Source: Pseudomonas furukawaii
GTDB lineage: Bacteria; Pseudomonadota; Gammaproteobacteria; Pseudomonadales; Pseudomonadaceae
Assembly (NCBI RefSeq): GCF_002355475.1
Contig: NZ_AP014862.1
Span: 3,410,001 to 3,474,000 of the forward strand
Direction of reading: 5' to 3'
Length of the DNA stretch: 64,000 bases
Under the pieces are notes generated by a model. The model searched no databases. It was not told where the DNA came from and was given only the letters and a program-made list of their open reading frames with translations. This document shows, piece by piece, positions 1 to 64,000 of this stretch. The first letter of the stretch is position 1. Each line of letters starts with the position of its first letter. A program made the position numbers and the translations under genes.

Positions 1-2
1 GC

Positions 3-2027
3 CATATCCGTGTGCTGGCCGGCGCCGGCGTCATCGACCCGACCCTCCGCGACGCCGCCCTGGGCGCCCGGCTGCGCTTTCGCAACTGGGAGGAAGACTC
101 GGCCATCCAGGCGGTGGATGCGAACAAGGGCATCAGCGTCTCCCGAAGCCGCCTGTCCAGCCTGCTGCGCATGCCGCTCTACGACCTGGACCGCCTGGAC
201 CTCACCGCCAACAGCACCCTGCACAGCGACCTGCAGAACGCCGTGACCGATTACCTGAAGCACCTGGCCGATCCCACCTTCGCCGAGCAGGTGGGCCTCT
301 ATGGCGAGCGCCTGCTGTCCCCGGAGAAGACCGCCGACGTGCGCTACAGCTTCACCCTCTTCGAGCGCACGCCGTCCGGCAACCGGGTGCGGGTCCAGAC
401 CGACAACACCGACCAGCCCTTCGACATCAACGAGGGCAGCAAGCTCGAACTGGGCTCCACCGCCAAGCTGCGGGTGCTGGCCACCTACCTGGAGTACATC
501 GCCACCCTGCACCGCCGCTATGCCGGCCTCGGGGTCGAGGAACTGCGCAAGGTGCCGGTGGACCCGCTGGACGCCATCAGCCGCTGGTCCATCGACTACC
601 TGATCGAACACAAGGACCGTGACCTCTACGCCATGCTTCAGGCGGCCATGGAGCGCACCTACTCCGCCAGCCCCTACGAGAGCTTCTTCACCGGCGGCGG
701 GGTGCACACCTTCAACAACTTCCGCAAGGAGGACAATGGCCGCCGCCCGACCCTGCGGGACTCCCTGCGTGAGTCCATCAACCTGCCCTTCGTGCGCCTG
801 CTGCGGGACATCGTCCGCCACGACATGTACCGCCCGGAGGGCGGCAAGATGCAATTGCTGTCGGACGACAAGGACCCGCGCCGGCAAGGCTACCTGGACC
901 TCTTCGTCTCGCGGGAAAGCCAGACCTACCTGCGCCGCTTCTGGAACAAGTACCAGGGCAAGAGCGCGGACGAGCGCATGTCCACCTTCCTCGATGGCCT
1001 CAATCCCTGGGGCGCGCGGATGGCCGCCATCCACCGCTACCTGCTACCCCAGGCCGACCTCACCACCTTCGCCGCCTTCATGCGCGAACGGGTGCCCAAG
1101 GCCAACCCGGCGCTGACCGACAAGCGCGTCCAGGACCTCTACACCCGCTACGGGCCGGGTGCCTTCAACCTCAACGACCAGGGCTACGTGGCGCGCGTCC
1201 ACCCCCTGGAGCTGTGGCTGCTGGGCTACCTGCAAGCCAATCCCCAGGCCACCTTCCGCGACGCGGTGGAAGCCAGCGGCGACGAACGCCGGGAGGTCTA
1301 CAGCTGGCTGTTCAAGTCCAAGCGCAAACACGCCCGGGACAAGCGGATCCGCATCATGCTGGAGGTGGAAGCCTTCCTCGACATCCATGAGCACTGGAAG
1401 TCCCTGGGCTACCCCTTCGACCACCTGGTGCCCTCGCTGGCGACCGCACTGGGCAGCTCCGGCGACCGTCCTGCGGCCCTGGCCGAGCTCATGGGCATCA
1501 TCCTCAATGACGGCGTGCGCCAGAGCACCCTGCGCATCGACCAGCTGCACTTCGCTGCCGACACCCCCTACGAAACCCTGGTGGGCTACGAGACCCGCGA
1601 AGGCAAGCGGGTGATGACCTCGGAAGTGGCCGCGACCCTGCGCGACTCCCTCTCCAAGGTGGTGGAAGGCGGCACCGCAAGGCGCCTGCAGGGCACCTTC
1701 ACCCTCCCCGGCGGAGAACCCCTGGTCATGGGCGGCAAGACCGGCACCGGCGACAACCGCATCCAGACCGTCACCCGCTACGGCGCGGTGACCAGCTCCA
1801 AGGCCATGAACCGCACCGCCACCTTCGTCTTCTACCTGGGCCCGCGCCACTTCGGCACCCTCACCGCCTTCGTCGAAGGCAGCAAGGCGGACAAGTTCAG
1901 CTTCACCTCCGCCCTGCCGGTGCAGGTGCTCAAGGGCATGGCGCCCATCCTCCAGCCCTACCTCGCCCCGGGCCTCAGCACCCAGTGCCAGGACCTGGCA
2001 CCGGCGGTACAGGTGAGCCGGCGCTGA
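3..2027 (+). CDS. Penicillin-binding protein / peptidoglycan transpeptidase, 5'-truncated by window edge
   Basis: The frame is open from the first bases, so the true start lies upstream and an N-terminal part (possibly a glycosyltransferase domain) is missing. The visible 671 or so residues carry the three penicilloyl-serine transferase motifs in order: SxxK as GSTAKLR (around residue 149 of the visible part), SxN as RESINLP, and KTG as GGKTGTGDN near the C-terminus. These motifs define a periplasmic DD-transpeptidase that crosslinks peptidoglycan. About 350 residues separate SxN from KTG, longer than in classical class A PBPs, so this is a divergent member. The product is clear at family level; the exact class (1A-like or other) cannot be decided without the N-terminus. 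Confidence 0.8.
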   Translation, partial: HIRVLAGAGVIDPTLRDAALGARLRFRNWEEDSAIQAVDANKGISVSRSRLSSLLRMPLYDLDRLDLTANSTLHSDLQNAVTDYLKHLADPTFAEQVGLYGERLLSPEKTADVRYSFTLFERTPSGNRVRVQTDNTDQPFDINEGSKLELGSTAKLRVLATYLEYIATLHRRYAGLGVEELRKVPVDPLDAISRWSIDYLIEHKDRDLYAMLQAAMERTYSASPYESFFTGGGVHTFNNFRKEDNGRRPTLRDSLRESINLPFVRLLRDIVRHDMYRPEGGKMQLLSDDKDPRRQGYLDLFVSRESQTYLRRFWNKYQGKSADERMSTFLDGLNPWGARMAAIHRYLLPQADLTTFAAFMRERVPKANPALTDKRVQDLYTRYGPGAFNLNDQGYVARVHPLELWLLGYLQANPQATFRDAVEASGDERREVYSWLFKSKRKHARDKRIRIMLEVEAFLDIHEHWKSLGYPFDHLVPSLATALGSSGDRPAALAELMGIILNDGVRQSTLRIDQLHFAADTPYETLVGYETREGKRVMTSEVAATLRDSLSKVVEGGTARRLQGTFTLPGGEPLVMGGKTGTGDNRIQTVTRYGAVTSSKAMNRTATFVFYLGPRHFGTLTAFVEGSKADKFSFTSALPVQVLKGMAPILQPYLAPGLSTQCQDLAPAVQVSRR

Positions 2028-2031
2028 GGGC

Positions 2032-2247
2032 TCACCCGCGCCGGGTCATCTCGATGTAGAGCGCCTCGACCTTTTCCCGCGCCCAGGGCGTCTTGCGCAG
2101 GAAGGTCAGGCTCGACTTGATGCTCGGATCAGAGGTGAAGCAGCGGATGTCGATGCGGCTGCCCAGCCCCTCCCAACCGTAATGGGCGACCAGCGCCTCG
2201 AGGATCTTCGCCAGGGTCATGCCATGCAGGGGGTCGTTGGAACTCAC
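2032..2247 (-). CDS. VF530 family small DNA-binding-like protein (DUF2132)
   Basis: A 71-residue protein with the conserved family pattern: a start like [15 protein letters not shown], then [32 protein letters not shown] and EKVEALY. The family (VF530/DUF2132) is small, widespread in proteobacteria and suspected from structure to bind nucleic acid; its role is not established. The gene converges on the preceding penicillin-binding protein gene with only 4 bp between the stops. The length is normal for the family, so it looks intact. Confidence 0.85.
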
Positions 2248-2967
2248 GGGTGGGCCTCGGTCGGTGGGAAAGCGTGGCAGCTTAGGGCAATGGCCTGGCT
2301 TGCAGAAGCGAATTCATTCGCGAAGAGCCCGGTGCAGCGCGCCCCGCCAGGCCGACAGCCGCTCCATCACCTTGAAGGTCAGGCACACCCGGGTGCCCTG
2401 CTGCTCGCGGCTACTCAGGCCGTCATCCGGAGACGCCCCACTCGGCCCCCCCGGGACTGAAGGCAACCGGCGGGCAATTCCGACGGAACGTCCCCACCGA
2501 CACGAGCCGACCGGCTGCACGGGAAATCCGCTAAAACCTGGTCTAACGTCAAAGTGTCCAATTGCTGAGGACACTTGAAGTCGCCACGGTCGCACCTCCC
2601 CCGAATGCTGACCGACGTGGCGACTTTTTTTGCCCGGCGAAAAGCGCCGGCGGCGCAGTCCCCAGGAAACCAGTTGCAGCCGCTCCTGCGGCAGGTCCCG
2701 CCCCGGCCGCTTCACCGCCTGCAAGGTGTAGCTGAGGGGAAGCCGCCAGCGATCCCGCGCCAGGCGCCATTCACCGTCCGCTTCCCGCACCATGTGCCCG
2801 GGCAGCGCCTCCCGAAGCTGCCGGCGGGCGGGCGCGACCCGGACGACCAAGGACTGACCCGACCCCACGCAACGCGCAGCGCTCGCATCCCCTGCCGAGG
2901 TCCCCGTTGAACTTTGTCCAAGCGCTGTCTACCGTGCAGCCGGTAAGCGAATACCAGGCGGAGAGCC
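2248..2967. other. 720-bp region without a convincing protein gene
   Basis: Between the VF530 gene and the first LysR gene. It holds the candidate sRNA described separately. A leftward 184-codon open frame (2314-2868) covers most of it. Two stretches of that frame read somewhat like protein (a part with WRLPLSYTL and LPQERLQLVSWG, and a tail with CLTFKVMERLSAWRGALHRALRE), but the middle is low-quality and the sRNA hairpins run through it. I cannot assign a family. It may be a decayed gene or chance coding in GC-rich DNA. Confidence 0.4.
2540..2632 (+). ncRNA. Candidate small RNA: two tandem hairpins ending in a terminator
   Basis: Two adjacent perfect hairpins lie on the plus strand with no gene upstream in that orientation. 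Hairpin 1 has an 8-bp stem (AAGTGTCC at 2552-2559 with GGACACTT at 2569-2576) and a 9-nt loop. Hairpin 2 has an 11-bp stem (2578-2588 with 2616-2626) around a C-rich loop and runs straight into seven T residues at 2625-2631, the form of an intrinsic terminator. The adjacent coding gene on the left is on the other strand and the LysR gene starts more than 330 bp further on, so a leader or 3' UTR is unlikely. The 5' end is estimated from a weak -10-like TCTAAC at 2542-2547. The RNA class is unknown. Confidence 0.5.
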
Positions 2968-3882
2968 ATGGACCGATTCCAGGAAATGAAGGTGCTGCTG
3001 GCCGTGGTGGAGGCCGAGAGTTTCGCCGCGGCCGCCCGGCAACTGGGCATGTCACCGCCCAGCGTGACCCGGGTGATCGCGGCGCTCGAAGCACGGCTCG
3101 GCACGCTGCTGCTGGCCCGCAGCACCCGGAGCCTGCGCCTGACCGAGGCGGGCCAGCGTTATGTGGAAGACTGCCGGCGCATCCTGCTGGAGCTCGAAGA
3201 GGCCGAGGAACTGGCCTCGGGCAGTGCGTTGCGCGCCCGGGGCAACCTGACGGTGACGGCACCGGTGATGTTCGGCGAGCTGTACCTGATACCGGTGATC
3301 GTCGACTACCTGTCCAGCCATCCCGAAGTGACCATCAACGCCTTGCTGGTGGACCGGGTGGTGAACATGAGCGACGAGGGCGTGGATGTGGCCGTGCGCA
3401 TCGGCCGGCTGCATGAGACCGGCATGCCGGCCGTCAGGGTGGGCGAGGTCCGCTCGGTGATCTGCGCCGCGCCGGACTTTCTCGACCGGGTCGGCCGCCC
3501 GGCCACGCCCGGCGAGCTGGAGGGAGCCCCGGTCGTGGTCTCCTCCGCCAGTCCGCTGCTCACCGACTGGCGGTTCGTGGGGCCGGACGGCCCGCTCACC
3601 CTGCGCCCGCCCACTCGCCTCGTGGTGAACTCCAACAGCGCGGCGATCCATGCGGCGCGACTGGGCTGGGGCTTTACCCGGGTGCTTTCCTACCAGGTCG
3701 CCGAGTCCGTGGCCCGGGGCGAGCTGGAGATCGTCCTCGACGAATACAGCGTGCCGCCGCTGCCCATCCACCTCCTGCACCCGGGCGCAGCCCGGACGCC
3801 CGCCAAGGTGCGCACCTTCATCGACTTCTGCGCGGAGCGGCTGGGGCGCAACCCGGCGCTGCAACCGCCCGTGTCGGCGTAG
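2968..3882 (+). CDS. LysR-family transcriptional regulator
   Basis: 304 residues with the N-terminal LysR winged helix (DRFQEMKVLLAVVEAESFAAAARQLGMSPPSVTRVIAALE), the linker helix, and a C-terminal substrate-binding domain. It is of the common subgroup in which the second domain begins RGNLTVTAPVMFGELYLIP. The start is preceded by GGCGGAGAGCC, which supplies a ribosome binding site. It is followed after 4 bp by a second LysR gene of the same subgroup, so the pair is probably cotranscribed. The likely targets are the adjacent GST and flavin/iron-sulfur fusion gene, by context only. Confidence 0.9.
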   Translation: MDRFQEMKVLLAVVEAESFAAAARQLGMSPPSVTRVIAALEARLGTLLLARSTRSLRLTEAGQRYVEDCRRILLELEEAEELASGSALRARGNLTVTAPVMFGELYLIPVIVDYLSSHPEVTINALLVDRVVNMSDEGVDVAVRIGRLHETGMPAVRVGEVRSVICAAPDFLDRVGRPATPGELEGAPVVVSSASPLLTDWRFVGPDGPLTLRPPTRLVVNSNSAAIHAARLGWGFTRVLSYQVAESVARGELEIVLDEYSVPPLPIHLLHPGAARTPAKVRTFIDFCAERLGRNPALQPPVSA

Positions 3883-3886
3883 CGAG

Positions 3887-4831
3887 ATGGACCGGTTCCG
3901 CGAGATGCAAGTGTTCGACGCCGTGGCCCAGGCCGGGAGCCTGGCGGGCGGGGCCCGTGCGCTGGGCCTCTCCCAGGCGACGGTCACGCGCAGCCTCGCC
4001 GCGCTCGAAATCCGCCTGCAGACGCCCCTGCTGGTGCGCGGCCCGAGGGGGACTCGCCTCAACGCGGCCGGCGAGGTTTTCGCCGCCAGTTGCCGGCAGA
4101 TCCTCCAGGAAGTGGCCGAGGCGGAGCGTTCGGCGACCGGCCTGCACGCCCATCCCAGCGGGCAGCTCCGAGTATCGGTACCGAGGCTGATGGCCCGGCA
4201 GGTGCTCACGCCCATCGTCCTGGACTACCTGGCCCAGTTTCCCGAGGTCCAATTGAGCGTCCAGCTCCGGGATGACACGCCCCGACTGCTGGAAGAGGGT
4301 ATCGACGTCGCCCTCGTCACCGGCCAGATTCCCGACTCCTCGGCGTTCGCCCTGCCCGTGGGGATAGTGCGCCCCATCCTCTGCGCCGCCCCGCGCTACC
4401 TCGATCTGCGGGGACGACCGCAGACGCCCGAAGCGCTTCGAGACCACTCGATCATCGAGTCGAACGCCCACCTGGCCCGGACGGAATGGCGCTTCCTCTG
4501 CGACGGTGCGGCGCGGACGATCCGGCTGGCCCCCCGTCTCACCTGCAGCACCCGATCCGCCGCCCTTCGCGCCGCCCTCCTCGGGCTGGGGCTGACCCGC
4601 TGCATGAGCCACGAGGTGCACGCGGAACTCCAGGACGGCCGGCTCGAAACGGTGCTGGAACACTGCGCGGCCCCGGGCCTGGCCGTCCAGTTGCACTACC
4701 GGGAAGGTCAGAGGGCCGCCGCCCGGGTGCGCACCTTCCTCGACTTCGCCCTGCCGCGCCTGCGGGCCCACCCCGCCCTGCGCGGCCGAATTATTCCGAA
4801 TTCCGAAATGATGGATTGTCCCGCCTGGTGA
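3887..4831 (+). CDS. LysR-family transcriptional regulator (second of a tandem pair)
   Basis: 314 residues: an HTH ([20 protein letters not shown], then [14 protein letters not shown]) and an effector-binding domain parallel to the upstream LysR. The open frame extends far into the preceding gene, but homology starts at the ATG 4 bp after that gene's stop, preceded by GCGAG. The two proteins begin almost identically (MDRFQEMKV and MDRFREMQV), which points to an old duplication. Several usually conserved positions differ between them, so the effectors probably differ. A short tail ([14 protein letters not shown]) after the normal LysR end looks like recent read-through. Confidence 0.88.
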
Positions 4832-4931
4832 TTCCGCTGAAAAAAGCGGAGGCGCAAGATGCCTCCACTGGCGCGAGCCCCTTCGAGGCGCCCTCGCCGC
4901 CGAATCCTCCAACCGTCGCGGAGTCACCAGC

Positions 4932-5558
4932 ATGCCCAACGCCATCACGCTCTATCGTCATCCCCTGTCAGGCCACGCCCACCGCGTCGAGCTGATGCTC
5001 TCGCTGCTGGGCCTGCCCATCGAACGGGTGTTCGTCGACCTCGCCAAGGGCGAACACAAGCAGCCCGAATTCCTCGCCCTCAACCGCTTCGGACAGATTC
5101 CGGTGATCGATGACAACGGCACCCTGGTCAGCGACTCCAACGCCATCCTGGTGTACCTGGCCAAGCGCTACGGCACCCCGGACTGGCTGCCGGAAGACCC
5201 GGTCGGTGCGGCGGCCGTGCAGCGCTGGCTGTCCATCGCCGCGGGCCCGGTGGCCTTCGGTCCGGCGGCGGCGCGCCTGGTGACCGTTTTCGCTGCGCCC
5301 TTCAATCCCGAGGAGGTCATCGCCCGGGCCCATGCGCTGTTCAGGGTGATGGAGGAAGAACTGGCGGAGAGGCCGTTCCTCGCCGGAGACCGGGCGACCA
5401 TCGCCGATGTCGCCAACTACAGCTACATCGCCCACTCGCCGGAGGGCAACGTGTCCCTCGAGGACTACCCGAACCTGCGCGCCTGGCTCGCCCGGGTCGA
5501 GGCACTGCCGGGCTTCGTGCCCATGCCGCGCACCGCGATCGGCCTGCAGGCCGGCTGA
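4932..5558 (+). CDS. Glutathione S-transferase family protein
   Basis: 208 residues with an N-terminal thioredoxin-like GST domain ([25 protein letters not shown], then [28 protein letters not shown]; the IPV proline and the SDSNAIL glutathione-contact motif are visible) and a C-terminal helical domain with the [14 protein letters not shown]-capping box. Cytosolic GSTs conjugate or reduce electrophiles with glutathione. Its position 54 bp upstream of the PNPOx/flavin reductase fusion suggests one transcription unit under the two LysR regulators, perhaps dealing with an electrophilic or peroxidic substrate. Confidence 0.9.
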
Positions 5559-5612
5559 ACCGGTCCGCCCGCTGCCGGCCCCTCCGGCAGCCTTCCCAGG
5601 AGGTGACCCGCC

Positions 5613-7670
5613 ATGAACCACCTGCCCAAACACCGCCCCTCGCCCTGGCACGCCGGCGAGAAGGCGCTCCAGGAGCGCTTAGGTGTCGCCGAACGGATGG
5701 ACGTCCTCGGCCGGAAAGTCATTCGCGACTACATGCCGGACCAGCATCGGGACTTCTACCACCAGCTGCCGTTCATGATCGTCGGCGCGGTGGACGGCCA
5801 GGGCCGCCCCTGGGCCTCGCTGATCGAAGGCCCGGAAGGCTTCGTCACCTCGCCCGCCCCCCGCTGCCTGGTGATCGACGCCAGCCTCGACCCGCAGGAC
5901 CCGGTCACGTCCGGCCTGCAACCCGGAGGAGCCCTCGGCCTGCTGGGCATCGAGCTGCACACGCGGCGGCGCAATCGCATCAACGGCATCGTTCAGCGGG
6001 TCGACGGCGATCGCCTCGAGATCGCGGTCGAGCACAGCTTTGGCAATTGCCCGCAGTACATCCAGCGGCGCGGCTACAGCCGCGACGAATCGCGACGCCG
6101 GAGCGCCGCCCCACGGGAGGACGGCACTGCGCTGGACGAGCGCCTGGCGACGCTGATCCGCCAGGCCGACACCTTCTTCGTCGCCAGCTATGTCGAGCAT
6201 GAGGATGGCCAGCGGTCGGTGGACGTGTCCCATCGCGGGGGCCGCAGCGGCTTCATCAAGGTGGATGGCAATCGCCTGACCATCCCGGACTACGCCGGCA
6301 ACCTGCACTTCAACACCCTGGGCAACCTCCAGGCCAATCCGGTGGCCGGCCTGCTGTTCGTCGATTTCGACAGCGGCGACCTGCTGCAACTGAGCGGGCG
6401 CACCGAACTGCTGTTCGACAGCCCGCTGCGGGACGCCTTCGAAGGGGCCGAACGCCTCTGGACCCTCGACGTGGATCGCGTGGTCGTTCGCCGCCGCGCC
6501 CTGGCCCTGCGCTGGGACTTCGAGGAATTCGCCCCCACCAGCCTGATGACCGGCACCTGGCAGGAGGCCGAAGAGACACTGCGCCAGCGCGAGCAGCGCC
6601 GGCAGTGGCAACGCTGGCGGGTGCTGCGCCTGGAGCGGGAAAGCCAGGACATCCGCTCCGTCTACCTCGAGCCGCTGGACGGCGCGCCCGTCGCCTTCCT
6701 CCCCGGACAGCACGTGCCCGTGCGGATTCCGGCAAGCGGCGACGGACCCCTGATCCGAACCTACAGCCTGTCCAGCGCACCCTCGGACCCGACCTTGCGC
6801 ATCAGCGTCAAGGCGCAGGGCCGGGCCTCGAAGTGGCTGCATGAACAGCTGCGGGTGGGAGACCTGCTGGAAGTCCGGCAGCCGATGGGCGGGTTCACCC
6901 TGGCCGACGACAGCCATCGCCCGGTGGTGCTGATCGGCGCGGGCGTCGGCATCACGCCCCTGCTGTCGATGCTCAGGGAGCGGATCGCCGACAACCGGCG
7001 CTCGGGCCGGTCAAGGCCGGTTCACCTGTTCCAGGCGGCTCGCACCCTGGAGGAGCTGCCTTTCCGCCGGGAGATCGAAGCCCTGCGCCTTCAGGCGCCG
7101 GACCAGTTGCAGGTCCAGCGCGCGCTGAGCCAACCCGGCGAGGACGCCATCCTGGGACGCGACCATGAGCGAAACGGCCGGATCGATGTGCAGTGGATCA
7201 AGTCGCGCCTGCCACTGGACAACTATGACTTCTACCTGTGCGGCCCGGCGGGCTTCATCCAGTCGATCTACGACGGCCTGCGCGAGCTCGATATCGGCGA
7301 CGACCGCATTCACGCCGAGGCCTTCGGCCCCTCGTCCCTGAAACGCCGGGGTGACACGCCAAAGCCCGCCTTCACCCAGCCGCCCGCAGCGAGCGCGCCC
7401 GTGCCGGTGTACTTCTCCGCCTCCTCCAGGGAAGCACGCTGGACGCCGGAGGACGGCAGCCTGCTGGACCTGGCGGAAGGTCGCGGGCTCTCGCCGGACT
7501 TCAGTTGCCGAGGCGGCACCTGCGGGACCTGCAAGACCCGCGTGATCAGCGGCCAGGTGCATTACCCGAATCCACCGGAAGGCCCGCTGGAGCCCGGCAC
7601 GGCGCTGATCTGCTGTGCCGTTCCGGCGGCCGTCGAGGGTGCGGTTCAACCTCTGGTGCTGGAGCTTTAG
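5613..7670 (+). CDS. Fusion protein: PNPOx-like flavin domain, ferredoxin reductase domain and 2Fe-2S ferredoxin
   Basis: 685 residues in three modules. Residues 1 to about 330 form a tandem pyridoxamine-5'-phosphate-oxidase-like split barrel (DFYHQLPFMIVGAVDGQGRPW; later FIKVDGNRLTIPDYAGNLHFNTLGNLQANP). Residues 340-570 are an FNR-type reductase with the FAD motif RTYSLSS and the NAD-side GAGVGITPLLSML. The C-terminus is a plant-type 2Fe-2S ferredoxin with C632, C637, C640 and C667 or C668. Electrons would pass from NAD(P)H through FAD and the cluster. The substrate of the PNPOx-like part is unknown. The ribosome binding site AGGAGG lies upstream of the ATG. The stop codon overlaps that of the converging permease gene. 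Confidence 0.85.
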   Translation: MNHLPKHRPSPWHAGEKALQERLGVAERMDVLGRKVIRDYMPDQHRDFYHQLPFMIVGAVDGQGRPWASLIEGPEGFVTSPAPRCLVIDASLDPQDPVTSGLQPGGALGLLGIELHTRRRNRINGIVQRVDGDRLEIAVEHSFGNCPQYIQRRGYSRDESRRRSAAPREDGTALDERLATLIRQADTFFVASYVEHEDGQRSVDVSHRGGRSGFIKVDGNRLTIPDYAGNLHFNTLGNLQANPVAGLLFVDFDSGDLLQLSGRTELLFDSPLRDAFEGAERLWTLDVDRVVVRRRALALRWDFEEFAPTSLMTGTWQEAEETLRQREQRRQWQRWRVLRLERESQDIRSVYLEPLDGAPVAFLPGQHVPVRIPASGDGPLIRTYSLSSAPSDPTLRISVKAQGRASKWLHEQLRVGDLLEVRQPMGGFTLADDSHRPVVLIGAGVGITPLLSMLRERIADNRRSGRSRPVHLFQAARTLEELPFRREIEALRLQAPDQLQVQRALSQPGEDAILGRDHERNGRIDVQWIKSRLPLDNYDFYLCGPAGFIQSIYDGLRELDIGDDRIHAEAFGPSSLKRRGDTPKPAFTQPPAASAPVPVYFSASSREARWTPEDGSLLDLAEGRGLSPDFSCRGGTCGTCKTRVISGQVHYPNPPEGPLEPGTALICCAVPAAVEGAVQPLVLEL

Positions 7671-8638
7671 GCGGCCGACCGCCCCCGGCCCACCAGGGCC
7701 GGAATGGCGCGGATGTAGATCAGCTCCCCCACCAGTTCCACCAGGGTCTGGGTGATCACCGCGGCGGCGGCCAGGCCGCGGATGTCCTCGGGCAGGGCCA
7801 GGGCCAGGGGCAGCACCACCAGGGAGTTGCGCGTCGAGGCGCTGAAGGTCACGGCCCGCGCCGGACCCGCCGGCAGCTTGAACAGCCGGGCGGCCAGGGC
7901 GCCCAGCGGCGGCGCCAGGAGCAGGAAGCCCAGGTAAACCGGCACCACCGGCAGCAACCGCTCCAGATCGGCCACCACGGCGGCGATCTGCGAGCCGACC
8001 ACCACCACCAGCACCAGGGCCATCGCCGGCACCGGCAGCCAGGCCCAGAGCGCCGTCCATCTCGACACCAGGGCGGAGCGACCGGCCAGGGACTCCGTCA
8101 GCAGGGCCAGGACCAGCGGCGCCACGATCAGGGCGAGGAAGGCCTCCACGAAAGGCCCGGCGGCGACCACCACACCGCTCGCGCCACCGAGCATCAGGCC
8201 GAGATAGAGGGGCAGCAGCACCATCTGCAGCAGGAGCAGGATGGGCGTGGCCGCCAGCATCAGCCGGGAGTCGCCCTTGCCGAGATGGGTGAAGACCACC
8301 ACATAGTCGATGCAGGGCGTGAGCAGCACCAGCAGCGCCCCGGCCAGGATCGCCGGCTGGTCCGACAGCGTCCGGGTCAGGCCCCAGACCAGCAGCGGCA
8401 CCAGCACGAAGTTGGCCAGCAGCAGGGCCGCCACGAAGGGCCTGCTGGCCAGGCCCTCGCGCAGGTGCAGGAAGGGAATCTGCAGGAACATGGCGTACAT
8501 CAGCACCGCGATGGCCGGTGTCACCCAGGGCTCCAGCCCTGCGCCGGCCGAGGGCAGCGCAAGCCCCAGCAGCGCGGCGAGGATGACCGCCAGGAAATAG
8601 ATCGGAATCTGATGACGCTCCAGGCTGTCGCGACTCAC
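7667..8638 (-). CDS. Bile acid:sodium symporter / arsenic-resistance-type permease
   Basis: 323 residues, nearly all hydrophobic, with eight to ten predicted transmembrane helices and the SBF/ACR3-like pattern: an early TPAIAVLMYAMFLQIPF, the hallmark LTPCIDYVVVFTHLGKGDSRLMLAATP, and FSASTRNSLVVLPLALALP late in the protein. Such proteins are often annotated as arsenic resistance protein but transport diverse anions. It is not part of the arsenic operon at 17-25 kb, which has its own ACR3, so arsenite export is only one possibility. It converges on the fusion gene, overlapping at the stops. Confidence 0.8.
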   Translation of the reverse strand: MSRDSLERHQIPIYFLAVILAALLGLALPSAGAGLEPWVTPAIAVLMYAMFLQIPFLHLREGLASRPFVAALLLANFVLVPLLVWGLTRTLSDQPAILAGALLVLLTPCIDYVVVFTHLGKGDSRLMLAATPILLLLQMVLLPLYLGLMLGGASGVVVAAGPFVEAFLALIVAPLVLALLTESLAGRSALVSRWTALWAWLPVPAMALVLVVVVGSQIAAVVADLERLLPVVPVYLGFLLLAPPLGALAARLFKLPAGPARAVTFSASTRNSLVVLPLALALPEDIRGLAAAAVITQTLVELVGELIYIRAIPALVGRGRSAA

Positions 8639-8844
8639 CTACCCTTCCCTCCCGCAAAAAGCGCCAACGTTACTCAGCGCCGTGCTCGACGGCGAGCTTT
8701 TTTCAGCCTCGAGCATTCCCGTGGCACACCGCCCGGATCGACCTTTCCAGATCTCACCGCGAGTCGCGCGACATGGCAAAACCCCGACCGCTGGGCTACT
8801 GCTGAAAGGTCATCCTCATCCACAGGCTCCGGAGCCTTGCCACC

Positions 8845-9690
8845 ATGCCCTCGATCCACGCCGCCTCCCAGGCACCCAACCAGTTCGTCGATGTCGCGGG
8901 CCGCCGCCTCGCCTACCGAGTGCTCGGCGAAGGCGTCCCCATGGTCCTCTGCCTGCGATTCCGGGGCGTCATGGACGACTGGGACCCGGCCTTTCTCGAT
9001 GGGCTCGCCGAGCAGGGCTTCCGGGTGCATCTGTTCGACTACAGCGGCCTGGGCCACTCCAGCGGTCAGCCCACCTACGATCCGGCCTCCCTGGCCAGGG
9101 ATACCCTCGACCTGATCGGCGCGCTGGAGCTGGACAAGGTGGTGCTCTGTGGCTGGTCCATCGGCGGGGTCGCCGCCCAGTTGGTGCATCTGCAGGCGCC
9201 GCAACTTCTCAGCCATCTGGTCCTGATCGGCACGACACCTCCCGGGCAACTGGTGAAGACCGCCGAACCGCTCTTCTACGAGCTGGCCGCCCGGGAGAAC
9301 GACTTCGAGGATTTCGTGCACCTGTTCTTCGAACCCGCCTCCGACGCCAGCCGCGACGCGGCGGCACGTTCGGCGGCACGCATCGCCGAGCGGACGGACG
9401 GCCGCTGCACGCCGGTCCCCCACGCCTGGGCGGCGGCGTTTCTGGGAGAGGGCCCACGCAATCCGGCCTTCCCGCTGGATATCGCCCTCGACGCCCTGAA
9501 ACGCACCACCATCCCCATACTCCATATCGGTGGAGATCACGACATCATCTTCCCGGTGGAGAACTGGTACGCCCTCAACCGCAGCCTGCCGACGCTGACC
9601 TTGCTGACCTATCCCAGCGCCGGTCATGGCCCGCAACTGCAACATCCCGAGGCCAGCGCACGCCATATCGCGGCGTTCGTGAAGGGTTGA
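8845..9690 (+). CDS. Alpha/beta hydrolase
   Basis: 281 residues of the alpha/beta-hydrolase fold: the beta-ketoadipate enol-lactonase-like start FVDVAGRRLAYRVLGEGVPMVLC, the oxyanion region, nucleophile elbow GWSIGG (Ser), the acid GGDHDIIFP (Asp) and the catalytic SAGHGPQ (His). All three catalytic residues are present, so it should be active. The substrate cannot be told from sequence. It stands alone between the divergent permease and the SulP transporter 117 bp downstream. Confidence 0.88.
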   Translation: MPSIHAASQAPNQFVDVAGRRLAYRVLGEGVPMVLCLRFRGVMDDWDPAFLDGLAEQGFRVHLFDYSGLGHSSGQPTYDPASLARDTLDLIGALELDKVVLCGWSIGGVAAQLVHLQAPQLLSHLVLIGTTPPGQLVKTAEPLFYELAARENDFEDFVHLFFEPASDASRDAAARSAARIAERTDGRCTPVPHAWAAAFLGEGPRNPAFPLDIALDALKRTTIPILHIGGDHDIIFPVENWYALNRSLPTLTLLTYPSAGHGPQLQHPEASARHIAAFVKG

Positions 9691-9807
9691 GCCCTGGGCA
9701 CCCGACCCTGGCCTCTCGCTCGCAACCATCGTGAAGGGCGTTGGCGCCGGCTCGGAAACAGCGCCTGAAGCCAGGGATGCCCTTCTCCCCTTTGGCAGGA
9801 GCCACAG

Positions 9808-11565
9808 ATGAACGACGACGCGCCCAAGCCTTCCGGGCGGCAGCCGCAGCTTCTTCGTCCCACCCCGGACGGCTGGGTGCGCTGGTTGCCCGGCCTCGGG
9901 TTGCTGCGCAACTACCAACCCGCCTGGTTCCCCAAGGACCTGGCGGCGGGATTGGTCCTGATCACCATGCTGGTTCCCGTGGGTATCGCCTACGCGGAAG
10001 CCTCCGGCGTACCGGGGATCTATGGCCTGTACGCCACCATAGTCCCCCTGCTCGCCTACGCCCTCTTCGGCCCCAGCCGCATCCTGGTGCTCGGCCCCGA
10101 CTCGGCCCTGGTCGCCATCATCCTCGCGGTCGTGCTCCCGCTTTCCGGCGGCGACCCCCTGCGCGCCATCACGCTCGCCAGTGCCATGGCGCTGGTCTCT
10201 GGACTGATCTGCATCGCCGCCGGCCTGATGCGCCTGGGATTCATCACCGAGCTGCTGTCCAAGCCCATTCGCTACGGCTACATGAATGGCATCGCGCTCA
10301 CCGTGCTGATCAGCCAGACCCCCAAGCTCTTCGGCATCTCCCAGGAAAGCCACGGCCCCCTGCGCGACGTGCTGCAACTCGGCCAGTCGCTGCTGGCGGG
10401 GCAGGCCAACTGGGCGGCCTTTGCCCTGGGGGCGGGAACCCTGGCGGTGATCCTCCTGCTCAAGCGCTTCCAGCGCGTGCCGGGAATCCTGATCGCGGTG
10501 GTGGCGGCGACCCTGGCGGTGGCACTCCTCGGGCTGGACCAGTCCCACGGACTCAAGGTGCTGGGCTCCCTACCCCAGGGACTGCCCGGATTCGTGCTGC
10601 CCCTGATCGCCCCCAGCGACCTGCTCACCGTCCTGATCGGCGGCAGCGCGGTGGCCCTGGTCTCCTTCGCCGATACCAGCGTGCTGTCGCGAACCTATGC
10701 CGCGAAGACCGGCACGGCCGTCGACCCCAACCAGGAGATGGTCGGCCTCGGCCTCGCCAACCTGTCCACCGGGCTGTTCCAGGGCATTCCGATCAGCAGC
10801 AGTTCGTCGCGCACCCCCGTGGCCGAAGCGGCAGGCTCGCGCACTCAACTGACCGGCGTAATCGGTGCCCTGGGCGTTGCCCTGCTGCTGTTGTTCGCCC
10901 CGGACCTGCTCCAGCACCTGCCCAACAGCGCCCTGGCGGCGGTCGTGATCGCCTCGGCGATCGGTCTGTTCGAGTTCAAGGACCTGCGGCGCATATACCG
11001 CATCCAGCAATGGGAGTTCTGGCTGTCCATCACCTGCTTCGTCGGCGTCGCCGTTCTCGGTGCGGTGCCGGGTATCGGCCTGGCGGTGGTCATCGCCGTC
11101 ATCGAATTCCTCTGGGATGGCTGGCGTCCGCACTTCGCGGTGCTCGGCAGGGTCGACGGCATCCGGGGCTTCCATGACATCTCACGCTATCCCCACGCCC
11201 GACTCGTGCCCGGTCTGGTGCTGTTCCGCTGGGATGCACCCTTGTTCTTCGCCAACGCGGAGCTGTTCCAGAACTCCGTGCTGGAGGCCATCAGCCAGTC
11301 ACCCACCGAGGTACGGCGGGTGGTGATCGCCGCGGAACCGGTCACCAGCGTGGACGTCACCTCGGCGGACATGCTCATCGAGCTGGAACGAACCCTGGGC
11401 GGCGCGGGCATCGAGCTGCGCTTCGCGGAAGTGAAGGATCCCGTGAAGGACAAGCTCCACCGCCTGGAAGTGCTGGCAAACATTGGCGATGACGTGTTCC
11501 AGCCGACGGTCGGAGCCGCAGTGGATGCCTATCTCGATGAGCACGGCGTGGACTGGACGCCCTGA
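9808..11565 (+). CDS. SulP-family inorganic anion transporter with STAS domain
   Basis: 585 residues. The membrane part opens with the SLC26/SulP signature (PKDLAAGLVLITMLVPVGIAYAEASGVPGIYGLYATIVPLLAYALFGPSRILVLGPDSA) and runs over 10-12 helices. The cytoplasmic C-terminus is a STAS domain (VLFRWDAPLFFANAELFQ, then SVDVTSADMLIEL). Family members carry sulfate, bicarbonate or dicarboxylates by symport or exchange; no neighbour fixes the substrate. GGCAGGAG is the ribosome binding site. Full length and apparently intact. Confidence 0.92.
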   Translation: MNDDAPKPSGRQPQLLRPTPDGWVRWLPGLGLLRNYQPAWFPKDLAAGLVLITMLVPVGIAYAEASGVPGIYGLYATIVPLLAYALFGPSRILVLGPDSALVAIILAVVLPLSGGDPLRAITLASAMALVSGLICIAAGLMRLGFITELLSKPIRYGYMNGIALTVLISQTPKLFGISQESHGPLRDVLQLGQSLLAGQANWAAFALGAGTLAVILLLKRFQRVPGILIAVVAATLAVALLGLDQSHGLKVLGSLPQGLPGFVLPLIAPSDLLTVLIGGSAVALVSFADTSVLSRTYAAKTGTAVDPNQEMVGLGLANLSTGLFQGIPISSSSSRTPVAEAAGSRTQLTGVIGALGVALLLLFAPDLLQHLPNSALAAVVIASAIGLFEFKDLRRIYRIQQWEFWLSITCFVGVAVLGAVPGIGLAVVIAVIEFLWDGWRPHFAVLGRVDGIRGFHDISRYPHARLVPGLVLFRWDAPLFFANAELFQNSVLEAISQSPTEVRRVVIAAEPVTSVDVTSADMLIELERTLGGAGIELRFAEVKDPVKDKLHRLEVLANIGDDVFQPTVGAAVDAYLDEHGVDWTP

Positions 11566-11660
11566 GGGATGGCCAGCCCGCCCTTCATTGCCTGATGTCC
11601 GGGACGCTGCCGCACGGACGGGCAAGACCGGGGAGGCCCGCGCGTGCCTCCCCTGGGCAC

Positions 11661-13037
11661 TCAGCGCACCAGGCAGGGGCGCTTGGGGTTGAAGCTCCAG
11701 CCGGGAACCAGGTACTGCATGGCCAGGGCGTCGTCGCGGGCCCCGAGCCCCTTGGCCCGGTACAGCGCGTGGGCACGGGCCAGCTGGTCCTCGTCCAGTT
11801 CCACGCCCAGGCCCGGGCGCTCCGGCACCCGCACATGGCCGTCGACGATGCGCAGCGGCTCACGGGTCAGGCGCTGGCCGTCCTGCCAGATCCAGTGGGT
11901 GTCGATGGCGGTGATCTCACCCGGGGCGGCGGCCGCCACCTGGGTGAACATGGCCAGGGAAATGTCGAAGTGGTTGTTGGAGTGGGAGCCCCAGGTCAGG
12001 CCCCAGTCGTGGCACAGCTGCGCCACCCGCACCGAACCCTGCAAGGTCCAGAAATGCGGGTCGGCCAAGGGAATGTCCACCGATTGCAGGGAAATGGCAT
12101 GGCCCATCTGGCGCCAGTCGGTGGCGATCATGTTGGTGGCGGTGGGCAGGCCCGTGGCGCGGCGGAACTCGGTCATCACCTCGCGGCCGGAGTAGCCGTT
12201 CTCGGCACCGCAAGGGTCCTCGGCGTAGGCCAGCACGGCGTGCTGGTCGCGGCACAGGGCGATGGCCTCCTTCAGCGACCAGGCGCCGTTGGGGTCCAGG
12301 GTGATGCGGGCGTCGGGGAAGCGCTCGGCCAGGGCGGTGACCGCCTCGATCTCCGCTTCGCCCCGCAGCACGCCGCCCTTCAGCTTGAAGTCACGGAAGC
12401 CGTAGCGGGCCTCGGCCGCCTCCGCGAGGCGCACCACCGCCTCGGGCGTCAGGGCCTCTTCGTTGCGAACGCGGAACCAGGCGTCGTCGGCGTCGGGCTC
12501 GCTGCGGTAGCCGAGGTCGGTGCGACCACGGTCGCCGATATAGAAGAGGTAGCCCAGCATCTTCACCGCGTCCCGCTGCTGCCCCTCTCCCAACAGCGCC
12601 GCCATGGGCACGCCCAGGTGCTGGCCCAGCAGGTCGAGCAGGGCCGACTCCATGGCGGTGACCGCGTGGACGGCGATGCGCAGGTCGAAGGTCTGCTGGC
12701 CACGGCCACCGGCATCGCGACCGGCGAAGGCCTGGCGCATGGCGTTGAGCACGCGCTGGTAGTGGCCGATGGGCTGGCCGACCACCAGGCCACGGGCATC
12801 TTCCAGGGTCTGGCGGATGGCCTCGCCGCCGGGGACCTCGCCCACCCCGGTGTTGCCGGCGCTGTCGCGCAGCACCACCACGTTGCGGGTGAAGTACGGG
12901 CCGTGGGCGCCGCTGAGGTTGAGCAGCATGCTGTCCTCCCCGGCCACCGGCACGACCCGCAGGTCGGTCACCACCGGCGTACCGGAATGGCCCTGGCGCG
13001 GGGTGTCGAGGGATTCGGGCGCAGTGCGGGTATTCAT
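11661..13037 (-). CDS. gudD: Glucarate dehydratase
   Basis: 458 residues of the mandelate-racemase branch of the enolase superfamily. It dehydrates D-glucarate (and L-idarate) to 5-keto-4-deoxyglucarate. Visible catalytic and metal ligands include the KxK-type lysine in [18 protein letters not shown] (Asp), YAEDPCG (Glu), TNMIAT (Asn) and the His in [10 protein letters not shown]. The start is set at the ATG in MNTRTAPES, preceded by AGAGGAACGA; the longer open frame lacks homology. The divergent FadR/GntR gene 408 bp away and the repeated operator-like sites between them suggest substrate-responsive repression. Confidence 0.95.
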
Positions 13038-13185
13038 GGATTCGTTCCTCTGGATTCTGTGGGCAGGGCCCAGGGCCGATTGCGACTCGGGATCCGTCCC
13101 GGAGACACCCGTTGGGCGGCCCCGGACGAAGACCATGACGATGGCGGCCAGGATGCGTGTTGTTATGGAGTGTCTGCCGCATTGG

Positions 13186-13235
13186 TTGTCAGACATGCCG
13201 AGGGCGATCATAGGAATAGAGAAGTTGTCCGACAA
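13186..13235. promoter_or_regulatory. Two operator-like palindromes on the gudD side
   Basis: TTGTCAGACAT at 13186-13196 and the perfect TTGTCCGACAA at 13225-13235, 39 bp apart start to start. They share the pattern TTGTCNGACAW, the general form (GT-N3-AC core) bound by FadR-subfamily GntR repressors. They lie upstream of gudD and match two further sites next to the GntR-type gene, so they are best read as operators for that regulator. Confidence 0.65.
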
Positions 13236-13369
13236 CAGCCCATCCGCTTCAAAACAAGCGCTAGAAACCTCGTTAAGCCAATAATTCGCTGCTATTCCTA
13301 TAATCAAACCCTTGTTTTCTGGCATAGAGCGCAACGAACAATCGTTTGAAAATAGCGATAAATATCAGC

Positions 13370-13426
13370 TTGTCGTACAAGAACGACTGCTAGACTCCTC
13401 GCCACGCGCGCCTACTTGTCTGACAT
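13370..13426. promoter_or_regulatory. Two operator-like palindromes at the GntR-type regulator promoter
   Basis: TTGTCGTACAA at 13370-13380 (extended by a C/G pair on each side) and TTGTCTGACAT at 13416-13426. They match the two sites on the gudD side and sit just before the regulator's start codon at 13446, which suggests autoregulation. Confidence 0.65.
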
Positions 13427-13445
13427 CGCCACCCACGGAGCCGAG

Positions 13446-14180
13446 ATGAACGCTGCGGAATCCCCTGCCGCCCCACCACGCAAGCCGCGAGGCCACAGCC
13501 GCGCCCACGACCTGGTCACGGACCTCACCCAGCGCATCCTGCTGGGCAAGTTCCGGCCAGGCGACAAGCTGCCATCGGAAAACACCCTGGTCCGGGAGCA
13601 TGGCGTCAGCCGCACCCTGGTCAGGGAAGCGCTTTCCAAGCTGCAGGCCGCCGGCCTGGTGGAAGCCCGTCACGGGGTCGGCACCTTCGTGCTGGAACGA
13701 CAGCCCCGGGAAGGGCTGCGGGTGGGCGTGGAAAGCGCCGCCAGCGTGCGCGACCTCCTCGAACTGCGCATCGGCCTGGAAAGCCAGGCGGCCGCCCTGG
13801 CGGCACGGCGCCGGACGGACGAGCAACTGGTACGGATGCGCCAGGCCCTGGACGACTACCAGGACCTGGCCGCCGCCGGCGACAGCGTCATCGAGCCCGA
13901 TCGCCGCTTCCACCTGCTCATCGCCGAAGCCACGGGAAACCTCTATTTCACCGAGATCCTCAACCAGCTCGGCAACGCCCTGATCCCACGCAACCGCATG
14001 GCCCCGGAGGAGCGCTCGGGTGCCAACCTGGCCCGCCACGCGTACCTGGCCAACCTCGAACACGAGGCGATCCTCAACGCCATCCGCCGCCAGGACCCGG
14101 ACGCCGCCCGGGCAGCCATCTGCCTGCACCTTTCCAACAGCCGCGATCGCCTGCTGCCGGACAAGGGCGAAGAAGACTGA
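13446..14180 (+). CDS. FadR-subfamily GntR transcriptional regulator (likely glucarate regulator)
   Basis: 244 residues: a winged helix with FRPGDKLPSENTLVREHGVSRTLVREALSKLQAAGLVEARHGVGTFV and a C-terminal all-helical FCD ligand domain (DLLELRIGLESQAAALAARR, FHLLIAEATGNLYF, HEAILNAIRRQDPDAARAAICLHL). The start chosen is the ATG with GGAG five bases upstream; an in-frame TTG 30 bp earlier lies inside an operator-like site. Its position divergent to gudD and the shared operator motif make it the probable repressor of glucarate use. Confidence 0.88.
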   Translation: MNAAESPAAPPRKPRGHSRAHDLVTDLTQRILLGKFRPGDKLPSENTLVREHGVSRTLVREALSKLQAAGLVEARHGVGTFVLERQPREGLRVGVESAASVRDLLELRIGLESQAAALAARRRTDEQLVRMRQALDDYQDLAAAGDSVIEPDRRFHLLIAEATGNLYFTEILNQLGNALIPRNRMAPEERSGANLARHAYLANLEHEAILNAIRRQDPDAARAAICLHLSNSRDRLLPDKGEED

Positions 14181-14185
14181 GCCCC

Positions 14186-14208
14186 TTCGCGGGCGAGCCC
14201 GCTCCTAC
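14186..14208. repeat. REP element
   Basis: The palindromic unit TTCGCGGGC-GA-GCCCGCTCCTAC, the common Pseudomonas REP type, placed just after the GntR-type gene stop and 30 bp before the insertion element. Confidence 0.85.
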
Positions 14209-14333
14209 AACCGTCCGGCGCAGGCCCAGACCTCGTAGACATCATGGATTGACCTGCCCCACCTCGAAAGCGCGGGTTATGTTTTCGGGGTGGAAACACC
14301 TCCAACACAGAGCCGCATCGAGGGGGACAGGTC

Positions 14334-15464
14334 ATGAACGAGTTTAACCAGGTCTATGTAGGTTTGGACGTTCACCAGGCGACGATTGCTGTCGCGGTGG
14401 CACGGCCGGGGCGCGGTGAGCCGGACTATCACGGCACCATCGAGAACCGCGACAGCGCGCTGCGCAAACTGCTCAAGCAGCTGAGCCGGCAGGGCGAGGC
14501 GTTGAGCTTCTGCTACGAGGCCGGCCCCTGCGGCTACGGCCTTTACCGTGAGCTGACAGCGCTGGGCCATGGTTGCGTGGTGGTGGCGCCCTCGCTGATT
14601 CCGCGCAAGGCGGGCGAGCGGTTGAAAACCGACCGTCGGGACGCCCTGATGTTGGCGCGCCTGCATCGGGCGGGCGAGCTGACGGCGGTGTGGGTGCCGG
14701 ATCAGGAGCAGGAAGCGATCCGCGACTTGACGCGCGCCCGGGAGGACATGAAGTCCCTGGAACTGAAGTGCCGGCAACGCCTGGGCGCGTTCTTGCTGCG
14801 TCATGGGCACGTCTATGCCGGTAAAAGTCGCTGGACCCAGGCCCATTTCCACTGGTTGGCGAGCGTGAAACTTGACTCGCCGGTGCAGCAGATCGTCCTG
14901 CAGGAGTACCTCGACACCGTTAAATCGATGCAACGGCGGGTGGCCGATCTGGAAGCGCAAATGCACGAAGCGCTGGCCGGCTGGTCGCTGGGTACGGTGG
15001 CGCAAGCCCTGATGGCGTTGCGCGGGGTGAGCCTGATCACGGCGATGACGGTGTTGGCGGAGTTGGGCGACCTCAGTCGCTTCGACTCGCCGCGCGAGCT
15101 GATGGCCTACCTGGGACTGGTTCCCAGCGAGCACTCCAGCGGTGGCTCACGCCGCCAGGGCCGCATTACCCGCACGGGCAATGGCCATGTCCGGCGGGTG
15201 CTGGTGGAAGCGGGGTGGAACTACCGTTTCCCGGCACGCAAGACACGCGTCATCGAGGCGCGCGCGGCGAAAACCTCGGCGGTGGTTCAGGCCATCGCCT
15301 GGCACGCGCAGAAGCGCTTGTGCGGTCGTTATCGAGCGCTGCTGGCGGCGGGCAAGCTCAAGCAGCAGGTCACCACCGCCATCGCCCGGGAGCTGGCGGG
15401 ATTCATCTGGGCCATCGCCTGCGCGGTGGCGGGCAAGGCACACGGCAGTAAGGCCGTGGCATGA
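14334..15464 (+). CDS. IS110-family transposase (DEDD recombinase)
   Basis: 376 residues. The N-terminal DEDD/RuvC-like domain starts YVGLDVHQATIAVAVARP, with later acidic positions in CYEAGPCGYGL and KTDRRDALMLARL. A coiled linker follows, then the C-terminal transposase_20 domain with LRGVSLITAMTVLAELGDLSRFDSPRELMAYLGLVPSEHSSG, which carries the conserved catalytic serine region, and RRQGRITRTGNGHVRRVLVEAGW. GGGGGACAGGTC precedes the ATG. The length is normal and there is no frameshift. These enzymes excise a circle and reinsert it using an element-encoded guide RNA. Confidence 0.95.
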   Translation: MNEFNQVYVGLDVHQATIAVAVARPGRGEPDYHGTIENRDSALRKLLKQLSRQGEALSFCYEAGPCGYGLYRELTALGHGCVVVAPSLIPRKAGERLKTDRRDALMLARLHRAGELTAVWVPDQEQEAIRDLTRAREDMKSLELKCRQRLGAFLLRHGHVYAGKSRWTQAHFHWLASVKLDSPVQQIVLQEYLDTVKSMQRRVADLEAQMHEALAGWSLGTVAQALMALRGVSLITAMTVLAELGDLSRFDSPRELMAYLGLVPSEHSSGGSRRQGRITRTGNGHVRRVLVEAGWNYRFPARKTRVIEARAAKTSAVVQAIAWHAQKRLCGRYRALLAAGKLKQQVTTAIARELAGFIWAIACAVAGKAHGSKAVA

Positions 15465-15472
15465 ACCCGCAG

Positions 15473-15677
15473 CAGTGGCTTCGGTTCAGGGGGTGGAGGG
15501 CCGGTGAGGAGAACCCCTGGCGCTCCTATGTGGCGTCCTCTGCGAGGAGGACAGACCCACGACCGTAGAGAAGGGCAGCTCCGCGACGAAGTGAAGTCAG
15601 GTCGGTAACCAACCCACGTATATCAGAGTGATCCACCGTCGCCTAATCGCCCTCCACCCCCTGAACCGAAGCCACTG
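15473..15677 (+). ncRNA. Candidate seek/bridge guide RNA of the IS110-family element
   Basis: The noncoding region after the transposase is enclosed by a perfect 29-bp inverted repeat (15473-15501 with 15649-15677). Inside are two stem-bounded loops. Target loop: outer stem GGAG..CCC (15508-15516) with GGG..CTCC (15573-15582), apical stem GTGG/CCAC plus a GTCCTC/GAGGAC hairpin. Its 5' side GCTCCTATG (15522-15530) pairs with the target CGTAGGAGC, and its 3' side CGTAG (15564-15568) equals the left target plus core. Donor loop: TGAAGTC (15592-15598) pairs with the left IS end GACATCA at 6 of 7 positions, and ATATCAG (15620-15626) equals the right end plus core. IS1111-type elements encode their guide RNA in this position. 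Exact ends are inferred. Confidence 0.75.
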
Positions 15678-15732
15678 GCGGAGAAGAACAAAACGAAAGA
15701 ATAGACCCAGAGTTGACAGGTCAATCCATATC

Positions 15733-15812
15733 AGGAGCCGGCTTGCCGGCGAACAGAACAGCCGCCCTTCGCGGGCAAGCCCGCTCCTACAACCGTCCGG
15801 CTTGCCGGCGAA
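15733..15812. repeat. REP cluster at the right IS junction
   Basis: Three palindromic units in 80 bp: AGGAGCCGGCTTGCCGGCGAA (15733-15753, interrupted by the IS at its left), TTCGCGGGCAAGCCCGCTCCTAC (15768-15790) and a partial CCGGCTTGCCGGCGAA (15798-15812). Together with the REP left of the IS this was one BIME-like cluster before insertion. Confidence 0.85.
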
Positions 15813-16066
15813 TGATCGCGACCGATTGATTTACAACTCAAATCAATCACCAAGAAAAACAAAATTAAAAAATCAGGTAGCGCCATCGAAGCTAGTCGGT
15901 CCGCCAGGCATTCCCCCTCCAGACCGCGATCCAGAGCGGTCTGGAAGGAAGGGCCGGCGAACCCGGTTGCCGGACCGGGTCGCCAGGGTGCCTCACCCGC
16001 CCGCAAGATCGCCTGGCGACAAGGGCTATAGCCCGCCCACACAAACACAAGAACGAGGCGTCATTC
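15813..16066. other. Noncoding leader region of the fatty-acid transporter gene
   Basis: It contains an A/T-rich stretch, unusual here, with the inverted repeat GATTGATTT-N7-AAATCAATC (15824-15848), and a second perfect 9-bp inverted repeat TCCAGACCG-N10-CGGTCTGGA (15918-15945). Either could be a regulator site for the transporter gene that follows. There is no T-run after them, so terminators are unlikely. No protein gene is visible. Confidence 0.5.
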
Positions 16067-17410
16067 ATGTTCAACACACTCACAAGCCTGAGCGTGAGCC
16101 TGGTACAGCGCTACCTGCCCTCACCCTTCGTGTTCTCCGCCCTGCTCACCCTGGCCGTGCTGCTGGCCGGCATCTTCTCCACCGATCAGGCCCTGCCGGC
16201 GATGGTCCAGCACTGGAGCACCGGCTTCTGGACGCTGCTCGCCTTTTCCATGCAGATGGCGCTGATCTTCGTCACCGGCCATGCCCTGGCCTGCGCCCCC
16301 GTGGTCAACCGTCAGCTGGATCGGCTCGCCGGCCTCGCACGCACGCCGGGCCAGGCGGTGCTGATGGTCACCCTGGTGGCCCTGGCCGGCTGCTGGATCA
16401 ACTGGGGCTTCGGCCTGGTGATCGGCGCCGTGTTCGCCCGCGCCCTGGCACGCCAGGTCAAGGGAGTCGACTACTCGTTGCTGGTGGCCTCGGCCTATTC
16501 CGGATTCCTCATCTGGCACGGCGGGCTGTCCGGCTCCATCCCCCTGTCCCTCGCCACCGGCGGCCCGGATGTGGCGCGCATCACCGCCAATGTGATCACC
16601 CAGCCCATCGGTATCACCGAGACCCTGTTCAGCCCGCTGAACCTGACCATAGTCGCGCTGCTGGTGGTTGGCCTGCCCCTGCTCAACCGCGCCATGCATC
16701 CGCGCCAGGGCGCCAAGGTGGCGGACCCGGCCAAGCTGGTGGAAGCCCGCAGCGAGCTGCCCTCGCGCAGCACCCCGGCCCAGCGCCTGGATGACAGCCG
16801 CATCCTCGGCCTGGCCCTGGTGGCCATGGCCGCCGTGTACCTGTTCAGCCACTTCAGCACCAAGGGCTTCGCCCTGGGCCTGGACGTGGTGATCGCGATC
16901 TTCCTCTTCTGCGGCCTGCTGCTGCACGGAACCCCGGAGCGCTACATGCGCGCGGTGGACGAGAGCGTGCGCGGCATCGGCGGCATCGTCCTGCTGTTCC
17001 CCTTCTACGCCGGCATCATGGGCATGATGATGGGCGCCAACGCCGATGGCGTATCCCTGGGCCGCCAGATCACCGAGACCTTCATCTCCTGGTCCTCCGC
17101 CGACACCTTCCCGCTGCTGGCCTTCCTCAGCGCTGGCGTGGTGAACGTCTTCGTACCCTCCGGCGGCGGCCAGTGGGCGGTCCAGGGGCCGATCATGCTG
17201 CCGGCGGCCCAGGCGCTGGGCGTCTCGCCGACCGTCACCGCCATGGCCATCGCCTGGGGCGACGCCTGGACCAACATGATCCAGCCCTTCTGGGCCCTGC
17301 CCCTGCTGGGCATCGTCGGCCTGGGCGCCCGCGACATCATGGGCTACTGCCTGATCATGCTGCTGTACTCCGGCGTGGTGATCGCCGGCACCTTCTACTT
17401 CCTCGGCTGA
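16067..17410 (+). CDS. atoE: Short-chain fatty acid transporter (AtoE family)
   Basis: 447 residues, very hydrophobic, about 12 transmembrane segments. It matches the AtoE/short-chain fatty acid transporter family throughout: YLPSPFVFSALLTLAVLLAGIF, ALIFVTGHALACAPVVNRQLDRLA, GCWINWGFGLVIGAVFARALARQV, YSGFLIWHGGLSGSIPLSLATGG and VNVFVPSGGGQWAVQGPIMLPAAQALG. It imports butyrate or acetoacetate-like acids. No atoDAB genes are adjacent, so it acts as a stand-alone transporter here. It converges on chrA across a GC hairpin. Confidence 0.88.
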   Translation: MFNTLTSLSVSLVQRYLPSPFVFSALLTLAVLLAGIFSTDQALPAMVQHWSTGFWTLLAFSMQMALIFVTGHALACAPVVNRQLDRLAGLARTPGQAVLMVTLVALAGCWINWGFGLVIGAVFARALARQVKGVDYSLLVASAYSGFLIWHGGLSGSIPLSLATGGPDVARITANVITQPIGITETLFSPLNLTIVALLVVGLPLLNRAMHPRQGAKVADPAKLVEARSELPSRSTPAQRLDDSRILGLALVAMAAVYLFSHFSTKGFALGLDVVIAIFLFCGLLLHGTPERYMRAVDESVRGIGGIVLLFPFYAGIMGMMMGANADGVSLGRQITETFISWSSADTFPLLAFLSAGVVNVFVPSGGGQWAVQGPIMLPAAQALGVSPTVTAMAIAWGDAWTNMIQPFWALPLLGIVGLGARDIMGYCLIMLLYSGVVIAGTFYFLG

Positions 17411-17434
17411 AACACGCCAGGCGCGGCCAGCGCC

Positions 17435-17457
17435 CCCGCCCTCCGGGAGAGGGCGGG
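17435..17457. terminator. GC hairpin between convergent genes
   Basis: Perfect 9-bp stem CCCGCCCTC/GAGGGCGGG with a 5-nt loop between the fatty-acid transporter stop and the chrA stop. It lacks a T-run, so it is at best a weak or bidirectional terminator. Confidence 0.4.
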
Positions 17458-17465
17458 ACAGCGCC

Positions 17466-18665
17466 TCAGGCGCCCATCAGCCCGCCCGCTGCGGCACAGG
17501 CCAGCACCACCAGCCAGGGCGGCAGCTTCCAGACCTGCAGCGCCACCAGCGCCGCCAGGGCCAGGGCGAAGTCCCCGGCACCGGCGATGGCGCTGGTCCA
17601 CACCGGCTGGTACAAGGCTGCCAGCAGCACGCCCACCACGGCGGCGTTCACCCCCATCAAGGCGGCGCGGGCGCGGCGTCCGGTGCGCAGCCGCTCCCAG
17701 AACGGCAAGGCGCCGGCCACCAGCAGGAAGGACGGCGCGAACACCGCCATCAGGCAGAGCAGGCCGCCGCTCCAGCCAGTGGGAGCGCTGTTCATGGACG
17801 CGCCGAGGAAGGCCGAGAAGGTGAACAGGGGCCCCGGCACGGCTTGGGCGGCACCGTAGCCCGCGAGGAAGGCGTCGTTGTCCACCAGCCCAGCGGGCAC
17901 CACTTCCGCCTGCAGCAACGGCAGCACCACATGACCGCCGCCGAACACCAGCGCACCCGCCCGGTAGAAGGCATCCACCAGCCCCAGCGAGGGGCTCGGG
18001 AACGCCGCGGCCAGCAGCGGCAACCCCAGCAGCAGCGCGAAGAACAGCGCCAGCCAGGCGCTTCCCGACCGTCGCCCGATGCCGATGGGCAGTGCCTCAT
18101 GGGCCTCCGCCTCGGCCGGGCGGAACAGCGCCAGCCCGGCCATGCCGGCCAGCAGGATCACGCCCACCTGCGCCCAGGCCGAAGGGATCAGCAACACCAG
18201 GCAGGCCGACACCAGCATCAGGCTGATGCGCGGCCCATCCGGGCACAGGGTGCGCGCCATGCCCCACACGGCCTGGGCCACTACCGCCACGGCCACCACC
18301 TTGAGGCCGTGCAACGCGCCGGCCGGCAGCCACTCGCCGTAGTGGGCGATGCCGAGGGCGAACAGGATCAGCAGCACGGCCGACGGCAGGGTGAAACCGG
18401 CCCAGGCGGCGAAGGCTCCGGCATACCCCGCGCGGGACAGGCCCAGGGCCATGCCCACCTGGCTGCTGGCCGGTCCCGGCAGGAACTGGCACAGGGCTAC
18501 CAGGTCGGCGTAGCTGCTTTCCCTGAGCCAGCGCCGCCTCGCCACGAACTCCTCGCGGAAGTAGCCCAGGTGCGCCACGGGCCCACCGAAGGAGGTCAGG
18601 CCCAGGCGCAGGAAGATGAGAAAAACGGCCCAGGGGGATCGAGCCGGGTCGGGCGTCTCGGTCAC
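17466..18665 (-). CDS. chrA: Chromate efflux transporter, distal gene of the arsenic operon
   Basis: 399 residues with two homologous halves, as in long-chain ChrA/CHR proteins: SPWAVFLIFLRLGLTSFGGPVAHLGYFREEFVARRRWLRE, DLVALCQFLPGPASSQVGMALG in the first half, and VDAFYRAGALVFGGGHVVLPLLQAEV, YGAAQAVPGPLFTFSAFLGA in the second. It exports chromate across the inner membrane. I chose the GTG with AAGGA eight bases upstream; an ATG at 18701 that forms an ATGA overlap with the arsJ stop is a fair alternative. Its position directly after arsJ makes it the eighth gene of the operon. Confidence 0.9.
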   Translation of the reverse strand: MTETPDPARSPWAVFLIFLRLGLTSFGGPVAHLGYFREEFVARRRWLRESSYADLVALCQFLPGPASSQVGMALGLSRAGYAGAFAAWAGFTLPSAVLLILFALGIAHYGEWLPAGALHGLKVVAVAVVAQAVWGMARTLCPDGPRISLMLVSACLVLLIPSAWAQVGVILLAGMAGLALFRPAEAEAHEALPIGIGRRSGSAWLALFFALLLGLPLLAAAFPSPSLGLVDAFYRAGALVFGGGHVVLPLLQAEVVPAGLVDNDAFLAGYGAAQAVPGPLFTFSAFLGASMNSAPTGWSGGLLCLMAVFAPSFLLVAGALPFWERLRTGRRARAALMGVNAAVVGVLLAALYQPVWTSAIAGAGDFALALAALVALQVWKLPPWLVVLACAAAGGLMGA

Positions 18666-18697
18666 GTGGTGATTCCTTGCACGAGTGGAGGGAGAAG

Positions 18698-19918
18698 TCA
18701 TTCGCGGGCTCGGCCAGGCGGCAGCCCCCGGGAGATCAGCGCCGCCGCCAGGACGAAGGCCGTGGAAATCCACAAGCACGCCGCGAGCCCCCAGGCCTGG
18801 AAGACCCAGCCGGACAGCAAGGTCCCGATCAGCCGCCCCAGCGCATTGGACATGTAGTAGAAGCCGACATCCAGCGACACCCCGTCCTCCTTGGCGTAGC
18901 TGACGATCAGGTAGCTGTGCAGCGACGAGTTCACCGCGAACAGGACGCCGAACAGCATCAGCCCACCCAGCAGCACGACCTGGGTATTCCAGCCTGCGGA
19001 AAGGCCAAGGGCAATGGCGGCGGGTAACGCCGCCAACAGACCGGCCCAGATGAATGCAGCACGACCATCGGGTACATGGCCGCGCCGCTTGCCGGTGATG
19101 GCCGGCGCGAGCGACTGGACGATGCCGTAGCCGATCACCCAGGCGGCGAGGAAGCCGCCGACGCGCCACACGTCCCAGCCCAGCGCGCTGCTCAGGTACA
19201 CCGGCAACGCCACCACGAACCAGACGTCGCGGGCGCCGAAGAGGAACAGCCGCGCCGCCGAGAGGATGTTGATGGCGCGGCTCTTGGACAGCAGGTCGCG
19301 GAACTTCGGCTTGGCCTTGGCCTTGCCCAGGTCCTGCCTCAGCCATGCCAGGCTGCCCAGCCAGATGAGCGCCAGCACCACCGCCATGGCCAGCACCGCA
19401 CCGGCGAAGCCCAGCAGGGCCAGCAGGGCGCCGCCGAGGAAAAAGCCCACGCCCTTGAGCGCGTTCTTCGAGCCGGTGAGGATGGCCACCCACTTGTACA
19501 GGGTGCCCTGTCGGCTGTCCGGCACCAGGAGCTTGATGGAGCTCTTGGCGCTCATCTTGTTGAGGTCCTTGGCGACGCCCGACAGCGCCTGGGCCCCCAT
19601 CACCCAGGGAATGGTGAGCCAGGCGGTGGGCACCGTGAGCATCAGCAGGGCGATGACCTGCAGCCCGAGGCCGAGGTTCATGGTGCGGTTCAGCCCCAGC
19701 CGCGCGCCAAGGTAGCCACCCACCAGGTTGGTGATGACGCCGAAGACCTCATAGAAGAGGAACAGCGCGGCGATCTGCAGCGGCGTGTAGCCCAGGCCGT
19801 GGAAGTGCAGCACCACCAGCATGCGCAGGGCGCCGTCGGTCAGGGTGAAGGCCCAGTAGTTGCCGGTGACCAGCAGGTACTGGCGGACCTCCGTGGAGAG
19901 GCCTTGCAGTGCATTCAT
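18698..19918 (-). CDS. arsJ: Organoarsenical efflux MFS transporter
   Basis: 406 residues, about 12 transmembrane helices. It matches ArsJ (YLLVTGNYWAFTLTDGALRMLVVLHFHGLGYTPLQIAALFLFYEVFGVITNLVGG; KDLNKMSAKSSIKLLVPDSRQGTLYKWVAILTGSKNALKGVGFFLGG). ArsJ exports 1-arseno-3-phosphoglycerate, which the adjacent GAPDH makes from arsenate; the compound then breaks down outside, giving net arsenate efflux. The GAPDH gene lies 18 bp upstream in the same operon, the typical pairing, so this call is firm. Confidence 0.95.
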   Translation of the reverse strand: MNALQGLSTEVRQYLLVTGNYWAFTLTDGALRMLVVLHFHGLGYTPLQIAALFLFYEVFGVITNLVGGYLGARLGLNRTMNLGLGLQVIALLMLTVPTAWLTIPWVMGAQALSGVAKDLNKMSAKSSIKLLVPDSRQGTLYKWVAILTGSKNALKGVGFFLGGALLALLGFAGAVLAMAVVLALIWLGSLAWLRQDLGKAKAKPKFRDLLSKSRAINILSAARLFLFGARDVWFVVALPVYLSSALGWDVWRVGGFLAAWVIGYGIVQSLAPAITGKRRGHVPDGRAAFIWAGLLAALPAAIALGLSAGWNTQVVLLGGLMLFGVLFAVNSSLHSYLIVSYAKEDGVSLDVGFYYMSNALGRLIGTLLSGWVFQAWGLAACLWISTAFVLAAALISRGLPPGRARE

Positions 19919-19936
19919 GTTCGCCGCGCGCCCCCG

Positions 19937-20941
19937 TCAGTCCGCCAGGCCGACCAGCTTCGCCAGTTCCACCGCGCGGTTGGCATAGCCCCACTCGTTG
20001 TCGTACCAGGCGTAGACCTTCACCTGGGTGCCATTGACCACCAGGGTGGAGAGCGCGTCGATGATCGAGGAGCGCGGGTCGGTGCGGTAATCGATGGACA
20101 CCAGCGGACGCTCCTCATAGCCGAGGATGCCCTTCAGCTCGCCGTCCGCCGCCGCCTTCAGCAGGCGGTTCACCTCTTCCGCCGTGGTGGCGCGCTCCAC
20201 CTCGAACACGCAGTCGGTCAGCGAGGCGTTGGCCAGGGGCACCCGCACCGCGTGGCCGTTCAGGCGGCCGCGCAGCTCGGGGAAGATCTCCGCGATGGCG
20301 GTGGCCGAGCCGGTGGTGGTGGGAATCAGGCTCATCCCCGAGGCGCGGGCGCGGCGCAGGTCCTTGTGGGGCTGGTCGAGGATGCTCTGGGTGTTGGTGA
20401 GGTCGTGGATGGTGGTGATGGAGCCGTGGCGGATGCCGAGGTGCTCGTGGATCACCTTGACCACCGGCGCCAGGCAGTTGGTGGTGCAGGAGGCGGCGGT
20501 GACGATGCGATGGAGCGCCGGGTCGAAGCGCTGCTGGTTGACCCCCATCACCACGTTGAGGGCGCCCTCCTCCTTCACCGGCGCGCAGACCACCACGCGC
20601 TTGACGCCCTGGTCCAGGTAAGCCTGGAGCACGGCGACGGTCTTCATCTTGCCGCTGGCCTCGATCACCAGATCGCAATCCGACCAGTCGGTGTCGGCGA
20701 TGGCCTTGTTGGCGGTGACCCGGATGCGCTTGCCGTCGATCACCACGCAATCGCCGTCGGCGGCGGCCTCGCGGTGCCAGCGACCATGGACCGAATCGAA
20801 GTTGATCAGGTGGGCGTGGGTGGCGGCGTCACCCGCCACGTCATTGATGCGGACGAACTCGAACTCCGGCCAGTCCCAGGCGGCGCGCAGCGCCAGGCGA
20901 CCGATACGACCGAAACCGTTGATACCGACTTTGATGCTCAT
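19937..20941 (-). CDS. gapdh: ArsJ-associated glyceraldehyde-3-phosphate dehydrogenase
   Basis: 334 residues with the NAD-binding [15 protein letters not shown], the catalytic [16 protein letters not shown] (Cys in SCTTN), His in the HDLTNTQ-type region, and the C-terminal [18 protein letters not shown]. In this context the enzyme uses arsenate in place of phosphate on glyceraldehyde-3-phosphate to give 1-arseno-3-phosphoglycerate for ArsJ. Compared with glycolytic GAPDH it has features of the ars-linked branch ([18 protein letters not shown]). Cotranscribed between arsH and arsJ. Confidence 0.93.
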
Positions 20942-20972
20942 GGGCAGGATCTCGCTTGATAGAAGAAGGCGT

Positions 20973-21689
20973 TCAAAGGGAGCGCTGATTGACGCGACGG
21001 GAAAGGGCCTCGGCCGACTCCTTGCGTTCGGAATAGCGGTCCACCAGGTAATCCGAGCGCTCGCGCAGCAACAGGGTGAACTTCACCAGTTCCTCCATCA
21101 CGTCCACCACGCGGTCGTAGAAGGAAGACGGCTTCATGCGGCCGGCCTCGTCGAACTCCAGGTAGGCCTTGGGCACCGAGGACTGGTTGGGAATGGTGAA
21201 CATGCGCATCCAGCGCCCCAGCACACGCATCTGGTTCACCGCGTTGAAGGACTGTGAGCCGCCGCAGACCTGCATCAGCGCCAGGGTCTTGCCCTGGGTC
21301 GGACGGATCGCCCCCATCGCCAGGGGAATCCAGTCGATCTGCGACTTGAAGACGCCGGTCATGGCGCCATGGCGCTCCGGCGAGCACCAGACCTGGCCTT
21401 CGGACCAGAGCACCAGTTCTCGCAGTTCCTGCACCTTGGGGTGGCTGTCCGGGGCGTCGTCCGGCAGCGGCAGCCCGCGCGGATCGAAGATGCGGGCCTC
21501 GGCGCCGAAGCGCTCCAGCAGCCGCGCCGCCTCCTGGGTCAGCAGGCGACTGAAGGAGCGCTCGCGGGTCGAGCCGTAGAGCAGCAGGATGCGCGGCTTG
21601 TGGGTGGCCGCAAGCGGCGCGCCCAGCCTGTCCAGCGTCGGCAGTTCGAGCAGGTCGGCGTCGAGGTTGGGAATCAGGTCGTCGGTCAT
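20973..21689 (-). CDS. arsH: Arsenical resistance protein ArsH (NADPH-dependent flavoprotein)
   Basis: 238 residues of the flavodoxin-like NADPH:FMN reductase fold: [77 protein letters not shown], and [46 protein letters not shown]. ArsH oxidises trivalent methyl- and aryl-arsenicals to the less toxic pentavalent forms. The start is the ATG in MTDDLIPN, with GAGGAG seven bases upstream. It begins 4 bp after the acr3 stop. Confidence 0.95.
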
Positions 21690-21693
21690 GGGG

Positions 21694-22755
21694 TCACTCC
21701 TCGGCAACCTTGGCCCCGGGCAGGTCGAACCAGCGGCGCTTGAGCCACCAGGCGACCCCCACCAGGGAAATGAGTACGGGAACCTCCACCAGCGGCCCGA
21801 TCACGGTGGCGAAGGCCACCGGGGAGGCCAGGCCGAAGGTGGCGATGGCCACGGCGATGGCCAGTTCGAAGTTGTTGCTGGCGGCGGTGAAGGCCAGCGC
21901 GGTGGTTCGCGGGTAGTCGGCCTCCAGCAGCCTGCCCATCCAGAAGCTGATGAAGAACATCACCACGAAATAGAGGGTCAGCGGGATAGCGATGCGCAGC
22001 ACGTCCAGCGGCAATTGCAGCACGCTGTCGCCCTTGAGGCTGAACATCGCGACTATGGTCAGCAGCAGCGCCACCAGGGTCAGCGGGCTGATGCGGGGGA
22101 TGAAGCGCTCGCGGTACCAGTCTTCCCCCTTCTTCGCGATCAGCAGCTTGCGGCTGAGGAGACCGGCCAGGAACGGAATGCCCAGGTAGATCAGCACCGA
22201 CTCGGCGATGTCGAGGAAACCGGTGTCGATCACACTGCCTTCCAGCCCGAACAGCGGCGGCAACACCCCCAGGAAGATCCAGGCGTAGACGCTGAAGAAG
22301 AGGATCTGGAACAGGCTGTTGAAGGCCACCAGTCCAGCGACGTACTGGTTGTCGCCCCCGGCGATCTGGTTCCACACCAGCACCATGGCGATGCAACGGG
22401 CGAGGCCGATGAGGATCAGCCCGGTCATGTACTCCGGCTTGTCGGCGAGGAACAGCACCGCCAGCGCGAACATCAGCACCGGCCCGATCACCCAGTTCTG
22501 CACCAGCGACAGGGCGAGGATGCGCTTGTCGCGGAACACCTCCGGCAACTCCTCGTAGCGCACCTTGGCCAGTGGCGGGTACATCATCAGGATCAGGCCG
22601 ATGGCGATGGGGACGTTGGTCGAACCGATGGACAGGCTGTCCAGCCAGGCGGGCAGCCCCTCGAACAGGCTGCCGAGCCCGACGCCCAGCGCCATGGCCA
22701 GGAAGATCCAGAGGGTCAGGTAGCGATCCAGGAATGCGAGGCGGCTCTTGCTCAT
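21694..22755 (-). CDS. acr3: Arsenite efflux transporter, ACR3 family
   Basis: 353 residues, ten predicted membrane helices. ACR3 signatures are clear: [31 protein letters not shown], the conserved cysteine in [45 protein letters not shown], and [26 protein letters not shown]. It extrudes arsenite using the proton gradient. Often named arsB in Pseudomonas operons although it is not of the ArsB fold. Its start is preceded by GGAGACCTCACC. Confidence 0.95.
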
Positions 22756-22771
22756 GGTGAGGTCTCCAGGT

Positions 22772-23242
22772 TCAGAGGGTGCCGATCAGGGCCAGCTCCG
22801 CCCTGAGCTGCTCGCTGCCCATGGTCCCCAATGGCAGGGCCAGAAAGGCCTGAACCCGGGTACTGATCCGATCGAGGGTGGCGTCGAAGGCGGCCTCGAT
22901 TTCCTCGGGGCTGCCCCTGTACTCGGAAGGATCGGCCAGCCCCCAATGGGCCTTCACGGCCGGACCGAAGAACACCGGGCACGCCTCGCCAGCGGCCTTG
23001 TCGCAGACGGTGATGACGAAGTCGGGCGCCAGGTCCTGGTGTTCATCGCTGGACTTGCTGTAGAGACCGTCGGTGGCGATTCCAGCGCGGGCAAGGGTTT
23101 TCAGGCTGAGCGGATGCACCTCGCCCTTCGGCTGGCTGCCGGCGCTGTAGGCCCTGATACCGGCCGGCGCCAGGTGGTTGAACACGGCTTCGGAAAGAAT
23201 GCTGCGGCAGCTGTTGGCCGTGCAGAGGAACAGAACGTTCAT
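22772..23242 (-). CDS. arsC: Arsenate reductase ArsC (thioredoxin-coupled, LMW-PTP type)
   Basis: 156 residues beginning [26 protein letters not shown], with the CX5R phosphate-binding loop, followed by [35 protein letters not shown] and [18 protein letters not shown]. These are the nucleophilic Cys and the shuttle cysteines of the thioredoxin-coupled arsenate reductases, which reduce As(V) to As(III). The start is the ATG with AAGGA six bases upstream; a longer frame overlaps arsR and lacks homology. Confidence 0.93.
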
Positions 23243-23270
23243 GGGCAATCCTTGGGCATCGACGGGCGCT

Positions 23271-23627
23271 TCAGCAACAGGCGGCGGCACGCTCGGGGCG
23301 GTCACCCATCCCTTCGAGGCGCTTCGAATCGGGGCTGAGCCAGTGGCGATTGGCGTCCAGTGCAGTTTCCAGCACCTGCACCACCCAGTTCGGCAGGTTC
23401 GGGTGCAGGCGGTAGTAGACCCACTGCCCCTGCCGACGATCCGCCAGCAGGCCGCAGGTGCGCAGCTGCGCCAGGTGGCGGGAAATCTTCGGCTGGCTCT
23501 CGTCCAGCGCGCAGGTCAGCTCGCAGACGCACAGTTCCGCCTCACGGGTGATGAGCAGCATCAGGCGGATGCGGGTCTCATCGGCCAGGCATTTGAAGAC
23601 GGTGGTGGGGGTCAGATGGTCGGTCAT
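23271..23627 (-). CDS. arsR: Arsenite-responsive repressor ArsR
   Basis: 118 residues, a winged-helix ArsR/SmtB protein. The metalloid-binding motif ELCVCEL (Cys-Val-Cys in the recognition-helix region), DESQPKISRHLAQLRTCGLLADRRQGQWVYYRLHP (wing) and a C-terminal cysteine pair (AAACC) are all visible. It represses the operon and releases DNA on As(III) or Sb(III) binding. It is the second gene of the leftward operon, after the LMW phosphatase-like gene. Confidence 0.95.
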   Translation of the reverse strand: MTDHLTPTTVFKCLADETRIRLMLLITREAELCVCELTCALDESQPKISRHLAQLRTCGLLADRRQGQWVYYRLHPNLPNWVVQVLETALDANRHWLSPDSKRLEGMGDRPERAAACC

Positions 23628-23634
23628 GGCAGCC

Positions 23635-24054
23635 TCAATGCCTGGTTTTCACCAGCATGAACATCTTGATGCGCTCATGGATCTCCTGGACGCAGTGGCG
23701 GAAGGCATCGGGCCGCTCGCTGGTCACCGGATCCTCGAAGTGCCAGGCCAGCACCTCGCCGGCACCGGGCAATGCCTGGCATTCCAGGGCCGACTTGTCG
23801 CACAGGGTGATGACGTAGTCGAAGCGCTCGCCGGCGAACTCGTCGATGGACTTGCTGCGCAGGCCATAGGCATCGATTCCCAGGTGCCGCAGTTCCGCCA
23901 GGGCGCGCGCGTCGACTTCTCCCGGAGCCGTTCCGGCGCTGAAGGCCTCGAAACGCTCTCCGCCGCTATGGCGAAGCAAGGCTTCGGCGAACTGGGAGCG
24001 GGCGGCATTGGCGACGCAAACGAACAACACGCGGATCTTGGGAGTCATGGCCAT
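23635..24054 (-). CDS. Low-molecular-weight phosphatase-like arsenate reductase, first gene of the ars operon
   Basis: 139 residues with the CX5R loop CVANAARSQFAEALLRHSG, GTAPGEVDARALAELRHLGIDAYGLRSKSIDEF and the catalytic region YVITLCDKSALECQALPGAGEVLAWHFEDP. It resembles ArsC of the LMW-PTP type and belongs to the subgroup often found twice in ars operons. Start ATG at 24054, with an in-frame ATG at 24048 as alternative. It may reduce arsenate alongside ArsC. Upstream lie the CGAATAT half-sites and the divergent arsR2. Confidence 0.88.
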   Translation of the reverse strand: MAMTPKIRVLFVCVANAARSQFAEALLRHSGGERFEAFSAGTAPGEVDARALAELRHLGIDAYGLRSKSIDEFAGERFDYVITLCDKSALECQALPGAGEVLAWHFEDPVTSERPDAFRHCVQEIHERIKMFMLVKTRH

Positions 24055-24077
24055 TCTCTTGGATAGATATGGTTTGG

Positions 24078-24215
24078 CGAATATATGGAGAATCGAATAT
24101 TAAGTAAAGCAACCCGGGCAGGCCGCTTCAGTGGAGCACTGCGTCGCCGGCCAGCCGGACGCATTCCTTGAGCAGCCCGCCGCGAACTCATCTGGCAGAC
24201 CGTATATTCGAATAT
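24078..24215. promoter_or_regulatory. Repeated CGAATAT half-sites in the ars divergent region
   Basis: CGAATAT occurs as a direct repeat at 24078-24084 and 24094-24100 just upstream of the leftward operon, and as a perfect palindrome ATATTCGAATAT at 24204-24215. ArsR-family operators are short A/T-rich palindromes of this sort. A further ATATTCG lies in the arsR2 promoter (24286-24292). These are the best candidates for ArsR binding in the 240-bp divergent region. Confidence 0.5.
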
Positions 24216-24260
24216 CGCCATGAACCTGAGATGACAGCGCCTGCGTCGTCTGAGCGGGCC

Positions 24261-24297
24261 TTTACATGTGCACGAGTACGCACCTATATTCGCCACA
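24261..24297 (+). promoter_or_regulatory. arsR2 promoter with internal operator; predicted leaderless start
   Basis: TTTACA (24261-24266), an 18-bp spacer and TATATT (24285-24290) form a good sigma-70 promoter. The predicted start point falls at 24297, the A of the arsR2 ATG, and no Shine-Dalgarno is present. The spacer holds TGCACGAGTACGCAC (24269-24283), which recurs before arsO. Confidence 0.6.
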
Positions 24298-24644
24298 TGA
24301 CAACGCCCATCCTCTCCCGATCCCAGGCCATCGAAGCGGCCATCGAATCCCTGGACGGCACCTTCTTCAAGGCCCTCTGCGAACCGTCCCGCGTGGCGGT
24401 GCTCAAGCGCGTCATGCAGCTTGGCCGCGCGGATGTCAGTGAAATCGCCGCAGGTCTGCCGCAGGAGCGCTCCGTCATATCCCGCCATCTCCAGGTGCTG
24501 CTGGATGCCCAAATCGTCCGGGCGACCCGGTCCGGGCGACAGGTGTTCTACGAGGTGGACGGCGCCGCCATAGTCGCGCGCCTGGAAACCATCCTCCAGC
24601 ACACCCGGAGCGCTGCCGCGCTGTGCTGCCCCGGCGGGGCCTGA
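24297..24644 (+). CDS. ArsR/SmtB-family regulator (second arsR)
   Basis: 115 residues of winged-helix ArsR fold: DGTFFKALCEPSRVAVLKRVMQLGRADVSEIAAGLPQERSVISRHLQVLLDAQIVRATRSGRQVFYEVD. It lacks the CVC motif of the neighbouring ArsR; the visible cysteines are one in ALCEPS and a pair near the C-terminus (ALCCPGGA). It may therefore sense a different metalloid or organoarsenical. Transcribed away from the ars operon and followed by arsO, it shares an upstream motif with that gene. The start ATG lacks a ribosome binding site and appears leaderless. Confidence 0.85.
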   Translation: MTTPILSRSQAIEAAIESLDGTFFKALCEPSRVAVLKRVMQLGRADVSEIAAGLPQERSVISRHLQVLLDAQIVRATRSGRQVFYEVDGAAIVARLETILQHTRSAAALCCPGGA

Positions 24645-24664
24645 GTGCTTTTTTCTCACCTGAA

Positions 24665-24691
24665 TACATGCATGAGTACGCACATATGAAT
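24665..24691 (+). promoter_or_regulatory. Second copy of the arsR2 operator, before arsO
   Basis: TGCATGAGTACGCAC (24669-24683) differs at one base from the motif in the arsR2 promoter and stands exactly 400 bp from it. The flanks are also alike (ACATG before, A/CTAT after). It implies a separate arsO promoter controlled by the same protein. Confidence 0.55.
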
Positions 24692-25771
24692 ACCAATCAG
24701 TCCATGCAGGACGTGATCGTCATCGGTGCGGGACAGGCCGGATTGGCGTGCGGCTGGCACCTGCAACGCCTCGGCCTTGGCTTCCTCATCCTGGATGGAC
24801 AGACCCGTCCCGGCGGCAACTGGCGCAACTATTACGACAGCCTGAAACTCTTCTCGCCGGCCGCCTATTCCTCCCTGCCCGGCCTGCCCTTCCCCGGTTC
24901 GCCCGCGCACTACCCGAGCCGGGACGAGGTCGTGGACTACCTGGAGGCGTACGCGAGCCGGTTCCAGCTGCCCATCCAGGCGGACACCGAGGTCCGCCAG
25001 GTACTGCGCTCGGGGGACGGATTCGAGCTGAGGTCGGCGACAGGAGGACGCTTTCACGCAAGGGCCGTCATCGTCGCCTCCGGCGGGTTCAGCCGCCCGT
25101 ACCTGCCGGCGATCCCGGGGCTCGACGGCTTCCGGGGCCACCAGCTGCACAGCGCCGACTACCGGAACGTCTCGCCCTTCCGGGGACAGCGGGTGGTGGT
25201 GGTCGGCGCGGCCAACTCGGCCGTGCAGATCGCCCACGAACTGGCCCAGGTCGCCGAGACCACGCTGGCGACCCGCGAGGCGATCCGCTTCGTGCCCCAG
25301 CGCATGCTGGGCATCGACTTCCATGCCTGGCTGAAGTGGACGGGCCTGGAGAAGACCCGTTGGCTGAACGACCAGAGCACACCCGTCCTGGATGACGGCA
25401 CCTACCGCAACGCCCTGCGTACCGGCCTGCTACGCCGAAACCCCATGTTCACCGCCGTGACGCCGGCCGGTGTGCTGTGGCCCGGTGGACAGCATGAGGC
25501 CGTCGACAGCCTGATCTTCGCCACGGGTTATCGCCCGAACCTGCCGTTCCTCGATGGCCTGCCGGTTCTGGGCCTCGATGGCCAGGTCATCCAGCGGCAC
25601 GGCGTGGCCCTCGAAGTGCCCGGCCTGTACTTCGTGGGGCTGCCCCGACAACGCAACTTCGCGTCCGCGACCCTTCGCGGCGTCGGGCCGGACGCCGAGC
25701 ATATCCTCGGGCCACTGAGGCATCACCTGGGCCTGCCCGACGCACCTCGGATGGCGAGCCTGCGTTCCTGA
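24686..25771 (+). CDS. arsO: ArsO-type flavin-dependent monooxygenase
   Basis: 361 residues of a single-component FAD/NAD(P)H oxidoreductase: N-terminal FAD loop VIVIGAGQAGLACGWHLQRLG, GGNWRNYYDSLKLFSPAAYSSLPG, the second Rossmann loop VVVVGAANSAVQIAHELAQV, and ATGYRPNLPFLDGL. This class sits in arsenic loci as ArsO; its reaction is not settled and may be oxidation of an arsenical or thiol. The start is uncertain: the ATG at 24686 overlaps the presumed -10 box, and ATG 24704 (MQDVIVIGAGQ) may be the real one. It ends 30 bp before the converging ligase gene. Confidence 0.8.
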   Translation: MNTNQSMQDVIVIGAGQAGLACGWHLQRLGLGFLILDGQTRPGGNWRNYYDSLKLFSPAAYSSLPGLPFPGSPAHYPSRDEVVDYLEAYASRFQLPIQADTEVRQVLRSGDGFELRSATGGRFHARAVIVASGGFSRPYLPAIPGLDGFRGHQLHSADYRNVSPFRGQRVVVVGAANSAVQIAHELAQVAETTLATREAIRFVPQRMLGIDFHAWLKWTGLEKTRWLNDQSTPVLDDGTYRNALRTGLLRRNPMFTAVTPAGVLWPGGQHEAVDSLIFATGYRPNLPFLDGLPVLGLDGQVIQRHGVALEVPGLYFVGLPRQRNFASATLRGVGPDAEHILGPLRHHLGLPDAPRMASLRS

Positions 25772-25801
25772 TCAAGGCCCCGGCGCCCCGCCGGGCTTCG
25801 G

Positions 25802-26518
25802 TCAGGCGGCGACGTCGCAGGGGGGGCCGGAGCGCCGCCAGCCCCGCCCGAACAGGGAAGCAAGCCCCTCCACCCGGGACCAGGGCGCGCTGAGCCATTC
25901 TTCCAGGGCCACATGGCTGTCGGCCCGGCAGCGCGTGTCCAGGCCGCAGCCCTGATAGAAGCGATTGACCACCTCGACCATCGCCTCACGCTCGTCCTCC
26001 ATGAGGAGGGCACCATGCACCAGCACCACCAGGCGCCCGTCGCCGGTACGCCGCCAGCGCTGGGCCGTCCCCACCAGCTTGCGCCGTCCCAGGGTGACGT
26101 TGAAGCGGCCGTCGCAGAAGGCCCCGGGCACCTCCCCCAGCCCGGGCACCAGGCCGAATCCGCGCAACCAGTCGCAGAGGGGCTCGCACAGTCGCAGGTA
26201 AGCGGCCTCGATGCGCTCCCGCTCGCCCTCCTCCGGTGGCAGCGCCACCGCCAGCGCGACGTTCAGCACCGCCGGCGACTGGGGCACCGGCTCGCCGCCT
26301 GTGTCCCGCAGCGCCACGGGCCAGCCCAGGGCGCCGCAGTCGGCTTCGGCCGCGAGGAAACCCGGCAGGCGCGCCAGTCGCCGGGGCATGACCAGCGCGC
26401 GATCCGTGGGGCGCCAGCACAGCAGCGCCCCGTCCACCTCGCCGGCATGCACCCGCGCCAGCAGCTGCCGCTCGGCCTCCAGGCCCGCCTCGACGCCGAG
26501 GCGCCGGGGCGCGCTCAT
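25802..26518 (-). CDS. Lipoate-protein ligase family protein linked to the dehydrogenase operon
   Basis: 238 residues of the biotin/lipoate ligase fold: ERQLLARVHAGEVDGALLCWRPTDRALVMPRRLARLPGF, RDTGGEPVPQSPAVLNVALAVALP (the RRxxGG-like substrate loop is RDTGGEPVPQ), PGAFCDGRFNVTLGRRKLVGTAQRWR. Its start overlaps the E2 stop (ATGA), so it is translationally coupled and probably lipoylates the free lipoyl protein encoded two genes upstream. Last gene of the leftward operon. Confidence 0.82.
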   Translation of the reverse strand: MSAPRRLGVEAGLEAERQLLARVHAGEVDGALLCWRPTDRALVMPRRLARLPGFLAAEADCGALGWPVALRDTGGEPVPQSPAVLNVALAVALPPEEGERERIEAAYLRLCEPLCDWLRGFGLVPGLGEVPGAFCDGRFNVTLGRRKLVGTAQRWRRTGDGRLVVLVHGALLMEDEREAMVEVVNRFYQGCGLDTRCRADSHVALEEWLSAPWSRVEGLASLFGRGWRRSGPPCDVAA

Positions 26519-27219
26519 GGCGCACCTCCCGCCTCGATGCAGGCGCACAGGGCGTCGAGGAAATCCGCCGCCGGCGCGCCGTTCACGGCGCGGTGGTCGA
26601 AGGTCAGCGACAGCGCGAGGTACTCGCGCTCCAGCAGCTCGCCGGCGGCGTCGCGTTCCAGTCGGCGCTGCACGCCGCCGATGCCGATGATGGCGACCTG
26701 GGGCACGTTGAGGATCGGCGTGAAGAAGCGCACCCGCGACAGCCCCAGGTTGGACACCGTCACCGTGGCGCCGGTCAGCTCGCGCACCGACAGCTTGCCC
26801 GCCTGAGCCTTGGCCAACAGCGCGCGGCGGGCCTCGGCCAGGCCCTCCGCGTCGAGCCGGTCGGCGTCGAACAGCGCCGGCGCCACCAGCAGGTCGTCGG
26901 GCAGCGGGATGGCCAGCCCCAGGTGCACCGCCGGGTGGCGGGTGATCTGGTTGTCCTCCAGGGTGGCGTTGAGCGCCGGGTGCGCCTTGAGGGTGGCGAC
27001 CACGGCGTGCAGCAGCAGGTCCTGCAGGGAAGCCTGGGCCCCGGCCGCCTTGAGGGCGGCGCGGCGTGCCTGCAGCGCCCCCAGCTCGCACTCGGCGTGG
27101 TGGGTGAGCTGCGCGGCGGTCTGCAGGCTCTCGCTCATCTTCGCCGCGATCATCTTGCGCATGCCCTTGAGCGGCAGCGTCACCGGGCCGGTCGCGACCG
27201 GCGCTTGCATCTGGCCCAT
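26515..27219 (-). CDS. 2-oxoacid/acetoin dehydrogenase E2 catalytic core, without lipoyl or subunit-binding domains
   Basis: 234 residues that correspond only to the acyltransferase domain: LKGMRKMIAAKMSESLQTAAQLTHHAECELGALQARR, then LQDLLLHAVVATLKAHPALNATLE, VTVSNLGLSRVRFFTPILNVPQVAIIGIGGVQRRL and SLTFDHRAVNGAPAADFLDAL. The usual DHRxxDG motif reads DHRAVNG here, with Asn for Asp. There is no lipoyl domain in this protein; one is encoded as a separate gene 4 bp upstream. The acyl acceptor is CoA. Complex formation with the E1 pair is inferred from the operon. Confidence 0.88.
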   Translation of the reverse strand: MGQMQAPVATGPVTLPLKGMRKMIAAKMSESLQTAAQLTHHAECELGALQARRAALKAAGAQASLQDLLLHAVVATLKAHPALNATLEDNQITRHPAVHLGLAIPLPDDLLVAPALFDADRLDAEGLAEARRALLAKAQAGKLSVRELTGATVTVSNLGLSRVRFFTPILNVPQVAIIGIGGVQRRLERDAAGELLEREYLALSLTFDHRAVNGAPAADFLDALCACIEAGGAP

Positions 27220-27223
27220 GGGC

Positions 27224-27457
27224 TCACTCCACCCGGGCGATGGTCGCGCCCTTGGCGACCACCGCGTCTTCGTCTTCTAGGATGCGCAGCACGCCGCTGG
27301 CCGGCGCCTCGATCTCGAACTGCGCCTTCTCGGACATGATCTCGGCCACCAGGTCGCCCTGGGCGACCTCCGCGCCGTCGCTGACCAGCCAGGAAGTGAT
27401 CACGGCTTCGGCATCGCCTTCCCAGAGGTCATCGGCAATCAGGATGGGGGTGGACAT
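27224..27457 (-). CDS. Free-standing lipoyl domain protein
   Basis: 77 residues: a single biotinyl/lipoyl domain (LIADDLWEGDAEAVITSWLVSDGAEVAQGDLVAEIMSEKAQFEIEAPASGVLRILEDEDAVVAKGATIARVE) with the modified lysine K44 in the MSEKA turn. It supplies the swinging arm for the E1-E2 reaction as a separate polypeptide. The gaps to both neighbours are only 3-4 bp, so it is a deliberate gene and not a decayed E2 fragment. Confidence 0.88.
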   Translation of the reverse strand: MSTPILIADDLWEGDAEAVITSWLVSDGAEVAQGDLVAEIMSEKAQFEIEAPASGVLRILEDEDAVVAKGATIARVE

Positions 27458-27460
27458 GGC

Positions 27461-28486
27461 TTACTCCTCGTTTTTCAGGGTCTGGTAGGCGGCGACTATC
27501 TTCGCCGCGCTGGGCAACGCCCACTGCTCCATGGGCGGGGTGAAGGGAATCGGGATGTCCGGGAAGGCCACGCGCTGGGGGCTGGCCTTGAGCAGGCGGA
27601 CGTCGTGCTCGACGACGCTGGCGATCACCTCGCCGCTGACGCCGAAGCTGTGGTAGTCCTCGTCGATGACGATCAGGCGGCCGGTCTTCTTCACCGAGGC
27701 GATGACGTGCTCGCGGTCCAGCGGCACCAGGCTGCGCAGGTCGATGACCTCGGCGCTGACACCCTGCCGCTCCAGCTGCTGGGCGGCGCGCAGGGCGTGG
27801 TGAACGCCGGCGCCCAGGCTCACCAGGGTGACGTCGCGCCCTTCGCGCACGGTCTTCGCCTTGCCGATCTCGATGACGTAGGGCTCCTCCGGCACCGCGA
27901 CGGTGGCGCCCTTCTCGGTGCCCAGCCAGCCCATGCCCTGCAGGGACTTGTGGAAGAGGTAGACCACCGGGTTGTCGTCGCGGATGGCGGCGGTCATCAG
28001 GCCCTTGGCGTCATGGGCGTTGCTCGGCACCACCACCTTCATGCCCGGCAGGTGGGCGAAGGTGCCGTAGAGGCACTGGGAGTGCTGGCCGGCGTCGGAA
28101 TAGCCGGCGCCGGTGGAGGCCATCAGCACCATGGGCACCTTCACCCGTCCGCCGGAGAAGTAGGTGTTCTTCGCCATCAGGTTGTAGATGGCGTCCATGC
28201 AGACGCCGAAGAAGTCGACGAACATCAGCTCGACGATGGGCCGCATGCCGTCGGAGGCGGCGCCCACGGCGGCGCCGATGAAGGCGGTTTCGGAAATCGG
28301 CGTGTCGCGCACCCGCTCCCCGCCGAATTCCTCGTACAGGCCCCGGGTATTGCCGAAGACCCCGCCGAGCTGGCCGATGTCCTCGCCCATGACGAAGACC
28401 CTCGGGTCCAGGCGCATTTCCTGGGCCACCGCCTCGGCCATGGCGCGGGCGATGGTGAGTTTGCGTTCTTTTACTGACGTGCTCAT
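27461..28486 (-). CDS. Acetoin/pyruvate dehydrogenase-type E1 beta subunit
   Basis: 341 residues matching E1 beta (AcoB-like): TIARAMAEAVAQEMRLDPRVFVMGEDIGQLGGVFGNTRGLYEEFGGERVRDTPISETAFIGAAVGAASDGMRPIVELMFVDFFGVCMDAIYNLMAKNTYFSGG, and IDLRSLVPLDREHVIASVKKTGRLIVIDED. With E1 alpha it forms the thiamine diphosphate-dependent enzyme that cleaves acetoin or decarboxylates an oxoacid. GGAATCGCCGTG precedes the start. Confidence 0.9.
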   Translation of the reverse strand: MSTSVKERKLTIARAMAEAVAQEMRLDPRVFVMGEDIGQLGGVFGNTRGLYEEFGGERVRDTPISETAFIGAAVGAASDGMRPIVELMFVDFFGVCMDAIYNLMAKNTYFSGGRVKVPMVLMASTGAGYSDAGQHSQCLYGTFAHLPGMKVVVPSNAHDAKGLMTAAIRDDNPVVYLFHKSLQGMGWLGTEKGATVAVPEEPYVIEIGKAKTVREGRDVTLVSLGAGVHHALRAAQQLERQGVSAEVIDLRSLVPLDREHVIASVKKTGRLIVIDEDYHSFGVSGEVIASVVEHDVRLLKASPQRVAFPDIPIPFTPPMEQWALPSAAKIVAAYQTLKNEE

Positions 28487-28501
28487 CACGGCGATTCCTG
28501 T

Positions 28502-29491
28502 TCAGACGAAAACGAAGTCCAGCGCCTCTTCAGGCGCCGGGTAGGCACTGTCGCGGGCGAACTGCACGGCGGCGTCGACGCGGCCCCGGGCGACTTCCTC
28601 GAGGCCGGCCAGGACGGAATCGTCGGCCACGCCCAGGTCCAGCAGGCGCTGGCGGTAGGCCGGGATCGGGTCCTTTTCCTGCAACGCGGCCTTCTCGCCG
28701 GCGGGGCGGTAGGTCTCGCCGTCGCCCATGAAGTGGCCGGCCAGGCGCGAGGTTTCCAGCTCCAGCAGGCTCGGTCCTTCGCCGGCCCGGGCCCGGGCGA
28801 TGGCCTCGCCGGCCGCGGCGAAGATCGCCTCCGGGTCGTTGCCGGGCACGAAGACGCCGGGCATGCCGTAGGCGGCGGCGCGCACGGTGTTGCGCTCGAT
28901 GGCGGTGGACGCGGCCTTGGCCACCGAGATGCCCCAGGCGTTGTCCTCGATCACGAAGACCACCGGCAGCTTCCACAGGGCCGCCAGGTTCAGGGCCTCG
29001 TGGAAGGCGCCCTGGTTGGCCGCGCCCTCGCCCAGGTAGGCGACCGCGACCCCCGGCTTGCCCTGCAGTTGCCGCGACAGCGCGGCGCCGACGGCCGGGC
29101 CCAGGCCCTGGGCGATGATCCCCGAGCAGGCGAAGTTCACCCGCTCGTCGAACAGGTGCATATGACCGCCCCGGCCACCGGCGAGCCCGGTCTTCTTGCC
29201 GAAGATCTCGGCCACCATTTCGTCGAGGTCCACCCCCTTGGCCACGGCGATGTGGTGCGGTCGGTGGGTGGCGGTGACGATGTCACCGGCTTCCAGGTGG
29301 GCGCAGACGCCCACTGCGCAGGGCTCCTGGCCGTTGGACAGGTGCATCTCCCCGGGAATGGGCCCGTTGGCCATGTTGAAGACCGGGGTCTTGCCTTCCA
29401 TGTAGATGCGTTCGATGGACTCCTCCAGGTAACGGCTGACGAGCATCTGCTCGAACATCCAGAGGCGCTGGGCGTTGGTGGGTGCAGTCAT
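28502..29491 (-). CDS. Acetoin/pyruvate dehydrogenase-type E1 alpha subunit
   Basis: 329 residues. The thiamine diphosphate motif is GEGAANQGAFHEALNLAALWKLPVVFVIEDN, and HLSNGQEPCAVGVCAHLEAGDIVTATHRPHHIAVAKGVD and FGKKTGLAGGRGGHMHLFD are typical of the AcoA/PdhA family. The spacing of 15 bp to E1 beta indicates cotranslation. AcoA-like identity is favoured by the AcoR-type activator next door, but an acetoin substrate is inference. Confidence 0.9.
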   Translation of the reverse strand: MTAPTNAQRLWMFEQMLVSRYLEESIERIYMEGKTPVFNMANGPIPGEMHLSNGQEPCAVGVCAHLEAGDIVTATHRPHHIAVAKGVDLDEMVAEIFGKKTGLAGGRGGHMHLFDERVNFACSGIIAQGLGPAVGAALSRQLQGKPGVAVAYLGEGAANQGAFHEALNLAALWKLPVVFVIEDNAWGISVAKAASTAIERNTVRAAAYGMPGVFVPGNDPEAIFAAAGEAIARARAGEGPSLLELETSRLAGHFMGDGETYRPAGEKAALQEKDPIPAYRQRLLDLGVADDSVLAGLEEVARGRVDAAVQFARDSAYPAPEEALDFVFV

Positions 29492-29503
29492 GGGATCGGC
29501 TCC

Positions 29504-31084
29504 TCAGAGGGCGCGCTGGTTGATCAGCGAGCCGATGTGCTCGGCCTGGCGCAGGGCCAGGGCGACGATGGTCAGGGTCGGGTTCTGCCCGCCGCTGGTG
29601 GTGAACTGGCTGCCGTCGGAAACGAACAGGTTGGGGATGTCATGGCTCTGCCCCCACTTGTTCACCACGCCGTCGGCGGCCTTGGCGCTCATGCGGTTGG
29701 TGCCCATGTTGTGGCTGGCCGGGTAGGACGGCAGGCGGATCACCTCGGTGGCGCCGACCGCCTCGTAGCACTTGCGGGTCTGGGCCACGCCGTGGTCGCG
29801 CATGGCGACGTCGTAGGGGTGGTCGTCCTTGTGCACCACCGGGACCGGCAGGCCGTACTGGTCCTTCTCGGTGCCGTGCAGGGTGATGCGGTTGCTCTCC
29901 ATGGGCAGGTCCTCGCCGCACAGCCAGACCCCGGACATATGGTCGTAGCGCTCCATGCGCGAAGCGAAGCCCCGGCCCCAGCCCTGGGGCGTCGGGTCGA
30001 GGAAGGCGGACATGAAGGGCAGGCCGAGGGAGAGGATCTCCAGCCGGTAGCCGCCGACGAAGCCCCGCGAGGTGTCGTTGTAGGACTCGTCGGAGATGAT
30101 CCCCGCGCAGGTGGTGCCGCGGTACATGTGCACCGGCTTGGGCATCACCGCGTAGATGCCGGCGGTGGTGTGGCACATATAGTTGCGCCCCACCTGGCCG
30201 GAGGAGTTGGCCAGGCCGTCCTTGAACATCGACGACTCGGAGTTGAGCAGCAGGCGCGGCGACTCGATGGAGTTGCCGGCCACGCACACCACGCGAGCCT
30301 TCTGCCGCTGCTGGCGACCCTCGGCGTCGGCGTAGACCACACCGGTGACGCGGCCACGGGCGTCGTGCTCGATGCGCAGGGCCATGCTCTGCGGCCGCAC
30401 CTCGCAACGGCCGGTGGCCTCGGCGCGGGGGATGTCGGTGTAGAGGGTCGACCACTTGGCGCCGATGCGGCAGCCCTGCATGCAGAAGCCGATCTGCATG
30501 CAGCCCGGGCGTCCGTCGTAGGGCTGGGTGTTGATCGCCATCGGCCCGGACTGGATCTCCTTGTAGCCGAGGCGCTGGGCGCCGGTGGCCAGCACCTTGA
30601 AGGAGTTGTGCCACTGGTGGTACGGCATGCCGGTGCTGGGGCCGGTCACGCCCATGTGGCGCTCGGCCCTCACGTACCAGGGCTCCATCTCCGCGTAGGT
30701 CACCGGCCAGTCGAGCAGGTTGGCGCCCTTGATGTCGCCGTTCTCGGTGCGCATGCGGAACTCGAAGTCGCGAAAGCGCAGGGCCACGCCGGCCCAGTGC
30801 ACCGAACTGCCGCCCACCGCCTTGACGATCCAGGCGGGCAGGTTCGGGTGGTTGCGGGCCACGTCCCAGCCCCCGGTGGCGATGCGTTTGTCGAGCCAGG
30901 AGATCTTGTTGAACATGGCCCATTCATCGTTCTCGATGTCGCTCATCTCGTAGCGCTTGCCGGCCTCCAGCACCACCACGCGGATGCCCTGGCGCGCCAG
31001 GGCGTGGGCCAGGGTGCCGCCGCCGGCGCCGGAACCGATGATGACGACGACATCGCCGTCGTCCTGGGAGAATTTCGATGCCAT
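29504..31084 (-). CDS. GMC-family oxidoreductase (gluconate-2-dehydrogenase-like large subunit)
   Basis: 526 residues with the FAD loop VVIIGSGAGGGTLAHALARQGIRVVVLEAG, VGGSSVHWAGVALRF, VCVAGNSIESPRLLLNS, and the C-terminal HNMGTNRM and NLFVSDGSQFTTSGGQNPTLTIVALALRQAEHI (catalytic His/Asn region). This is the branch of membrane-associated alcohol/sugar dehydrogenases whose partner is a Tat-exported small subunit; that partner is the gene just upstream. It has no signal peptide itself. Start ATG with GAGGG eight bases upstream. The substrate is unknown, probably an alcohol or polyol. Confidence 0.88.
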   Translation of the reverse strand: MASKFSQDDGDVVVIIGSGAGGGTLAHALARQGIRVVVLEAGKRYEMSDIENDEWAMFNKISWLDKRIATGGWDVARNHPNLPAWIVKAVGGSSVHWAGVALRFRDFEFRMRTENGDIKGANLLDWPVTYAEMEPWYVRAERHMGVTGPSTGMPYHQWHNSFKVLATGAQRLGYKEIQSGPMAINTQPYDGRPGCMQIGFCMQGCRIGAKWSTLYTDIPRAEATGRCEVRPQSMALRIEHDARGRVTGVVYADAEGRQQRQKARVVCVAGNSIESPRLLLNSESSMFKDGLANSSGQVGRNYMCHTTAGIYAVMPKPVHMYRGTTCAGIISDESYNDTSRGFVGGYRLEILSLGLPFMSAFLDPTPQGWGRGFASRMERYDHMSGVWLCGEDLPMESNRITLHGTEKDQYGLPVPVVHKDDHPYDVAMRDHGVAQTRKCYEAVGATEVIRLPSYPASHNMGTNRMSAKAADGVVNKWGQSHDIPNLFVSDGSQFTTSGGQNPTLTIVALALRQAEHIGSLINQRAL

Positions 31085-31127
31085 GAAGTCAGCCCTCGTT
31101 CTTGCTGTTGTTGTCGGGTCGCACGGC

Positions 31128-31646
31128 TCAGAGCCAGTCGATGTCGTTGAAACCACGGGACAGGTAGCCGCCCTTCTCCACCGACGAGCCCTCGTAGCCG
31201 AACAGCGGGAACAGGGTCTTGTTGTCGTAGAGGCCGAACATCAGGGCGCTGCGGGTTTCGCGGAAGAAGGGCGTGGTCTCCACCTCCCGCAGCAGCGCGA
31301 CCCGGTCGTCCTCGCTGGCGATGTCTTCGTAGGCGCGGCCATGGACGGCCCGCGCCCGCGCCTGAAGCGCCTCGAGGCCGTCCCGCACCAGCGCCGGCTG
31401 CTTGTCCAGCAGCTCGAACAGCGACTTGGCGTAGGGCGCATCGCCCAGGCGGTCGTGGGGATAGATGTCGCGGCCCATGCGCAGCAGGCCGGCCGGCAGC
31501 TTCGGCAGCACCTCGTCGGCGATGGCGGTGACGGGAATGAGGGAGCTGGTCACGGCGCTGGCGCCGAGGATCAGGGCGGATTGGCCCGACAGGCTGAGGA
31601 AGCGCCTGCGGCTGAGCGCGGTGCCCATGGGCGATGAGTCATGCAT
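31128..31646 (-). CDS. Gluconate 2-dehydrogenase subunit 3 family protein, Tat-exported
   Basis: 172 residues. The N-terminus has a twin-arginine signal (LSRRRFLSLSGQSALILGASAV) followed by the small-subunit pattern LPAGLLRMGRDIYPHDRLGDAPYAKSLFELLDKQP and ETRSALMFGLYDNKTLFPLFGYEGSSVEKGGYLSRGFNDIDWL. In the family this subunit carries the flavoprotein across the membrane. The usual third gene, a cytochrome c subunit, is absent here. It is the first gene of the operon; the sigma-54 promoter lies about 110 bp upstream. Confidence 0.87.
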   Translation of the reverse strand: MHDSSPMGTALSRRRFLSLSGQSALILGASAVTSSLIPVTAIADEVLPKLPAGLLRMGRDIYPHDRLGDAPYAKSLFELLDKQPALVRDGLEALQARARAVHGRAYEDIASEDDRVALLREVETTPFFRETRSALMFGLYDNKTLFPLFGYEGSSVEKGGYLSRGFNDIDWL

Positions 31647-31755
31647 GGCAGAACTCCAGGCTGGTGCCGGACCGCTCGGCAAGGTGGGAGCCTGGCGGTC
31701 CGGCGTTCATTGTTATCGTCGCGGAGCCTTGTTCGGCCCCTCGCCAACCTGGGGA

Positions 31756-31770
31756 GCAGCTTGCGTGCCA
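31756..31770 (-). promoter_or_regulatory. Sigma-54 (-24/-12) promoter of the dehydrogenase operon
   Basis: On the minus strand TGGCACGCAAGCTGC, with the invariant GG and GC separated by ten bases as sigma-54 promoters need. It lies 110 bp upstream of the first operon gene and about 92 bp downstream of the palindromic activator site. Confidence 0.8.
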
Positions 31771-31845
31771 AGCCCTCCATAAACTCTCAAGTCGTTGTTT
31801 TATAGGGATTTTTATTCAGAAGCGCAGCGCAGCGGGCCACGCATG

Positions 31846-31896
31846 CTGTAAAGCGCGGGCGTTACAGCTGTAAGGCGGGTGTCCGGGGGTTTACAG
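31846..31896. promoter_or_regulatory. Upstream activator sites: TTACAGCTGTAA with flanking half-sites
   Basis: The perfect palindrome TTACAGCTGTAA at 31862-31873 is flanked by half-sites CTGTAAA (31846-31852) and TTTACAG (31890-31896). The same palindrome occurs before the outer-membrane gene and the activator gene. It stands about 90-100 bp from the sigma-54 promoter, the usual enhancer distance for an AcoR-type activator. Confidence 0.72.
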
Positions 31897-31973
31897 GTGG
31901 GATGAGCGCAATGGAAGCCGCGAAAGGCGTGAACGGCCCACGGCACATCAGATCTCCGTTTCGCCACAGCCAC

Positions 31974-31995
31974 AAAAAAGGGGCCCGCAGGCCCC
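31974..31995 (-). terminator. Intrinsic terminator of the outer-membrane protein gene
   Basis: Read leftwards: the stem GGGGCC/GGCCCC with a short loop followed by six T residues, 24 bp after the stop codon of the outer-membrane gene. Confidence 0.85.
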
Positions 31996-32018
31996 AAGCA
32001 AGCGGACCGTCCGACCGC

Positions 32019-32942
32019 TCAGAACACCTGCAGCAGGCGGATGTTCAGCCTGTGATCTTCGCGAAAGCCGTTCTCCACCGCGAAATCCCGGCCATAGGTG
32101 GCCGCCACCTGGGTCTTCGGCAGGAAGAACCAGGAGAAGCCCAGGTTCCACTTGCCGGTCTCCTGGCGATCATCCAGCCAGAGATCCTCCACGCGACTCT
32201 CGCCACCATCCACCCAGGACAGGCCGGCTCGCAGGTCCACCGCCTCGCTCAGCTGGTAGCGCAGGAAGCCCTGGTACTGGTAACTGGGTTTCTGACGCTG
32301 GCTCCAGCGACCGCTGCCGTAGTGGTTGTTGCGGCCGTAGAACATCACATCGGCCGCCAGGTCCAGCGACAGCCGCTCGCCCAGGGGTTCCACGTAGCCC
32401 AGTTGCAGGTTGAGCTTCCAGCGGTTCTCCCCGAGGTTGAGCGCCTCGTCGTTGTCGTACTCGCCGAGCGGCAGGAACAGGTAGGGGGTGAAGCCCAGGT
32501 AACGGCCGCGCTCCGGCTGGTCGATGAACCACATCGGCATGGCCAGGATGGGGTCGGCCAGGCCGCTGGTATCCTCCAGCCCCCGGCGTCCGTCCAGGCG
32601 GCCGAAGGGCAGCAGCACCTGGGGCGCCACCCGCATACCGGCCAGCTCGGTGTAGTGGACCATCCGCAGGATGCCGATCTGCGAGTCCAGCCCCGGTGAG
32701 CCGGCCTGGCGGTCGCCCGCGCGGTAGAGGCGGTCACGCTCGGCGCCCTGGAGATAGAGCAGGCCCAGCGTGGTGCCGGCCGGCGCGGGCACGTAGTCCC
32801 CCGCGTCCAGGTCCAGCGCCGCGACGGGGCCGGGGCTGGAGAGCGCGCCGATAAGCAGGATCAGACCCCAGGCACTGGCCCAAGTCCGATTGTCGAGCGA
32901 CATCCGACCCGCCACGCGGGTCCTTTGGCAGTCAGGCAGCAT
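32019..32942 (-). CDS. Outer-membrane beta-barrel, phenol-degradation MetA/transporter-like protein
   Basis: 307 residues with an N-terminal signal (TWASAWGLILLIGALSSPGPVAALD) and a body of alternating amphipathic strands ending in the aromatic residue of LNIRLLQVF, typical for outer-membrane barrels. Patterns such as LDLDAGDYVPAPAGTTLGLLYLQGAERDRLYRAGD and ADPILAMPMWF match the MetA-pathway phenol-degradation transporter family (PF13557-like). The start could be the ATG here (GAGG seven bases upstream) or the one 39 bp downstream, nearer the signal. It has its own sigma-54 promoter and activator site, so it probably takes up the dehydrogenase substrate. Confidence 0.8.
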   Translation of the reverse strand: MLPDCQRTRVAGRMSLDNRTWASAWGLILLIGALSSPGPVAALDLDAGDYVPAPAGTTLGLLYLQGAERDRLYRAGDRQAGSPGLDSQIGILRMVHYTELAGMRVAPQVLLPFGRLDGRRGLEDTSGLADPILAMPMWFIDQPERGRYLGFTPYLFLPLGEYDNDEALNLGENRWKLNLQLGYVEPLGERLSLDLAADVMFYGRNNHYGSGRWSQRQKPSYQYQGFLRYQLSEAVDLRAGLSWVDGGESRVEDLWLDDRQETGKWNLGFSWFFLPKTQVAATYGRDFAVENGFREDHRLNIRLLQVF

Positions 32943-32996
32943 TGCGCATCCTCGTTTCTTGTTGTGCTGTCCCCGAAGGGGCCGGAGAGGCCTTCG

Positions 32997-33011
32997 GCAG
33001 CTTCCGTGCCA
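32997..33011 (-). promoter_or_regulatory. Sigma-54 (-24/-12) promoter of the outer-membrane protein gene
   Basis: On the minus strand TGGCACGGAAGCTGC, GG and GC ten bases apart. It differs at one base from the promoter of the dehydrogenase operon and lies 55 bp before the outer-membrane gene. Confidence 0.8.
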
Positions 33012-33097
33012 GCGCACCGGCAGGTGCCAAGCCATTGATCAGCCATGCTTTTTGCGAGGATTGCCGCCCGAGTGAAGTGTCCACGACTGTCCACCCA

Positions 33098-33109
33098 TTA
33101 CAGCTGTAA
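33098..33109. promoter_or_regulatory. TTACAGCTGTAA activator site between the outer-membrane gene and the AcoR-type gene
   Basis: Perfect palindrome TTACAGCTGTAA, followed by AAGGCGG exactly as in the copy at 31862. It is 87 bp upstream of the sigma-54 promoter of the outer-membrane gene and 157 bp before the activator gene on the other strand, so it could also serve autoregulation. Confidence 0.72.
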
Positions 33110-33265
33110 GGCGGACACCCGCGACCAAAGGGCAGGTGACGAGGCGGGGACTAAACTCGTAATGTGTCGGCAACCGTGCCAGCCCGCTCCCACGCGCTGC
33201 CACCTGAAAACAACAAGAACTTCACGGACGGATGGGCCCTCACCCCCACCGCCCCGGGAGGCCGC

Positions 33266-35215
<1,950 letters not shown>

Positions 35216-35222
35216 GGCGATC

Positions 35223-35891
35223 TCAGACCCACTGGTCGTTACGCTTGCGCTTGACTCGCAGCATGGTCGGCAGGATCAGGCCCAGCAGCAGCCCGGCGCC
35301 GGCGATGCTGCCGCCATAGACCATGTAGCGCATCAGCACCTGCTTGTTCTCGTCGCCCACCTGCGCCTGCAGATCGCGCACCTGGGACTTGGCCTGGGTC
35401 AATTCGCTGTCCAGGGCGGAGCGAGCGGCCTGCAGCTCGTCGATCAGCGCCTTGCGCGAATCCAGGGTCTCCTGCATGCCCTGGACACGGGTCTTCCAGG
35501 TGTCGTCGATGCCTTTCAGCTCGGCGCTGAGCTCGGCCACCTTCTGCTCCAGCTGCGGCAGGCGCTCGGCCTGGCCGGGCACCTCCTGCAGGTCGCGGCT
35601 GGGGATCCAGACGGTGTTGCCATTGCCATTGCGCACCTGGCTGTAGTCCCCCTGGGGCCGCAGCAGCTCGACCTTCTCGCCCGAGGTGAGCGTCCCGACG
35701 ATGCGATAGCCATCGGTGGGACCGCTGCGGACATAGGTGCTCAGTTTGTCGCTCACCCAGCGGGCGGTGCCGGCACCCTCCTCGGCCTGCGCCGACGCCC
35801 CCATCGTCATCAGGCTGCCCAGGAGGCAGGCGCCGAGAACGCGGGACTGGAGCGGGGAAACACGGGCGGGAAAACGACGGGATAGGGACAT
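35223..35891 (-). CDS. TIGR04211-type SH3 domain membrane protein
   Basis: 222 residues: a signal peptide (LGACLLGSLMTMGASAQA), a bacterial SH3 domain (ARWVSDKLSTYVRSGPTDGYRIVGTLTSGEKVELLRPQGDYSQVRNGNGNTVWIPSRDLQEVP), a coiled coil of about 90 residues (QLEQKVAELSAELK ... DSELTQAKSQVRDLQAQVG), and a C-terminal membrane helix with a basic tail (GGSIAGAGLLLGLILPTMLRVKRKRNDQWV). It matches the conserved gammaproteobacterial YgiM/TIGR04211 type. The function is unknown, possibly in the envelope. It converges on acoR with 7 bp between stops. Confidence 0.88.
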   Translation of the reverse strand: MSLSRRFPARVSPLQSRVLGACLLGSLMTMGASAQAEEGAGTARWVSDKLSTYVRSGPTDGYRIVGTLTSGEKVELLRPQGDYSQVRNGNGNTVWIPSRDLQEVPGQAERLPQLEQKVAELSAELKGIDDTWKTRVQGMQETLDSRKALIDELQAARSALDSELTQAKSQVRDLQAQVGDENKQVLMRYMVYGGSIAGAGLLLGLILPTMLRVKRKRNDQWV

Positions 35892-36356
35892 GGGCAATCT
35901 TCACATGGCGGTGGTTCGGGGCCCCGGGGGGCGTGATGAGGTCGGCCAGGGGAATCCTGCGCGAGATGCGCGCGATCAGGCGGGGAACAGGTCAGGAAAC
36001 CACCGATGGGCGAACGGCCTGCCTCCCCTCCCGAAGGGCCGACAGGTGACAGACAGCGATGGGCGGAACGGAGTTCAGCGCAATCCGCCATTCAGGGACG
36101 GATGGCAACCCGTCGCCGATTTTCACTGGCGATCAGCGGCGCAAGCACGCAAACACTCAGCACCGCCTCGGTGAACGGCTTCGGCATGGCGCGCTCCTGC
36201 GGGAGCCTGCCGGCTACCCCCCCCCCGGCATTCGCCGGCAAGCCGGCTCCTACGTAACCAGGCCCTGCATCACGGCAGAGGAACTGTTGGATGTACTAGT
36301 CGCAGGACGGGACGGCTCCTTCAGTGGGCTGGCTGGCGGGGTCGGATGATCGGGCT
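35892..36356. other. 465-bp intergenic region with a poly-C tract and a REP
   Basis: No supported protein gene. It holds a run of ten C residues (36217-36226) directly followed by a REP palindrome (36231-36254). The left part would contain the promoter of the SH3-domain gene. Short open frames across it lack family signals. Confidence 0.5.
36231..36254. repeat. REP element
   Basis: TTCGCCGGCAAGCCGGCTCCTACG, the inverse of the GTAGGAGCCGGCTTGCCGGCGAA type. It contains an unoccupied copy of the insertion site used by the IS at 14.2 kb (CGTAGGAGCC on the minus strand). Confidence 0.85.
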
Positions 36357-36740
36357 TCAGGTCGAAGCCCTGGAACCCCTTGCCCGGGCGCCCTCCTGCG
36401 GGGCGACCAGCCAGAGCCCGCCGAGCCCGTCCTGCCGCACCGCCAGCGCCTCGAGCCCCTGGCCCAGGCAGGGGCCGAGGACGCAGAGGCCATCCTCGGG
36501 GCGGAACAGCGCGCCGTGGGCGAAGCAGACGATGTGGCGGCCGTCGCCGGACATGAAACGGTCCTTGCGGTATTGCATGGCCACGTCCAGGTGCGGGCAA
36601 AGGTTGCGGTAGACCCGAACCTCTCCCCGCCAGCGCAGGGCGAGCACGGTATCGCGGCCCGCGCCCCAGGGATCGAATCCCCGGGCGCGGCCTTCTTCCA
36701 GATCCTCCTGATGGCAGAGGAAGGTCGAGACGTCCTGCAC
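36357..36740 (-). CDS. Rieske 2Fe-2S protein
   Basis: 127 residues with one Rieske domain: C48 and H50 in NLCPHLDVAMQ and C72 and H75 in IVCFAHGALFRPEDGLCVLGPCLGQGLE. The spacing fits a small stand-alone Rieske ferredoxin. It starts 15 bp after the flavin monooxygenase gene, so it may pass electrons in the same pathway. The C-terminal tail after LWLVAPQEG is basic and unconserved. Confidence 0.85.
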   Translation of the reverse strand: MQDVSTFLCHQEDLEEGRARGFDPWGAGRDTVLALRWRGEVRVYRNLCPHLDVAMQYRKDRFMSGDGRHIVCFAHGALFRPEDGLCVLGPCLGQGLEALAVRQDGLGGLWLVAPQEGARARGSRAST

Positions 36741-36755
36741 GGTCGGTCCCAGGCG

Positions 36756-37880
36756 TCAGATGGGTTCGGCGGTGCGGGCCAGCATCGCCTTGGTCAGGCC
36801 GATGCGGTCGAAGCTGGCGTCATGGGCCATCTCCCGCTCGCCGGCCAGGATCGAGTGCTCGCTGATGTACTTGCAGCGCTCGAAGCGCCGCGCCATGAAG
36901 CGCTCCAGGCGCCGCTCCAGGGTTCCCGCGCCCGCCAGCTCCAGGCTCAGCACCAGGGCGTCCTCGATGGCCATGCCGGCGCCCTGGCCCAGGTGGGGGG
37001 TGGTGGCGTGGGCGGCGTCGCCGATCAGCAGCACGCGACCCTTGAACCAGGGTTCGTCGACGAACACCACCTCCATCGGCTTGTAGACCACCTGGGCGCT
37101 GTCGGTGATCTGCTCGCGCAGCTCGCCCACCAGGCCGCCCATCCGGCCGATGCGGTCGCGCATCAGCGGGGCCAGTTGCGCCGGCTCGTACCAGGGGTTA
37201 CCCGGCTCGTGGGAGGTGGAGAACATGTACATGAGGTTGTCGGCCAGGGGGACCAGGCCGGCATTGCCCTCGGCGCCGACGTAGCTCGCCAGGTGGTCGA
37301 TGGAGGGGTGCCGGGGGAAGTTGTAGCGCCACACGGCCTGGCCGGTGAATCGCGGCTTGTAGGTGTCACCGAAGAGCATGCCGCGCACCTTGGAGTAGAC
37401 GCCATCGGCACCCACCACCAGGTCGTAGCGCCCCTGGCTGCCATCGGTGAAGGTGACGTCGACGCCAGTGGCGTCCTGCTCCAGGGACTCGACGCTGAGG
37501 CCGAGGCGCACCTGGGTTCCCAGTTCGATGGCGGTGCCGCTCAGCACCTGGTGCAGCGCCAGGCGGGAGATGCCGACGTTGGCCGGGTACTCGGGGCCGG
37601 CCAGGCGTTGTCCGGGGATGCGCGCCAGCGGCTGGCCCTGGACGTCGTAGATGCCCACGTCCTCGAAGGCGTAGGCGGCGTCCAGGTAGCGGTCGAGGAC
37701 GCCCAGGCGGGCCATCTCGCGGACCACGTTGCTCTGCTGGATGATGCCGACGCCATAGACGGTCCACTCGGACTTGATCTCCACCAGGTCCACCGAAATG
37801 CCCTGGCGGCGCAGTGCGATGGCGGCGCAGAGGCCGCCGATGCCACCACCGACGATGAGTACCTTGCTGATATCGCTCAT
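36756..37880 (-). CDS. FAD-dependent aromatic-ring monooxygenase
   Basis: 374 residues of the class A flavoprotein hydroxylase family: KVLIVGGGIGGLCAAIALRRQGISVDLVE (ADP-binding loop), VVGADGVYSKVRGML (DG motif) and RVLLIGDAAHATTPHLGQGAGMAIEDALVLSLEL (FAD ribityl GD motif). Such enzymes hydroxylate phenolic or pyridine-type rings with NAD(P)H and O2. It is divergent to a LysR gene and starts an operon with the Rieske gene. The substrate is unknown. Confidence 0.9.
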   Translation of the reverse strand: MSDISKVLIVGGGIGGLCAAIALRRQGISVDLVEIKSEWTVYGVGIIQQSNVVREMARLGVLDRYLDAAYAFEDVGIYDVQGQPLARIPGQRLAGPEYPANVGISRLALHQVLSGTAIELGTQVRLGLSVESLEQDATGVDVTFTDGSQGRYDLVVGADGVYSKVRGMLFGDTYKPRFTGQAVWRYNFPRHPSIDHLASYVGAEGNAGLVPLADNLMYMFSTSHEPGNPWYEPAQLAPLMRDRIGRMGGLVGELREQITDSAQVVYKPMEVVFVDEPWFKGRVLLIGDAAHATTPHLGQGAGMAIEDALVLSLELAGAGTLERRLERFMARRFERCKYISEHSILAGEREMAHDASFDRIGLTKAMLARTAEPI

Positions 37881-38027
37881 GGATGAATCCTTGTTCTTGT
37901 TGTGTGGCGCACGGGAGAACGCGAGCGCAGAAGGCCCGTGCAGGCGGTTTTCAGGAGAGGAAACGCAGCGGCGCTGCAGCCGGGGTGCGGTCCTTGGAAG
38001 CAGAGACTAGGAAGGCGGGAACAATTT

Positions 38028-38042
38028 GACTAATCGTTAGTC
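38028..38042. promoter_or_regulatory. LysR-type operator candidate
   Basis: The perfect 15-bp palindrome GACTAA-TCG-TTAGTC, in the 208-bp divergent region between the monooxygenase and the LysR gene and 46 bp before the latter. It fits the T-N11-A pattern of LysR recognition sites. Confidence 0.6.
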
Positions 38043-38088
38043 GGGATGCAGCGTATCGCGAAAATAAATACAACGAGGTACCCCCGCC

Positions 38089-39012
38089 ATGCGCTTCAAG
38101 CACCTGGACCTGAACCTCCTGGTGGCCCTCGATGTGCTGCTGGAAGAGCAGAACATCACCCGCGCCGCTGCCCGCCTGCACATGACCCAGTCCGCCACCA
38201 GCGGGGTGCTGGGACGCCTGCGCAACTACTTCGAAGACGACCTGCTGGTGCAGGTCGGACGCAAGATGATGCCCACGCCGCTGGCCAAGGACCTGGAGAT
38301 TCCGGTCCGCGAAGTGCTGCTGAAAATCCAGACCTCGATCACCGCCAAGCCGGTCTACGACATCGCCGAAAGCAAGCGGCATTTCCGCATCATGGCCTCG
38401 GACTACCTGATCAGCGTGCTCTTCGCCGAGGCGATCCGCGAGATCAACCACGAGGCGCCACTGGTGACCTTCGAGCTCATCAGCCCCGGCCAGACCGCCA
38501 CCGAGATGCTGATGCGCGGCGAGGTGGACCTGATGATCGCCCCCGAGCACTTCATCGTGAAGGAACACCCCTCGCAGCTGCTGTTCGACGAGCAGCACGT
38601 CTGCGTGGTGTGGGAGCAGAACATGCGGGTGGGCGACCGGCTGACCCTGGAGCAGTACCTGGACCTGGGCCACGTCGCCGTCGCCTTCGGCCGCAGCCGC
38701 ACGCTGGGCATCGAGGAATGGTTCATGACCCAGTACGGCTGCAAGCGACGCCTGGAGGTCATCACCCATGACTTCAACACCCTGCCGCAGCTGGTGGTCG
38801 GCACCGAGCGCGTGGCCACCATGCACAGCCGCCTGGCGCGGCTCTATGCGCGCAACCTGCCGCTGCGGATCCTGCCGCCGCCGGTGGAGCTGCCGACCAT
38901 GCAGGAGTTCATGAGCTGGCACCGCAGCCTGGACCGCGACCCCATGCTCCGCTGGCTGCGGGAAAAGCTGGTGGAGATCGTCAACAGCCCGGAATCGCCG
39001 ATCACCGACTGA
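38089..39012 (+). CDS. LysR-family regulator of the aromatic cluster (NodD/NahR-like subgroup)
   Basis: 307 residues: MRFKHLDLNLLVALDVLLEEQNITRAAARLHMTQSATSGVLGRLRNYFEDDLLVQVGRKMMPTPLAKDL is the HTH of the NodD/NahR/LinR subgroup, which respond to aromatic inducers. The C-terminal domain follows (RIMASDYLISVLFAEAIREINHEAPLVTFELISPG). Flanked by the divergent monooxygenase-Rieske operon and by the hydrolase-dioxygenase pair downstream, it is the likely activator of both. Confidence 0.92.
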   Translation: MRFKHLDLNLLVALDVLLEEQNITRAAARLHMTQSATSGVLGRLRNYFEDDLLVQVGRKMMPTPLAKDLEIPVREVLLKIQTSITAKPVYDIAESKRHFRIMASDYLISVLFAEAIREINHEAPLVTFELISPGQTATEMLMRGEVDLMIAPEHFIVKEHPSQLLFDEQHVCVVWEQNMRVGDRLTLEQYLDLGHVAVAFGRSRTLGIEEWFMTQYGCKRRLEVITHDFNTLPQLVVGTERVATMHSRLARLYARNLPLRILPPPVELPTMQEFMSWHRSLDRDPMLRWLREKLVEIVNSPESPITD

Positions 39013-39258
39013 GGGCACCACCGCCGCGCCACGCCCCTCGCAAGCCGCGCCCCCAGGTATCTCGCCATCCGATAGCTGGCATCCGAACAAGCGATTTGTC
39101 CAATTCCTGCCCCCATGCGAGCGTGCCCCTGCCGCCTTCCGGGCGGTGGCCCCCGAGCACCTGCCTGGCCGGGGCGCCGTCATCCCGGTCGTCCCCGCCT
39201 GGCAACCCGCCGGGTTCCCCACGGGCGGACACCGGGTCAGAAGAAGGAAAACAACGAC

Positions 39259-40416
39259 ATGTTCCGCTACTTCCCTACCAACTACGTCTGGAACCTCTCG
39301 GTGGACCTGGCCCTGGAAATGGGCGCGCGCATCGGTGAGATCGTCGAGATGTGCGAACCGCTGCAAGAGGCGGCCAAGCAGCCGGATGCCGCCGGTACCC
39401 AGGCCTTCCGCGAAACCTGGTCGAAGATGGCCGACAAGCTCTGCGACCTGGCACGCGAGGATGAGGAGAAAGGCCGCCTGCTCTCCGCCGGCGAAAAGTA
39501 CAACCGGGCCGCCACCTACTACCTCACCTGCGAGCGCTTGCAGGCCCACGGCGCCCCCGGTCGCCTGGAGCTCTACCAGCGCTTCCTGGAGACCTTCGCC
39601 CGGGGCATCGAGCTGTCCGGCGAGAACTGCGAGCGGGTCGAGATCCCCTACGAGGGCAAGGTCATCTCCGGCCTCTTCGTCCGCGCCGAAGGCGTCACCG
39701 GCCCTGCGCCCCTGCTGGTCCAGCTCAACGGCCTGGACTCCACCAAGGAAATGAAATACCGCGTTGGCCTGCCGATGTGGCTGGCCCGGCGCGGCGTGTC
39801 CTCCCTGGTGATCGACCAGCCCGGCACCGGCGAAGCCCTGCGCCTGCATGACCTGAAGGCCCGCTACGACGCCGAGCACTGGGGCAGCCGCGTCTTCGAC
39901 TGGCTGGAAACCCGCGAGGACGTGGACATCACCCGTGTCGGCTGCGAAGGGGTGTCCCTCGGCGGCTACTACTGCCCGCGCGTGGTCGCCTTCGAGCCGC
40001 GCTTCGCCTGCGGCGTGGTCTGGGGCGCCAACCACGACTGGCGCGAGGTGCAGAAACGCCGCCTGGAGCGCGAGGGCAGCTTCCCGGTGCCGCACTACTG
40101 GGAGCACGTGCGCTGGGTCTGGGGCGGCAAGGACATCGAATCATTCATGGCCATTGCCGAGAACGTCCATCTCGACGGCGTGGTGGAGCGCATCCGGGTG
40201 CCCTTCCTGGTCACCCACGGCGAGCAGGATTCGCAGATCCCGCTGAAATGGGCCCATCGCACCTACGAACAACTGGTCAACAGCCCCAAACGCGAACTGA
40301 AGATCTTCACCCCTCGCGAGGGCGGCGTGCAGCACTCCAGCTTCGACAACTCCATCAACGCCGGCCAGTACATCGCCGACTGGGTCGCCGAGACCCTTGG
40401 CGGCCGCACCGCCTGA
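39259..40416 (+). CDS. Alpha/beta hydrolase of the C-C hydrolase type (dihydroxypseudooxynicotine hydrolase-like)
   Basis: 385 residues: an N-terminal helical region (MFRYFPTNYVWNLSVDLALEMGARIGEIVEMCEPL) then the hydrolase core with PLLVQLNGLDSTKEMKYRVGLPMWLARRGVSSLVIDQPGTGEAL, nucleophile GVSLGGYYCPRV (Ser), acid THGEQDSQIPLKW (Asp) and GVQHSSFDN (His). The layout matches the large hydrolases that cleave C-C bonds in pyridine-type catabolism, FrsA-like. The start is ATG with AGAAGGAAAAC upstream. The enzyme likely acts after ring hydroxylation or cleavage. Confidence 0.85.
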   Translation: MFRYFPTNYVWNLSVDLALEMGARIGEIVEMCEPLQEAAKQPDAAGTQAFRETWSKMADKLCDLAREDEEKGRLLSAGEKYNRAATYYLTCERLQAHGAPGRLELYQRFLETFARGIELSGENCERVEIPYEGKVISGLFVRAEGVTGPAPLLVQLNGLDSTKEMKYRVGLPMWLARRGVSSLVIDQPGTGEALRLHDLKARYDAEHWGSRVFDWLETREDVDITRVGCEGVSLGGYYCPRVVAFEPRFACGVVWGANHDWREVQKRRLEREGSFPVPHYWEHVRWVWGGKDIESFMAIAENVHLDGVVERIRVPFLVTHGEQDSQIPLKWAHRTYEQLVNSPKRELKIFTPREGGVQHSSFDNSINAGQYIADWVAETLGGRTA

Positions 40417-40438
40417 CGACCGAGACGAGAACCCGACC

Positions 40439-41374
40439 ATGAAGATCATCGGACCCGATTACCTGGTGTTCGGCGTCGACGACGTCGACGCCTGCGTGCA
40501 GTACCTCACCGACTACGGCCTCAAGCCCCGCGATGTCGACGAAGCCGGCGGCTACCTGGAAGCCCTGGACGGCACCGGCATCCTCATCCGCCGACGCGAC
40601 GACCCGCGCCTGCCCGCCGCCATGGAGACCGCCAGCACCCTGCGCGAGACCGTCTACGGCGTGGCCGACGAGGCGACCCTGCAGGCCATCGAGGCCGAGC
40701 TGTCGAAGGACCGCAGCGTGACCCGTGGCGAGGACGGCGTGTTGCGCACCGTGGACGACCTGGGCTTCGCCCTGGGCTTTCAGATCAGCTGCCGCCGCCC
40801 CCTCGACCTGCCCGGGGAAATCAGCAACGCGCCGGGCGCCCGCGCCAGCCGCCCGCTGAACAGCCTGGGGGCCAGCGAGGAGATGCCCGCCCTGCCCCGC
40901 AGCCTGTCCCACGTGGTCTATTTCGTCCCCGACCATGCCCGGGGCGAAGCGTTCTACGCCCGCCTGGGCTTCGTCTGCACTGATCGTTTCATCGACGTCG
41001 GCCCCTTCCTGCGTCCGGCCGGCACCGAGGATCACCACACGCTGTTCCTGATCCAGACGCCGCCGTTCATGAAAGGCATCGAGCACTTCACCTTCCACAT
41101 GGGCGGCCCCACCGAAGTCATGCTGGCCGGCACCCGGTTCGTCGAGAAAGGCTACGAGTCCTTCTGGGGGCCGGGCCGCCACCAGCTGGGCTCCAACTGG
41201 TTCTGGTACTTCAACAGCCCCATGGGCTGCCATGTGGAGTACGACGCCGACATGGACCTGCACGACGACAGCTGGACCGCCCGTACCGCGCCGCCAGGGG
41301 CGGACAGCTCGCAGTACTTCCTCTTCCACTACCAGGAGAAGTGGGCCCCGGGAGGACCGCCGCCCAAGCACTGA
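40439..41374 (+). CDS. VOC-family ring-cleavage dioxygenase-like protein
   Basis: 311 residues with two vicinal-oxygen-chelate modules. The C-terminal half keeps the metal triad: His in LSHVVYFVPDHARGEAFYARLGF, His in TEDHHTLFLIQTPPFMKGIEHFTFHMGG and Glu in MGCHVEYDADMD. The N-terminal half lacks an equivalent His at its first strand (GPDYLVFGVDD). This is the extradiol-dioxygenase layout. It starts 22 bp after the hydrolase stop, so the two are cotranscribed. The combination with a flavin monooxygenase suggests an aromatic or N-heterocyclic substrate. Confidence 0.85.
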   Translation: MKIIGPDYLVFGVDDVDACVQYLTDYGLKPRDVDEAGGYLEALDGTGILIRRRDDPRLPAAMETASTLRETVYGVADEATLQAIEAELSKDRSVTRGEDGVLRTVDDLGFALGFQISCRRPLDLPGEISNAPGARASRPLNSLGASEEMPALPRSLSHVVYFVPDHARGEAFYARLGFVCTDRFIDVGPFLRPAGTEDHHTLFLIQTPPFMKGIEHFTFHMGGPTEVMLAGTRFVEKGYESFWGPGRHQLGSNWFWYFNSPMGCHVEYDADMDLHDDSWTARTAPPGADSSQYFLFHYQEKWAPGGPPPKH

Positions 41375-41439
41375 CGCGCCCCGCTCCTTGGCAGTCCGCC
41401 CGCGACCTTCGGCTCCGGTCAGGGTCGGGCCGCCACCTC

Positions 41440-41476
41440 GACGCCCGGTGACCGGCTGGCTCCGGGCGTCTTTTTT
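41440..41476 (+). terminator. Intrinsic terminator after the dioxygenase gene
   Basis: 9-bp stem GACGCCCGG/CCGGGCGTC with a 13-nt loop, then six T residues. Confidence 0.9.
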
Positions 41477-41481
41477 CTTTC

Positions 41482-41511
41482 AAAAAAAAATGGGCGACCT
41501 GTTGGTCGCCC
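41482..41511 (-). terminator. Intrinsic terminator of phhR
   Basis: Read leftwards: 8-bp stem GGGCGACC/GGTCGCCC with a 4-nt loop and a run of nine T residues. It lies 111 bp beyond the phhR stop, back to back with the rightward terminator. Confidence 0.88.
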
Positions 41512-41622
41512 GCCCAATCATTCCGGGAGAGGAATGTCAGAAACGCTTGTGTCCGCATCACGCAAGATTCAGACAAGCTCCTTTTTACCCATCGCCCCCC
41601 TCCCCGACCATTGAACCATGGT

Positions 41623-43182
41623 CTAAGTCTCGTCCTTCCCCAGGCCATGGAGCTTCAGCTTGTTGGCGATGGTGGTGTGGGACACGCCCAGCCGCTTGCC
41701 CAGCTGTCGGCTGCTGGGATGCTCGGCGTAGAGCCGCTCCAGCACCGCCTTCTCGAATCGGCCGACGATGGCGTCCAGCCCTCCTTCGAGGGAGAAATCC
41801 CCCAGGGGCTGGGGCGCGCCGTAGTCCGGCAGACGGATATGGTCCGGACGGACGGTACCGCCATCGCAGAGCGACACCGCCTGGAACAGCACGTTCTCCA
41901 GCTGCCGCACATTGCCCGGCCAGTGGTAGTTGCCCAGCTTGTCCAGCACCTGGGGCGCCAGCTTCGGCAGGCCGCAACCGATCTGCCGGCTCGCCGAGTC
42001 GAGGAAGTGCTCCACCAGCGGCGCCAGGCCATCCAGGCATTCCCGCAGCGGCGGGATATGCAGGGACAGCACGTTGAGTCGGTGATAGAGGTCCTGGCGG
42101 AATTCGCCACGGGCGCAGAGTTCCGACAGGTCCACCTGGGTGGCGCAGATCACCCGCACGTCCAGGTACACCTCCTCGTCGCTGCCCACCCGACGGAAGC
42201 AGCCGTCCTGCAGGAAGCGCAGCAACTTGGCCTGCAGGCGCGGGCTCATCTCGCCGACGCCATCGAGGAACAGCGTGCCGCCGGCGGTCAGCTCCAGCAG
42301 CCCCAGCTTGCCCTCCGGCCGGGCACCCTCGAAGGCGCCTGGGCCGTAGCCGAAGAGTTCGGTCTCGGCCATGGATTCCGGCAGGCCGGCGCAGTTCAGC
42401 GCCATGAAGGGCGACTGGCCACGCGGACTGGCCAGGTGGCAGGCGCGGGCCAGCAGCTCCTTGCCGGTACCGGTCTCGCCCTCGATCAGCAGCGGCGCAT
42501 CCAAGGGGGCCATGCGCCGCGCCTCGCGGACCACGGCGGCCATTACCTTGGAGCTCTGGAAGATGCTGTCGAAGCCGCGCAACTCATGCTTGCGCACGTT
42601 GTAGATGCGCTCCCCCACGCGGTCCGCCCGGTGCAGGGTGAGCACGGCACCGGCCAGGGCCTCGCTCTCGTCATGCTCGGATTGCAGCGGCGCGATGTCG
42701 GCGAGGAAGGTGTCGCCCTTGATCTTGATGCGCAGGCCATTGATTCGCGCCTTGTTGGCCCGCACCAGTTCCGGCAGGTCGAAATCGTCCACGTAGCGCG
42801 ACAGCGGGATCCCCGGCACCTCGTCCACCCGCACCCCCAGCAGTTGGGCGGCGGCACGGTTGGCGGCGACGATGGAGCCCCCCATGTCGATGGACAGCAC
42901 CGGAAAATCCAGCGCCCCCAAGAGGGCGTTGAGTTCCAGGTGGCGCCGCTCGCTGGGCATCAGGCCCACGCGCTTGACGCCGAAGACGCCGGGGATGGCC
43001 TCCAGCTTCGGCCGCAGGGACTGCAGTTGCAGGTTGATCAGGTTCGGGCACAGCAGGTAGATGGCATTGCCCTGGTCGCCGCCGACTTCTCCGCGATTGA
43101 CGTTGATGCCGTAGTCGACGAGCAGGTTGAGGATGTCGCGGAGGATTCCCACGCGGTTCTGGCAATGGACTTTGATACGCAT
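41623..43182 (-). CDS. phhR: Aromatic amino acid regulator PhhR (TyrR family)
   Basis: 519 residues: an N-terminal ACT domain (MRIKVHCQNRVGILRDILNLLVDYGINVNRGEVG), a PAS domain (LSIDMGGSIVAANRAAAQLLGVRVDEVPG), an AAA+ domain with GETGTGKE, and the C-terminal HTH (SSRQLGKRLGVSHTTIANKLKLHGL). The sigma-54 loop GAFTGA is GAFEGA and Walker B reads FLDGVGEM, as expected for TyrR proteins, which work with sigma-70. It activates the divergent phhABC genes in response to phenylalanine or tyrosine. The start is the ATG after AGGGGTGCCTG. Confidence 0.95.
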   Translation of the reverse strand: MRIKVHCQNRVGILRDILNLLVDYGINVNRGEVGGDQGNAIYLLCPNLINLQLQSLRPKLEAIPGVFGVKRVGLMPSERRHLELNALLGALDFPVLSIDMGGSIVAANRAAAQLLGVRVDEVPGIPLSRYVDDFDLPELVRANKARINGLRIKIKGDTFLADIAPLQSEHDESEALAGAVLTLHRADRVGERIYNVRKHELRGFDSIFQSSKVMAAVVREARRMAPLDAPLLIEGETGTGKELLARACHLASPRGQSPFMALNCAGLPESMAETELFGYGPGAFEGARPEGKLGLLELTAGGTLFLDGVGEMSPRLQAKLLRFLQDGCFRRVGSDEEVYLDVRVICATQVDLSELCARGEFRQDLYHRLNVLSLHIPPLRECLDGLAPLVEHFLDSASRQIGCGLPKLAPQVLDKLGNYHWPGNVRQLENVLFQAVSLCDGGTVRPDHIRLPDYGAPQPLGDFSLEGGLDAIVGRFEKAVLERLYAEHPSSRQLGKRLGVSHTTIANKLKLHGLGKDET

Positions 43183-43251
43183 CAGGCACCCCTGTTTCGG
43201 GCTTTTTCCTTGGGGAGTCGATGAAAGAATCCGTTCATGACCCACTTTTTC

Positions 43252-43331
43252 CGTAAAGAATATGTGACACGAATAGCTGCCGACAAGGCGATGTCTGGCG
43301 CCACTTGCGCAGACGTAAAGAATTCCTTACG
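43252..43331. promoter_or_regulatory. TyrR-type boxes between phhR and phhA
   Basis: CGTAAAGAATTCCTTACG (43314-43331) is a near-perfect palindrome close to the TyrR consensus TGTAAA-N6-TTTACA. A weaker second box, CGTAAA-GAATAT-GTGACA, lies at 43252-43269. Two boxes of unequal strength are usual for TyrR-family control. Confidence 0.65.
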
Positions 43332-43442
43332 AATAACCGGTAATCCGAGGCGTGAACCCGGGCTTCACCCTGCTGCAACCCGGTCCGCCCTGCGCTATCG
43401 ATAGGGGAGCACAACAACAAAGCCCCGCCCTCAGGAGGCCGA

Positions 43443-44234
43443 ATGAAAACGACGCAGTACGTGGCCCGCGAACCCGATGCCAACGGCTTCATCCATTACC
43501 CGGAGACCGAGCACCAGGTGTGGAACACCCTGATCACCCGTCAGCTGAAGGTGATCGAAGGCCGCGCCTGTCAGGAATACCTGGACGGCATCGAGCAGCT
43601 TGGCCTGCCCCATGACCGCATCCCCCAGCTGGGCGAGATCAACAAGGTCCTCCAGTCCGCCACGGGCTGGCGCGTCGCCCGCGTCCCGGCGCTGATCCCC
43701 TTCCAGACCTTCTTCGAACTGCTGGCCAGCCAGCAATTCCCGGTGGCCACCTTCATCCGCACCCCGGAGGAGCTGGACTACCTGCAGGAGCCGGACATCT
43801 TCCACGAGATCTTCGGCCACTGCCCGCTGCTGACCAATCCCTGGTTCGCCGAATTCACCCACACCTACGGCAAGCTCGGTCTCAAGGCCACCAAGGAAGA
43901 ACGCGTCTACCTGGCGCGCCTGTACTGGATGACCATCGAGTTCGGCCTGCTGGATACCCCCCAGGGCCGGCGCATCTACGGCGGCGGCATCCTCTCCTCG
44001 CCGAAGGAGACCGTCTACGCGCTGTCGGGCGAGCCCGAGCACCAGACCTTCGACCCGCTGGAATGCATGCGCACGCCCTACCGCATCGATATCCTGCAGC
44101 CCCTTTACTTCGTGCTGCCGGAACTCAAGCGCCTGTTCGACCTGGCCCACGAGGACATCATGGCCCTGGTGCACAAGGCCATGACCCTGGGCCTGCACGC
44201 GCCGAAGTTCCCGCCGAAACCCAAGGCCGCCTGA
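43443..44234 (+). CDS. phhA: Phenylalanine 4-monooxygenase
   Basis: 263 residues, the usual bacterial length. The iron-binding pair and glutamate are visible in EPDIFHEIFGHCPLLTNPWFAEFTHTYG and ARLYWMTIEFGLL, and the pterin-binding region RVPALIPFQTFFELLA is conserved. It converts phenylalanine to tyrosine using tetrahydropterin and O2. First gene of phhABC, preceded by AGGAGGCCGA. Confidence 0.97.
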   Translation: MKTTQYVAREPDANGFIHYPETEHQVWNTLITRQLKVIEGRACQEYLDGIEQLGLPHDRIPQLGEINKVLQSATGWRVARVPALIPFQTFFELLASQQFPVATFIRTPEELDYLQEPDIFHEIFGHCPLLTNPWFAEFTHTYGKLGLKATKEERVYLARLYWMTIEFGLLDTPQGRRIYGGGILSSPKETVYALSGEPEHQTFDPLECMRTPYRIDILQPLYFVLPELKRLFDLAHEDIMALVHKAMTLGLHAPKFPPKPKAA

Positions 44235-44251
44235 AGACACTCACATCTTTC

Positions 44252-44286
44252 GTAGGTTGGGCTTCGCGTTGCTCTGCCCAACCTAC
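44252..44286. repeat. GTAGG-type palindromic repeat
   Basis: 11-bp perfect arms GTAGGTTGGGC/GCCCAACCTAC with a 13-nt centre, located between phhA and phhB. It belongs to the class of dispersed GTAGGNTGG hairpins that recurs at 45.9 and 46.4 kb and may affect the relative expression of phhA and phhB. Confidence 0.65.
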
Positions 44287-44315
44287 AAGAACAACACCCA
44301 TTTCGGAGACCTCAT

Positions 44316-44672
44316 ATGACCACCCTGTCCCAAGCCCACTGCGAAGCCTGCCGCGCAGGCGCTCCGCTGGTATCCGACGAAGAACTGGCCGTGCTGATCA
44401 AGGAAATCCCCGACTGGAACATCGAAGTCCGTGACGGGGTCATGCAGCTGGAAAAGGTCTACCTGTTCAAGAACTTCCGCCACGCCCTGGCCTTCACCAA
44501 CGCCGTGGGCGCCGCCGCCGAGGAAGAGGGCCACCACCCGGGCCTGCTCACCGAGTGGGGCAAGGTCACCGTTACCTGGTGGAGCCATGAGGCCAAGGGC
44601 CTGCATCGCAACGACTTCATCATGGCCGCCCGTACCGACCGCATCGCCGAGACCGCCGAGGGTCGCAAATGA
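44316..44672 (+). CDS. phhB: Pterin-4a-carbinolamine dehydratase
   Basis: 118 residues: [78 protein letters not shown]. The EEGHHP and WWSH histidines are the catalytic ones. It regenerates the pterin cofactor used by PhhA. Its stop overlaps the phhC start (ATGA), so translation is coupled. Confidence 0.97.
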
Positions 44673-45862
44673 GCCACTTCGCCCGCGTCGGCCGGGTGCC
44701 GGGCGACCCCATCCTGGGCCTGATGGACGCCTTCCGCCTGGACACCAACCCCACCAAGCTGGACCTGGGCGTCGGCGTCTACAAGGACGCCCGTGGCCTG
44801 ACGCCGATCCCCCAGGCGGTGAAGCTGGCCGAACAGCGCCTGGTGGACCTGGAAACCACCAAGACCTATGTCGGCGGCCACGGCGACGCGGCCTTCGGCC
44901 GTCTGCTGATCGACCTGGTGCTGGGCACCGGCAACCGCCTGGAAGCCGCCGGTCGCGTCGGCGCCACCCAGACCCCGGGCGGCACCGGCGCCCTGCGCCT
45001 GGCCGCCGAGTTCATCGCCCGCAACCTGCCGGGCCGGCGCGTCTGGCTGAGCGACCCGACCTGGCCGATCCATGAGACCCTCTTCGCCGCCGTCGGCGTC
45101 GAGGTGGGCCACTACCCCTATGTCGATGCCGGCAACCGCCTGGACATCGAGGCCATGCTGGCCGCACTGGATCAGGTGCCCCTGGGCGACGTGGTGCTGC
45201 TGCACGCCTGCTGCCACAACCCCACCGGTTTCGACCTGTCCCAGGCGGACTGGCAGCGGGTGCTGGACGTGGTGAAACGCCGTGAACTGCTGCCGCTGAT
45301 CGACTTCGCCTACCAGGGCTTCGGCGACGGCCTGGAGCAGGACGCCTGGGCCGTGCGCCTGTTCGCCGAGGCGCTGCCGGAGGTCCTGGTGACGAGCTCC
45401 TGCTCGAAGAACTTCGGCCTCTATCGCGAGCGTACCGGCGCCCTGATCGTCTGCGCCGAAGACAGCGAGAAGCTCACCGACGTGCGCAGCCAACTGGCCT
45501 TCCATGCGCGCAACCTCTGGTCAACGCCACCGGCCCACGGGGCTGCGGTGGTCGCCACCATCCTCGGCGACGCCAGCCTCAAGGCGCAGTGGGTGAAGGA
45601 ACTGGAAGGCATGCGCAAGCGCGTCGCCGACCTGCGCCTCGGCCTGGTGGAAGCCTTGCAGCCCTATGGACTGGCGGAACGCTTCGCCCACATCGGCGAG
45701 CAGCGCGGCATGTTCTCCTACACCGGCCTGTCGCCCGAGCAGGTGGCGCGGCTGCGCGCGGAGTTCAGCGTCTACATGGTGAGCACGGGCCGCGCCAACG
45801 TCGCCGGGCTGGATTTCAGCCGCATCCAGGACCTGGCGAAAGCCATCGCCGCCGTCTGCTGA
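44669..45862 (+). CDS. phhC: Aromatic amino acid aminotransferase
   Basis: 397 residues of aminotransferase fold type I, TyrB-like: [62 protein letters not shown], the PLP lysine in [19 protein letters not shown], and [15 protein letters not shown]. It transaminates tyrosine and phenylalanine to the corresponding arylpyruvates, the step after PhhA. Confidence 0.95.
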
Positions 45863-45869
45863 TCCCCAT

Positions 45870-45920
45870 GCAGGGTGGGTCCGCGCACCGGTACTCCTGG
45901 TGCGCGCGGCGCACCCTACG
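45870..45920. repeat. GTAGG-type hairpin repeat
   Basis: GCAGGGTG...CGCGCACC...TGGTGCGCG...CACCCTAC forms a long imperfect hairpin between phhC and arfB, like the related repeats at 44.25 and 46.4 kb. It may help to end transcription from both sides. Confidence 0.6.
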
Positions 45921-45939
45921 GGCGTCCCCCAACGCCCCC

Positions 45940-46353
45940 TCAGAAATCCACCTTCCCCCTTCCCGCCTTGATCGCGCCCCGCTTGGCCTTGCCTTCCAGG
46001 CGGCGCTTCTTCGAGCCCAGGGTAGGCTTGGTGGGCCGCCGCGCCTTCTGGACCTGGGCGACGCTGCGAATCAATTCCGCCAGGCGCTCCAGGGCATCGG
46101 CCCGGTTCTGTTCCTGGGTGCGGTACTGCTGGGCCTTGATCACTATCACCCCATCGGCGGTGATGCGGCCGTCCCGCAGGGCCAGCAGGCGCTCCTTGTA
46201 GAAATCCGGCAGGGACGAGGCGTTGATGTCGAAGCGCAGGTGCACCGCGCTGGACACCTTGTTGACGTTCTGCCCGCCCGCGCCCTGGGCGCGGATGGCG
46301 GTCAGCTCGATTTCGGTATCGGGCAGGTGGACGTTGCTGGAGATGACAAGCAT
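45940..46353 (-). CDS. arfB: Alternative ribosome-rescue factor / peptidyl-tRNA hydrolase
   Basis: 137 residues with the release-factor GGQ motif in [23 protein letters not shown] and the basic C-terminal tail [33 protein letters not shown] that enters the empty mRNA channel. This is the short YaeJ/ArfB form without a codon-recognition domain. It hydrolyses peptidyl-tRNA on stalled ribosomes. Confidence 0.95.
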
Positions 46354-46371
46354 GGGGGAATCCGGAGGCCG

Positions 46372-46554
46372 CAGGATGAATGGAGCGGAGCGAAACCCAG
46401 GCTGTCGGACCCATGGGTTTCGCAGGCTCTACCCATCCTACAAGGCTGCGACGTGCAGCCAGGTGATAGAGGAGGCACGGATCGTAGGATGGCGTAGAGC
46501 GGAGCGAAACCCATCAGCGATGTCGATGGGTTTTGCAGGCTCCGTCCATCCTAC
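46372..46554. repeat. Two tandem copies of a GGATGG/CATCCTAC palindromic repeat
   Basis: Copy A spans 46372-46441 and copy B 46484-46554. Each has outer arms GGATG.../...CATCCTAC and a shared core AGCGGAGCGAAACCCA ... TGGGTTT(C/T)GCAGGCTC. The right copy ends on the CTAC that contains the fruA stop codon. This repeat family is scattered in Pseudomonas-type genomes between convergent or consecutive genes. Confidence 0.75.
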
Positions 46555-48305
46555 AAGCTTCCCTCCACGCGCCGCGACTCCAGCACCATGCCTTGCTCCG
46601 CGCCGCGCTTGAGCAGGGCATAGAGCACGCCGGTCACCAGGCTGCCGGCGACTATCGCCAGCAGGTAGAGCAACGCATGGTTCATGGCGTTGGGAATGGC
46701 CAGGACGAAGAGGCCACCATGGGGCGCCATCAGCTTGCAGCCGAAGTACATGGACAGTGCGCCGGTCAGCGCGCCGCCGGCGATGCTGGCGGGGATCACC
46801 CGCAACGGGTCCTTGGCGGCGAAGGGAATGGCGCCCTCGGAGATGAAGCACAGCCCCAGCACCAGCGCCGCCTTGCCCGCCTCCCGCTCGCTCTGGGCGA
46901 ACTTGCGGCGCATCAGCAGGGTGGCGATGCCCATGCCGACGGGCGGCACCATGCCGGCGGCCATGGTGGCGGCCATGGGCGCGTAGCTCTGGGACGCCAG
47001 CAGGCCCACCGAGAAGGCGTAGGCCGCCTTGTTAATGGGGCCGCCCAGGTCCACGCACATCATCCCGCCCAGCAGCAGGCCGAGCAGGATGGCGTTGGAG
47101 GTGCCCATGTTGTCGAGGAAGTGGGTCAGGCTGGTGAGCATCCCGGCCACCGGCTTGCCGACGACGTAGATCATCACCAGGCCGGTGAAGAGGCTGGAGA
47201 GCAACGGGATGATCAGGATCGGCTTCAGCGCTTCCACGCTCTGGGGCAAGGCCAGGTGGCGGTTGATCGCCCGCGCCGAATAGCCGGCGAGGAAGCCGGC
47301 GATGATCCCGCCGATGAAGCCGGCGCCCAGGCTGCCGGCCAGCAATCCGCCGATCATGCCCGGCGCCAGGCCGGGGCGGTCGGCGATGGAATAGGCGATG
47401 TAGCCGGCCAGCAGGGGCACCATCAGCTTGAAGGCGGCCTCGCCACCGATCTGCATCAGCGCGGCGGCCAGAGAGCCTTCCTGCTTGAAGGCCTCGATGC
47501 CGAAGACGAAGGACAGGGCGATCAGCAAGCCACCCGCCACCACCATCGGCAGCATGTAGGACACCCCGGTCAGCAGGTGCTTGTAGGCGCCCTTGGGTTC
47601 GGCCTTGGCCTTGCCCGGCTGCCCTTCCCCACTGGCCTTGGCGTCCATTACCCGGCCCTCGGCCAGGGCGCGCTCGAGGGTGGCATCGGCCTGCTTGAGG
47701 GCGACCCCGGTGCCGCAGCGGAACACCTTCTTGCCGGCGAAGCGCGACAGGTCCACCTCGATGTCCGTGGCCAGCAGCACCGCATCGGCAGCGGCGATCG
47801 CCTCGGCACTCAGCGGATCACGGGCGCCCACCGAGCCCTGGGTTTCCACCTGGAGCTCGATGCCGGCGCGCTGCGCCGCCTGCTTCAGCGCCTCGGCCGC
47901 CATGAAGGTATGGGCGACACCGGTCGGGCAGGCGGTGACCGCCACCAGGCGCGGTCGGGCGGCAGTGGCCGGGGCGGGCTCCGCCGTCGCGACCAGCTGT
48001 TCACGGGCATCGACGGCGGCCTTCAGCAGGAAGGCCTCGCTGTCCCGCAGGGCCTCGCTGGGGCTGGCCAGGAACAGCCGCTTGCCGGCGAAGCGGGACA
48101 GGTCCAGCGCACCGCTCTTCACCACCAGCACCCAGTCCGCCGCCGCCAGGGTCTCGGCGGAGAGCTGGTTCTCGGGATGCTGCGGGTCCACCACTTCGAC
48201 GCTGGTGCTCCAGCCCAGGCGCTGGGCGGCGGCATCCAGCAGGCGCGCACAGAGCACGCTGGTGACCATGCCGTTGGGGCAGGCCGTGACGATGGCGAGT
48301 TTCAT
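46551..48305 (-). CDS. fruA: Fructose PTS permease, EIIBC components
   Basis: 584 residues. There are two N-terminal IIB-like regions (LAIVTACPNGMVTSVLCARLLDAAAQRLGW, then RPRLVAVTACPTGVAHTFMAAEALKQAAQRAGI, with the phosphocysteine in TACPTG) and a IIC domain with about ten helices (YMLPMVVAGGLLIALSFVFG; PGMIGGLLAGSLGAGFIGGIIAGFLAGY; GAIPFAAKDPLRVIPASIAGGALTGALSMYFG). It imports fructose as fructose-1-phosphate. Its start overlaps the fruK stop (ATGA). Confidence 0.97.
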   Translation of the reverse strand: MKLAIVTACPNGMVTSVLCARLLDAAAQRLGWSTSVEVVDPQHPENQLSAETLAAADWVLVVKSGALDLSRFAGKRLFLASPSEALRDSEAFLLKAAVDAREQLVATAEPAPATAARPRLVAVTACPTGVAHTFMAAEALKQAAQRAGIELQVETQGSVGARDPLSAEAIAAADAVLLATDIEVDLSRFAGKKVFRCGTGVALKQADATLERALAEGRVMDAKASGEGQPGKAKAEPKGAYKHLLTGVSYMLPMVVAGGLLIALSFVFGIEAFKQEGSLAAALMQIGGEAAFKLMVPLLAGYIAYSIADRPGLAPGMIGGLLAGSLGAGFIGGIIAGFLAGYSARAINRHLALPQSVEALKPILIIPLLSSLFTGLVMIYVVGKPVAGMLTSLTHFLDNMGTSNAILLGLLLGGMMCVDLGGPINKAAYAFSVGLLASQSYAPMAATMAAGMVPPVGMGIATLLMRRKFAQSEREAGKAALVLGLCFISEGAIPFAAKDPLRVIPASIAGGALTGALSMYFGCKLMAPHGGLFVLAIPNAMNHALLYLLAIVAGSLVTGVLYALLKRGAEQGMVLESRRVEGSL

Positions 48306-49258
48306 CGGGATACCTCTTGTTGTTCTGGTTGCGCCGTCAGGCTGACGGCGGCTTCGAGCTGTTGCAGTTCGGCGAGGTCGCGGATGCCGAAGCCCACCTG
48401 GGTCACCGCCTGGGCGGCGGTGGCGGTGGCCAGGCGCAACGTCCTGTCAGCCGCCCAGCCACTGGCCAGGCCATGGACCATGCCGGCCAGCAGGGAATCT
48501 CCGGCGCCCACGGTGCTGGCCACCCTGACCCTGGGCGGACGGGCATGCAGGTCGATCTCCGGGCCGAACCAGCTCACGCCGTCGGCCCCCTGGGAAATCA
48601 CCACATGCTCGATGCCCCGGGCGCGCAGGAGCCCGGCCTCCTGGCGTTGGGCCGCTGGGCTGGAGAGGTCGCGCTCACAGAGGGCTTCCAGTTCCTCGAC
48701 GTTGGGCTTGATCAGCCAGGGCGTCGCCAGCAGGCCGGCGCGCAGGGCTTCGCCACTGGTGTCCAGGGCGACCTTGAGACCGTGCCCCTGGATCCGGTTG
48801 ATCAGGTCGGTGAAGGACTGGGGTTCGACGCCCCGGGGCAGGCTGCCCGCCACCACCACCAGGTCCTGGCCGGGCACCAGGGCGTCCAGGCGCAGCATCA
48901 GCTCCACCTGCGCCATCGCACTTACCAGGGGGCCGGGGCCGTTGATATCGGTAATGCGCCCATCGGCTTCCGCCAGCTTGATGTTGCTGCGGGTTTCGCC
49001 CGGCACCCGGACGAAGGCGTCGACGAATCCGCGCCGGGCGAACAGCGCCTCGAAGGCCTCGGCGTTATCGGCGCCGAGGAAACCCGCGACCGTCAGCCCA
49101 TGCCCCAGGTCCGCCAGCACCTGGGCAACGTTGAGGCCCTTGCCGGCGGCGTGGCTCGCCTGCTCCAGGCTGCGGTTGACCTGGCCGGGCTCCAGCCGCT
49201 CCAGGCGCAGGGTCAGGTCCAGGGCGGGGTTCAGGGTGAGGGTGAGGATCCGTGCCAT
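48302..49258 (-). CDS. fruK: 1-phosphofructokinase
   Basis: 318 residues of the PfkB ribokinase family: ILTLTLNPALDLTLRLERLEPGQVNRSLEQASHAAGKGLNVAQVLADLG, VVVAGSLPRGVEPQSF, and the catalytic VASTVGAGDSLLAGMVHGLASG (GAGD). It phosphorylates fructose-1-phosphate to fructose-1,6-bisphosphate. The start overlaps the fruB stop (TGATG). Confidence 0.96.
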   Translation of the reverse strand: MARILTLTLNPALDLTLRLERLEPGQVNRSLEQASHAAGKGLNVAQVLADLGHGLTVAGFLGADNAEAFEALFARRGFVDAFVRVPGETRSNIKLAEADGRITDINGPGPLVSAMAQVELMLRLDALVPGQDLVVVAGSLPRGVEPQSFTDLINRIQGHGLKVALDTSGEALRAGLLATPWLIKPNVEELEALCERDLSSPAAQRQEAGLLRARGIEHVVISQGADGVSWFGPEIDLHARPPRVRVASTVGAGDSLLAGMVHGLASGWAADRTLRLATATAAQAVTQVGFGIRDLAELQQLEAAVSLTAQPEQQEVSR

Positions 49259-52119
49259 CAGAAGCGCTCCGCCAGTTCACGCACCGCAGCGGCGCTGTCC
49301 AGGGCCAGGGCGCTCTGGGCCAGCTCGCGGGCCGACGCCAGGCTGAATTCCCGAACCCTCGCCTTGATCTCGGCGATGCCGCTGGCCGACAGGCTGAGCT
49401 CGTCCACACCCAGCCCCACCAGCAGCGGTACCGCCAGCGGATCCCCGGCCAGCTCACCGCAGACGCCCACCCACTTGCCCTGGGCATGGGCGGCGCGAAC
49501 CGTGAGGTCGATCAGTTGCAGCACCGCCGGGTGCAGGCCATCCGCCTGGGCGGACAGGGTCGGATGGCCACGGTCGATGGCCAGGGTGTACTGGGTCAGG
49601 TCGTTGGTGCCGACGCTGAAGAAGTCCACCTCCCGGGCCAGCGCGGGGGCGATCAGCGCGGCGGACGGCACTTCCACCATGATGCCCAGCTGCAGGTCCG
49701 CCTGGGGAATCTCCTCCGCGACCCGCAGCGCCAGGTCGCGGGACTGGCGCCACTCGTCGATGCTTCCCACCATGGGGAACATGATCCGCAGGGGGCGGCC
49801 ATCGCTGGCCCGCATCAGGGCGCGCAACTGGGTTTCCATCAGGTGCGGACGCTGCAGGGTCAGGCGCACGCCACGCACGCCGAGGAAGGGGTTCTCTTCC
49901 TCCGGCACGGGCCAGTAAGGCAGGGGTTTGTCGCCCCCCACATCCAGGGTCCGCGCCACCAGCGGGCGTCCGTCCAGGGCGTCGAACACCCGGCGGTACT
50001 CGGCCTCCTGGGTCGCCAGGTCCGGCGCCTGGGGATGGGCCATGAAGATGAACTCGGTGCGCAGCAGGCCCACGCCTTCGGCCCCCTGGGCCATGGCCTT
50101 GGCCGTCGCGGCGCTGTCGCCGAGGTTGGCGCAGACTTCCACGCGATGGCCGTCACGGGTTACCGCCGGCTCGCCCTTGTGGGCGTCGGCCAGGGCCAGT
50201 CGACGCTTGCGGCCTTCCTGTTCCTCGCGAGCGCGGGCCAGTTGCGCGGCGTCCGGCGCCACCACCAGTCGGCCTCGCTGGCCGTCCAGCAGCAAGGAGG
50301 TGCGCGGCGCCAGCAGCAGTACCCCGGCACCGGCGCCCACCAGGGCGGGAATGCCCAGTGCGCGGGCGACGATGGCGCTGTGGGAGGTGGCGCCGCCCCG
50401 CGCGGTGAGGATGCCGGCCACCCGGTCGCGGTCCAGTCGGGCCACGTCGGACGGGGCCATTTCGTCCATCACCAGGATGTAGGGCTCGTCGGGCTCGGGC
50501 GCGTCCTGAACGCCGCACAGCTGGGCCAGTACCCGCCGGCCGATGTCCCGCAGATCGGCGGCGCGCTCGGCCAGCAGGGCATCCTGCAGGCTTTCCTGCT
50601 GGGCGGCGGCGCTCTCGATCACGCTCATCCAGGCTGCCGGGGCGCTTTCGCCCTGCTTCAGGCGGGTGTCCACCTCATCGCCCAGGTCCGGGTCGGCGAG
50701 CATTTCCAGGTGGGTGATGAAGATTTCGCGAATGGCCTTGGCCTCGCTGCGCAGCACCAGGGCCTCGATCTCGCCGCGCACCTCGGCGATCGCCAGGAGC
50801 AGGCGCTCACGCTCGAAGCCGGGCGACTCGCCCCGCAGGGGATACTCCAGCTCCTGGCGCAGGTGGATATGGGCCGGCCCCAGGGCGATGCCCGGCGCCG
50901 CCGGTACGGCCTGCACCTGGCTACCGGCCTCGGGCGCCGAAACGGGCAGCGCCTGGGGCTCGTCCTCGACCCTGGCCGGCGCCTCCAGCGGCAGCGGCTC
51001 CACCTCTTCCCCCAGACCGGCCTCGATGGCGGCCCTGAGCGCCGGCAGCGCGGCATCGGCAATGGCCGGCTCGGCGACGATCTCCAACACCTGGCCACGC
51101 CGAATGCCCAGGCTCAGCAGCTTGCTCAGGCTCTTGGCGGACACGGCGGCGGCACCGCTGTCGGCCACTCGCACGCGGATTTCACCGTCGAAACCCTTGG
51201 CCAGTTGCACCAGTTCCTTGGCTGGGCGGGCGTGCAGGCCGTGGGCATTGGCCAGCGGCAGGCGCAGGCTGGGCCAGTCCGGCTGGGACTCGCCGCCCAG
51301 GGCTTCCAGCACGGCGCGGCGCTGGGTGGCGCGGGCCAGTTCGCGGCCACGGCCCTCGATCAGCAGCCCGCAGAGCCGCTCCAGCAGGGCCAAGTGCGCA
51401 TCCCCCAGGCTGGCCAGGCAGAACAGACCGTTGAGGGGCTGGTCCAGGTAGCGCAGCGGCTTGTCCGGCGTCAGGTAGGCGAGGCCGGGGCGCTGCACCA
51501 CCTGGTCGCTGTGCAGCCACCAGAGGCCGTCCCCCAGGGGCAGCGGCTCGCCCTGCAGCAGGCTGGCGGCGAAGGCACCGCCCACGCACTCGGCCCGGCG
51601 CAGCAGCCGCGCGCCCTGGAGTACCAGCTCGTCGTAGTCCTCCACGGTCACACCCAGGCCGATGAGCTGGTCGTCCAGAGCCAGCTCCTGGGGCGCGCTC
51701 TGCAACAGCTGGAGGATCTGCTCCGGGGACTCGGCGCGGCGCAACTCGGCGCCGAGATCGGCTTCGCCCAGGGCGCGGGTGAGGATCTGCAGCAGGCGCA
51801 GGTGTTCGTCGGATTTGGCGGCGATGCCGATGGCCAGGTAGACCATCTGGCCATCGCCCCAGTCGACGCCCTCGGGGAACTGCATCAGGCGTACGCCGGT
51901 GGTGAAGACCAGGTCGCGGGTGGCGGGCGTGCCGTGGGGGATCGCAATACCCTGGCCCAGGTAGGTGGCGCCCTGGGCCTCGCGATCCTGCAGCCCCTTC
52001 AGGTAACCGGGTGCCACCAGGCCATCGCCTTCCAGTCGCTCGGCCAGCATCCGCAAGGCGGTCGCCTTGTCCGCCGCCTCCAGGCCCATGGAAATCTGCC
52101 CTGCGGTCAGTTCGAGCAT
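49258..52119 (-). CDS. fruB: Fructose-specific multiphosphoryl transfer protein (EIIA-HPr-EI)
   Basis: 953 residues in three PTS modules. EIIA at the N-terminus has the phosphohistidine in GQGIAIPHGTPATRDLV. HPr follows near residue 290 (ANAHGLHARPAKELVQLAKGFDGEIRV, active His in GLHARP). EI fills the second half: GGATSHSAIVARALGIPALVGAGAG (active His), RTEFIFMAHPQAPDLATQEAEYRRVFDAL and the C-terminal DLTQYTLAIDRGHPTLSAQADGLHPAVLQLI. It passes phosphate from PEP to FruA. First gene of the leftward fruBKA operon. Confidence 0.97.
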   Translation of the reverse strand: MLELTAGQISMGLEAADKATALRMLAERLEGDGLVAPGYLKGLQDREAQGATYLGQGIAIPHGTPATRDLVFTTGVRLMQFPEGVDWGDGQMVYLAIGIAAKSDEHLRLLQILTRALGEADLGAELRRAESPEQILQLLQSAPQELALDDQLIGLGVTVEDYDELVLQGARLLRRAECVGGAFAASLLQGEPLPLGDGLWWLHSDQVVQRPGLAYLTPDKPLRYLDQPLNGLFCLASLGDAHLALLERLCGLLIEGRGRELARATQRRAVLEALGGESQPDWPSLRLPLANAHGLHARPAKELVQLAKGFDGEIRVRVADSGAAAVSAKSLSKLLSLGIRRGQVLEIVAEPAIADAALPALRAAIEAGLGEEVEPLPLEAPARVEDEPQALPVSAPEAGSQVQAVPAAPGIALGPAHIHLRQELEYPLRGESPGFERERLLLAIAEVRGEIEALVLRSEAKAIREIFITHLEMLADPDLGDEVDTRLKQGESAPAAWMSVIESAAAQQESLQDALLAERAADLRDIGRRVLAQLCGVQDAPEPDEPYILVMDEMAPSDVARLDRDRVAGILTARGGATSHSAIVARALGIPALVGAGAGVLLLAPRTSLLLDGQRGRLVVAPDAAQLARAREEQEGRKRRLALADAHKGEPAVTRDGHRVEVCANLGDSAATAKAMAQGAEGVGLLRTEFIFMAHPQAPDLATQEAEYRRVFDALDGRPLVARTLDVGGDKPLPYWPVPEEENPFLGVRGVRLTLQRPHLMETQLRALMRASDGRPLRIMFPMVGSIDEWRQSRDLALRVAEEIPQADLQLGIMVEVPSAALIAPALAREVDFFSVGTNDLTQYTLAIDRGHPTLSAQADGLHPAVLQLIDLTVRAAHAQGKWVGVCGELAGDPLAVPLLVGLGVDELSLSASGIAEIKARVREFSLASARELAQSALALDSAAAVRELAERF

Positions 52120-52225
52120 CGTTCACCTCTCACGGGCCTTGCGCCCTTCTTGTAGTAAGTCACCTGCCGCCAGCGGCGCCGCCAACCGTCGAATCGATTG
52201 GTCAAAGCGTAGACAGAGCGCCTGC

Positions 52226-52237
52226 TGAAACGTTTCA
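52226..52237. promoter_or_regulatory. FruR/Cra operator
   Basis: TGAAACGTTTCA (extended GCTGAAACGTTTCA) is a perfect match to the Cra/FruR consensus half-sites. It lies between fruB and fruR, so one site probably controls both directions; fructose-1-phosphate would release the repressor. Confidence 0.9.
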
Positions 52238-52323
52238 CTAAACTAGTTGGGCAAGTTACTCGATAATCTTCCGTTCTTGAAGCCCGTTCGATGAAACACA
52301 TCCGCATAACAGGAGCCCGCAAC

Positions 52324-53307
52324 TTGAAACTCAGCGATATCGCCCGTCTTGCCGGTGTATCGGTGACCACGGCCAGCTACGTGATCAACGGCAAGGCGGA
52401 GCAGAAGCGCATCAGCCCGGCCACCGTCGAGCGCGTGCAGGCCGTGGTGGACGAGCACGGTTTCAAGCCCAATCCCCAGGCCGCCGGACTGCGCAGCCGG
52501 CAGACCCGCACGCTCGGCTTCATCCTCCCGGACCTGGAAAACCCCAGCTATGCCCGGCTCGCCAAGCTGCTGGAACAGGGCGCGCGCGCGCGGGGCTATC
52601 AACTGCTGATGGCCAGTTCGGACGATGAGCCGGAGAGCGAGCGCCAGTTGCTCAGGCTGTTCCGCGCGCGCCGCTGCGACGCACTGATCGTCGCCAGTTG
52701 CCTGCCGGAAGACGATGACAGCCTGGAACAACTGCTGGACGAGGGCCTGCCGGTGATCGCCCTGGACCGGGTACGCAATCCGGAGCGTTTCTGCGCCGTG
52801 GTCAGCGACGACCGGGAGGCGGCTCGGGAACTCACCCGCAGCCTGCTGGACCCGGTGCCGAAGCGTATCGCCCTGCTCGGCGCTCGCCCGGAGCTGCCCA
52901 CCAGCGCCGCCCGCAGCGCCGGCTTCCACGACGCCCTGGCCGGACTGGACACCGAGGTGGTGGAACTCCACGGCGAGGCGTTCAGCCGCGACTGTGGCCG
53001 TCGCCTGATGGATGAGCTGCTGGCACGAAAGGGCCCGCTGCCGGACGTATTGATCACCACCGCCTACGTGCTGCTGGCCGGCGTACTGGACGCCCTGCGG
53101 GAACGGGGCGACTGGCCCGGGGACCTGCGCGTGGGCACCTTCGGCGACACCCAGTTGCTCGACTTCCTGCCGCTGCCGGTGAACTCCATGTACCAGCAGC
53201 ATGGGCTGATCGCCGAACAGGTGCTGGCCCTGGCCCTGGCGGCGGTGGAGCAGCAACGCTACGAGCCGGGCGTCCGCCCCGTGGCGCGCCGCCTGAAGGA
53301 AAGGTGA
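52324..53307 (+). CDS. fruR: Catabolite repressor/activator FruR (Cra), LacI family
   Basis: 327 residues. The HTH KLSDIARLAGVSVTTASYVINGKAEQKRISPATVERVQAVVDEHGFKPN matches Cra, and the periplasmic-binding-like domain follows (TRTLGFILPDLENPSYARLAKLLEQGARARGYQLLMASSDDEPE). I set the start at TTG (AGGAG nine bases upstream), which gives the family's usual MKLSDIARLAG beginning; an in-frame ATG at 52291 would add 11 residues. Confidence 0.93.
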   Translation: MKLSDIARLAGVSVTTASYVINGKAEQKRISPATVERVQAVVDEHGFKPNPQAAGLRSRQTRTLGFILPDLENPSYARLAKLLEQGARARGYQLLMASSDDEPESERQLLRLFRARRCDALIVASCLPEDDDSLEQLLDEGLPVIALDRVRNPERFCAVVSDDREAARELTRSLLDPVPKRIALLGARPELPTSAARSAGFHDALAGLDTEVVELHGEAFSRDCGRRLMDELLARKGPLPDVLITTAYVLLAGVLDALRERGDWPGDLRVGTFGDTQLLDFLPLPVNSMYQQHGLIAEQVLALALAAVEQQRYEPGVRPVARRLKER

Positions 53308-53395
53308 AGGGAGGGCGCCGGACCGACGCTGCGGGGTGCCCTTACCCGAAGGGCCACGCCCCAGGCGACGGGCAGCACGCGCCCATGAGCCGCCC

Positions 53396-54346
53396 CTAGC
53401 CCGCCATCGCGCTGGCGCGGTAGTCCCGGGGCGACTGGTCGAAGTGCTTCTTGAAGGTGCGGCTGAAGTGGGCCGAGTCGGTGAATCCCCAGCGGAAGGC
53501 GATGTCGGTGATGGATTCGTTGCGCAGGCGCGGGTTCGACAGGTCGGCGGCGCTGCGCTTGAGGCGGGCGCGCTGGATGAAACGGCAGACGCTGTCACCC
53601 TGCTCCTCGAACAGGCGGTAGAGCTGGCGGACGGAGATGTTCAGCTGCCTGGCCAGGGATAGCGGCGTCAGTCCGGGTTCGGACAGGGACTGGTCGATGA
53701 GCTGCTGGGCCAGGACGCGCAGGCCGGCGTTGTGCGAACCCTCCAGCTCACTGAGTGCGGCCACCGATTGCTGCCTCAGGCTGGGCGCCAGCAGTGCGAT
53801 CAGGGCCTCCTGGAGCGCCTCGCCCTCCTCCATCCCAGCGCAGCCGTCCAGTTCCCCGCCGCAGATCTGCTCCACCAGTGTCCGCAGTACCCGGCCGCTG
53901 GCGCATTGCTGGGAGAGCTTGCCGAAGGTGGGCCGCCCTTCCGGCATGACACGACAGACTTCGTCGCGGGCCAGGTGGAACGAGGCGTGCTCGATCAGCC
54001 CATGGGGCACGATCTCGCAGGAACGCGCCGAATCCATCAACGCCATTTCACCGGGCCCCAGCTCCAGGCAATCCCCCTCCTGCTTCAGCTGGGCACGGCC
54101 CGCGCGCTGGATGATGAGGAAGCAATGACGGTCATCGTCGTGGTCGATGGAGGTGCGCTGGCGGCTGATGACGCCGGCGTTGGTGCGGATCTGCGCCACT
54201 TCGAGGCCGGAGAGGTCCTGCCGGCCGATCTCGCCGATGAACAGGCCGTGCCCCTGGGGCGGGCGCGACTCGAAACGTCCGCAGACCCCTTGCAGTGCGC
54301 GGAGCCAGGCGTCGAAATCCCTGGGACTGGAAACCTGAGAGAGCAT
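53396..54346 (-). CDS. feaR: AraC-family regulator FeaR
   Basis: 316 residues: an AraC ligand-binding region (FDAWLRALQGVCGRFESRPPQGHGLFIGEIGRQDLSGLEVAQIRTNAGVISR) and a C-terminal double HTH (TPLSLARQLNISVRQLYRLFEEQGDSVCRFIQRARLKRSAADLSNPRLRNESITDIAFRWGFTDSAHFSRTFKKHFDQSPRDYR). This matches FeaR, the activator of aromatic amine use (feaB, tynA). The permease and aldehyde dehydrogenase genes follow upstream in the same orientation. Confidence 0.88.
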   Translation of the reverse strand: MLSQVSSPRDFDAWLRALQGVCGRFESRPPQGHGLFIGEIGRQDLSGLEVAQIRTNAGVISRQRTSIDHDDDRHCFLIIQRAGRAQLKQEGDCLELGPGEMALMDSARSCEIVPHGLIEHASFHLARDEVCRVMPEGRPTFGKLSQQCASGRVLRTLVEQICGGELDGCAGMEEGEALQEALIALLAPSLRQQSVAALSELEGSHNAGLRVLAQQLIDQSLSEPGLTPLSLARQLNISVRQLYRLFEEQGDSVCRFIQRARLKRSAADLSNPRLRNESITDIAFRWGFTDSAHFSRTFKKHFDQSPRDYRASAMAG

Positions 54347-54395
54347 GGAGCACCTCCGTAGCGGGCTTGGCGCCCGGCCTTGTCGTTATGACGAT

Positions 54396-54415
54396 ATGAT
54401 TAACATGTTAATCAT
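54396..54415. promoter_or_regulatory. 20-bp perfect palindrome upstream of feaR
   Basis: ATGATTAACA/TGTTAATCAT, fully symmetric and A/T-rich in a GC-rich genome. It lies 50 bp before the feaR start and looks like an operator. Confidence 0.6.
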
Positions 54416-54452
54416 GTTCCGACAAGACGATTCCGAGGGGAGCTCGCCCATG

Positions 54453-54478
54453 AAAAAGGGGCCCTGTCATGGCCCCTC
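54453..54478 (-). terminator. Intrinsic terminator of the permease gene
   Basis: Read leftwards: AGGGGCC/GGCCCCT stem with a 7-nt loop and five T residues, about 30 bp beyond the permease stop. Confidence 0.82.
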
Positions 54479-54509
54479 GTCCTTGCGCTCTGGGTCAGCT
54501 ATCCAGTCG

Positions 54510-55913
54510 TCAGATATCCGGCTCGAACAGCTTGCGCTTCATCACCAGCTTCACCCACAGCAGGGCGATCAGGCTGACCACGGCCAGCACCGCGCCGGTG
54601 AGCAGGTAGACGGTCTGGGTCATCTCCGGCGACGGCGAGTTGTTCAGCGCGATGTAGCCCATGCCGAGGATGCCGACGACCTGCGGCAACGGGTAGAAGG
54701 CCGACTTGTAGGGACGCGGCAGGTCCGGGTGGCGCCGGCGCAGCACCATCACGTTGACGTGGGCGATGATGTAGGCCAGCAGCCAGCTGGTGGACGCGGC
54801 GATCAGCAGCGTGATGATGGAATCCGGCCCCATCAGCAGGAACGGCAGCGCGATGATGATGGCGACGAAGACAATGGCCATCCAGGGCGTGCCGAAGCGC
54901 TTGTGCAGCACCTTCATCTGCGGGAAGGCCTGGCCGTTCTCGGCCATGCCGCAGAGCATGCGCGGCACCGCCGCCAGCACGGTGTTGACCGTGGAGCAGG
55001 TGGCGGTCAGGGCCATCACCGTGGCGATGATCACCGCGCCCTTGCCGAACACCGCGAACACGTAGTCCAGGTAAGGCAGCGGCGAGGTGGTCAGGGTCTC
55101 CACCGACAGGTAGCGGCTGGCGCCGATGCAGAAGATCACGAACAGGGTGAAGGTGATGGTCAGCGAGAGCATCATCGAGCGCGGGATGTTGCGTTCCGGC
55201 TGGCGCACCTCGCCGATCAGCGGGCAGATGAACTCCGCCCCCACCAGCAGCCACATGGCCAGGGCCACCAGGCCGATGAAGCTGCCGTCGAGGACGCCGC
55301 CCCATCCCCAGTCCACGTCCGGCACGAATCCCATGGCGGGCGCCTCGCCCAGCCCGCTCACCGCCGTCACCCCCACCAGCAGCAGGGCCACCACCATGGC
55401 GAAGGTGAAGACGTTCTGCAGCCGGGCGAAGACGTCGGTGCCGAGGATATTCAGCACCGTCAGCAACGCCAGGATGGCCAAGGGCACCAGGGTCGCGGGG
55501 AATACCCCGGGAAACAGCTTGTCGAGGATGGCGTCCACCAGCAGCAGTTCGGCGGAGAGGCCGAACATGGCGACTATCACGTACCCCGCGAACACCGCGA
55601 CTATGGCCGGGAAGTGGCCGATGGCCTTTTGCGTGTAGGTCGCCAGGGTGCCGGCCTGGGGGAACATCAGCGACAGCTCGGCGAAGCTCTGCACGTAGCA
55701 CTGGGCCAGGATGAAGGCCACGGCGAAGGCGGCGAGGAAGCCCAGGCCGCCGAAGCCCATGCCCTGCAGCGCCGACATCATCGCGCCCTGCACCACCACC
55801 ACGCCGATGCAGATGGCGATCATGGTGGCGAAGCCCAGGGACTTCAGGCTGGAACGGGCCGGCGAGCCGGCCGTCGCCGTCAGGTCCAGGTCGTTGGTGG
55901 AGGTCTTGTTCAT
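54510..55913 (-). CDS. APC-family amino acid/amine permease
   Basis: 467 residues, about 12 transmembrane helices of the APC superfamily: KSLGFATMIAICIGVVVVQGAMMSALQGMGFGGLGFLAAF, FAELSLMFPQAGTLATYTQKAIGHFPAIVAVFAGYVI, LVGAEFICPLIGEVRQPERNIPRSMMLSLTITF. The neighbours feaR and aldehyde dehydrogenase suggest an amine or amino acid substrate. Start ATG with GAGGA eight bases upstream; a longer start is not supported. It lies 38 bp after the aldehyde dehydrogenase, so the two are one operon. Confidence 0.88.
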   Translation of the reverse strand: MNKTSTNDLDLTATAGSPARSSLKSLGFATMIAICIGVVVVQGAMMSALQGMGFGGLGFLAAFAVAFILAQCYVQSFAELSLMFPQAGTLATYTQKAIGHFPAIVAVFAGYVIVAMFGLSAELLLVDAILDKLFPGVFPATLVPLAILALLTVLNILGTDVFARLQNVFTFAMVVALLLVGVTAVSGLGEAPAMGFVPDVDWGWGGVLDGSFIGLVALAMWLLVGAEFICPLIGEVRQPERNIPRSMMLSLTITFTLFVIFCIGASRYLSVETLTTSPLPYLDYVFAVFGKGAVIIATVMALTATCSTVNTVLAAVPRMLCGMAENGQAFPQMKVLHKRFGTPWMAIVFVAIIIALPFLLMGPDSIITLLIAASTSWLLAYIIAHVNVMVLRRRHPDLPRPYKSAFYPLPQVVGILGMGYIALNNSPSPEMTQTVYLLTGAVLAVVSLIALLWVKLVMKRKLFEPDI

Positions 55914-55951
55914 TCTTGTGTTCCTCGCGGTTGGGTGCGTAACGGCATCGC

Positions 55952-57439
55952 TCAATAGGCGATGCAGACGGACTTGTTCTCGGTGAAGGCCTCGATGGCC
56001 GCATGCCCCATCTCGCGGCCGATGCCCGACTGCTTGAAGCCGCCGAAGGGCATGGAGGGGTCCAGCAGGTTGTGGGCGTTGACCCAGACGGTGCCGGCCT
56101 TGAGGCGCGGGATCAGGCCCATGACCTGCTTCAGGTCGTTGGACCAGATGCTCGCGGCCAGCCCGTAGGGGCTGTCGTTGGCCAGGCCGACCACCTCGTC
56201 GAGGTCATCGAAGGCGGTGGCCACCAGCACCGGGCCGAAGATTTCCTCGCGGACCACGTCCATGTCCGGGCGGACCCCCGCGATCACCGTCGGCTTGACG
56301 TAGAAACCGCGCTCGCCATGGGCCTCGCCCCCGCAGATCACGCTGGCCCCCTGGGCGCGGCCGCCGTCGACCATGGCCAGCACCCGACGCTGCTGCTTGG
56401 CGGAGATCAGCGGATTGATCTGCGCGGTCGGATCCAGGCCCGGGCCGATGCTGAGGGAGCCGGCGATGCCGTGCAGGCGCTCCAGCACCTGGTCGAAGGA
56501 TTTGCGCTGCACATAGAGGCGCGAACCGGCGGTGCAGACCTGGCCGTTATTGAAGAACACGGCCCCGGCCGCCCCGGCGGCGGCCTGGTCGAGCGCCGCG
56601 TCGTCCAGCACGATCACCGGGCTCTTGCCGCCCAGTTCGAGGGTGAAGCGGGTCATGTTCTCCACGGCCGCGTGGCCGATCAGCTTGCCCACCTGGGTGG
56701 ACCCGGTGAAGGCCAGCTTGTCGATGCCCGGATGCGCCGCCAGGGCCGCGCCGGCTTCCGCGCCGACACCGGTGACGATGTTCACCACCCCCGCCGGGAT
56801 GCCCGCCTCCAGGCACAGCTGGCCAAGGCGCAAGGCGGTCAGCGGCGTCTCGTCGGCCGGTTTGAGCACCAGGGTGCAACCGCAGGCGAGCGCCGGCACC
56901 ACCTTCCACAGCGCCATCAGCAACGGGAAGTTCCAGGGCACGATCGCCCCCACCACGCCCACCGGCTCCGGCACCGTGTAGGCGCGGAACTTGCCGCCGG
57001 GAATGGCGCCGATGGAGAGGTCCAGGCTCTTGCCCTCGATCTTGGTGGCCCAGCCGGCCATGTAGCGCACGTACTCGACGCCCGCGCCCACCTCGATGGC
57101 CCGCGACAGGTTGATGGACTTGCCGTTGTTCAGGGTTTCCAGCTGCGCCAGCTCCTCGCCGTGCGCCTCCAGAAGATCCGCCAGCTTCAGCAGCAGCCGC
57201 TCGCGGTCCGCCGGGCGCTGGGACGCCCAGCTGCCCTCGAAGGCCCGTCGGGCGGCAGCCACCGCCAAGTCCACGTCGGCCGGGGCGGCCACCGCCACCC
57301 GCGCCAGTACCTCGCCTGTGGAAGGGTCATGCACCGGCATCTCGCTACCGGACAGCGCCGGCCGGGACTGGCCATCGATCAAAAGCCCATGGCGGGCCTG
57401 CACGAAGGCCGCGACACGGGGGTCAAGGGCAATGCTCAT
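55952..57439 (-). CDS. Aldehyde dehydrogenase, FeaB (phenylacetaldehyde dehydrogenase)-like
   Basis: 495 residues with the NAD-dependent ALDH signatures: VVGAIVPWNFPLLMALWKVVPALACGCTLVLKPADETPLTALRL, the glutamate motif LELGGKSPVIVLDDAA and the active-site cysteine in FFNNGQVCTAGSRLYVQ. The C-terminal GTVWVNAHNLLDPSMPFGGFKQSGIGREMG is typical for phenylacetaldehyde dehydrogenase. It would oxidise the aldehyde made from an amine. The start is MSIALDP, with GAGG seven bases upstream. Confidence 0.88.
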   Translation of the reverse strand: MSIALDPRVAAFVQARHGLLIDGQSRPALSGSEMPVHDPSTGEVLARVAVAAPADVDLAVAAARRAFEGSWASQRPADRERLLLKLADLLEAHGEELAQLETLNNGKSINLSRAIEVGAGVEYVRYMAGWATKIEGKSLDLSIGAIPGGKFRAYTVPEPVGVVGAIVPWNFPLLMALWKVVPALACGCTLVLKPADETPLTALRLGQLCLEAGIPAGVVNIVTGVGAEAGAALAAHPGIDKLAFTGSTQVGKLIGHAAVENMTRFTLELGGKSPVIVLDDAALDQAAAGAAGAVFFNNGQVCTAGSRLYVQRKSFDQVLERLHGIAGSLSIGPGLDPTAQINPLISAKQQRRVLAMVDGGRAQGASVICGGEAHGERGFYVKPTVIAGVRPDMDVVREEIFGPVLVATAFDDLDEVVGLANDSPYGLAASIWSNDLKQVMGLIPRLKAGTVWVNAHNLLDPSMPFGGFKQSGIGREMGHAAIEAFTENKSVCIAY

Positions 57440-57678
57440 CTCGAGTCCTCTCTTTGCTCGGCCGCCGGGACGGCCGGGGTTCACGGATAGTCGAGAATCA
57501 CTCTGCGCCAAGCCCGGAAGGCGATCTTGACCCTGGCTGCCGCCGGATTTGCCAATGGCTGCCAGCCCCCTGGCAGGAAGAGGCAAGCCCGCTGGCAGGC
57601 TGGAACAAGTATTCGGCGGCCGCATGGGGCACAAATGGACCCACGCAGCCACACCGCTGCACTCGAGGAGAATTCACC
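57440..57678. promoter_or_regulatory. Divergent promoter region with repeated TGCCAG/CTGGCA half-sites
   Basis: 239 bp between the aldehyde dehydrogenase and aminotransferase genes. Several TGCCAG/CTGGCA half-sites cluster around 57568-57600, including CTGCCAGCCCCCTGGCAG. They may be the binding sites for FeaR or the LuxR protein; no strong -10/-35 was seen. This is inference from spacing only. Confidence 0.4.
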
Positions 57679-59016
57679 GTGAGCACCAAAGACAACGCCT
57701 TCTGGCATCCCATGCTGCACCCCAACGAGATGAAGCAGCGCGAACCCATCCGCATCGTCCGTGGCGAGGGCTGCTACGTCTTCGATGACAAGGGCAACCG
57801 CCTGGTGGACGGCGTCGCCGGCCTCTGGAACGTCAACGTCGGCCACGGCCGCAAGGAGATCAAGGCCGCCATCAGCGCCCAGCTGGACGAATTGGAATAC
57901 TTCCAGCTCTTCGACGGCATCAGCCATCCCCGCGCCGAGGAGCTGGCCGCCAGGGTGATCGGCATGCTGGAGCCGGAAGGCATGCGCCGCGTGGCCTTCA
58001 GCTCCGGGGGCTCGGACGCCATCGAGACCGCGCTGAAGCTGGCCCGCCAGTACTGGAAGCTCCAGGGCCAGGCCGATCGCACCAAGTTCATTTCCCTGCG
58101 CCAGGGCTACCACGGCACCCACTTCGGCGGCGCCTCGATCAACGGCAACACCGTGTTCCGCCGCAACTACGAGCCGCTGCTGCCGGGCTGCTTCCACATC
58201 GACACGCCCTGGCTCTACCGCAACCCCTACAGCCAGGACCCGGAAGAACTGGGGCAGATCTGCGCCGACCTGCTGGAGCGCGAGATCCAGTTCCAGAGCC
58301 CCGACACCGTGGCCGCCTTCATCGCCGAGCCCATCCAGGGCGCCGGCGGCGTGATCGTGCCACCGGCCAACTACTGGCCGCTGATCCGCAAGGTCTGCGA
58401 CAAGTACGGCGTGCTGCTGATCGCCGACGAGATCGTCACCGGCTTCGGTCGCTCGGGTTCCCTGTTCGGCAGCCGCCTGTGGGGCGTCAAGCCGGACATC
58501 ATGTGCCTGGCCAAGGGCATTTCCTCGGGCTACATCCCCCTGGGCGCCACCACGGTCAACGAGCGCATCGAGCAGGCCTTCGCCGCCAACGGCAACTTCA
58601 CCGGCGCCATCATGCACGGCTACACCTACTCCGGGCATCCGGTGGCCTGCGCCGCAGCCCTGGCCAACCTGGACATCGTCGAGCAGGAAAACCTGCCGGC
58701 CAACGCCGCGAAACAGGGCGAGCACCTGCTCAAGAGCCTGGCCAGCTTCCCCGAGCGCTTCGCCGCAGTGGGCGAGGTACGCGGCAAGGGCCTGATGGTG
58801 GCGCTGGACCTGGTGAGCGACAAGGCCACCCGCGAGCCCATCGACCCCCTGGGCGGCTACGCCAACCGCGTCGCCGAGATCGCCCGCGCCAATGGCGTGA
58901 TGGTCCGCCCGGTGGGCACCAAGATCATCCTCTCGCCACCGCTGGTGATCGAGCGGGAGCAGATCGACACCCTGGTCAACGCCCTGGCCATCGGTTTCCA
59001 GGAAGCCCGGTACTGA
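57679..59016 (+). CDS. Class III omega-aminotransferase (aspartate aminotransferase family)
   Basis: 445 residues of PLP fold type I, class [76 protein letters not shown], the cofactor motif [22 protein letters not shown] and the PLP lysine in [17 protein letters not shown]. It transfers the amino group of an amine or omega-amino acid to pyruvate or 2-oxoglutarate, giving an aldehyde. The GTG start has AGGAG eight bases upstream. It is divergent to the aldehyde dehydrogenase. Confidence 0.9.
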
Positions 59017-59194
59017 TCCGCTGCGCGACGGCGATGCCGCGGTGGAAACGGCCTTGGCGTGCGCCTCCAGAGGCGTAGACTCGGAGGCCCCAGCCGTTTC
59101 CGCCGCGCCCCGCTCCAGCGCGCAAGCGCCGGGTGGTTGATGGGCCAAACATGAGCGCGGCCATGCCGCGTTCTTCCGTTCAGGAGGACGCACC

Positions 59195-59854
59195 ATGCAC
59201 GACAATTTCGGATTGCAGTGCCTGCAGGCCTTCAGCCGGGTGGTCCCCGCCTCCTGCCTGGTCTTCTACCGGGTGGACCGGAACCTGCGCGCCCGGGACT
59301 TCCAGTTGCTGCATATGGATAGGCGCACCCACCGCGACTACCTGGCCCACTACCGCGACTTCGACCCCCTGCAACCCGCTCTCTGCCGGGACGAACGCCA
59401 GCCCGTGATCCCGTTGCGCCAGGCCATGGCGCGCCAGGGCGGCGAGGCCCGGCGCATCTACCAGGGCTTCCTCGCCCGCCACGGGATCCGCGACGTGGTG
59501 GAGGTGATCGCCCATGATCGGCAACGCCCCCTGGTGGGCATCTCCCTGCTGCGCACGGGTCCGAACCCGGCCTTCGACGCCCGGGAACTCCAGTGCCTGG
59601 ACGGCCTGCGCGGCCTGCTGGACCTGGCCGTGCGCCAATGGCCGGTGGAGCAGGAAGACCCGCTCCCCACCCTCGCCGCCCTCACGCCCCGCGAACAGCA
59701 ACTCGCCCTGCTCCTGCGCGAGGGACTGTCCAACAAGGACCTGGCGCGGGAACTGGACCTGGGACTGGCGACGGTGAAGACCCACCTGATCCACCTGTTC
59801 CGCAAGACCGGCGCCCGCAGCCGGACGGAGCTGGTGCGCCGGCTGTTTCCCTAG
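59195..59854 (+). CDS. LuxR-family transcriptional regulator
   Basis: 219 residues: a nonstandard N-terminal domain (MHDNFGLQCLQAFSRVVPASCLVFYRVDRNLRARDFQLLHMDRRTHRDYLAHYRDFDPLQP) and a C-terminal LuxR HTH (LTPREQQLALLLREGLSNKDLARELDLGLATVKTHLIHLFRKTGARSRTELVRRL). It resembles the regulators that accompany monoamine genes. There is no autoinducer-binding signature. The next gene is MoaF-like. Confidence 0.87.
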   Translation: MHDNFGLQCLQAFSRVVPASCLVFYRVDRNLRARDFQLLHMDRRTHRDYLAHYRDFDPLQPALCRDERQPVIPLRQAMARQGGEARRIYQGFLARHGIRDVVEVIAHDRQRPLVGISLLRTGPNPAFDARELQCLDGLRGLLDLAVRQWPVEQEDPLPTLAALTPREQQLALLLREGLSNKDLARELDLGLATVKTHLIHLFRKTGARSRTELVRRLFP

Positions 59855-59963
59855 CCTTGCAGGGTGGAGCCGGATGGATCACCCACCTCCACCTTCCGGT
59901 TGATACCCGTCCCGGCCCATCCCGCCGACCATGGCCCCATCACCCACCCCGAGGAGATGTGCC

Positions 59964-60782
59964 ATGACCACCCAACCCGAATGGATCACCGTAGGCGCCC
60001 TGGCCGACGGATTCGCCCCCGAAGCCTTCATCCTGCCCAGCCTGGCCGACCTCGCCGGGCGCACCTTCACCCTGCACTTCGCCAATGGCTGGCAGATCGA
60101 GCACCGCTTCGACGCCCGCCGGGTCAACTGGGCCCTGGCCGACGGCAGCGCCCGTGGCGAGGCCGACTACCGCGCCACCTCGGTACGCGAGGGCCTCTAC
60201 CTGGTGGATTTCCTCAAGGAAGAAGACGGCCGCCCGGTGTCCGTCAGCCTGGTGCTGGACATCGCCAACGGTGCCTTCACCGCCGTGCTGGGACGCATGC
60301 CCAGCGAAGCCGAATGCCGTGGCGACCTGTTCAGCAAGGCGCTGGCCGGTGGCGAACTGACCTCGGTCCGCGCCGACTTCCTCCACGGCAGCCTCGACCG
60401 CCCCTGGCAGGACGGCGCCTGCCCCCACGCACCGACCCGCGAACTGGTGGGCCTGCGCAACCTCTACCGCTACAGCCCCACCGAGGTCTACGAGCACATC
60501 TACCTGAACGAGAACTTCTACAGCTGGCAATGCCTCAAGGGCGTCGAGCAGGGGCTGGCCGACACCGACCGCTGCCACACCATCAGGATCGCCGACCAGC
60601 TCTACCTCTTCGTCTGGCGCGAGAAGATCGTCCCGACCCTGGGCGTGATCCTGATCGACCTGCAGAAGCACCGCAGCGACGGCAAGATCTGCGGCTACGC
60701 CGGTGGCGACTTCGGCCAGCTGTCGAACTTCCCGGTCAGCTCCCACTGCAGCATCCTCAACCACACGGATTACCCGCAATGA
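59964..60782 (+). CDS. moaF: MoaF family protein
   Basis: 272 residues: EWITVGALADGFAPEAFILPSLADLAGRTFTLHFANGWQIEHRFDARRVNWAL, and the C-terminal NLYRYSPTEVYEHIYLNENFYSWQCLKGVEQGLADTDRCHTIRIADQLYLFVWREKIVPTLGVILIDL. It matches the MoaF N- and C-terminal domains of the monoamine regulon (and not molybdenum-cofactor genes of similar name). The biochemical role is unknown. GAGGAGATGTGCC precedes the ATG; its stop overlaps the next start (ATGA). Confidence 0.88.
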   Translation: MTTQPEWITVGALADGFAPEAFILPSLADLAGRTFTLHFANGWQIEHRFDARRVNWALADGSARGEADYRATSVREGLYLVDFLKEEDGRPVSVSLVLDIANGAFTAVLGRMPSEAECRGDLFSKALAGGELTSVRADFLHGSLDRPWQDGACPHAPTRELVGLRNLYRYSPTEVYEHIYLNENFYSWQCLKGVEQGLADTDRCHTIRIADQLYLFVWREKIVPTLGVILIDLQKHRSDGKICGYAGGDFGQLSNFPVSSHCSILNHTDYPQ

Positions 60783-61561
60783 AAAGCCGCACCGTGCTCA
60801 TCACCGGCGCGGGCACCGGCATAGGCGCCGCCTGCGCGCGGCGCCTCGCCAGCGAAGGGGCGAACCTGGTGCTGATGGGGCGCCGCGTCGCGCCCCTGGA
60901 AGCGGTGGCCGCCGAAACCGGCGGCCTGGTGCTGGCGGCGGACGTCGCCAGCAGCGCCGACTGGCCGCGCTGCATCGCGGCCATCGTCGAACGCTTCGGC
61001 GGCCTCGACGGGGTGATCGCCAACGCCGGCGGCCATGGCCTGGGCAGCGCAACGGACACCGGCGATGACGACTGGCAGGCCGCCATGCGGGCCAACCTCG
61101 ACAGTGCCTTCCACACGGCTCGCGCCTGCCTGCCCCTGCTGGTGCAACGGCGCGGCTCCATGGTGCTGATGGCCTCCATTGCCGCGCTGGCGGCCGGCGA
61201 AGGCGTGTGCGGCTACACCACCGCCAAGCACGCGCTCATCGGCCTGACCCGCTCCCTGGCGCGGGACTATGGCCCCCAGGGCGTGCGCGTCAACGCGGTC
61301 TCACCGGGCTGGGTGCGCACGCCCATGGCCGACGCCGAGATGCAGCCACTGATGGAGCGCCACGGCGAAAGCCTGGACGCGGCCTACGCGCGGGTCACCG
61401 CCGAGGTGCCGCTGCGGCGCCCGGCCAGCCCGGAGGAGATCGCCAGCGTCTGCCGCTTCCTGCTGGGCGACGAGTCCGCCATCGTCACCGGCATCAACCT
61501 GGTGGCCGACGGCGGCTCCAGCATCGTCGACGTGCCGACCCTGGCCTTCGGCCGCGGCTAG
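60779..61561 (+). CDS. Short-chain dehydrogenase/reductase, coupled to moaF
   Basis: 260 residues: the nucleotide motif TVLITGAGTGIGAACARRLASEGANLVLMGRR, IANAGG, the catalytic Ser in LMASIAALAAGEG, and YTTAK (Tyr and Lys). It oxidises or reduces an alcohol/ketone with NAD(P). Start ATG overlaps the moaF stop. The monoamine gene set in enterobacteria also pairs moaF with a dehydrogenase-like gene. Confidence 0.9.
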   Translation: MKSRTVLITGAGTGIGAACARRLASEGANLVLMGRRVAPLEAVAAETGGLVLAADVASSADWPRCIAAIVERFGGLDGVIANAGGHGLGSATDTGDDDWQAAMRANLDSAFHTARACLPLLVQRRGSMVLMASIAALAAGEGVCGYTTAKHALIGLTRSLARDYGPQGVRVNAVSPGWVRTPMADAEMQPLMERHGESLDAAYARVTAEVPLRRPASPEEIASVCRFLLGDESAIVTGINLVADGGSSIVDVPTLAFGRG

Positions 61562-61575
61562 CCCCCCGTTGCGGT

Positions 61576-61723
61576 CGTAGGAGCCGGCTTGCCGGCGAAT
61601 GGCACAGACCTGTTCGCGAGCAAGCTCGCTCCTACCGGAGCGGCAGGTCCGTAGGAGCCGGCTTGCCGGCGAATGCGCGGCCCCGTTCGCGAGCAAGCTC
61701 GCTCCTACCAGAGCGGCAGGCCC
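61576..61723. repeat. BIME: two tandem 74-bp REP pairs
   Basis: Each unit holds a GTAGGAGCCGGCTTGCCGGCGAA-type REP followed by an inverted TTCGCGAGCAAGCTCGCTCCTAC-type REP. Units run 61576-61649 and 61650-61723, differing mainly in the central spacer. Both contain CGTAGGAGCC, the site the IS at 14.2 kb used. Confidence 0.9.
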
Positions 61724-61824
61724 GCCGTCCCCGCAACGCTGAAATACCCCACGCGAAGGCACCGGCCGGGCCGGAAAATACATTAAGATATTAACCGTCA
61801 TCCCCCCTGTCCCTGCCTGCCCCG

Positions 61825-63072
61825 ATGCCCGACTCCCGCTCCTGGCCCACGCCCATCCGCGCCCTGCGTCATCCGAACTTCCGTCTCTACTTCACCGGCC
61901 AGGCCGTTTCCACGCTGGGCAGCTGGCTGCAGCAGGTGGCACTGGCCTGGCTGATCTACCGCCTCACCGGCTCGGCGGCGCTGCTCGGGGTCACCACCTT
62001 CGCCTCGCTGCTGCCGCAGCTGCTGGTGGGGCCCCTGGCGGGGGCGTGGATCGACCGGCATGACAAGCGCCGCCTGCTGATCGGCGTACAGGGTTTGCTG
62101 GGGCTCCAGGCCATCGCCCTGACGGTGCTGACGGCGACCGGCCTGATCGGCCCGACGCTGATCGTCCTGATGGCGGCAGTCCTGGGGGTGCTGAATGCCT
62201 TCGATACGCCGCTGCGGCAGTCGCTGCTCAGCCAGTTCGTCAGCGGCAAGGAGGACCTGCCCAACGCCCTGGCGCTGAACGCCATGCTGTTCAACGCTTC
62301 GCGCTTCATCGGCCCGCCGCTGGCCGGCCTGCTGCTGGGGTTCACCAGTGAAGCCACCTGTTTCGCCCTCAATGCCCTCTCCTACCTGGGCCTGGCCGCC
62401 GGGCTGCTGGTCATCCGCATGGCGCCCACGCCCCGGGCGGCCGGTTCCACCGGGGATGTGTTCCGCGAGGGGCTGACCTACGTCGCCGCCCAACCGCCCA
62501 TTCGCCAGATGATGCTCAGCGTGCTGGTGGTCAACCTCACCGCCTCCAGCTACGCGGTGCTGCTGCCGGTGTTCGCCAAGGACATCTTCGCCGGCGACGC
62601 CCGCACCCTGGGCTGGCTCTGGGGCGCCGCCGGCCTGGGGTCCCTGGTGGGAACCCTGCTGCTCGCCAACCGCCATGCCCTGACCAGCCTGGTCGGCACC
62701 ATCCTGGCCTGCGCCCTGGCCGGCGGCGCCGGGTTGCTGGCCTTCGCCGCCAGCCAGCACCTGGCCCTGTCCCTGCTGGCCATGGCGGTGATCGGCTTCT
62801 CCATCACCAACTGCAACGTCGGCACCAACATCCTCCTGCAGAGCCTCGCGCCGGAACGCCTGCGGGGTCGCGTGGTATCGCTCTACACCTCGACGCGCTT
62901 CGGCTTCGACGCTATCGGCGGCCTGCTGGTGGGCATCCTCGCCGAGCAGGTTGGCGCGCCCTGGGCCATGGCCAGCGCCGGGTTCCTGCTGCTGGGCTAC
63001 TGCGCCTGGCTGCTGCCTCGGCAACGACGCCTGGCCCGGCAAGTCGCCGACGCACCCCGGGAGGACGGCTGA
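61825..63072 (+). CDS. MFS transporter (EntS/MFS_3-like)
   Basis: 415 residues, 12 predicted helices. The MFS_3 pattern is visible: RALRHPNFRLYFTGQAVSTLGSWLQQVALAWLIYRLTGSAALLGVTTFASLLPQLLVGPLAGAWIDRHDKRRLL, and NALNAFDT-like and LNAMLFNASRFIGPPLAGLLL segments. These proteins usually export small molecules such as siderophores or drugs; the substrate is unknown. Starts 250 bp after the SDR gene. Confidence 0.85.
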   Translation: MPDSRSWPTPIRALRHPNFRLYFTGQAVSTLGSWLQQVALAWLIYRLTGSAALLGVTTFASLLPQLLVGPLAGAWIDRHDKRRLLIGVQGLLGLQAIALTVLTATGLIGPTLIVLMAAVLGVLNAFDTPLRQSLLSQFVSGKEDLPNALALNAMLFNASRFIGPPLAGLLLGFTSEATCFALNALSYLGLAAGLLVIRMAPTPRAAGSTGDVFREGLTYVAAQPPIRQMMLSVLVVNLTASSYAVLLPVFAKDIFAGDARTLGWLWGAAGLGSLVGTLLLANRHALTSLVGTILACALAGGAGLLAFAASQHLALSLLAMAVIGFSITNCNVGTNILLQSLAPERLRGRVVSLYTSTRFGFDAIGGLLVGILAEQVGAPWAMASAGFLLLGYCAWLLPRQRRLARQVADAPREDG

Positions 63073-63074
63073 CC

Positions 63075-63100
63075 CGCCATCCTGCATCTGCAGGATGGCG
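63075..63100. terminator. Perfect 12-bp hairpin after the MFS gene
   Basis: CGCCATCCTGCA-TC-TGCAGGATGGCG starts right after the MFS stop. No T-run follows, so termination may need Rho or the hairpin may only protect the 3' end. Confidence 0.5.
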
Positions 63101-63202
63101 ACCCCGAGGCGCACGGCTCGATACTGCCCGGACCGCACCACGTTGCCCGTCACGGACAGGCGGGTGACCGAAGCATAACGAGGTCGCACCTGGGGGTTAT
63201 CC

Positions 63203-64000
63203 ATGAGCAGGATCGCCACTGAACTGCTGGACGCATTCAGCAGCACCACGCTGGAGCTGCAGCGCCTGGCCCGAGACACACCCATCGAACGCTTCCGCAG
63301 CCTGGCCCTGGCCGAACTCCAGCGCCTGTTGCCCTTCCACAAGGCCTGGTGGGGACGTTCGGCCATGAACGACGGTATTCCCGAGCCCCAGAGTTCCCAC
63401 CTGCACAACCTGCCGGCGCGCTACGTGACCGATTGGCAGCTTATCCGCCACGAGGACACCACCATCGACCGGGTCCACGCCAACCTGGGCCAGGCGGCCA
63501 TCGTCGACCTTCACGCCACGGACACCCCGCCCGGCCTGCGCTGGCTGGGGGAGCGCTACGGCATCGGCGAACTGCTCTGCATCGTTCACACCGATCCGGA
63601 GACCGCCCTCAGCGATCATCTGGCCCTGTACCGGAATCCGGGTGCACCCCGCTTCACCGGCCAGGACCGCTTGCTGATCAACCAGTTGATGCGTCACCTG
63701 GTAGTGGCGGTCTCCACCAACCAGATCCACACCCTCGCCAACCGGCGGGAGGGCCTGTCCAATCCCCGCAACCTGGCCCTGGCGATCTGCGACGCCCGAG
63801 GCATCCTGCACTGCGCCGAACGTGGCTTCGTCGAACTGCTGCTGAGCGAATGGCCGGACTGGACCGGCCCCCGGCTACCCATGTCGCTGGACCCGCTGGC
63901 CCCGCAGGACTGCCGGCTGCAGATCGAGGTGTCCGCCGCCGGCGATCTGCTGCTGGTCGCCGCCCGCAGCCTGGTTCCCTTGCAGCGGCTCAGCGCCCGC
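63203..64000 (+). CDS. Regulator-like protein, 3'-truncated by window edge
   Basis: The frame is open from the ATG (TGGGGG upstream) through 266 codons to the end. It begins SRIATELLDAFSSTTLELQRLARDTPIERFRSLALAELQRLLPFHKAWWGRSAMND and has a central LLCIVHTDPETALSDHLALYRNPGAPRFTGQDRLLINQLMRHLVVAVSTNQIHTLANRR, typical of the N-terminal part of Pseudomonas LuxR-type regulators. The expected C-terminal HTH would lie beyond the window, so the class is not proven. Confidence 0.65.
   Translation, partial: MSRIATELLDAFSSTTLELQRLARDTPIERFRSLALAELQRLLPFHKAWWGRSAMNDGIPEPQSSHLHNLPARYVTDWQLIRHEDTTIDRVHANLGQAAIVDLHATDTPPGLRWLGERYGIGELLCIVHTDPETALSDHLALYRNPGAPRFTGQDRLLINQLMRHLVVAVSTNQIHTLANRREGLSNPRNLALAICDARGILHCAERGFVELLLSEWPDWTGPRLPMSLDPLAPQDCRLQIEVSAAGDLLLVAARSLVPLQRLSAR

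Follow-up and report, generated by a model that had tools for sequence, protein, structure and literature searches.

Two identical palindromes in Pseudomonas furukawaii, one upstream of a dehydrogenase operon and one upstream of an outer-membrane protein (OMP) gene, lie close to a gene for an AcoR-type sigma-54 activator, which raises the question of whether they are the enhancers (UASs) through which that activator would switch on both transcription units. The window analyzed here is the whole 64,000-nucleotide stretch of contig NZ_AP014862.1 from position 3,410,001 to 3,474,000, and coordinates are those of the window unless a genome is named (Table 1). On the sequence evidence we put the probability at roughly 0.88 that the palindromes are UASs of the adjacent activator and drive both sigma-54 promoters, with binding and activation as the predicted steps. 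The enhancer is real and conserved and is newly delineated here, and its regulator is of a known kind that belongs to an ordinary type of bacterial control.

Table 1. Features of the locus, with positions in the window
Feature	Position	Strand	Remark
UAS 1 palindrome TTACAGCTGTAA, dehydrogenase operon enhancer	31862..31873	.	kept in orthologues
UAS 2 palindrome TTACAGCTGTAA, between OMP gene and regulator gene	33098..33109	.	kept upstream of orthologous OMP genes (L014, L016, L017, L028)
Degenerate second site TCCCACCTGTAA (3 mismatches; one half-site intact), 29 bp upstream of UAS 1	31891..31902	-	same-offset site in relatives
Isolated half-site TTTACAG, promoter side of UAS 1	31846..31852	-	TTTACA half-sites partly conserved at similar places in relatives
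Dehydrogenase operon -24/-12 element TGGCACGCAAGCTGC, 91 bp from UAS 1	31756..31770	-	GG-N10-GC
OMP gene -24/-12 element TGGCACGGAAGCTGC, 86 bp from UAS 2	32997..33011	-	GG-N10-GC
IHF-like site between UAS 1 and promoter, AAACAACGACTTG, one mismatch to WATCAANNNNTTR	31788..31800	-	corresponding position in orthologues
IHF-like site between UAS 2 and promoter, GATCAATGGCTTG, one mismatch to WATCAANNNNTTR	33028..33040	-	
AcoR-type sigma-54 activator (GAF, AAA+ with GTFTGA loop, Fis-type HTH)	33266..35215	+	Pfam domains
OMP gene, Phenol_MetA_deg family	32019..32942	-	PF13557 2.8e-32
Small twin-arginine (SRRRFLSLSG) protein, operon gene 1	31128..31646	-	Pfam: no match
FAD dehydrogenase of the GMC family, related to the large subunits of fructose/glucose dehydrogenases	29504..31156	-	7w2j 1.5e-55; 6a2u 6.5e-52
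2-oxo acid/acetoin-type dehydrogenase E1 alpha	28502..29491	-	
E1 beta	27461..28489	-	
Separate 77-aa lipoyl-domain-like protein (...EIMSEKAQFEIEAPASG...)	27224..27457	-	family by eye
E2 acyltransferase core without own lipoyl domain	26515..27219	-	PF00198 2e-56
Lipoate-protein-ligase-like gene (lplA), last operon gene here	25802..26519	-	family by eye

A scan of the window returned the two 12-letter copies at exactly the positions of the original prediction, each followed directly on the forward strand by GGCGG, which makes a 17-bp exact repeat (TTACAGCTGTAAGGCGG) common to both UASs. They are the only window sites within two mismatches of the palindrome (0.25 expected). The genome search for copies near -24/-12 sites, which had been proposed as a check, gave the same answer, with the exact palindrome standing only at the two window promoters in all 6,242,949 bp and the relaxed form TTACASSTGTAA at the same two places only in the 6.24-Mb genome. 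Of three further genomic sites with one mismatch, none has a convincing -24/-12 element, and they were therefore left out of the regulon. The degenerate second site of Table 1 has a counterpart with the same 29-bp offset in several same-genus relatives, for example L014 with one mismatch. Next to each UAS lies an 11-bp stretch (31875-31885 and 33112-33122), and one of the two, GCGGGTGTCCG, is the exact reverse complement of the other, CGGACACCCGC.

Both GG-N10-GC elements are also where they had been predicted, on the minus strand from 31770 to 31756 and from 33011 to 32997, and the genome has an RpoN gene, the other requirement of a sigma-54 promoter. The 92 and 87 bp originally given as their distances from the palindromes hold as coordinate differences but not as gap lengths, the intervening bases numbering 91 and 86. 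Taken alone, -24/-12 elements are no more frequent in the window than chance would give (10 with up to two mismatches against 13.4 expected in such GC-rich DNA), and the weight of these two comes from their combination with the palindrome and from the conservation of that combination. An IHF-like site, defined as WATCAANNNNTTR with at most one mismatch, lies between the UAS and the -24 element in 42 of 64 distinct promoters, both window promoters included, against 7.2 expected from resampled sequence, a ratio that is not a formal p-value, as it rests on related promoters. These sites nearly always have one orientation and typically lie about 30 bp upstream of the -24 element (40 bp in Stutzerimonas). 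Helical phasing of the gap between UAS and promoter (80/90/101/112/125) was suggestive but weak among unique values (R about 0.23-0.31) and was set aside; the OMP promoter, with its 86-bp gap, departs from the more frequent 80/90/101 spacing by roughly half a turn of the helix.

For the comparison with orthologues, loci were fetched with the GMC protein as query; public genomes gave 80 and the window's genus another 8 (window copy included), and 47 of a Pseudomonas/Stutzerimonas/Halomonas-type group, with 42 distinct sequences, formed the orthologous upstream set. Of these 47 operon promoters, 45 have a TTACA-SS-TGTAA palindrome with no more than one mismatch. The counts are not independent, since the loci with the regulator all fall in a single broad clade. 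The exceptions are L030, with two mismatches, and L048, with four, where the regulator is present (64% identity) yet only half a palindrome remains. In each locus a TGGCAY-type GG-N10-GC element follows, 81-145 bp farther downstream. The ten outer positions of the palindrome carry 1.7-2.3 bits and the two central ones about 0.7, while most flanking columns stay below 0.6, except for a G two positions beyond the palindrome and, 10-20 bp upstream, weak second half-sites rich in A/T. The consensus UAS is TTACASSTGTAA, with GG, CC, GC or rarely AC at its center. Regulator identity in the group is 64-86% over the aligned part (73% and up in Pseudomonas/Stutzerimonas), for loci with the regulator on the same fetched stretch; in some it lies beyond. 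The palindrome was found with up to one mismatch in none of the 41 other dehydrogenase loci (450 bp examined in each), which have the same enzyme at 58-72% identity and a regulator that is out of reach or at most 52% identical. This comparison had been set beforehand as one that could overturn the original prediction, and it went in its favor, as the palindrome is conserved with a -24/-12 element downstream and tracks the adjacent activator. The concrete binding motif that had been announced is likewise conserved, with a consensus relaxed to TTACASSTGTAA and the activator as its putative ligand.

The same data bear on whether the promoters might be independent of sigma-54 and the palindrome a repressor operator on sigma-70 promoters, a reading that the chance abundance of GG-N10-GC elements in this GC-rich window would allow. 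We consider it very unlikely, as no sigma-70-like promoter was found in 31000-33500, and the -24/-12 elements 80-145 bp below the UAS persist in practically all orthologues despite diverged surroundings. The enrichment of IHF-like sites and the linkage to a sigma-54 activator also speak against it.

Which protein binds the UAS is suggested by the recognition helix of the regulator, which reads SRPTxYR, after W-N-[VI]-S-A, in all motif-bearing loci with a readable HTH. Where the regulator beside this enzyme is 49-52% identical, the helix reads CRATVYR, CRATIYR or ARATVYR and the palindrome is absent. It is mainly this covariation of helix and motif, together with adjacency and genome-wide clustering, that points to the neighboring regulator as the probable binder. 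Among 148 genomes of the family, 21 gave a strong regulator match, 20 of them at 74% identity or more (the window's own included) and one at 54%. At least one exact TTACASSTGTAA occurs in 19 of these 20; it was not found in the other one (G147) or in the genome with the 54% regulator. By a count from two tables, the 19 genomes hold 41 motif sites, of which 38 are on the operon contig or no more than about 12 kb from the regulator.

Sporadic motif copies occur in 25 of the 127 genomes without a strong regulator match; where fetched, several are REP-like and the rest scattered, and nearly all are without a good -24/-12 element. In the same-genus loci L117, L119, L120 and L122, around position 1501, TTACAGCTGTAA forms part of a dispersed REP-like repeat (AGGAAGCGGAGTTTACAGCTGTAAA...; GAGGAAGCGGAGTTTACAGCTGTAAA...), which can mislead motif searches. 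The exact 12-mer within such repeats could mean that the palindromes are only pieces of them, or chance repeats, with no regulatory role. We find this barely credible for the window sites, which have no REP-like flanks and are the sole two in their genome, and whose counterparts in diverged relatives stand ahead of the same genes, with fixed arms around a variable center.

It is also conceivable that another regulator binds the palindrome and that the neighboring activator uses other sites. A TyrR/PhhR-type regulator is encoded in the same window (41623-43245, minus strand; TyrR model 1.9e-161), and the genome holds a second AcoR-like activator (C1:777989-779923) that is 45% identical to the one here. 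The TyrR box is TGTAAA-N6-TTTACA, and a reminiscent TGTAAA-N4/5-TTTACA stands beside the palindrome in some relatives. This TyrR-like arrangement varies in spacing, however, whereas the invariant part is TTACASSTGTAA, and across genomes the motif clusters at the neighboring regulator gene and covaries with its HTH. The paralogue at 777989, for its part, has a different helix, ISRNTLYR, and we regard binding by another regulator such as these two in place of the neighboring activator as unlikely. The TyrR/PhhR-type gene adjoins a plus-strand gene (40397-41374) whose product resembles, by eye, 4-hydroxyphenylpyruvate dioxygenase.

Further targets appear when relatives are considered. A UAS with a GG-N10-GC element precedes the OMP gene in L014, L016, L017 and L028, and also a VOC-family gene in L014, with copies in L017 and L028 that have weaker sigma-54 elements by eye. 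In L107 and L108 the VOC gene, again with both elements, is divergent from the regulator, and the OMP gene comes next in L108; the VOC gene was not found in the genome studied here. Four Pseudomonas relatives have lplA under its own UAS and sigma-54 promoter (L019 at 11566, L020 at 13237, L021 at 13189 and L044 at 9325), each time divergent from a lipoyl-synthase-like gene, which suggests that lipoate supply is tuned to the dehydrogenase complex. The small regulon of the original prediction stands for the two window promoters and their probable tie to the adjacent activator, and in relatives it is wider, with lplA and the VOC gene as further members.

The regulator, for which the ATG at 33266 is the preferred start from the conserved N-terminus, has an N-terminal GAF domain (PF01590, 6.2e-12), a sigma-54 AAA+ domain (PF00158, 1.9e-67) and a C-terminal Fis-type HTH (PF02954, 4.3e-11). 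Its sigma-54 contact loop, ESELFGYQPGTFTGARSKG, is of the GAFTGA type but reads GTFTGA (GSFTGA in some orthologues), with the F and T intact. This domain set, with a conserved UAS ahead of the -24/-12 promoter of the adjacent genes, is that of an AcoR-like EBP. In the operon, position and signal make the twin-arginine protein a likely small subunit for the flavin dehydrogenase. The E2 core (234 aa) and lipoyl domain (77 aa) are separate proteins (26515-27457, minus strand), the usual E2 being fused, and no close second copy of E1 beta was found in the genome.

AcoR clusters of P. putida and P. aeruginosa serve 2,3-butanediol and acetoin (PMC8427195, PMC8694187, PMC10943186). E1 alpha, E1 beta and E2 genes are present here, and relatives carry inside the operon a zinc alcohol dehydrogenase (Pfam ADH_N/ADH_zinc_N), butanediol-dehydrogenase-like by eye. 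These genes point most probably to a pathway for 2,3-butanediol/acetoin or a similar diol/ketol. As no butanediol-dehydrogenase-like gene was found in this genome, the first oxidation may be carried out by the periplasmic flavin dehydrogenase. The GAF domain of the activator would sense a small alcohol or ketol, most likely acetoin, 2,3-butanediol or similar, and its Fis-type HTH would bind TTACASSTGTAA, aided by neighboring half-sites. IHF would then bend the DNA between enhancer and promoter, the AAA+ domain would open sigma-54 RNA polymerase at the -24/-12 elements, and the flavin dehydrogenase/E1-E2-lipoate operon would be switched on together with the outer-membrane protein.

A search of the main texts in an open-access library gave only unrelated matches for a description of the palindrome, and no matching motif for Pseudomonas AcoR in open-access papers on AcoR, butanediol or sigma-54 regulons. 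We tentatively propose, at somewhat less than even odds, that the locus represents a distinct AcoR-type subgroup with the helix SRPTxYR and an undescribed abutting palindrome, TTACASSTGTAA, serving a diol/ketol pathway where a GMC flavin dehydrogenase in the periplasm takes the place of the cytoplasmic butanediol dehydrogenase or adds to it, with co-induction of an outer-membrane channel and lipoate attachment. In Pseudomonas and Halomonas-type bacteria the motif is a concrete, testable candidate binding site of an activator of the AcoR type, tied to specific helix residues. It brings an unassigned periplasmic flavin dehydrogenase and an outer-membrane protein into one catabolic regulon, and could serve as a part for a small diol/ketol biosensor.

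Three known kinds of system resemble this locus. In FAD-dependent fructose/glucose dehydrogenase complexes (7w2j, 6a2u) the GMC large subunit is homologous over most of its length and a small twin-arginine protein likewise precedes the GMC gene, but a cytochrome c subunit gene is absent among the operon genes examined here, and E1/E2 genes are linked. Most published UASs lie 100-250 bp from the promoter, and many motifs of clostridial sigma-54 activators have the form TGT-N10-12-ACA (PMC6615313). As here, the clostridial motifs come from comparative genomics, sites are multiple and the regulator mostly adjoins its target; in contrast, the half-sites here abut (TTACAS/STGTAA) with the arms in the opposite direction. 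The third kind are the AcoR-type activators of 2,3-butanediol/acetoin catabolism (P. aeruginosa PA4147, P. putida PP0557 and B. subtilis AcoR), which also join an N-terminal sensor to a sigma-54 AAA+ domain and a Fis HTH and whose genes also adjoin E1/E2 genes, with a butanediol-dehydrogenase-like gene in relatives of the present locus, a resemblance at the family level. Unlike those systems, this one shows no acoX, its operon begins with the twin-arginine partner and the periplasmic GMC flavin dehydrogenase, and its regulon takes in an outer-membrane protein and a lipoate ligase.
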